DNA from: Saccoglossus kowalevskii
Taxonomy: Eukaryota; Hemichordata; Enteropneusta; Harrimaniidae
NCBI RefSeq assembly: GCF_000003605.2
Contig: NW_003111483.1
Span: 29,903-61,652, forward strand
Direction: 5' to 3'
DNA: 31,750 bases
Every line of letters begins with the position of its first letter. Within the stretch, counting starts at the first letter, position 1. The position numbers and the translations under genes were made by a program. The notes under the pieces are model-generated. The model saw only the letters and a list, made by a program, of their open reading frames with translations, searched no databases and had not been told where the DNA came from. Below, piece after piece: positions 1-31,750 of this stretch.

Positions 1-327
1 ACAAATGGTGAACTTTGACACTTGATATCATAGGGCGTCGTGCTTGCGTTCATTGAAACATGACTAATAACAGCCCTTTATGTAATTGTGTTATTTCAGA
101 ATGTAATTTGTATTTACTCTGATAAATTGCAATATGAGTAAAATACTCTGACTCCGAAATAGTCGCGTTCATTCAGTGCCCAGATGTAACTGCATTTTTG
201 AATATCGATCCTCATAATATAGAAGAAGAAAAAATGGAGAAAGATTATAAAACAAAATGCTATTTAAAAAAACATTATTTTCTCCTTTGCTACAATGTAA
301 TTACTACTGTTACACTGTTTCTCCTAG
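1..327. other. CMAH intron, no further exon seen
   Basis: The sequence is AT-rich with no open frame resembling the CMAH part that precedes RFMILMDG. It ends in a pyrimidine-rich acceptor (tgtttctcctag) just before 328. Confidence 0.6.
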
Positions 328-3300
328 ATAAATGCTGATCTACGTTTCATGATTTTAATGGACGGTGTTCACCCAGAGCTTGATACATGTCTCCTCATCG
401 ACTATAAAGGTTCAGTAAAATCATAAAAACTTAAAGGACGGTGGTCATCGCGCCGCGTCCTGTTCGATATGGGATTCATAGCGACGTACACAACGCGTGT
501 AAAATACATTGTTTTACATGAAATTCGAACACGCACTGTGCGACGACCACCGTCCTTTAACACTGACTTCGATCTTTCAGTAACATTGCATTTCCCCTTA
601 ATGCAAGCATTGATTTGCTAACACAAGTTTGTACCCGTGTCTTCCAGGCCATTTTATTTTAGACACCGTGGACTGTACGAACCCTAATGGAGGTAGACTA
701 CCACATAATGTTGACGTTATGATGTCAGACTTTGCGGGCGGAGCTGCCGGATTTCCGATGACCTTTCATGGCGGTAAATACACAGGTGTGTAATTTAACA
801 TAAAACCTCTCGACACGTTCGGCATAGCAATAAGTGAGTTGGTTAGGTCTTTAGGATAGTCTTGTCGTAACGTTTTGATAAATATTGTCATAAATCAAAT
901 AGCAATGCTCATTGGGTTATTATGCACAATCATAAATCTCCAATTCATGGGAACTTAAAACTGCATTCCTTTTTTTACAGTGCCATATTCTTAGAAAAAT
1001 ATTATTCAAAATGAGTTACTTTAGAACGATTCTATGGAACACGATGTTAAAGAGAAAAACAAAAAGATTTTTGAAATATTTCATGGTAGCAGATACTTGT
1101 TAGTTACGAAGTATATATTTTTTTTTCAACCTGTATCATCAGCCTACAATTTGAGTTATGACCTAGCTCTATCATGAAAGCCAATGAAAAACGCGTTCCA
1201 ATATTAACAAAATGGTCGCCTTTGACTAAAATGGGTGCAAGTGGACCAATATTCTTGTATTGGCCGGGAATACAATTTTTAGCTAAATGGGTTAATCTCT
1301 TGGTATTTTCGTTTCTGGGTAGATGTCGTGCCTGTTCATTGCATTCCTAAATACAACAATGATTTAAGACAGTTGGAATGCAATTGATTTTCATCACGTG
1401 GTAAAATGTTTCCGTTACCTATAGTTAAAGGTCAGAATTTGAAAGAATGTCGTAAATTATGCCCTTAAATAGCTAAGTAAAATTGTCCCTTTAAATGGTG
1501 AATCATGTGACGTGTCTGAATGACTAATTTGATTGGAGTTTTCGAAATGCACTTCTGGTTTCACGGCCAATATCCTCGTTATCGTGAAAGCTGACATGCA
1601 AATTCAGATATAAAATGCGTTTGTTGAAATGGCGGTTGTTGAAATCTTTTTCTGTATTTTGTATCGCCGTTATTTGCCTCGCATGTCATGAACGAATTGT
1701 GTACTGTAGTGTAAATATTTGTCGATAACATAAAACATGTTGGAACGAGTTCGCGACACCTGTATACGATTGATCGTATGTTTACTCTAATGTTTTAAAT
1801 AAATGCTTTGTCAGTAAAATATTTCCAGAACATATAGGGAAGAAATGTGTTAACTCCATATTGGAAATCAAAGAATTGTGGGATAGAAAATTGAACTGTA
1901 GATGGCGTGTGGGGGGGGGGGGCTTGCATATTTACCATAGAGCCATATGTTAAAATCAGCTGTTTACCTCTCCTGGTCCTACTCATTCATTCATTCTTAT
2001 TTGTTTTATTATATTGCGTGTTACATTTGAAAAAAAAACATGCATTTATCTTGTCTACTAAAAAGTTTTGGTTGAATTTTAAATGAGTTTTATAAGACAT
2101 CTTTTATATATTTAGATTCCCCCACCACCTTTCAAAAATATGCCACATCACACTCTGTGGTCTTAACATCTATTTATAATAACTGAAGCATTGTAACCCA
2201 GCATTATATTCATACATTAACAGTTCATTGCATAGGCTGGTCTTTCATTCAACTGAGGTTACACCAAAGGTCAGTCATTCAAGTTCTTTACAAATCAAGC
2301 CTAAATGTTTAAGTCTTCCAGTGTTTTAATTCTGGACACCGTCACACTTAAAACACAAAACTTGCTTATAAACAGCTGATTTTAACATTGGGCTCTATGG
2401 AGGTGATGTGGGTTTCCCCCCAAACGCGCAATTCAGTTCATTGTTCTATCCCATAATTCATTGCAAAATCCTAAATTAAGTTGGCTGATACATGATTTGT
2501 CAGTCACCCCTCCATCTTAACTAATATATTCTAATTTTTATATTCTAATTTTTCTACGGAAGAACAAGCATTGATTTTATTTTAATGAGCCGATAAAATT
2601 GTACAAATGTTCATCCTTCTTATGCTAATTTGAACAAATGATATACATGTATTACCTAAACCGCTCTACTGATTGTCATCCACAGAGGACTGGAAAAGAA
2701 ATTTCATCAAGTCAGAACGAAGAAAATTATTGTATTACAAAACTCAAGTCGTTCGTAAAGTGAACCCTGTTGTTTACTTTCCCTTTGCTGGCTATTTCGT
2801 TGAAGCTCACCCTTCAGATAAGTAAGTCATGTGCATCCAACCACAGCATCGATAACGTGAATTAATTATACATGTATAATTATCCCACATATCATGGCTC
2901 TTCGCAGTAATAAGACAGCTTACTAATTGTTGATATCCCTATACTATGTAATACACATCTCAGTAATCTGATTAGTCCATGCAAGCAGATTGAACACGTG
3001 ACCCTATGGTTGACAATATCTAAATACGCCAATATCTTTGTCATATTTTGTAGTAGTTTCAGATGCCTGCAAAAATGTGCGTGCCCTTAAAAAATATCAT
3101 ACGTGACGCTCTAGCGATAGTGTTTTTTTTTCTCTATTGTGTTCGAGGCCCTCTATAGTTGAGGTCAGTTTCTTTATTTCCAATTTGTTTCGACTCTGTC
3201 TACAGAATGGCGTGTAATCTATTCAAATGAAGTATATTGGTTGCTGTCCGATGTATTGTGCAGCATCAAAATACTCCTATAACTTGTTTTTAAGAGCCAC

Positions 3301-6300
3301 TTACTGTGTGGCTCACACTTTGACATTTTTTTGCCGGGACAGCCACAGTGATTGTGGGTACTCATCTGTGCCATTGTGTGAAAACAATTGTGGGTCCATT
3401 GTTCCTTGGTTTGAATATGCGAATTGATATGTGGTCACTGTTCACTGATGTATGCTTAAGATGGTTCAGGGTCGTACCTGACGAGATGCACAATACCAAT
3501 AGTATTTCGGGTTTTTCGGTAATAGCTGTTATTAAATGAATTTGAAATTGATTTTAGGCGTCTTTATTCGTTTATTACGTATATAATGCATTGATGAGCC
3601 ACTGTCATACTGACCGAGGGTTAATTAGAATAACCTGGACGCATGGTGCCGGGAACAGCCACTGGTGCCGTTCGGCCGGTGAGGGCACCACTCACGCCTA
3701 CATGTCTGCTAAGGCAGTGTCCAGCACACACAATATTACCTCTGAGGCATATTCTATAAAAACAATTAAGTGATGTTCGTTTACGTCACAGGTATATCAA
3801 GGATACGAATGCCAAGATTAGCCCGAATGCACTGAATGATCTAATCAACAAGCATTCACCGGATATCAAAACATGGACTCCGTTACCAGGATCTATGTTT
3901 GACCTTGGAAAAATCCTCAAGGACAAGGACGACATGTAAGTATCTACATTTATCACATAAATAACCTTTCCATGTTAGTTTTATCTAAGTTAGTATTATG
4001 TGATGGGTTTTTTTTTTCTGGATGTATTCTCCTACAAGCTTTTTATATCTATTTAATTAATTTCCTACATGGAAAAATCCACTCTTACGTCTTTAATCTT
4101 TCTTTGCCACCAGAACAGCCTTCAGAGATCCTCCCCCTGGAACCAAAATATTGAAAGATGAGTAAGTGTTAAATTAATTCCGTGCAACAATAACTATTGC
4201 ATCCTTTCAAACAATGCCAAGAGTTGTGTTAAATTAATGGATTGAATAATATTCTCCAAAACTTGACTCGTGGGTGGTTGGGTGTGTTTGTTGCTGCGTG
4301 CATGCGTAACACAAGACATTATATCGGGCATGTGCACATGCATTTGTTTCATGGTCCAATACAAGATGGCTTCACTATCCAAGATGGCCGAATTTTTAAA
4401 GGCTGAATATGCATCAAAGTCGCGCATTTCCACCTTGCCGTAACCGGATCTCAGCCGTGCATAGATAGATTCTGTTTGAACTTCGTACATATACATTTAA
4501 GACGAAAATGTTCATTTTATGCAGTAAATCTAGTGATTTACTGAGTTTATGGAAATCTTAACCTTCTATTAGTATTTTCAATTGCTAACTTTTCATTTCC
4601 AATTGTAATTAACAGGAAATAGCAGTTATACCCGATAATATAATTTTAATAATATTTCCATATTTATTTCCTACAGTTGGGATTTTGACAAATATCTGGA
4701 CGCCATTGATGCAAGCATTTATAATGAAATATTTGCCTATCCTGAATGGGTGGAATTCTATTATAAGTGGTGCCAATTTAAAAATTACAATCTCGTTGTC
4801 AAGGTTTGTACTGCGCATGCTCAGTGTTCAATACTGATTTGTTTGACTGTAACTGAAATTTTTGTTTGTAAACAATTTGAAAAAAAACAAAACATAAAAT
4901 AAGTTTACAGGTTCATTATTGTTTAAGGTGTATGTTTACGGGATCTTGACCTTACCACTGTACTCTGACATAATGTAACACTGCTCTGATAATGAATCAT
5001 GTGACCCATCCTACCATAATGTACTATTTGCGTTTCTGTAAACAGATGATTGAGACGGATGACAATTTCCAGCCGATAGAGGGCGCATATACATATATGG
5101 TCGACTTCGTTGGTGAAGTACCAACATTCCCGAGTGAACGGCCTGACAGAACACACAATTATCTTGAAGTAAGTTGTACACTTATTTGATATTTTGTTTT
5201 GAATTTTCATGTGTTCAGAAAGTTCATTTATTTTTAAATGTCAATTTCAGATTCGCAATAGGATTGGGGTACATAGGCAGACCATGTTGACTGGGATGTT
5301 CTGGGATGATTTGTACATTGGTTTTAATAACAGAATCACGCGTGATCCTGACACGTTCCATTACCAGTAAGTATATGGCATTAATATTCAAGTCTTTGTT
5401 ACTATGTCGCCGAACAGTCTGGAATTGTAATGAATTATCAGAGATAATACTATTTAGGTTTGTTTTTGGAATATGTTTATACGACATGACCGTTTAAAGT
5501 GGGAGGGTCGCCACCTGCGCACGCTCGGGAATTGAGTCCCACGATAACAACACCCGCTAAAAACGCAAAGGCTCATGGGTAGATGCTTGTTTGTAAGCAA
5601 TGACACGCTATGACCATCTGACGCATGTGCAGGTGACGACTTCTTATTCTTTATATATGTGCAAAGTTCTCGGTTATGTCCCAACATTTGTTGAGGATTT
5701 TTAGTGCTTCCAAATACTAGTATTGGCAATTGTTTCAGTTTCCACAATGTTTCCATAACTAAGGGGCGATACCAATAGAGGCAACATGCACGGTTTTATT
5801 GACAATATTTCGGTTTACAATACGGTAACTAAACTCGCAAAGCAAGCTTTCCCATTAATTAGGTCATTTTGGGTCTCCTGTTTTTCTTATTGGAACAAGT
5901 TAAATCATATTCCAATGTCAAATGATTATCCCAAACAAATACGAATCTAAAAGTGTCATCTCAGTGTGCATCTATGTCAAAATAAATAATTTAATCTGTA
6001 CTATTGTACATTATACTCAACATATCATTAATCTTACAGTCGATATTCTACATGGCATTGTAGTAATAACTGTTTTTTACTTTGGGGTATTGAGGCAGAT
6101 ACAATGGTACAGGTATGTCAAATGGGTTTGGGCATTTTAATACCTCGTTACTGTGGTACTGGATTTGTATAGGTTTGGTTTGGCGATGCTTTGTCAGTTA
6201 CTTATCTGTTTTTATTTCCAGGTTTTGGAATTACATGCAGGTTCTTTTGCCACAAGAACCCCCGAAATGGGAAGAATTCCTTGAAGAACAACGAGCTAAA

Positions 6301-6703
6301 GGAGCACGGGGGAGAAGCGTATGGGCGCCATCTAATAAGGCTCTTATCAAAGGCATGTAACGCTTTGCACTAACAATCGGGGATACAAACCTATTTCATT
6401 GCATTGAGTTAATAACTCGGAAGAGTCATAATAGTGCGTGATCAGCGTTGCACTGTGAACCACTGAAATTTGACAAACTGCGAAAGCTTTAAGGTTTGAC
6501 TTTGCATTGAGGCGGTAATGTTTTGACTAAATAGTGCTACCTGCAAATGTAAAACATTAAACTATATTTTTTTTTCTTTCTTTCGTGCAGGGACCACCCG
6601 CGTGCCGCAGTCTTACTCGTCAATACTTTGCACCGCGGCACTTTCTATGGCCGTTGGTGTCGCTGCTGCCGTTGCTTTGCGAATACTTGTCCGCAGTCGG
6701 TGA
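328..6703 (+). CDS. CMAH: CMP-N-acetylneuraminate hydroxylase, 3' ten exons (5' end outside window)
   Basis: CMAH is an iron-sulfur monooxygenase that turns CMP-Neu5Ac into CMP-Neu5Gc, using cytochrome b5 as electron donor. Exons read in phase: 328-409, 648-785, 2686-2821, 3792-3935, 4114-4161, 4677-4803, 5046-5168, 5251-5366, 6222-6352, 6591-6703. They total 1158 bp, or 385 residues plus stop. Landmarks that match vertebrate CMAH in order are RFMILMDGVHPELDT, DTVDCTNPNGGRLP, MMSDFAGGAAGFPMTF, YFPFAGYFVEAHPSDKYIK, TWTPLPG, NYNLVVKMIETDDNF, FWDDLYIGF and FWNYMQVLLPQEPPKWEEFL. The N-terminal Rieske domain and the first part of the metallo-beta-lactamase-like domain must lie left of position 1. 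All introns are GT-AG except the last, which I read as GC-AG (see the terminal exon). I see no stop or frame break within the exons. The identity is very secure; the exact C-terminus is less so. Confidence 0.95.
431..560. mobile_element. 130-bp TTAA-flanked MITE, family A, copy 1 (in a CMAH intron)
   Basis: The ends are near-perfect inverted repeats, TTAAAGGACGGTGGTCRTCG. The element is bounded by TTAA on both sides, as expected for piggyBac-type target duplications, although TTAA is itself a palindrome and so is not proof. It has no coding capacity. The reverse complement matches the copy at 15346-15477 along its whole length, including the shared core gctatgaatcccatatcgaa. Confidence 0.8.
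786..2685. other. CMAH intron (1.9 kb) with a foldback repeat
   Basis: No exon is recognised. The joins at 785 and 2686 are in phase and the protein is continuous across them. The intron holds the foldback element at 1871-2462, including a 12-base G run at 1911-1922. Confidence 0.7.
1871..2462. mobile_element. Foldback element with arms of about 95 bp (1871-1966 and 2369-2462)
   Basis: The left arm read on the minus strand and the right arm on the plus strand share aaacagctgattttaaca, ggctctatgg and ttctatcccaYaattc in the same order, with moderate divergence between. About 400 bp separate them. The arms are too diverged for an active element. I see no coding sequence. It could also be two independent, oppositely placed copies of one short repeat. 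Confidence 0.55.
2822..3791. other. CMAH intron (970 bp)
   Basis: No exon is seen. A short hairpin lies at 3294-3314 (gagccac/gtggctc). The open frames in this stretch look like chance. Confidence 0.6.
4162..4676. other. CMAH intron (515 bp)
   Basis: It holds two caagatggc motifs near 4363 and 4380, which resemble YY1 sites and also occur in dispersed repeats. The 100-codon minus-strand frame across it has no recognisable domain and is probably chance. Confidence 0.5.
5495..5653. mobile_element. 159-bp inverted-repeat element (MITE) in a CMAH intron
   Basis: The left end reads taaagtgggagggtcgccac followed by ctgc. The right end on the minus strand reads taaagaataagaagtcgtca followed by cctgc. 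The arms match with one small indel, and the interior is non-coding. TA may be the target duplication. Its outer TAAAG resembles the family-A ends, but the interiors differ. Confidence 0.5.
5654..6221. other. Remainder of the 855-bp CMAH intron
   Basis: AT-rich sequence. The chance open frames at 5922-6140 and 6115-6360 overlap the true exon start at 6222 and are not separate genes. Confidence 0.5.
6591..6703 (+). CDS. CMAH: CMAH terminal exon encoding a C-terminal transmembrane anchor
   Basis: This exon follows a strong polypyrimidine tract and acceptor (tttctttctttcgtgcag, ending at 6590). Joined to 6352 through a GC donor (aaag/gcatgt), it reads 36 residues and then a stop at 6701-6703. 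They comprise a short polar linker, the hydrophobic segment ILCTAALSMAVGVAAAVALR and a basic tail ILVRSR, which is the pattern of a tail anchor with a positively charged cytosolic end. Starfish (Asterias rubens) CMAH is known to be membrane-bound, unlike the soluble vertebrate enzyme, so the reading is biologically plausible. The alternatives are a GT donor at 6357 (at/gtaacg), which would put the exon in a Cys/Arg-rich frame, or no splice, ending at the 6358-6360 stop. I prefer the GC donor because only it gives a sensible tail; this is inference. Confidence 0.65.
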
Positions 6704-6800
6704 AGAACTCGAAACTGGACCAACGTAGGCCGTGTAGACTGACCTGAAACCAATATAACCACGAGGACGATCACGAACACTCTTCGTGTTCATATATTCT

Positions 6801-6806
6801 ATTAAA
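6801..6806 (+). terminator. Probable CMAH polyadenylation signal (ATTAAA)
   Basis: ATTAAA lies about 100 bp after the CMAH stop. A stronger overlapping AATAAA cluster lies at 7875-7885 and could end a longer 3' UTR. Confidence 0.35.
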
Positions 6807-6924
6807 CTATTATGCTGCATATTTAATTCTGTCGTTTACAACAGGATATTTACACGTATATTTATATATACCGGTATATATATCCGCCCACAACTCTGGT
6901 CACCTAGCTTAAAGCTTCTATCTC

Positions 6925-7340
6925 AGACGGTGAAACCACAGTCAGCTGGCCGGGGTATTTGAAACCGAAATTGTCATCTAAGCGTTAGGCCGTCGCTGAT
7001 TGACTGCTGAGCTGGAATGCCAATTTTTAGTTTTAAATACCCCATAAAAGTGTTCTAGGTTCTTCGCGTAATTAGGTGGTCGTATGCATGGGATTTTTCC
7101 ACACAAACACGACGAATTAGGCCGAATTTTGTTATCGGTTGGCTTAATATAACCCCAACGGACTGTATTTTTGTGAAAGATTGGTATTTTTGTCGTGATT
7201 TGTAGGAATCTGAAAAACGCGTTTCACAACTTGTCTCTTAGTTTTATGCGTCATTCAAGATGGCGGCCCCCATATAGTAAATATCGTATTTATTTTATTA
7301 TCACGTGTGCGCCAGCTGACTGTGGGTGAAACCACCAAAA
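6925..7340. mobile_element. Probable 415-bp inverted-repeat element downstream of CMAH
   Basis: The motif ccacagtcagctggc lies near 6935, and its inverted copy gccagctgactgtgg lies near 7311. The interior (about 7040-7152) is repeated in inverse orientation at about 10105-10215, which supports a mobile origin. A caagatggcggcc (YY1-like) motif lies near 7257. Confidence 0.45.
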
Positions 7341-7685
7341 AAAGCGTGTGTTAACCTTTTGTACTGTAATATGTTGCTGTGGGGAAAGTGACACCGCTGA
7401 ATAAGAATGTCGCTACCTCGAAACAGCACGCCCTGTTAACCAGACGCTCGACTGCTACAACTTGGCGTGTTGTCTGTAGTGTACTTCTTGTAGATGACGT
7501 GATGGCGCTTAGAAGATGTACTGTATATGCCATGTTATATTTATATGATCCACAGAAGCATATTCTAATTTTTGTTTACATGCTGGGATAGTAGTTACAT
7601 GTGCTTGGTTGGTTAGTTGTTGGATAGATATCGTAGTTGTTTACTCTGAACATGCACCAAGATAGATCCATTGCTCTAGGGTATC

Positions 7686-7751
7686 GGGGTGCACGTGGGT
7701 ACGTATAGGGGTACACGTGGGTACGCATAGGGGTACACGTGGGTACGTATA
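7686..7751. repeat. Minisatellite, three copies of a 22-bp unit
   Basis: The unit ggggtacacgtgggtacgta plus ta repeats three times with single-base differences (first copy ggggtgcac, second copy gtacgcata), followed by a partial fourth copy. It lies downstream of CMAH, possibly inside a long 3' UTR. Confidence 0.85.
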
Positions 7752-8653
7752 GGAGTGAAGTAGTTTTCTTGGTCTACAATACATTACTACTCGAATGTGT
7801 GTGATTTGTGCTGACGCTTGTCCCGTGTGACTTTCGTGTTTTGTTTTCTTTTATAGTTATTTTTTTTTTCACTAAATAAAATAAATCTTCTGGACTAATG
7901 TACTGCATCACGTGTTTTATCTTTTGTCTAGGCGTACCCCGGGATGCTCTGGTGATTCTACATTATATACTAAAATGTCGCTGCAAACGATTTAATTAAT
8001 AGTTTTCCTAGTGTTGCGGCCCTTTTGATTTCAAAATTGGCCAAAATATAACAAAAAATAATATTTCGAAATCTAGTTGGACCTGGGTCCCAGTATCCAA
8101 AGCATGTAAAGTGTTGTTGTTGCTTTACGGTAGTGCAATTGTGAGTTTTATTTTTATCTGTCTGAGATACACCAACGAGAGTGAATGGTTTCCATTGTGT
8201 CAATTGTAGACGCCTAAAAACGTACAGTTCAGCACAGATAACTGGGATCACAATGTTCTCAGTCTGGGGATCGTTCATATATTCATACACAAGTGTCCCT
8301 TTATTTTAGACTTCAACTTCGATACAAAAGTCTCATTAAATTGGATGGGCCGTTGCGGTATTGGCGACGTCTCTAAATATGAACTCTCCAATCAGATTGC
8401 CAGTATGCCTCGTGTATTCCAATTGCCCACACAGCAAAGCATTTGTAGACGGATCATGTTTTGTGTTCACACGCGCGTCATTTTTTGTATAACACCCACA
8501 ATTCCTATCGTATACGTTATATCACGATTGCTACTAGTTACCGTAGTTATATTATAATAGATGAACATAAAATCATGGCCGTGGACTGCCCACATGAACT
8601 CCCCCGACGACTGTTTTAATCAATATTCGAAATGAGTATCAGTGACCTTTATC

Positions 8654-8805
8654 AAAGGAGTTTGCACCCACCCTATATCTAACCCTACCCTATTCAGCAC
8701 TCCAATTTAATTGTATATGCCCCTTTCAAGGACACTTATAGTTACCTAGAGGGGACATGTAAAATTGCATTGGGGTTTTTGGGCGGGGTGCAAAGACTAC
8801 CTTTT
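8654..8805. mobile_element. 150-bp foldback element
   Basis: The left half has aaaggagtttgcacccaccc and ccaatttaattgtatatgcc. The right half read on the minus strand has aaaggtagtctttgcacccc and ccaatgcaattttacatgtc. The two halves mirror each other over nearly the whole length with moderate divergence. It is non-coding. Confidence 0.55.
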
Positions 8806-9902
8806 CCCGTGTCTGTTTACAACTCTTCACTTCACTATCAGTAATTTGGAAAGTTTTTTTTTCGATATTCAATTAAAAAGCATCGTAGCAATGTGATACC
8901 ATTCATTGGCAAACTTGCTTGGATCTACGGTATATTAACATGTACCTCTTGTTGCCCGGCCTTGTAACGCCATGGAAAGTGCGCCCTCACATGGGATAAT
9001 AATTTCCCGTATCACGCCTGGCCCAGAACGTGTCTGAGGTAACGCCGTGGTAAAATTGTAATTACACATACAAGGCAAGCCCGGGCGCTCCGTATCCAGT
9101 CTATAAAGATTACTTGAATGTGTGTAATATTTCAGTCAGAGGCGCATAATCATTACGCGCTACGAGTCTGAATTAACGACATGCGCACGTGTCAAATCTA
9201 TGCATAATACCGTTCTCGTCTCGGACTGGTATGTGATAACGACCGGCTACCGACACTGCTCAATACAACTGTTTATATATCCACCTACTATGAGCTTTAT
9301 TAGTTTGGATGAGCGTCCATTTAAAATGTAGCGCGCATGGAGCCCACTCGTGTGCTTATTTTATAGTGTGTCACTGACGTCACTTTATGAGAAACACAGA
9401 TTGTGTCCTCGTCAGAATCGTCACTGCGATAGGCAAATAATTTATATATATATTATCTTTTATTTCAGGACAAGTCCATAAAAAAAGTAAGAACAAAAAT
9501 ATTAACAAATTACACAGTATGCATTCAATAAAATCGACCACGCCACATTTGCCATAGTACGTGATTTAAAAAACTTTCATATCACTAGATAATAGATTGA
9601 TTAAAACAGAGTTCTTACTCAACAAAATACGTTGCGAAAAAAAGTAGGACATTTTTCCAAGCTTAACCTGAAAATATAGTCTGGCGAAAGTCTCTGTTAT
9701 AGTGAGTAAGACGGTCAGCCTAATGAGATAAGGAACAAAATTTGAACTTGAAACTAGCGAGGGCCCATATTTTGAGCTAAATGTGGAGGGGGGGGGTCTA
9801 AGTATCGGCTACTATTTATCTGGTGATTGGAAGGTCGCCAGGTCCATCAGAAGAGTACATTGGATTGTGGGAAAATCAATGTTTATCAACACACATGCGT
9901 GA

Positions 9903-9924
9903 CACGACGACCGCCGCCCTTTAA
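9903..9924. mobile_element. Solitary end of a family-A MITE
   Basis: The motif cgacgaccgccgccctttaa matches one terminal repeat of the family-A element. I cannot find the opposite end within about 200 bp on the expected side, so this is a fragment or a chance likeness. Confidence 0.4.
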
Positions 9925-10104
9925 TGTGTTTCAAAAGTAAGAATGTGCGCGCCGTTTGCGACAACGATTTCTTATCCGATTTGATTAGCATAATTTTTCT
10001 GACTTGCAAATTATTTCTCACCACTCGTCCAACCTCCTCTGACGAACGTGTCCGTGATTTTAAATAGAGGTCACGTATTTAGAAGAATGCATCGATCTGA
10101 TTGG

Positions 10105-10215
10105 ATAATATTAAGCCAACTGCTAACAAAATTCGGCCTAATTCGTCGTTTTTGTGCGGACAAATCCCTTGCACGCGAACACAGAATGACACTAAGAACT
10201 TAAAACATTTCCCCG
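10105..10215 (-). repeat. Inverted copy of the 7040-7152 repeat
   Basis: On the minus strand this reads acgacgaattaggccgaatt and then ggcttaatat, almost identical to 7105-7147. Similarity fades outward through ggttctt-like sequence. A nearby gctgattggctcctgag at 10231 resembles gctgattgactgctgag near 6996. The 116-codon frame over it on the minus strand is probably a by-product of the repeat. Confidence 0.6.
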
Positions 10216-11559
10216 GGCTATCCCCTTTGCTGATTGGCTCCTGAGTTAGCATGATAATTTTGGTAACCTTTTCAAAATAAACGAGAATGACATGGACTTC
10301 ATGTGGGTCTAATATACGAGTTGGTATCATTTGAGTGTGCCCAAGACTGATGACATTACGACAAAAAGCATTAACGATATTGTGTTGTTTGATATAGATA
10401 ACGTGTTTCACGGATATAAACCCGGACACGAGTAGCGGATTCGCATGGTATCACTGTGTATTATTTTTAAACTGCACCGAACTCATGAAATCAATCGCTC
10501 CGATACGAGAACGAACAATACTTATCAGCCGTTGTGTAGCAGTATCACTCAACATCCAAACAAATGAAGACAATTATCCCCAAATTCAAACTCCGTGAAT
10601 GTATCACTAGAACGCAAGTCCCATTACAACGTTATTACTCGACAATGAATCACGCACGCTACAAATGCACGTCACATCAGATAGATTTTATGTACACATC
10701 CATTTCGGAATCCATGGCATTTTTTTTTCTGATTAATAAACAACGTCATTTTCCGAGAGGGTAAAATTACCCTTTTGTTGACGCATTTCCAACTTACTAG
10801 AATTTGGTGGGCATTTAATAACAATATATGTCCAATAGTTATATGGGGTAAGATATACATGATTAAACATTCTTCATTTTTATTACCTTTTAGCATTATT
10901 TAATGTTTATAATTTTGTTTTATTCAATTTTATCAATGTCTGATGTTATCATCTAATTATTACAATGCGTTTCACGAAGGTGTGAATTTGTTTTGTATAA
11001 ACCATTTATAAATGCTTAATAAATTTCAAATGGCGGTAAAAGCGACTAGACCAATCACCACGCGTTAAGTGATGCGTGTCAGTGAATCGACCCATGACTG
11101 AAGAATATTTGCAAAGACTCAAAGCTAATAAGCTAATAAACATTAGGCTTCTATAAGAAAATAAAATCATCTTTAGATTTGAGTAGCGCAGGAATCTTCC
11201 TTCATATATGTGTTATAAATATGTTGTTAATGACTGTAATGTCATGAATTTGTTTTCACGTATCTGTTGGTCGACTTAATTAACTGATTATTAGCGAATT
11301 GCTGTGTTATGTCTGTCATCGTGTAGGCCTATTTGAAGTTTTGGACGGAACTTGGCTCAGTGATTTGGAACTAATTACGAGATAACCGTCGCGATTCTGA
11401 CAGTTGATATCCATAGTTATTAATGTAGTGAACGATTAATCAAAAGATATGACGTATTCAGTACTTAGTGTGATTGGCTTTATGATTGAAGGTTACGCCC
11501 TAGAGTCTTTTTACTGCTTTGTAATTGGTTAGAGTTTTGAAAATGAATAAAGAGAGTTT

Positions 11560-11890
11560 GAGTTGGTCTTGGCGAATACTCCACGATAGACGCAGTAGAG
11601 AGAGAGAGTGCAGTCGAGAGTCCAGTCCAGGGGCGAGCCTTGAGGCAGTCCAGTCTTGGGCGAGTCTTGGTTCAGCCTTGTGAGTCTTGGGGACTTTTCC
11701 CCAGGGCGCCGTGTCTTATAGAGTGCTCCAAAAGATCGACTAAGACGAGAGTTGAAACGTATTTCGTTGTGTGTGCCTTATTTGACTGTAAGGTATAAGT
11801 GACTTTTCCGATCCCGTACCTCAAGGGGACGAGATAGAGAGACGAGACGAGTTTCCCCACTGACAAGTGTGGAGAACCCGAGAGAAGAGA
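11560..11890. other. GC-rich block with repeated agtcttgg, nature unclear
   Basis: An AATAAA (near 11546) is followed by a GC-richer stretch with a short gagagagaga run and irregular repeats of cgagtcttgg/cagtccag. The order (promoter-like CCAAT/ATTGG sites, then AATAAA, then a G+C-rich tract) is like that of a solitary LTR. I cannot find matching ends, a flanking duplication or any internal part, so the fossil reading is only a guess. Confidence 0.2.
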
Positions 11891-12789
11891 ATTATCCCCC
11901 TGATAGTAAACTCGCTGTATTATGTTCACATTTTTTAACATTCAATTTTATCATAATGTGAATTCTATTTGATCTTATTATAACTTTATAATAATGATCA
12001 CATTATTTTGCATACATACGCACATGATACACATTTGCATAAAAACTAGTGTTTTCCAGTAAATATATTTTTCTTCAGATCTCGGACAGTCACATTAAAT
12101 TACGAATGTTCACACTACCACTACTACCACCCATGTTATTATAGACATACAATTTATAATCATATGTCATATAACCAAGAACAGTAAAACAACAAAATGT
12201 TTCATAAACGTTGGAGTGTTTATGTTGATATCGTCGTGACCACGACTGGTGAGCTCACTTTGCATAAATTATCATCATAAAATCAAGATAAATAAAATAT
12301 GAAAGCGGGAAAGTTGTTCTTTTAACAAGCCGGGAAAGACAAAATAAAAGTAATATTGTTAACATAATGATAAAATAAAATATAAATATTCACATAATAA
12401 AATTAAATTAAAAAAGTGAATATAATGAAAAATGAATGATAAAATTAAATGAAATTGCAAGCATGATAAATTATGAACAATAATGGATGGTAAAAATACT
12501 AGAAATTGAGAAAATGTGCATCGATTTCGTCCCACAGCGGAGTGGCATAGGTGTAGTAGTGGTTCATGTAGCGACATTCCATCTATCATACATATATTGC
12601 AACACAACTGTTTCTCCATGGAAATGTAATTCCTATTGTTATACTAGTTTATGTACGCCGCAGTGAAGCTGAAAAAAAATACAGCATGCTGAAGTAATTT
12701 GAGATGCGTCATGAATATTCATTTTCATTTGTTTACACCCTGTTCTGGTCACGACCCCGGAACACGGATGTGTGTGATCCCGGATCTTG

Positions 12790-13131
12790 ATGTATCACGA
12801 AACTAGTTTAACACGGATATGCACCGACAACTTGGCTATTATAAACAGGCGAGCACGCACATTTGAAATCCGCCTTCTGTTCATAATGTATACAATGAAT
12901 GAGCAAGTGTACAATAGGTGCGAGACACTCCCGTGCGTTAGTCGTAAGGTGAGCCCTGGAACGGTGATTGACAAAGTGCATCAGTCAGGTAATCGACACC
13001 GGCGTCTTAAACTGAACAACAGCCGCCAGGTCGCGATGACAAAAACAGATCCTTCAAGGTACTCGGAGTGTGTAGACGAGGAGAAACGGATTATGCAGGA
13101 GGGAAAGCAGAGGCGATTACAGAGAAAGATG
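12790..13131 (+). CDS. Candidate first coding exon, unrecognised basic protein
   Basis: An open frame runs to a good donor (agatg/gtatgt) at 13131. The first ATG is at 12790, but in-frame ATGs at 12886 and 12895 are more likely starts because the sequence after them looks more protein-like. The C-terminal part is highly charged (DEEKRIMQEGKQRRLQRKM), suggesting a helix and a possible nuclear localisation stretch. The exon ends in phase 0 and could join the phase-0 acceptor at 15979. I recognise no family. It may belong to the same transcription unit as the PNT exon at 16985. Confidence 0.4.
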
Positions 13132-14032
13132 GTATGTACCAATATGTACGTTTTATTCCATGAACATAGACGGGCTATTTAACACAAATACCTAAAATGT
13201 AATATTCGCGGGATAAAATGAGCTATATTAGTTATATTTCTCGTTCTTCTCTAAACTTGTATTAACACGGTAAAACATGTTTAAATTGAAATGAAACAAT
13301 CAGTGCAATTTCAAATATTATTTTATTTATTTAAATATTTAATATCCACCAGGCAATCCAGCCTGCGATAGTGCATTTTGATCACGATGCGTGGACAATG
13401 CCGCTTCTATACTGAACTCCCGAAGGCGTTTCTCTTTTACATATATTTATGTTTGTATCAAAACAAATGACATCCAATTCGATTCTTTGCAGTGATTTAT
13501 GATTCTATTACTATACAATTTATATTTCAATGCGCTGCCATACGATAATTGATGTAGACTAATATTGACTGTATAACCCGGCCATTGGATCGCAGTTACT
13601 AGTAGCCGTGATTGAATACAGCAAATAGTAATACAGCTGACGACCAACACTGTCGCTGTTGGGAAAACAATCAGCGATCATCGTATGCCGACGGAATTAG
13701 AGAGTGTGACTTCAGACTATGGGAAGTCGCTGCAGGGACCTTCCACGCGTAGCTTACCACAAATATAATAATTGTTAGATTAGATAATAGAAATTTTATT
13801 CCCAGGAAACACCACATATTCGTGTCATATACTTGTATTTTTAAATACATATCGTGTTTATACTGTAACAGTTGGTGGTTCTCGATCATGACAATTTGTT
13901 GGCCAGTTTCAACTTACGTTCTGGCATTCATGTTGAGATAATGGTCGCACTGTACTGTGTTAGCTAGTTGTTTAGGCTATGGATACACATGCCATGTGTT
14001 TACATATGCCGGTCTAACTCCATCTTCGCCAG

Positions 14033-14129
14033 CCAAGGACCTGTGCCATTCGGACGATGGTCTAACTCGAACGACTTGTCAACATTTGACCCAGAAAAAA
14101 CAGCTTCGTCTTACAGATCCGTTAATTGT
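14033..14129 (+). other. Weak candidate exon before the PNT exon
   Basis: The stretch between an acceptor-like cttcgccag and a donor-like aatt/gtaaga is open in the frame QGPVPFGRWSNSNDL... It ends in phase 1, which is the phase needed by the PNT exon at 16985 (joining codon TAT). The acceptor lacks a good pyrimidine tract and a second frame is also open, so this is only a possibility. Confidence 0.2.
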
Positions 14130-15345
14130 AAGATCATAACGACCATGACAGAACGATTGGAAAGGATAAATACCACATTAGTAAGATACCAAGCTTTGCG
14201 TTGGGGGTGGTGTCCTGGGTCACAAATTAACGGGACTGTGTTCTTGTGCTCGGTAATATTAGAAATCAATCAGGGAGGAAATGACCAAATGTTTAAATAA
14301 TGACAGATTTCACCAGTTGAACCGTAATATATTCTTATACTAGTATATTCATTAAAACGTGAAAGTCAAAAGCAATTGTAATCGCGCTTTGGATTTATCT
14401 GTGACTGGGAAGGACACGCATTCTCCAGTTGGTCTTTTAAAAGCCTTTTCAGACCATAGTCACTTATAATACTAAGAAATGATTGATTATTATTTTTACT
14501 ACGATCGTAAATCATTTAATAAAATATAATATATCCCAATACTCATACTATTATTGATGACAACAATTTTTTCAATTATTATGGGAAAAAAAGATCATTC
14601 AAGACAAAATGTGAATTTCCTGAAAGTACTAGTAATATCTAGTCGAAATTCATTGCTTTAGAGTGAAAATAGAAACTTGTTGTTTATATGTTAAGTTACG
14701 AACGTCATTAAGATAACAGAGCTATATTGAGTAATTCTGCAATAAAACGATTTTAAAATGCAAACAATATAAATGGATTCATACATATACGGACTACTTT
14801 AATCTAGCTGTGTCGCATTCGCAATTGGAGGTAAAATTCAGCGAAAACATGTCAAATTAGCTTTCCTTAAATCAGACCATAACGTATTACAGTATAAATC
14901 ACAAAACCATCATCTGGAAAGTAGTATATCATTACCCATATATCTGAAATGATCGTTTGGGGGTAATCTCGGACCAATCACGCTAATGGCACTGTAGGAT
15001 AACGTGGTACATTTGTACTAGTATATGCATACGAGCAGTTTTTGACTAGCGTCGCTTCCGACAATTAGAATTTCGATATCTCCAATATGTGTGAGTAAAG
15101 CGCCCGCCCAACGAGTCGAATAGAGAAAACAGCTTTCAGTGACACCAACAATTACACACGTGTTTATATAATGTAACACGAAACAACATATCAAAACACA
15201 ACATAACTTATGCAATTGAGAGTAGTATGTGTTAATTCACGGACTCGATTATCAGACGATGACAGGACAGATGATACATTACAGATCGATACGAACTATG
15301 TTATTATTGTGATCTTTCTTGCACTTTGGATATACATTCATTTAG

Positions 15346-15477
15346 TTAAAGCGCGGTGGTCGTCGAGCAGCGCGTGTTAGAATTTCATGTATAAAACAAT
15401 GCATTTTACACGCGTTGTATACATCGCTATGAATCCCATATCGAACTGGACACGGCAAGACGACCACCGCCCTTTAA
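15346..15477. mobile_element. 132-bp TTAA-flanked MITE, family A, copy 2
   Basis: It has the same termini (TTAAAGSGCGGTGGTCGTC) and the same core as the copy at 431-560, in the opposite orientation. TTAA is present at both edges with different flanks (tttag on the left, catttc on the right), which defines the ends of the family. Confidence 0.8.
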
Positions 15478-15978
15478 CATTTCAAAGATCGTAAATCCTC
15501 ATTGAAAAAAAAGAAAAGTATTGTTTTAGTTTAGTTACGGGGGAATTATTGTTCTTAGTTTTATGTCCGAAAAAAAAGTCCTGTCAACCTCAATAATTAG
15601 ATGGCCTCGACAACAGTTTCCATTGGAACATTCCACCTGTATTTGCTTTGATTTAATAATGTCAGTTGTGAAAAGCCGGTGCTCAAGAGACAATGTTGGG
15701 GAGGAACCGTTACAGCAATATAGATAACGGTTTTCATTGGCATTTCTTCGTCATTTTCGAAGTACGTGTACCCTATAAACAATTGCTTACATACATTAAA
15801 ATTATAGTGAAATGTATTTTCATTAATTGCAGATCGATAAATGGGTAATGATGAGACGGTACGTGTTGTTATTAGAAAGTAGACGTAATCCATTCCCTAA
15901 TATGGATTCTACATTGCATATACCTTGTGGTGAGCATATTTATTTAATCTAGTATACCAATAATGCTATAATTCACAG

Positions 15979-16086
15979 ACACTTGACTATTCTGATGTGA
16001 CGGCTTGGGATTTTTTAGAAGAAATACATTTTCGCGACGAGAATACTGCTGTTGAAGAGCTGTACAGAGATGTGACGACTGTGTAA
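15979..16086 (+). CDS. Candidate exon, acidic 35-residue segment ending in a stop
   Basis: After an acceptor (aattcacag) the frame reads TLDYSDVTAWDFLEEIHF, then RDENTAVEELYRDVTTV and a stop at 16084-16086. The acidic, aromatic, helix-prone composition looks coding. The phase fits the donor at 13131, giving a predicted product of about 117 residues from the ATG at 12886. No donor in this exon has the phase required by the PNT exon at 16985. It is therefore either the end of a separate small gene, an alternative terminal exon, or linked by an exon I have missed. The family is unknown. Confidence 0.4.
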   Translation, partial: TLDYSDVTAWDFLEEIHFRDENTAVEELYRDVTTV

Positions 16087-16984
16087 CATCTTGAAATTGA
16101 CCTACTTTAGGAAAAATACATCAGACAATAGCCGTTAAAATCGCTAAAACGTGTGCTCCAAGCCTTAAAACTGATTTAGCGAAAAATTTAACTTATCTTG
16201 ACAATATAACTAATATTAAAAAAGGGATGAATGTCTGAAGGCACTTTGTGACCACCCCCTCTCCCCGACACACATACACAACTCCGGCAGAGTGTATACG
16301 GACATACGATAACATTTATCTGCCTTAGCAGGCAGGATATAGCGACATGTTTCTGTACCGGTACTATCAGTTCACTGTAATACACACACACGAGAGTAAA
16401 TGCAACATATTGCTCAATGTTCTAAAATAATACCTCAAATATGAAATTTATGATCACGCAGAGAAATGAAGTATTTTTTCAAGCCGATGATATTGAACTT
16501 TTTCCGCTTACTCAATGATGCTATCCATCACGGTTACTACTGGTAGTAACCGTGTATCCATTGAGAGTATTTACTGTCAGTGTCAAGAGAATAAGTTTAA
16601 CCTACCTGTAGAGGGCGATATTTACAAAAACACTGGATTTTCAATTCATATGTTTTCTTTTTCTATACATACTTTAAAGTAGCAACAATCCATTAGATTA
16701 TTTGCTAGCGTCTTACCTGTTTTTTTTTAAGAAGTTAATTTCAGCCATGCAATCTTCACATGATTAAAAAAATGTTTAAGATAACATAATCAAAATTTCA
16801 TGTGGAAAAAAAACTAAACATTTTTTGAATCATACCTAATTAGTAGAGGTGGCTTGGGTGAAACAGGGAAAAAAGACTATATTGCAGACATTATAGAAGA
16901 GTCTCTTGGAAAAATGAGACTGATACCAGCAAAAAGGTTGGGGTCTATGTACTAATTTTATACTTATTTGAATTACATTCACAG
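16087..16984. other. Gap before the PNT exon
   Basis: It contains a perfect hairpin at 16529-16554. It also has a short open stretch at about 16848-16910 (GLGETGKKDYIADIIEESLG) with a possible donor aaaag/gttggg, whose phase does not fit the next exon. Nothing firm is seen. Confidence 0.4.
16529..16554. repeat. Perfect 12-bp inverted repeat with a 2-base loop
   Basis: cacggttactac and gtagtaaccgtg flank tg. It stands out in AT-rich surroundings. Its function is unknown; it could be the centre of a decayed foldback element, since actcaatg and cattgag flank it. Confidence 0.8.
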
Positions 16985-17310
16985 ATCCTATGGAATGGAG
17001 TCCAGAGCATGTGACTATATGGTTAGACTACATGGCAAGACGATACAACATACAACATATACCATACGAGTCATTTCAAATGAATGGTAAAGGGTTGTGT
17101 ATCATGCCAAAGCCAGGGTTCCTACGCAGAGTACCACGTAAAGGACATTTGATGCATCATGATCTTTACCAGAGAATCAAACAAAGCCGCTTTGGCATTG
17201 ATCTGAAGAAACAACATGTACCACTGAACTTGAAACTGCCTAGCAAGTCTGTAACATCCACTGCTATTGGGAAAGCGAACAGTGACTTGTGCAGAGATAA
17301 ACTTAACTAG
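16985..17310 (+). CDS. Pointed (PNT/SAM) domain protein, ETS-family-like, terminal exon
   Basis: The acceptor (ttacattcacag) precedes 16985. The frame from PMEWSPEHVTIWLDYM to HDLYQRIKQS spans a full PNT domain of about 67 residues. It shows the family marks W-S-x-x-x-V-x-x-W-L, then F-x-M-N-G-K-x-L-C, then F-x-x-R-x-P, then the last helix. PNT domains occur in ETS transcription factors, where they bind partners or form polymers. PM.WSP resembles SPDEF, and MNGK.L resembles ETV6. The exon ends about 37 residues after the domain with a stop at 17308-17310, and no ETS DNA-binding domain is found in the following 3 kb. It could be a PNT-only regulator. The start is uncertain: the ATG at 16990 may be the initiator, or upstream exons may add an N-terminus through phase 1. 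Confidence 0.75.
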
Positions 17311-17846
17311 AAACTGGTGTTATTATCCATATTAAAGGATAATCAATTGAAAAGGACATGTTAATCAAATTAACAATCAGACCCGGTAGAGTGAAGAACA
17401 GTATGAAGATATTCTATTCTACAACCAACCTTGTGCAGGGGACATTTTACTATAATTCTGAGGATTCAGACATACCCCTCCCCACCCCGCCCGATAGTAT
17501 TTGTGCATGACATGCTCCTTGAGGGGTTAATATATTAGATTTTTTTTTCATATAACTTTTCTTTTTTACAAAGCATCTAAAGAAAATAGCATTGCATAGC
17601 TGATAGTGTATTTTCTGATATTATTACCATGTAGCATTTAAAAAAAAAACTTTTATTGACTGTTACTGCCCTTTACGTAAGAAGATGCTGATATAGTGTA
17701 CGCAAATTTTAAAAAGAAATATGCAAACTATTCTGAAATTGATGCGCGAGGTACATGATATATGTATCCAGGTGGTCAACGAACATTGCTGCCACAGCAT
17801 TTTGGATGTCTTGACACTCACCATTTAACTTAACGGAGAAGACCAA

Positions 17847-18045
17847 GCAATCAACATAATGCTACCAGAAAAAGGAGCTTCAAAAATAAAAGAGAATACA
17901 ATTTACACAATCTCTTGCTGGAAAATCAAAATGGTGGACTACACAAATTTGGATATCCAGAGTTTGAAAAGTGATATAAAGAAACTGCAAGCTGCATTCT
18001 CCTACATTTGTTGAACGCTGTCATCTGGGAACATCATGCTGTTTG
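17847..18045. mobile_element. About 200-bp inverted-repeat element, short relative of 18400-19124
   Basis: The left end reads caacataatgctaccagaaa and then aaggagctt. The right end read on the minus strand reads aacagcatgatgttcccaga and then tgacagcgtt. The interior gtggactacacaaatttgga through tgcattctcc matches 18998-19080 in the same orientation. No intact frame is present. Confidence 0.6.
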
Positions 18046-18399
18046 CCTCATCTTCTCCTTTAACATAAATAGATTTTTAACAGAAAAACGAAAATGTACA
18101 GATGTGTGTTTTATTATTCAGGGTCAATATTATTTTAAATAATTTAGCTACCCTGTAAATCGATATATAGCTAATTTAATAAAAAACTATTCTTACAATG
18201 AGACTTGTACTAAATTATGATTCTGAAAATTAAGCCAAATTCACTAAAATATCATGTGACCATTTAAGTATGTGCATCATAATGATGTATATTGACTTTA
18301 ATATTAAGATACAGGATCATATAATCATTTAAACTTTTCTAGCTATATTCAACCACAGGCAAAATTGATTGAAAATATAATATTGAATGGAAAGTCCAA

Positions 18400-19124
18400 G
18401 CTAACAGCACGATGCTCCCAGATGAAGGAGCGTCACAAATGCAGAGAAATATTATTATTCGTTCTACAGTATAAATATAAAATTTTTTAATTGGTATACA
18501 TTGTCTACCATATCGATTTCCAAGAATTGTTGATAACATTACAATATATTTGGCAAAAAATTAAGAAACTGATTTCCTTCATAACTTGAAAAATACTGAT
18601 GCCAATTAGTTCAAATTGTCAGCATGAATGTTATTAGTGTATACAATTATGATAATGGAAGAATAGACTGAGAATGTTGCAAAGTAAAGATAGTGAAATA
18701 AATAAAAAATGATTATTTTAATCGTTGAATATAGAATGACACCTTATCAGATTATATATATATAATCCTTATAAGCTACTATCATTGATGAATTGTGTAA
18801 AACATTGAAGCATTTGCTAGAAATAAGTAAAAATGCAACAAATAATATTTTCAAATTTGTTGCCATCACAATCATTTTATATGTATGGTTGGCACTAGTA
18901 AGCCACCATGTAGAAAACTATCAGTCAATTTGAAGCCCTAATTTAGAAGTTATAGATGAAATCATTTCTTCAATTTTATCATTTCCTAGAGAATTAAGAT
19001 TGTGGACTACATATACTGATGAAAAGTTGAATATCTAGAGAATGAAAAATGATACAAAAAAACTGTAAATTGCATTACTCAGATTTTGTAGAGCTCTTGC
19101 ATCTGGGATGACTATGTTGTTAGC
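18400..19124. mobile_element. 725-bp inverted-repeat element, longer family member
   Basis: The left end reads gctaacagcacgatgctccc and then agatgaaggagcg. The right end on the minus strand reads gctaacaacatagtcatccc and then agatgcaagagct. The terminal match is about 35 bp with several differences. Its right 130 bp correspond to the right half of 17847-18045, so the shorter element looks like an internally deleted derivative. No transposase-like frame is seen. Confidence 0.55.
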
Positions 19125-20271
19125 GTAGACTTACACTTTAAGAGCACATTTCTTTTACGATTCTGAAGTTGTACATTCTTTTTATCTAGCGTCTTTGGTT
19201 TATAGCTGGATTAATAATTACATTATAGAGCTCTCCAATCTCTATACATTATTATATTACACATTTTATGTTTTCTCATATATTTTTCTAATTCATACTT
19301 TTCTGTGAATAAAGAAGCATGACATTCTTATTTTTAGATGGGTACAACTGATAAATTTACACAAGTATTCAAAGTATGCTATGTTTAAAGCATTGCATAA
19401 AGCATATGCTGGGCAAATCCATTTAGTCTCCCTTCCAATACAAATAGCGAATGGATAAATAGCTGTAAATTCCAAACGTATGGAAAAGTGTCACATGTTG
19501 GCCTACTACTGTCTAAATCTAGCCGCCAACTCCAGAACTTAGTGAACCCTCAGCCTAGTGACATTCATACAATCCACAGACCTTAGGTTTTTAAATTTGC
19601 AATTACTATATTTGCTCTAGTAACAGTAGTGTAAATGAATGATTACCTCAGCTGCCTTAGTCTGTTTTCTTCGCTTTGTTACTGACTCCAGAACATTTGC
19701 TATACAGTTCCTGTTCCACCCACTATAAATTTGCATATCTTGAACTTTAGCCTTTGAAAAAACACCCAATCATGTAAGATATGTTAGTACCAAAGGTCAG
19801 CCACTTGAACAATTGATGTTACATTTTCAAAGTCAGAATGTACAATTACTGTAGTTGTGTTGAGATGGTTGACATCTTTTTGAGTAAAATATCATTCACT
19901 GTTACCTTTATCAGCGATGGGAAGTTCTCTTGTCGGGAGACGAATAGATTGGGTAAGCGGTCTTTTGTTGGAGATGACTATAGCCATATATGTTTATGCA
20001 GCTTGCGTGTATCCTGTATAAATGTATTTAAATCATCAAAACATGTATACTGAACCAACAGCTCTTTTGGCTTAAATATTGGCATTTTTCGCAAAAAAAT
20101 CGTATATTCTGGAGTCTATTTTCTAGTGACGAAGCAAAGAAAAGAGATGGAGGCAGTTGGGGTGCCTTGTAGCTACCAAACCAATCAATATTTATTTGAA
20201 TTTGTAACGGTCTGGAACATTAAAATAAATTCTAATAAATGGGATGAGTCATCTCAGTAAAAATATACATA

Positions 20272-20277
20272 TTTATT
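20272..20277 (-). terminator. Probable RHNO1 polyadenylation signal (AATAAA on minus strand)
   Basis: TTTATT on the plus strand lies about 140 bp beyond the RHNO1 stop codon in the direction of transcription. Confidence 0.45.
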
Positions 20278-20415
20278 GTGAAACATTTTAATAGAGATTT
20301 GGCAGCTTTCATAATCACCTTATTATCAAATGATTACAGCAACAAAGCAATCACTCTTACTCAGTGCTCTAATGTACAGGTTACCTTTCCAAATATCTCC
20401 ACCCAGTCTAGACTA

Positions 20416-23400
20416 CTATTGATGACATACACTTGTATTGTGAAGTAGTTTCACCCATGTCATATGTGGTAGCAATTCTCGTCTACGCCTTAGACTGACT
20501 CGTAACCCATAGTCGAGCTCCGGAGTATCATCTACAAGTATCCGTACAGTTCTATTTGGTGTTGTTAGTTCATCCAAAGTCTCTCTTTGGGGTGTGTGCA
20601 TCAAAGACGAGAAGTCATTCGCTCCAAACGTTAATTTATGCATGTTTCTTTCCACTAATCTCCGTGATCTCCTGCGTGGAGTGTCAAAATTGGGCATTTC
20701 TGCTTCACGTGTCACCTTTCTTGATTTCTTCTGTATTTCTCTCATTTCCAAAATAATATCGTCATCAGTTTGGCAAAGAATAGGGATAGTTCGATCTGAA
20801 TTCCAATTATGATCTGTGAGGGCAGCCTACATAGAAATAACAAGTTACCGGTATACTAAATTTGAATAATAAACATTGTTATACATTAATAATAATAGTG
20901 AATTATTGCATAATTCAGCATATAGTTCCTTGACCTTAATGTCTGTTTACCGGTAATCTGCGAGTTTATTGCGTTCTATTTCAAACTTTTTCAAAACGCA
21001 TACTGATCAGACAACATCTGTACGTCATTGCATATAGAAATGCATAATTTTACTAAAAACTGATTTACTGATTTTTTTTTCATTGCTTATGAATTATTAA
21101 TTTACACAAGAAAAATTAATCTTTCAGCTAAACCACATCATGCAACTGGCCCTTGATTTAATTGGTAGTTTGACGGTGTACTGAAGGACAGTTTATAATC
21201 CTTTCAGCACAGTGTCATTTGATTCAAACTTTCTGTTATTCATTTATGTCACAGAATGATTCTTAGAAGCAGTGTATTTGGGGTCCTGCTATACAGGCAG
21301 CAAACTCATCTCTGATCAGCCTTATCATAAATTAAATATGTCATTTTAACTTCATCGCTAAATATTTTCATCTAAGCATACAAAATGTTGGTAAAACTGG
21401 ATCAACTTACTATTGCATTAGGACTTGTTCTTGTTCCATCTCTGTTTCTGACGCATTTATCAATCATACCGATTTCACTGTTTGTTTCAGGATTCTCTGC
21501 AACTTGTCCATTATTGTCAGAGATATGTTCTGGAGTGTTAAACTGACAGTCAAGACTTGGAGTTATCTGATCAGCCTTGACTGGAGAGTTACATTTCAAT
21601 CTTGTAAACAATGCCTTGGTACTGTCACTTTCATTTCCGCAAAGCATAATGTCACCTTCGGCATCCAGTTCAAAACTCTCTGTTTCACTTTCAGACTCAT
21701 CCTGTAACGGATTTTGATCAATAAATGGCAATGGGCGATACTTTTCTAACACTTTCTTTGATGTTTTATTTTCTTTGATGGATGCATTTTTAGACCTTGA
21801 TAGATGCCCTGACGTCAAAGTTTGGTTTGATTGAATTTGACACTTCCTTCTTTTTGTCTTTCTTGGTTGTGAACACTGGTTCATCCTACTGAACTGAGGT
21901 GAAACCTAGATAATTGGAAAATGAAAAGAAATCAAGGAACATTGTCAGTAAACTCAAGATATTCAAGTCCAAATATTTTTACAAGAGGCAAAAATTTCAT
22001 TGTATGACCTGATTTCTGGTAGTGAATCATTATGTAAGACAAAAAACACAAGAACATGAAATAAATTATTTCATGGAACTTTTCACTTTCAAATAACAAT
22101 AATTTGCAAGGTACTCGCTAGTTACTATATGGAAAGAAAACTAACAATTCTAGTGACAGTTGATGTCACTGTCAAGTTTAGCTTATCAATTATTAGGTTG
22201 TCATTACTATACATATGACATTTTCCTATGTAGAATATCAAAAAGCTTTTTAGTACAAAACACACTTTTTTATTTTATTTATTACGCAGATCATACCTAT
22301 CAAAAGATTTGGAAAAAAATATTATCAATACACAAATATATATTGATATCAATATTACATTTAAACTTTTGAAATTACCAGTTGCACGAGTCCATCAAGT
22401 CTATTGTCGGACACAAAGTTTTGTAAGGGGGTCGCCTAGTTGTCCATCAACTTTTTTGAGCAGTACTGGTAGGTTATTTAATAAGTGTCAATAAGTTAAT
22501 AAATGATCTACTAGTAGTAAACTTGTTTTGCTTGTTTTTCCTTTGTATTCTGTTGTTTCGTTTCTGAAAAAAGTTTCTGTGTGCCCTTATGCAGTAATAG
22601 TGATGATCTAAAACATCATGTGTGCACTCTTTGAGATGGAAATGTTTTGAAGTATACTAACAGTGGTTCTCATTGGCAATACAGTTTCCAGTTATCCGAC
22701 GTCATCCTGCAGCTTTACTATGCGCGTCTGGCAACTAAAATAATAATTATGCGTGGGTGGTGACTCAAACATTTGAGGATGTACACGGTGAGATTTAATG
22801 TGGTTACGCACCGTTTGACGACACCTTAAATAGTACATGTATATCATTTTATTTTTTTAATACAACCACAAAGTAAGAAGCCAAAAGTTGATTCAATGAG
22901 TAAGACAAAAATAAGCTGGCTGCCCGACTTTTGATGGATTAAAAGTCAATCAGCATTCTGAGGCAATTTACTGCAAGTTACGGTGTCCTTGCTGTCAAAT
23001 GAAAGTGTAGGAATAAATACTAGAGATATGGGCAAAACAAGTTTGTTACTGGCAGTACTCATCTCAAGAGAGAAAGGCTCAAAAGGAAAAAGAAGCTCTA
23101 AATTTCCAGAAAAAAAATAGATGAAACCCCTGCAAAGAAAATTAGTCAGCATCTCAATAACAATACAGTTGATACTTTGAATTGGAGCATGAAATGCTGT
23201 TGATTTATTAATACAACTAAAACTATCAATGTGAAACTATCAGCAATATTGCAATTCCAAAATGTTTTCGTTTGGAAACATAAGGGCGATAAGACTTGAT
23301 TTTTGACACAGGACATTTGAATCGAATGGTTTCTTTTGTTTTAGTGCAGAAACATTGCAACATTGTTTTTTGGTGAATATAAAATGTTTTCTGTACCAAC

Positions 23401-25335
23401 AACAGATTTTGTTATGCCAATCGAACAATTTCAACAATTCCTTACTGGAACGTCTCCTGTACAAAACAGTCTTCAACTTTTCAAAATTTCACAATGGTAC
23501 CGGTACTAGCCCAAAATCAACTTCACGTTCAGTGTGACTATGGTTGTAGCAATTTTCACACCACTGTACAAAAAGATGCACATTTACAAATTCACTCGAG
23601 TGTACAAGGATAGTGGAAATAGATGGAAACACAAAACGGGTACATCACTCAAGAAAATTGATGATTTGATTGCTGGCTGGGATATCACTGTTGTGGATGG
23701 CAACAGCTTACAGAATGTTGTAGTTTGTGCGACTCTCTTGGCACGGTCAACTGACTTTTAGCTTTCTTTTTTTACTATTCTGATGTGTTCTTGGTCTCAT
23801 TTTGTATATACATGTACCAGTCAGGCACTGACAAGTAAGTAAGTAGGTCCAGGACGTAGTCAACATGGGACTCTGAATCACAAATACAATGTACATGCAC
23901 ACCACAAAGAAAGAGCCAACTTGCAGCATTAATGAACAAAATTCACATTTATGCTGGAGAGAAACAGTATACATATGTACAAGTTTACTTCAAAGTGGAA
24001 ATAATATACCTATTTTTCTATTGTTGGAAGGTCGGCAAGTGGTATTTCCATAAGCTGTAATCATTTTATTTATTTTCGTAATTTAAATGTTCTAAAAATG
24101 TAATCAGCTTATATAATTTTATTTTTCCCTAATTTGTACAAAGATCTTATTTTTTGTAAGCGCATAAAGCATTTTTCACAGTAAATGTTGTAATTCGTAT
24201 GCAATTTCCAATTTTTATTCTTAAACACGAAATATCAAATATTTTATAAAAATGCAATTAGGTATTTGCTATATCTGTAAAGTGTAAAAACCCATTTTTG
24301 ACTGTAAATTGAACTTTTGTTTTATTTACTGTAAAAACCTAAAATGCTTTTTTTATTCCGGTAACCTTTCCAACTTGAAGAAAACAAAACAAACGACTGA
24401 CAAAAAATGATGTGTATGATGTAGACAAATCAGTAAGAAAAAGATACTATGGAACCCATGGTATACGTAAAAATGTAAGTATAAAATTAATGTCAGTGAG
24501 TAAAATATTAAAAAAACAAACAAAAAAAACCTGCAGCCCACCTTGACAAATTGATAACCCCTAATATTGCTAAACCGCAAAAACTTTAAATTTCATATAT
24601 TGGGATAAAGAAAAAAAAAAGGATTTTTGCATGAAGTTACATGGATAGAAAAAATGCATTACTATGGCAATGGAAAAAATGGTTATATTTATTAATTTAT
24701 ATATATTTTCGTAAATATCTCTGACTGCGAAAGACATGCATCACATGTAATAAGATAAACGTTTATGGTTGTAAGTATTTACTATATTTCTATGTAAAAC
24801 ATTATAAAGCTATTCTATAAAATCAAAACGATTCATTGGTGGTAATATTTCCACAGTGAATGCGCCGACGTCGTGTTGGACTTTAGCGATACGTGATTTT
24901 ACGTCTTTGGTTGTCACCATGTCATTATTTCTTGTGTAAAAAATCAGTTCAGAGGTTAGCAGTTGTATATTTTGATGATTGGATCTAACAACATACTTTG
25001 AGTTATTATTTTTTGGAAAACAAGTTATTATTATCCGTTTTGTGATGTAATGTACCTTTTGGGTCCTACTAATTACTGCAGTAATTTTAGGCAGTTTTGC
25101 GTGGTAGATCTACAAAACTCTACCGCCGTAGCGTAGGGTCGAACATCTCGCTCAATCATTAATAATAGCTTACCCATTCAACCGATGTTTCCTCGTCCAG
25201 ATGCCTAACATCAGCTGTTGGCGGGTTTCTGGCATTCATTATCGGCGACACATACGCCCTTGGTAAATTCATCGGACTTTCAACAAAAGAAAGTTTCGAT
25301 TTCTGATTACACGACTTTTTTCTTCGTCTCGGCAT
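20416..25335 (-). CDS. RHNO1: RHNO1 / RHINO, 9-1-1 clamp and TOPBP1 interacting protein (3 exons)
   Basis: In vertebrates this nuclear protein binds the RAD9-HUS1-RAD1 clamp and TOPBP1 in checkpoint signalling, and directs polymerase-theta end joining in mitosis. Exons on the minus strand are 25335-25174, 21905-21411 and 20826-20416, all joined in phase 0, giving 355 residues (human: 238). The start MPRRRKKSCNQKSK matches human MPPRKKRRQPSQK, so I chose the ATG at 25335 over the in-frame ATG at 25356. The first splice rebuilds VEWVSPQF, matching the conserved SWVSPDF clamp-binding motif. The last exon has LTTPNRTVRILVDDTPELDY then GLRVSLRRRRELL, matching human GTPNSPEPGPVLVKDTPEDK then YGIKVTWRRRQHLL. 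The middle is low-complexity and acidic with scattered SP/TP sites (CNSPVK, FNTPEH, MHTPQR). I see no break. Confidence 0.85.
20827..21410. other. RHNO1 intron 2 (584 bp)
   Basis: AT-rich with good minus-strand borders: donor aata/gtaagt at 21410 and acceptor ttatttctatgtag ending at 20827. Nothing else is seen. Confidence 0.7.
22870..23115 (+). mobile_element. Possible decayed hAT-type DNA transposon remnant
   Basis: Across two plus-strand frames the stretch reads SKTKISWLPDF, then EAIYCKLRCPCCQ, then NKFVTGSTHLKREKGS. This is the layout of the TTF-type zinc finger at the start of some hAT transposases (W-L-x-x-F, C-x-x-C, then F-x-x-G-S-x-x-x-K-x). Several stops and a frame change show that it is dead. 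The match is by eye only. Confidence 0.3.
24810..25000 (-). other. Unrecognised open stretch inside RHNO1 intron 1
   Basis: The minus-strand frame is open for about 63 codons and ends at the stop at 24812-24810. It includes ELIFYTRNNDMVTTKDVKSR and then IAKVQHDVGAF. It is richer in G+C and looks more protein-like than its surroundings. The KSRIAKV stretch faintly recalls the C-terminal part of LINE reverse-transcriptase proteins, but that is weak. It has no fitting splice sites for RHNO1. It could be an old LINE scrap or chance. Confidence 0.2.
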
Positions 25336-26000
25336 TTTGCTTCCTTGTGTTTTCAAAGGAAATTTAAAAATCCCTCTGTGTTGTACTTTTTTTTAAGGTC
25401 ACAGGTCAACTCATCGAAGGACTGTTCAATTAGTATAACAGCGATTCCGATTGGTCAATAACACAACAAAGTGAATATGAACAAGAGGTTTATATGGCAC
25501 AATTAGTCAGATTTATGCCACTTTTGCAGATGAAATTATTAGCTACTCTCTAGAAAATACAACATCAGCCTTTTACACATCAAAGTCTGCCATGATAACA
25601 GTGAAATAGCATTAAATTAAATCTTTTATTTCAGCCAATGCCAGCTCGTGTACCAAATTGTTTTCACACCCATTGTAAATCTCGCGAGATCTTCTAACGG
25701 AGTCAAAATACCGCACGATGATTGGCTGGCGTAAACGAGATCTTAATTTAAAAACTCGACCTCCGCGTATTTTCAAAGTGTACATCCATGCCTGGCCGCG
25801 TCTTGTTGTTCTATTTCGAATTTGACGCTTATCTTGGCTAAAATAAGCCCATGCTGGATAAGGCAAGACCCATGACGGTAAGTTAATGAATTTAAGCCTA
25901 TTTATCAAATATTTTCCTCTCTGATTAAAACAAATCGCCGCGACCACGACCAAAACAAAAGCGTCTCGTTTAAATCCAAGTTTACTTTTTCATTATTTAT
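25336..26000. promoter_or_regulatory. Shared upstream region of RHNO1 (minus) and the FOXM1-like gene (plus)
   Basis: Between the RHNO1 start and the FOXM1 5' intron lie three CCAAT boxes: ATTGG at 25450-25454 and 25721-25725, and CCAAT at 25635-25639. There is also a TCTCGCGAGA palindrome at 25680-25689 and a CHR-like TTCGAATTTGA from 25815. CCAAT plus CHR is the usual set for G2/M genes under NF-Y and DREAM/B-MYB. The region is richer in G+C than its surroundings. Transcription start sites cannot be placed from sequence alone. The 113-codon minus-strand frame at 25612-25953 overlaps these sites and I do not take it as a gene. Confidence 0.5.
25680..25689. promoter_or_regulatory. TCTCGCGAGA palindrome
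   Basis: This exact 10-bp palindrome is a known core promoter element of TATA-less, often divergent, housekeeping promoters in vertebrates. Here it lies between two divergent genes, about 345 bp from the RHNO1 start codon. Confidence 0.55.
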
Positions 26001-26182
26001 AGTTTACTATCAGTACTAAATATTTGTAAACAAACCCAGTGTGTGAAAAACAAATTCACGTGTCGGTAAAAAGGACCTCCTGCTCAAATTATCAGTGAAC
26101 TGACAGGTACAATATATTTAATTATGCTAATTAATATTAATTGTTTTGTATATTGGTACAGTATTTAGAAAATTATTTTATG

Positions 26183-26604
26183 TAAGGCCAGACTTTTTTT
26201 ATTGCTTGTTTCTCAAGTTTTTATAAGGCAATTTTTTTGAGGAGGGCAGAAAAAAAAAAATTCTTTTTTCCATTAGATTTGTGTGATTCTCAAAGAATTG
26301 TAAGTGAGATCATTGATCAGAGAGAAGAAATGAAATAAAATTTTATTCCATGTATAACCTTGTTTCTCATCTGCGCGAGACTTCGGTACTTTGATCATGA
26401 TACTCCCCGAAAATGCAACTTGGATTTGTTATGCGGCGGGCGGTAAAAAATAAAGATAAAAATAATATTTTTTTAGCATTGTTTGCGCTTACAAGTCGGC
26501 GGGCTCAAGAAATTAGGCTGAAATAAAATTTTATTTTTATTTCATTTTCAGCTCCTGTTCATTCGGCGGGTTCGCAAAACAAGGGTTAATAAAAGTCTGG
26601 CCTA
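26183..26604. mobile_element. 422-bp inverted-repeat element in the FOXM1 5' region
   Basis: The left end taaggccagacttttttatt and the right end, read on the minus strand as taggccagacttttattaac, are inverted copies with TA at both edges. The interior repeats aataaaattttatt twice and has short G+C-rich patches (gcggcgggcggt, gtcggcggg). It is non-coding. Confidence 0.65.
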
Positions 26605-27202
26605 ATATGCCACTATACAAAGCTGCAGCCTATAGGTTTATTTAAATAATAAAGCTTTCAAATAAATTAAATTTGATAGAAAACATCATTATTTGTAATA
26701 TTGAATTGACAGGTACTTTTCATGTCTAAGACATATCCCAAAATTGTCATTATTTTTAGTGGGCTTTTAGGATGAAATGCACTTTGTTGGTACTTAATGT
26801 CAAAGTGTAGTCTATAAACCGCTGTTAAATTGCTATTTTCTGTATATTATTGAGAGTTGTTCTTAAAATACAGAGACAGTTGTTCTGAATAAAAAAGTCC
26901 TTGTATATTATATTATATTCTACTGAAACCATTAATTGTAGACATACAAAATATCATTACTCCTGTATGTATGTATAGATATAAATAGTTGTAGGCATAA
27001 TGGTCTTTTTTGCCAATTACCAATCTGTTTTGCCATTTGGCAGATGATATTGTTTGTGAAAGATACATAATATTTACCAAATCATTAGTAATATGAAATA
27101 TAGTACAAAGACTTATGATAAAAAATGTGTTGATCATGTCTGCATGTGCATTTCTGTGGGTGTCAGAAATATTTAAATAATAATTTTCTTTTTTTTACCC
27201 AG
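26605..27202. other. Probable 5' intron of the FOXM1-like gene, remainder
   Basis: AT-rich and ending in a strong acceptor (ttttcttttttttacccag) at 27202. This implies at least one non-coding first exon upstream, probably near the shared promoter. No exon sequence can be fixed. Confidence 0.5.
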
Positions 27203-30200
27203 ATTGACCTAAAAATACCATTAATGGTGTGATGAAACTATTGAGAAAAACCTAAAAAGACAAGATTCATACTGAAATAATGGATAAATATAATCCAAGG
27301 AAATCTCGGGATCAGACAGACGGAGGACGAATTTTCCTAAATCATGACCTCACTTTTAAAACATGTGGAAGTGAAGACAATGTGAAATCACTAATTGACA
27401 GGATGAGTAATCAGAAACATTCAAGAAAGGTTATCATTCTTCGTCATCCAAAACCCAAGAGCACCTTGTCTGAAGAACCCCCAAACAAACAAGTCACCAG
27501 TAATGTCACAGGCATGTCCACAGTGTTGTCTAGTACATTCAAGTCCACAGAAAGCAGGAATACTGCAACTACTCTACAAAGTGTTCAACGGAATTCATTG
27601 CATGATACAATGTTGAATAATCTGCAAAGCCGTGACAAACATAATATGAACACAACTTGTGGCATGACTAGTATTCAGAATCGTACATCCTTATTAGGTA
27701 ATAACTCGTATGTTATGTACCCAAATATGGTGGAAAAGAATTGTACACGAAAGACGTCAATGACGCAAAGCTACAACAGTGCCACCCAACAAGGTGTTAG
27801 GATGGCATCTGCAACTATGGTACCTATGCGCAAACAGTCAAAAGGTATGGTTGTTGCTATAATGTGATATCTATCATTTTAAATTATTAATAATAAACAG
27901 TTCTCCATTGTGGAAACCTCTCAAATGATTTAACAGATAGTAATAAAATGTAATATGGCAATAGTTATCTGATTTATGAGAAATTATTTATCATAAAAAC
28001 TCCTATTAATTTACTGTAAAATTTCTTCTACAAAACATGTTGTAAAACATCACTTTACATTGCCAGTGATTTCTAACCGGAGTTTGCAATACATTGTATA
28101 CTGGTTAGCAACAATTGCAACAAACATGAACTTCACCCTTTTTTACTTGTAACATAAATGTACATGTACATGTAACTACAGGCATTTGGCAAGGAAAAAA
28201 TACTTCTAAACAAAGAATATAGATTGATACATTTTCTCAGTCATTGCTCTGACAACTTGATTGACTTTGGCCCCATGTTGTTGAAACGTTGAAATCACAG
28301 AATTGTGCTGTTTTCAGTTCTCTAAAATTTTGTCCGCCTCATCTTTTTTTACTAGACCAATGTCTAGAATCAAATTTAGGCATAATGAAAAAAAATTTTG
28401 CCTGGTCTTGGGAACACTGGAACAATTTAACATCACTTGTACATTTATGTAGTACCAGCAGCATGGTACACTTGATATATAGAGATGTCATACTACAATC
28501 GGGGATCTTGCCAGCCTAATGGGAGTGCTGGTCATTCATGAATATTATACATGTATGTGTCAATGAATATTAATGACTTGGTCACAGTGCAAATAATTTT
28601 TTTTATTGTAGTCAAAATATTATGTTTCACAATTTAGAAGAGTTTGAAAATATAAATGAAAAATTCTCAAAATGCAAATACTGCAGACTAAGAACAGCAG
28701 CAAATAAATTATTGTTTCAATGTCTATTGTAAAAGGTTAAATGAAATGCATTTGAAATGTTTTAACCAGTAATTTGTTCACAAGTTTCATGATTACTGCA
28801 AAAAATCGACCACGTAATTAATTGACGAACTGTTTATTATTTGTACCTTAATAAGCTTCTAAAATGTTTACATTCACAGTAATGAACGAACAAATAAAAC
28901 TTCCAATTGATCATCAATGTTACGAAATGTGCCTTAGTTTTATCAGGAACAATTATTTTTGATCACTGGATTGCTTCGGTAAAAAAAAAACACAGGCCAA
29001 TGGGTCAAGAATGCCATTAACTAATCAGAATGCTGCATGGTAATGCAGGTAGAACCCAAAATTTCTCTAATGTTGTTTGGATTGATGTTTCCTTTAACTT
29101 AATTTCCATAATAATTTACTTTTTGTCTTTCCATTGTTTTTTTTTTATAAATTACATTGTATTCATCTTATTAACACTTAGAACAATGATTTTAGTTTTG
29201 GTTTGAAATTCAAGCATAATAATTGTAGAATTTACACAATATGCATTATGATCACATTTAAAATCATAATAAGATGTAATATATTAAAGTATTATAAAAA
29301 AAGTATTATAAACTTAACACATGTAGACATGTAGTAAAAGTGTGGATCACATTCTTTTCACATTGTACATCTCAAATAGCAGACAAATATTAGTTGCTAA
29401 TAGGCTAAAAGTCTTTTCATCAAAAATTAATGTATTTTACAGTAGATTATATCATGTGCATACTGTGTACGTCCATGCTTAGATTCATAGTGCCAAATGC
29501 TCCTCGACTAGTCAGAAAGAACTAACTCCAATATTTTTAGTATTCGGGTGGTACACGCAATGTTAATATTTTTTGTGACCATTTCTGTTTCTTCATTGTA
29601 AAAGTCAGCGACGTCTCAATTAATTAATTTCATAATTTTATTTTCCCTCAAATGCGTAATATCCCTCTCAATCTGTCACATGGTGAATTAAAATTGTCAT
29701 TTGCATTTTTCGAGGGGGATGCTCGGGTAAGCGCCCACCCCAAAAAAAATCATGTTTTTCCCTGAGTTTAGGACACTGGACACTAATGCAATTTGTCTTG
29801 TGAATGTCTTGTCTTTGTCACTACAATATCTGCATGTACATTGTAGGAATGCATTTAAAGTGCCTGTGAAATGGCTGCTATTTTCACGCCTAAAATTATC
29901 AATTGATACTTAAATATTATTAATTTTTATGTTTCTAAGCATGAATTATTTAAGTGATAAAATGTGTTTTAAACTCAGTCTATGGCAACTTTATTTTTGT
30001 GTATTTTAAAACGAGGCTCCTCATTAGCTTCTCATTTGCATACAGAAATTCCCCTTGTGACGTCAGAAGGGGAAGTCACATGGCAGCTTGCAATGCCGAT
30101 ACGTGTAAATAAAGCAAATTTCTTGTGCAGTTTTCTCGTCTTTGACTATATTGTCACTTATGTACTTGGTCGTCGAGGAAGAATGGACCATAATGAACAC

Positions 30201-31460
30201 ATAGTATCAATTTTTGTTGCATGGGGTTGAGTTAGATGCGAAATATGTCCGTTCTGGTGTAGCTGGTCACTGTGATCGTCACCGACACCGGCGCACGTTT
30301 GTACACTGTTGCTGGACAAAATAGAATTTGACGTCGGAATTATCTCGTTATTTAGCAGGTTACTAGGCTGAGTAAAACTTTCAAAATTAATATAAAAGAG
30401 AACATATTTTGACATTCTGAACATTAGACTATAGTGATCACTATAAAATAATTAAAAAAACGACAAATCAGTTACTAAATAAATGACAGCCGCGTGGAAA
30501 TAAATTGACATTTTGTTGAAGTAGGTGAATGCGTCGGGTCACGGCGTTAAATTGAATAACAAAAATAATCAAGATCGACACACATACAGATAAAGTGGAT
30601 TCGAGTTAGCTTGATCCATGGCGTGATTGTCATAATTATAACATCGTATTAAAACTTTATTTGCTGGAAAAAACACATTGACCAAGCCTGGTTTCTTATT
30701 TTATAAATTATTACGCAGAGCAAGCTGCAAGCATGGAGGTAAAAAAGAACAGAGGTGTGAATTCGACATTCAACACCAATCACCAAACAATTCAGAAACT
30801 TTTAGCCTTCGAAAGTGAAAACAGTTAGCAGTGTGAGAAATATCCCAAATTTACTTGGATACGAGTAATCATTTTCAGCAAAAAAATCAATAACTACCCT
30901 TTTCAGTGGGACACAGATCTAAAATGGGAAACGTGAGGGTAGGCATTGCACAGGCACTTTAAACTAAGCTTTGGTTGTGGTTGGACACAGTCTCTGAGTC
31001 TCTCACCATGGTGGTCTAACAGAGGGACTGTCAGTTGGAAAAAGTTTTCACTACATCAGCTTTTTTTGATTGTTAGATTCACAGCTCATCAACATAATTC
31101 ACACTATGCTCTTTTTTGGGGGGTGATTGAGGGCATAATTCACTGCTACCTGTATGTTATGTAACACCTGTTATACAGACTTGTTCAAACAATCTTTTTC
31201 AAAGCTTCCTCCTATTTGCATGCCAATCAAAGCAGTATTCTAAGCTTTTTGACCAGTTGAAAAGTGTGAATTATGGTACTTACTATGCGACATGGTACAT
31301 TGCAGAGGCAGTTACAGAAGTAATACAACCAGGAGAGCAGACCAGATTGAAGCCACAGGACGCCATGAATGACAGTTTAACCAATATTACATGGTTGGGA
31401 GGTGCAAGTGTTAATCCTAACTTAGAGATAAAAGTTGAAAATGAACGATCAAAGGTAATG
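27203..31460 (+). CDS. FOXM1: FOXM1-like forkhead factor, first two coding exons (rest beyond window)
   Basis: FOXM1 drives G2/M gene expression. The first coding exon runs from acceptor 27202 with ATG at 27280-27282 to donor aaaag/gtatgg at 27844 (phase 1). The second, 31306 to 31454 or 31460, follows acceptor gtacattgcag and fits in phase with a joining Glu codon. SRKVIILRHPKPKSTLSEEP resembles the human N-terminus RRPLILKRRRLPLP. AMNDSLTNITWLGG, then LEIKVENERSK, resembles human INNSLSNIQWLRKM, then SIKQEMEEKEN, just before the forkhead domain. The rest is Ser/Thr/Asn-rich and disordered, as in the FOXM1 N-terminal regulatory part. The forkhead domain itself is not in the window, so the call rests on short motifs and on the RHNO1 neighbour. 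A longer N-terminus from missed exons is possible. Confidence 0.65.
27845..31305. other. FOXM1-like intron (3.5 kb)
   Basis: It contains the inverted-repeat element at 29854-30963. The open frames of 72-88 codons in it show no recognised domain. Small extra exons of phase 1-1 cannot be excluded. Confidence 0.5.
29854..30963. mobile_element. 1.1-kb inverted-repeat DNA element in the FOXM1-like intron
   Basis: The left end tttaaagtgcctgtgaaatg and the right end, read on the minus strand as tttaaagtgcctgtgcaatg, are inverted copies. Weaker matches continue (cacg...ttttag) to about 40 bp. TTAA lies inside both ends. The interior holds a plus-strand frame of 82 codons (29982-30230, ending NEHIVSIFVAWG) and an opposite frame of 88 codons (30424-30158). 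I recognise neither. It could be a non-autonomous piggyBac-like element. Confidence 0.6.
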
Positions 31461-31750
31461 GTAAGTGACAATATTGTGATACTGGAATAAATTACTTCTA
31501 AGTTAACAAGTCAATTCACCCGATTTACTCATCACTGTATCTTCTCTGAAATCAAGGTGTAGCTAATCAATGAAAAGTCAAAACTTGCATTCCACAATAA
31601 GGTTACTGACACTACAGCTAATAGTTAGTCGGAACATGGAGCTAAAAAAAGAAGGAGAGAGGACCCTATTGTCTTTCCTGTGTACCACGTTAGTTGGTTC
31701 TTGTTTGCTTAGCCAAAGATAAACAATCTCTTCCCTGTGTCTGTTTAATC
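31461..31750. other. Start of the next FOXM1-like intron
   Basis: It follows two tandem donors and is AT-rich, with no further exon before the window edge. Confidence 0.5.

Follow-up and report, generated by a model that had tools for sequence, protein, structure and literature searches.

In the human genome, FOXM1, a cell-division regulator, and RHNO1, a protein of DNA-damage signalling, lie directly adjacent and head to head at 12p13.33, where they form a bidirectional gene pair that has a CpG island and sites for E2F and MYC and whose co-expression is proven (PMC8104967). In the available portions of the relevant reports, conservation of this shared promoter is stated for vertebrates (PMC8104967), and RHNO1 itself is called conserved in vertebrates (PMC10937111). 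RHNO1-like genes outside vertebrates have already been proposed: ZTF-8 of C. elegans, described as a functional RHINO homologue that binds MRT-2/RAD1, is a 687-residue protein with zinc fingers and 8% identity to human RHINO, and a Nematostella relative is also listed (PMC4199516). On the side of FOXM1, a single FoxM gene was reported in the acorn worm Saccoglossus kowalevskii, where it was treated alone, without reliable in situ localisation and, in the part of that report available, with its neighbour unmentioned (PMC4077281). A literature search for the RHNO1–FOXM1 pair outside vertebrates found no report.

The locus described here lies in a window of 31,750 nucleotides, the whole stretch of DNA that was analysed, from S. 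kowalevskii (GCF_000003605.2, NW_003111483.1:29,903-61,652, forward strand; the window ends at C566:61652). It contains two divergent neighbours with no gene seen between them, and has in common with the human pair (PMC8104967) both genes, their adjacency and their head-to-head order. An initial annotation had proposed such a head-to-head RHNO1–FOXM1 arrangement outside vertebrates, and its order and orientation are now established in an acorn worm; the two orthologies together with this order are held with great confidence. The minus-strand gene spans 20416-25335 and consists of three coding exons, joined through GT donors and AG acceptors in phase 0, that encode 355 residues and terminate in a TAG codon ending at 20416, the first coordinate of the initial annotation:

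25174..25335, minus strand: RHNO1 coding exon 1, residues 1-54, ATG at 25335 (splice model and frame; RHINO profile positions 1-58, 22.3 bits)
21411..21905, minus strand: RHNO1 coding exon 2, residues 55-219 (splice model; within the collinear RHINO match)
20416..20826, minus strand: RHNO1 coding exon 3, residues 220-355 and stop (splice model; RHINO profile positions 191-225, 28.3 bits)

Judged by its sequence, this gene is RHNO1, as the initial annotation had held. The profile search it suggested matched the 355-residue protein to Pfam RHINO (PF15319) with 54.5 bits (E 2.4e-14) against a curated cut-off of 25 bits, residues 1-340 aligning collinearly with profile positions 1-225 of 239. Across the 572 Mb genome, the same profile returned three matches at E<=10, two of which are exon 3 and exon 1 of this gene, the latter alone below the cut-off; the third, at another locus, reached 14.7 bits and carries two in-frame stops. 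Apart from the minus-strand gene, no credible RHINO locus was thus found in the genome. By profile, the protein is far nearer the vertebrate family than is C. elegans ZTF-8.

The protein also has in common with the RHINO family all four published contact motifs. Both KYxxL+ RAD9-binding motifs are present, the RAD1-binding motif reads WVSPQF at residues 54-59 where human has WVSPDF at 56-61, and the TOPBP1-binding site, a threonine with a hydrophobic triplet at −5 to −3 followed by TP, is matched by ILVDDTPE with Thr320. Two more details of the initial annotation survived: a WVSP[DQ]F motif spanning a splice is restored across intron 1, whose junction rebuilds EW|VSPQF, and the C-terminal pattern TPN...DTPE.DYG..V..RRR.LL occurs exactly as given. 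The motifs lie as follows:

25285..25305, minus strand: QKSKLSF, residues 11-17, matching human RHINO Q12-F18 (RAD9 front pocket; PMC12907562)
25174..25176, minus strand: W54 codon, which opens the RAD1-binding motif WVSPQF (human 56-WVSPDF-61; PMC10937111)
21891..21905, minus strand: VSPQF, residues 55-59, remainder of the RAD1-binding motif (motif scan)
21723..21743, minus strand: KYRPLPF, residues 109-115, matching human K90-F96 (RAD9 front pocket; PMC10937111, PMC12907562)
20518..20541, minus strand: ILVDDTPE, residues 315-322, matching the human Thr202 TOPBP1-binding site (PMC6175577)

Taken singly, these motifs differ in weight. In 200,000 shuffles, the QKSKLSF pattern near the N-terminus arose 5,054 times and the KYRPLPF pattern 7,265 times, so that each is weak alone, while the ILVDDTPE pattern arose 109 times and WV[ST]P.F five times; all four in order were never obtained. 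Conceivably, the gene could encode a low-complexity disordered protein that merely resembles RHNO1, as human RHNO1 is itself mostly disordered, a search of solved structures returned nothing relevant (five chance matches, E 0.55 or worse), and the acorn-worm protein exceeds the 238 residues of its human counterpart by about 117, some 99 of which follow the second RAD9 motif and precede that for TOPBP1. Such a chance likeness is nevertheless nearly refuted and has only the slightest probability, given a profile match that extends over almost the entire protein, the ordered motifs with near-human distances to the ends (W54 versus 56; Thr320 at 35 residues from the C-terminus versus 36), and the failure of all four controls, the reversed protein and three shuffles, to produce a RHINO match. 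Of RAD1, the partner of RHNO1, an exon-wise family search of the genome, run twice, yielded no candidate.

The divergent plus-strand gene begins inside the window and continues beyond it, across a stretch whose first 1,643 bases are N:

27280..27844, plus strand: FOXM1 first coding exon (acceptor AG at 27201-27202; in-frame join to the forkhead exons right of the window)
31306..31460, plus strand: FOXM1 second coding exon, carrying DSLTNITWL, with an alternative donor after 31454 (splice model, forkhead and C-terminus matches)
C566:65997-66161 and 67684-67819, plus strand: FOXM1 forkhead exons, right of the window, all in phase
C566:68574-69739, plus strand: FOXM1 last exon, right of the window, in phase

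A forkhead domain to the right of 31750, set beforehand as the test of this gene, is present 4.3-6.2 kb beyond the window, on the same contig and strand as the divergent gene. Its class was assigned by match scores against the PDB rather than from a tree: the spliced domain matched three FOXM1 chains at 112.1-112.8 bits, while the next class, FOXA2, reached 81.3, which argues for FOXM1 and not another FOX class. The C-terminus in turn matched the FOXM1 transactivation-domain chain 6osw_B, with E 8.4e-4 for the last 57 residues and E 0.056 for the full protein. In the reverse direction, human FOXM1 found its top identities among 99 matches (62% and 72%) in two C566 exons, which sum to 99.0 bits; singly, at 65.5 and 33.5 bits, they fall below the 78.1 of FoxQ2-like copies because an intron divides the domain. 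On this sequence evidence, the divergent gene is FOXM1, in agreement with the initial annotation, and the FoxM reported from this species (PMC4077281, as available) most probably corresponds to this gene or to an orthologue of it.

The acorn-worm pair differs from the human one in the interval between the start codons, 1,944 bp long and known here from sequence alone, in which a putative promoter would reside:

25336..27279, unstranded: RHNO1–FOXM1 start-codon interval, 1,944 bp, proposed promoter region (gene models)
25680..25689, unstranded: TCTCGCGAGA, a palindromic BANP motif lying some 350 bp upstream of the RHNO1 ATG (PMC9363121)
25878..25883, plus strand: ACG|GTAAGT donor, best of three strong donor words, at which a non-coding FOXM1 first exon might end (prediction)

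The word TCTCGCGAGA, reported as the BANP motif (PMC9363121), occurs exactly once in the window, where 0.02 copies are expected, and 928 times in the genome, against 34 for a reversed control. Words for E2F, NRF1 and ETS are absent from the interval, and CCAAT words stand at background density. CpG is raised, with a peak of 18 per 300 bp against a mean of 7.9 (SD 5.1) for the window, yet unexceptional beside a maximum of 23 elsewhere in the window, and a CpG island in the interval was rejected. The two longest open reading frames of the interval (125 and 93 aa) had no Pfam match. Of the window's 122 frames, 17 were selected for search, including two from the interval, and none matched above the cut-off.

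Whether the two genes share one promoter hinges on where FOXM1 begins. With start codons 1.94 kb apart, set against a criterion of start sites within about 1 kb, a shared promoter would need FOXM1 to begin with a short non-coding exon, predicted to end at 25877; a single compact promoter region around TCTCGCGAGA would then serve both genes. The single copy of this word in the interval, against 0.003 expected, lies 349 bp from the RHNO1 ATG and 188 bp before the best donor, a position between the two that is as expected of a compact divergent promoter, and a common promoter is accordingly somewhat favoured. A different history may be imagined, in which the pair is ancestral but was kept by inertia, with a FOXM1 start distant from RHNO1, hardly any promoter in common and no part played by selection for co-expression. 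The length of the interval, a leader exon that is itself a prediction from one of three donor words (the others at 26182 and 26300), and the lack of an E2F word, where the human promoter has both E2F and MYC sites, fit this history, which the placement of TCTCGCGAGA speaks against and which is rather unlikely. Shared gene order, by itself, does not imply selection for co-expression.

The age of the pairing depends on the identity of the host, which the initial annotation took for an echinoderm. In the mitochondrial contig, nd4L adjoins nd4, cox1 is inverted and nd2 precedes nd1; the tRNA-Lys anticodon is ttt, and AAA codons fall at positions that we take to be lysine. Echinoderms, by published criteria, have nd4L apart from nd4 and read mitochondrial AAA as Asn, while the arrangement given for Saccoglossus in the available text of the same reports is that found here (PMC2697986, PMC3121625). 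The echinoderm attribution thus falls in favour of the acorn worm. A lancelet, Asymmetron, weighed for its mitochondrial inversion, was ruled out, as its order differs in the published account available. The same back-to-back pair in acorn worm and human indicates that the pairing probably predates the hemichordate–vertebrate split; the proposed date at the base of the deuterostomes therefore stands for the hemichordate–vertebrate ancestor at least, and for the deuterostome base under the usual tree, without the echinoderm on which it had been argued.

Descent from a common ancestor is very probable as the source of this shared pairing. Independent pairing in hemichordates and vertebrates, by chance or convergence, might be entertained since the comparison includes one non-vertebrate genome, in a single assembly, but it is highly improbable: with about 20,000 genes in the genome, we infer that a named pair would become divergent neighbours by chance on the order of once in 40,000. 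Of the eight flanking stretches fetched, four are wholly and three partly N, leaving wider synteny around the pair unreadable. Overall, an orthologous RHNO1–FOXM1 divergent pair inherited from the hemichordate–vertebrate common ancestor is the best explanation of the locus, and a likely one.

In functional terms, acorn-worm RHNO1 would bind the RAD9–RAD1–HUS1 clamp through its predicted RAD9 and RAD1 motifs and, with Thr320 phosphorylated, would dock TOPBP1, aiding ATR signalling, while FOXM1 would drive the G2/M programme; from the proposed shared promoter, dividing cells would receive both products together. A bolder and distinctly tentative proposal is that the divergent pair has been retained as a regulatory unit from the deuterostome, perhaps bilaterian, ancestor at the latest, because both genes must fire together from a BANP-opened promoter in proliferating cells. 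If this union of a 9-1-1/TOPBP1 adaptor with a G2/M regulator were real, FoxM-less lineages such as arthropods might have lost or unlinked RHNO1. An acorn-worm RHNO1 with four contact motifs at the same head-to-head site carries both this form of the adaptor and its pairing back to the hemichordate–vertebrate ancestor. It also raises the question of whether the link between a replication-stress factor and a mitotic regulator, which are amplified together at 12p13.33 in human ovarian cancer, is an old constraint or a leftover.

In the acorn worm, as in human (PMC8104967), RHNO1 and FOXM1 are divergent neighbours; the exon models, with RHNO1 on the minus strand and FOXM1 on the plus strand, bear out the initial annotation, which had the two genes facing away from each other. 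The window spans C566:29903-61652 in an assembly of 572 Mb. RHNO1 comprises three exons joined in phase 0 that encode a 355-residue protein, and splicing at the first junction restores E-W/V-S-P-Q-F.

RHNO1 exons (splice model with GT donors and AG acceptors)
25335-25174, minus strand, exon 1
21905-21411, minus strand, exon 2
20826-20416, minus strand, exon 3

The minus-strand gene had been called RHNO1-like, and a profile search with its protein had been proposed. This search matched Pfam RHINO at 54.5 bits (E 2.4e-14; cut-off 25 bits), aligning residues 1 to 340 with profile positions 1-225 of 239, and the match was absent in all four controls (the reversed protein and three shuffles). Against the whole genome, the profile returned three matches at E<=10, two of which belong to this gene, exon 3 scoring 28.3 bits and exon 1 scoring 22.3. 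The third, on another contig, scored 14.7 bits with two in-frame stops and is not credible. The window gene is the sole credible RHNO1 locus found by this search of the accessible genome sequence.

Judged by sequence, the published contact motifs of human RHINO are kept in the acorn worm protein. In human, the RAD9 front pocket is reported to be contacted by Q12-F18 and by K90-F96 (PMC12907562), RAD1 by 56-WVSPDF-61 and RAD9 by 88-TSKFPHLTFESP-99 (PMC10937111), and TOPBP1 BRCT1 by the proline-directed Thr202, whose -5 to -3 positions form a hydrophobic triplet (PMC6175577).

Contact motifs of acorn worm RHNO1, and number of shuffled sequences (of 200,000) showing each pattern
Residues 11-17, QKSKLSF, RAD9-type motif, 5,054 shuffles
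Residues 54-59, WVSPQF, RAD1 motif, 5 shuffles
Residues 109-115, KYRPLPF, second RAD9-type motif, 7,265 shuffles
Residues 315-322, ILVDDTPE, TOPBP1 motif, 109 shuffles

Of the four, the two RAD9-type motifs are weak by themselves, unlike those for RAD1 and TOPBP1. All four patterns, defined post hoc with sequence and papers already in view, occurred together in order in none of the 200,000 shuffles. Spacing from both termini agrees with human RHINO: the tryptophan is W54 versus W56, and the TOPBP1 threonine (320 of 355) has 35 residues after it versus 36 in human (202 of 238). The acorn worm protein is longer, with about 99 of its 117 extra residues separating the second RAD9 motif from the TOPBP1 motif. 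An exon-wise family search for the RAD1 partner gene, which a gene split into short exons can escape, gave no candidates.

On the sequence evidence, the plus-strand gene is correctly named FOXM1. The initial annotation had proposed a FOXM1-like gene, whose N-terminus resembles that of human FOXM1, and had pointed to the DNA right of the window for its forkhead. That domain is indeed present, on the same strand of the contig holding the window (C566:66021-66164 and 67678-67788), 4.4 and 6.0 kb past the window. The in-frame model has five coding exons and gives a protein of 726 residues with one exon 2 donor and 728 with the other.

FOXM1 coding exons (in-frame splice model)
Window 27280-27844, plus strand, exon 1
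Window 31306-31454 or 31460, plus strand, exon 2 (alternative donors)
C566:65997-66161, plus strand, exon 3
C566:67684-67819, plus strand, exon 4
C566:68574-69739, plus strand, exon 5

A further exon is possible just beyond the window, because the first 1,643 bases there read N. So does most of the flanking sequence examined for wider synteny. Among 46 distinct sequences at E<=0.001 in a PDB search, three FOXM1 chains came top (112.1-112.8 bits), the next class being FOXA2 (81.3). The reverse search with a human FOXM1 segment gave 99 genome matches, and in identity the two C566 exons (62% and 72%) exceed all the others. Singly these exons are not top-ranked, because an intron splits the domain; summed, they reach 99.0 bits versus 78.1 for the best other single match. 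The last 57 residues matched FOXM1 chain 6osw_B, which holds the transactivation domain, at E 8.4e-4, weakening to E 0.056 with the full protein as query.

Elsewhere in the genome, 87 of 119 forkhead matches lie on six contigs in a tandem array of units about 1.94 kb long (C3072 27, C112 23, C4502 12, C2214 9, C3756 9, C434 7), some units being counted as two pieces. Copies in one assembly stretch (L031) are 93.5-96.9% identical to one unit. The ORF carries FSIAKIL after the domain and looks FoxQ2-like. Only three FoxQ2 genes, two of them tandem, are reported for S. kowalevskii (PMC4077281). The window also holds a SAM/Pointed exon of TEL/Yan type (16972-17307, plus strand; Pfam SAM_PNT 59.9 bits), whose closest single-domain hit in the PDB is Drosophila Yan (pokkuri; 45.1 bits); ETV6 chains rank above it but comprise several copies. 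None of 11 ETS-domain matches falls on C566. Human ETV6 is also on 12p13. In another stretch (L013 6650-7138, minus strand), a 162-residue ORF contains KRCVLDLDTKVSIINRLERGETASNLSTEYGVGKSTISDIK, which on visual inspection looks like the CENP-B/pogo-type helix-turn-helix of Tigger-like transposons.

The RHNO1 and FOXM1 start codons are separated by 1,944 bp, an interval whose two longest ORFs (125 and 93 residues) have no Pfam match. It contains, at 25680-25689, the window's one copy of TCTCGCGAGA, against 0.02 expected in the window and 0.003 in the interval at genome density. This BANP motif is known close to start sites at CpG-island promoters and, in zebrafish, near those of replication stress and chromosome segregation genes (PMC9363121); a text search of that paper's main text finds neither foxm1 nor rhno1 named. 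Genome-wide, its 928 copies versus 34 of the reversed control, about 27 times more, therefore look like a word in use in the acorn worm, and suggest that BANP-type promoters are widely used in this hemichordate. Past the motif, the plus strand has three strong donor words (best, ACG/GTAAGT at 25878), and an AG at 27201-27202 precedes the first FOXM1 coding exon; together, these make a non-coding FOXM1 first exon likely, with a predicted end at 25877.

The human promoter combines a CpG island with E2F and MYC sites (PMC8104967), whereas the acorn worm interval has no E2F word, nor any NRF1 or ETS word. CCAAT words are at background density, and the single CACGTG (26057) gives a density not above the rest of the window. 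CpG is raised, with at most 18 per 300 bp versus a window mean of 7.9 (SD 5.1) and a maximum elsewhere of 23. Motif and CpG content argue against the interval closely replicating the human promoter.

The initial guess of an echinoderm host gives way to mitochondrial gene order and AAA=Lys, which fit Saccoglossus. The mitochondrial genome (contig C4830, 17,037 bp) reads cox2, atp6, cox3, nd3, nd4L, nd4, nd5, cob, nd6 (minus), tRNA-Phe, ribosomal RNA region, tRNA-Leu, nd2, tRNA-Leu, nd1, cox1 (minus), gene names other than cox1 being assigned by eye from translations and the tRNAs identified separately. It carries a tRNA labelled Lys/Asn with anticodon ttt, and several AAA codons fall at known lysine positions. 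S. kowalevskii has COX1 inverted and ND1 or ND2 transposed relative to Balanoglossus, and reads AAA as Lys (UUU anticodon), while echinoderms read Asn (PMC3121625); nd5 adjoins cob in hemichordates (PMC2697986). We conclude that the host is an enteropneust of Saccoglossus type (Hemichordata), probably S. kowalevskii. After cox2, repeated reading frames mark about three near-identical repeats spaced about 191 bp apart (about 6243-6879 of L022, a stretch of this contig).

FoxM is known in S. kowalevskii, where a 2014 Fox study gave no reliable in situ hybridisation localisation for foxM (PMC4077281); it is also reported in an annelid and apparently lost in arthropods. Metazoan RHNO1 homologues have been mentioned (PMC6175577) and ZTF-8 is a functional homologue in C. 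elegans (PMC4199516), so a non-vertebrate RHNO1 is not wholly new. Titles, abstract beginnings and passages of the literature, mostly outside subscription papers, yielded no report of the pair beyond vertebrates. Given the gene number, we estimate chance divergent adjacency of a named gene pair at the order of 1 in 40,000. Common descent of the pairing is therefore by far the best reading, with one non-vertebrate genome examined, and by the same reading the pair is at least as old as the hemichordate-vertebrate ancestor. Selection for joint RHNO1-FOXM1 expression is plausible.
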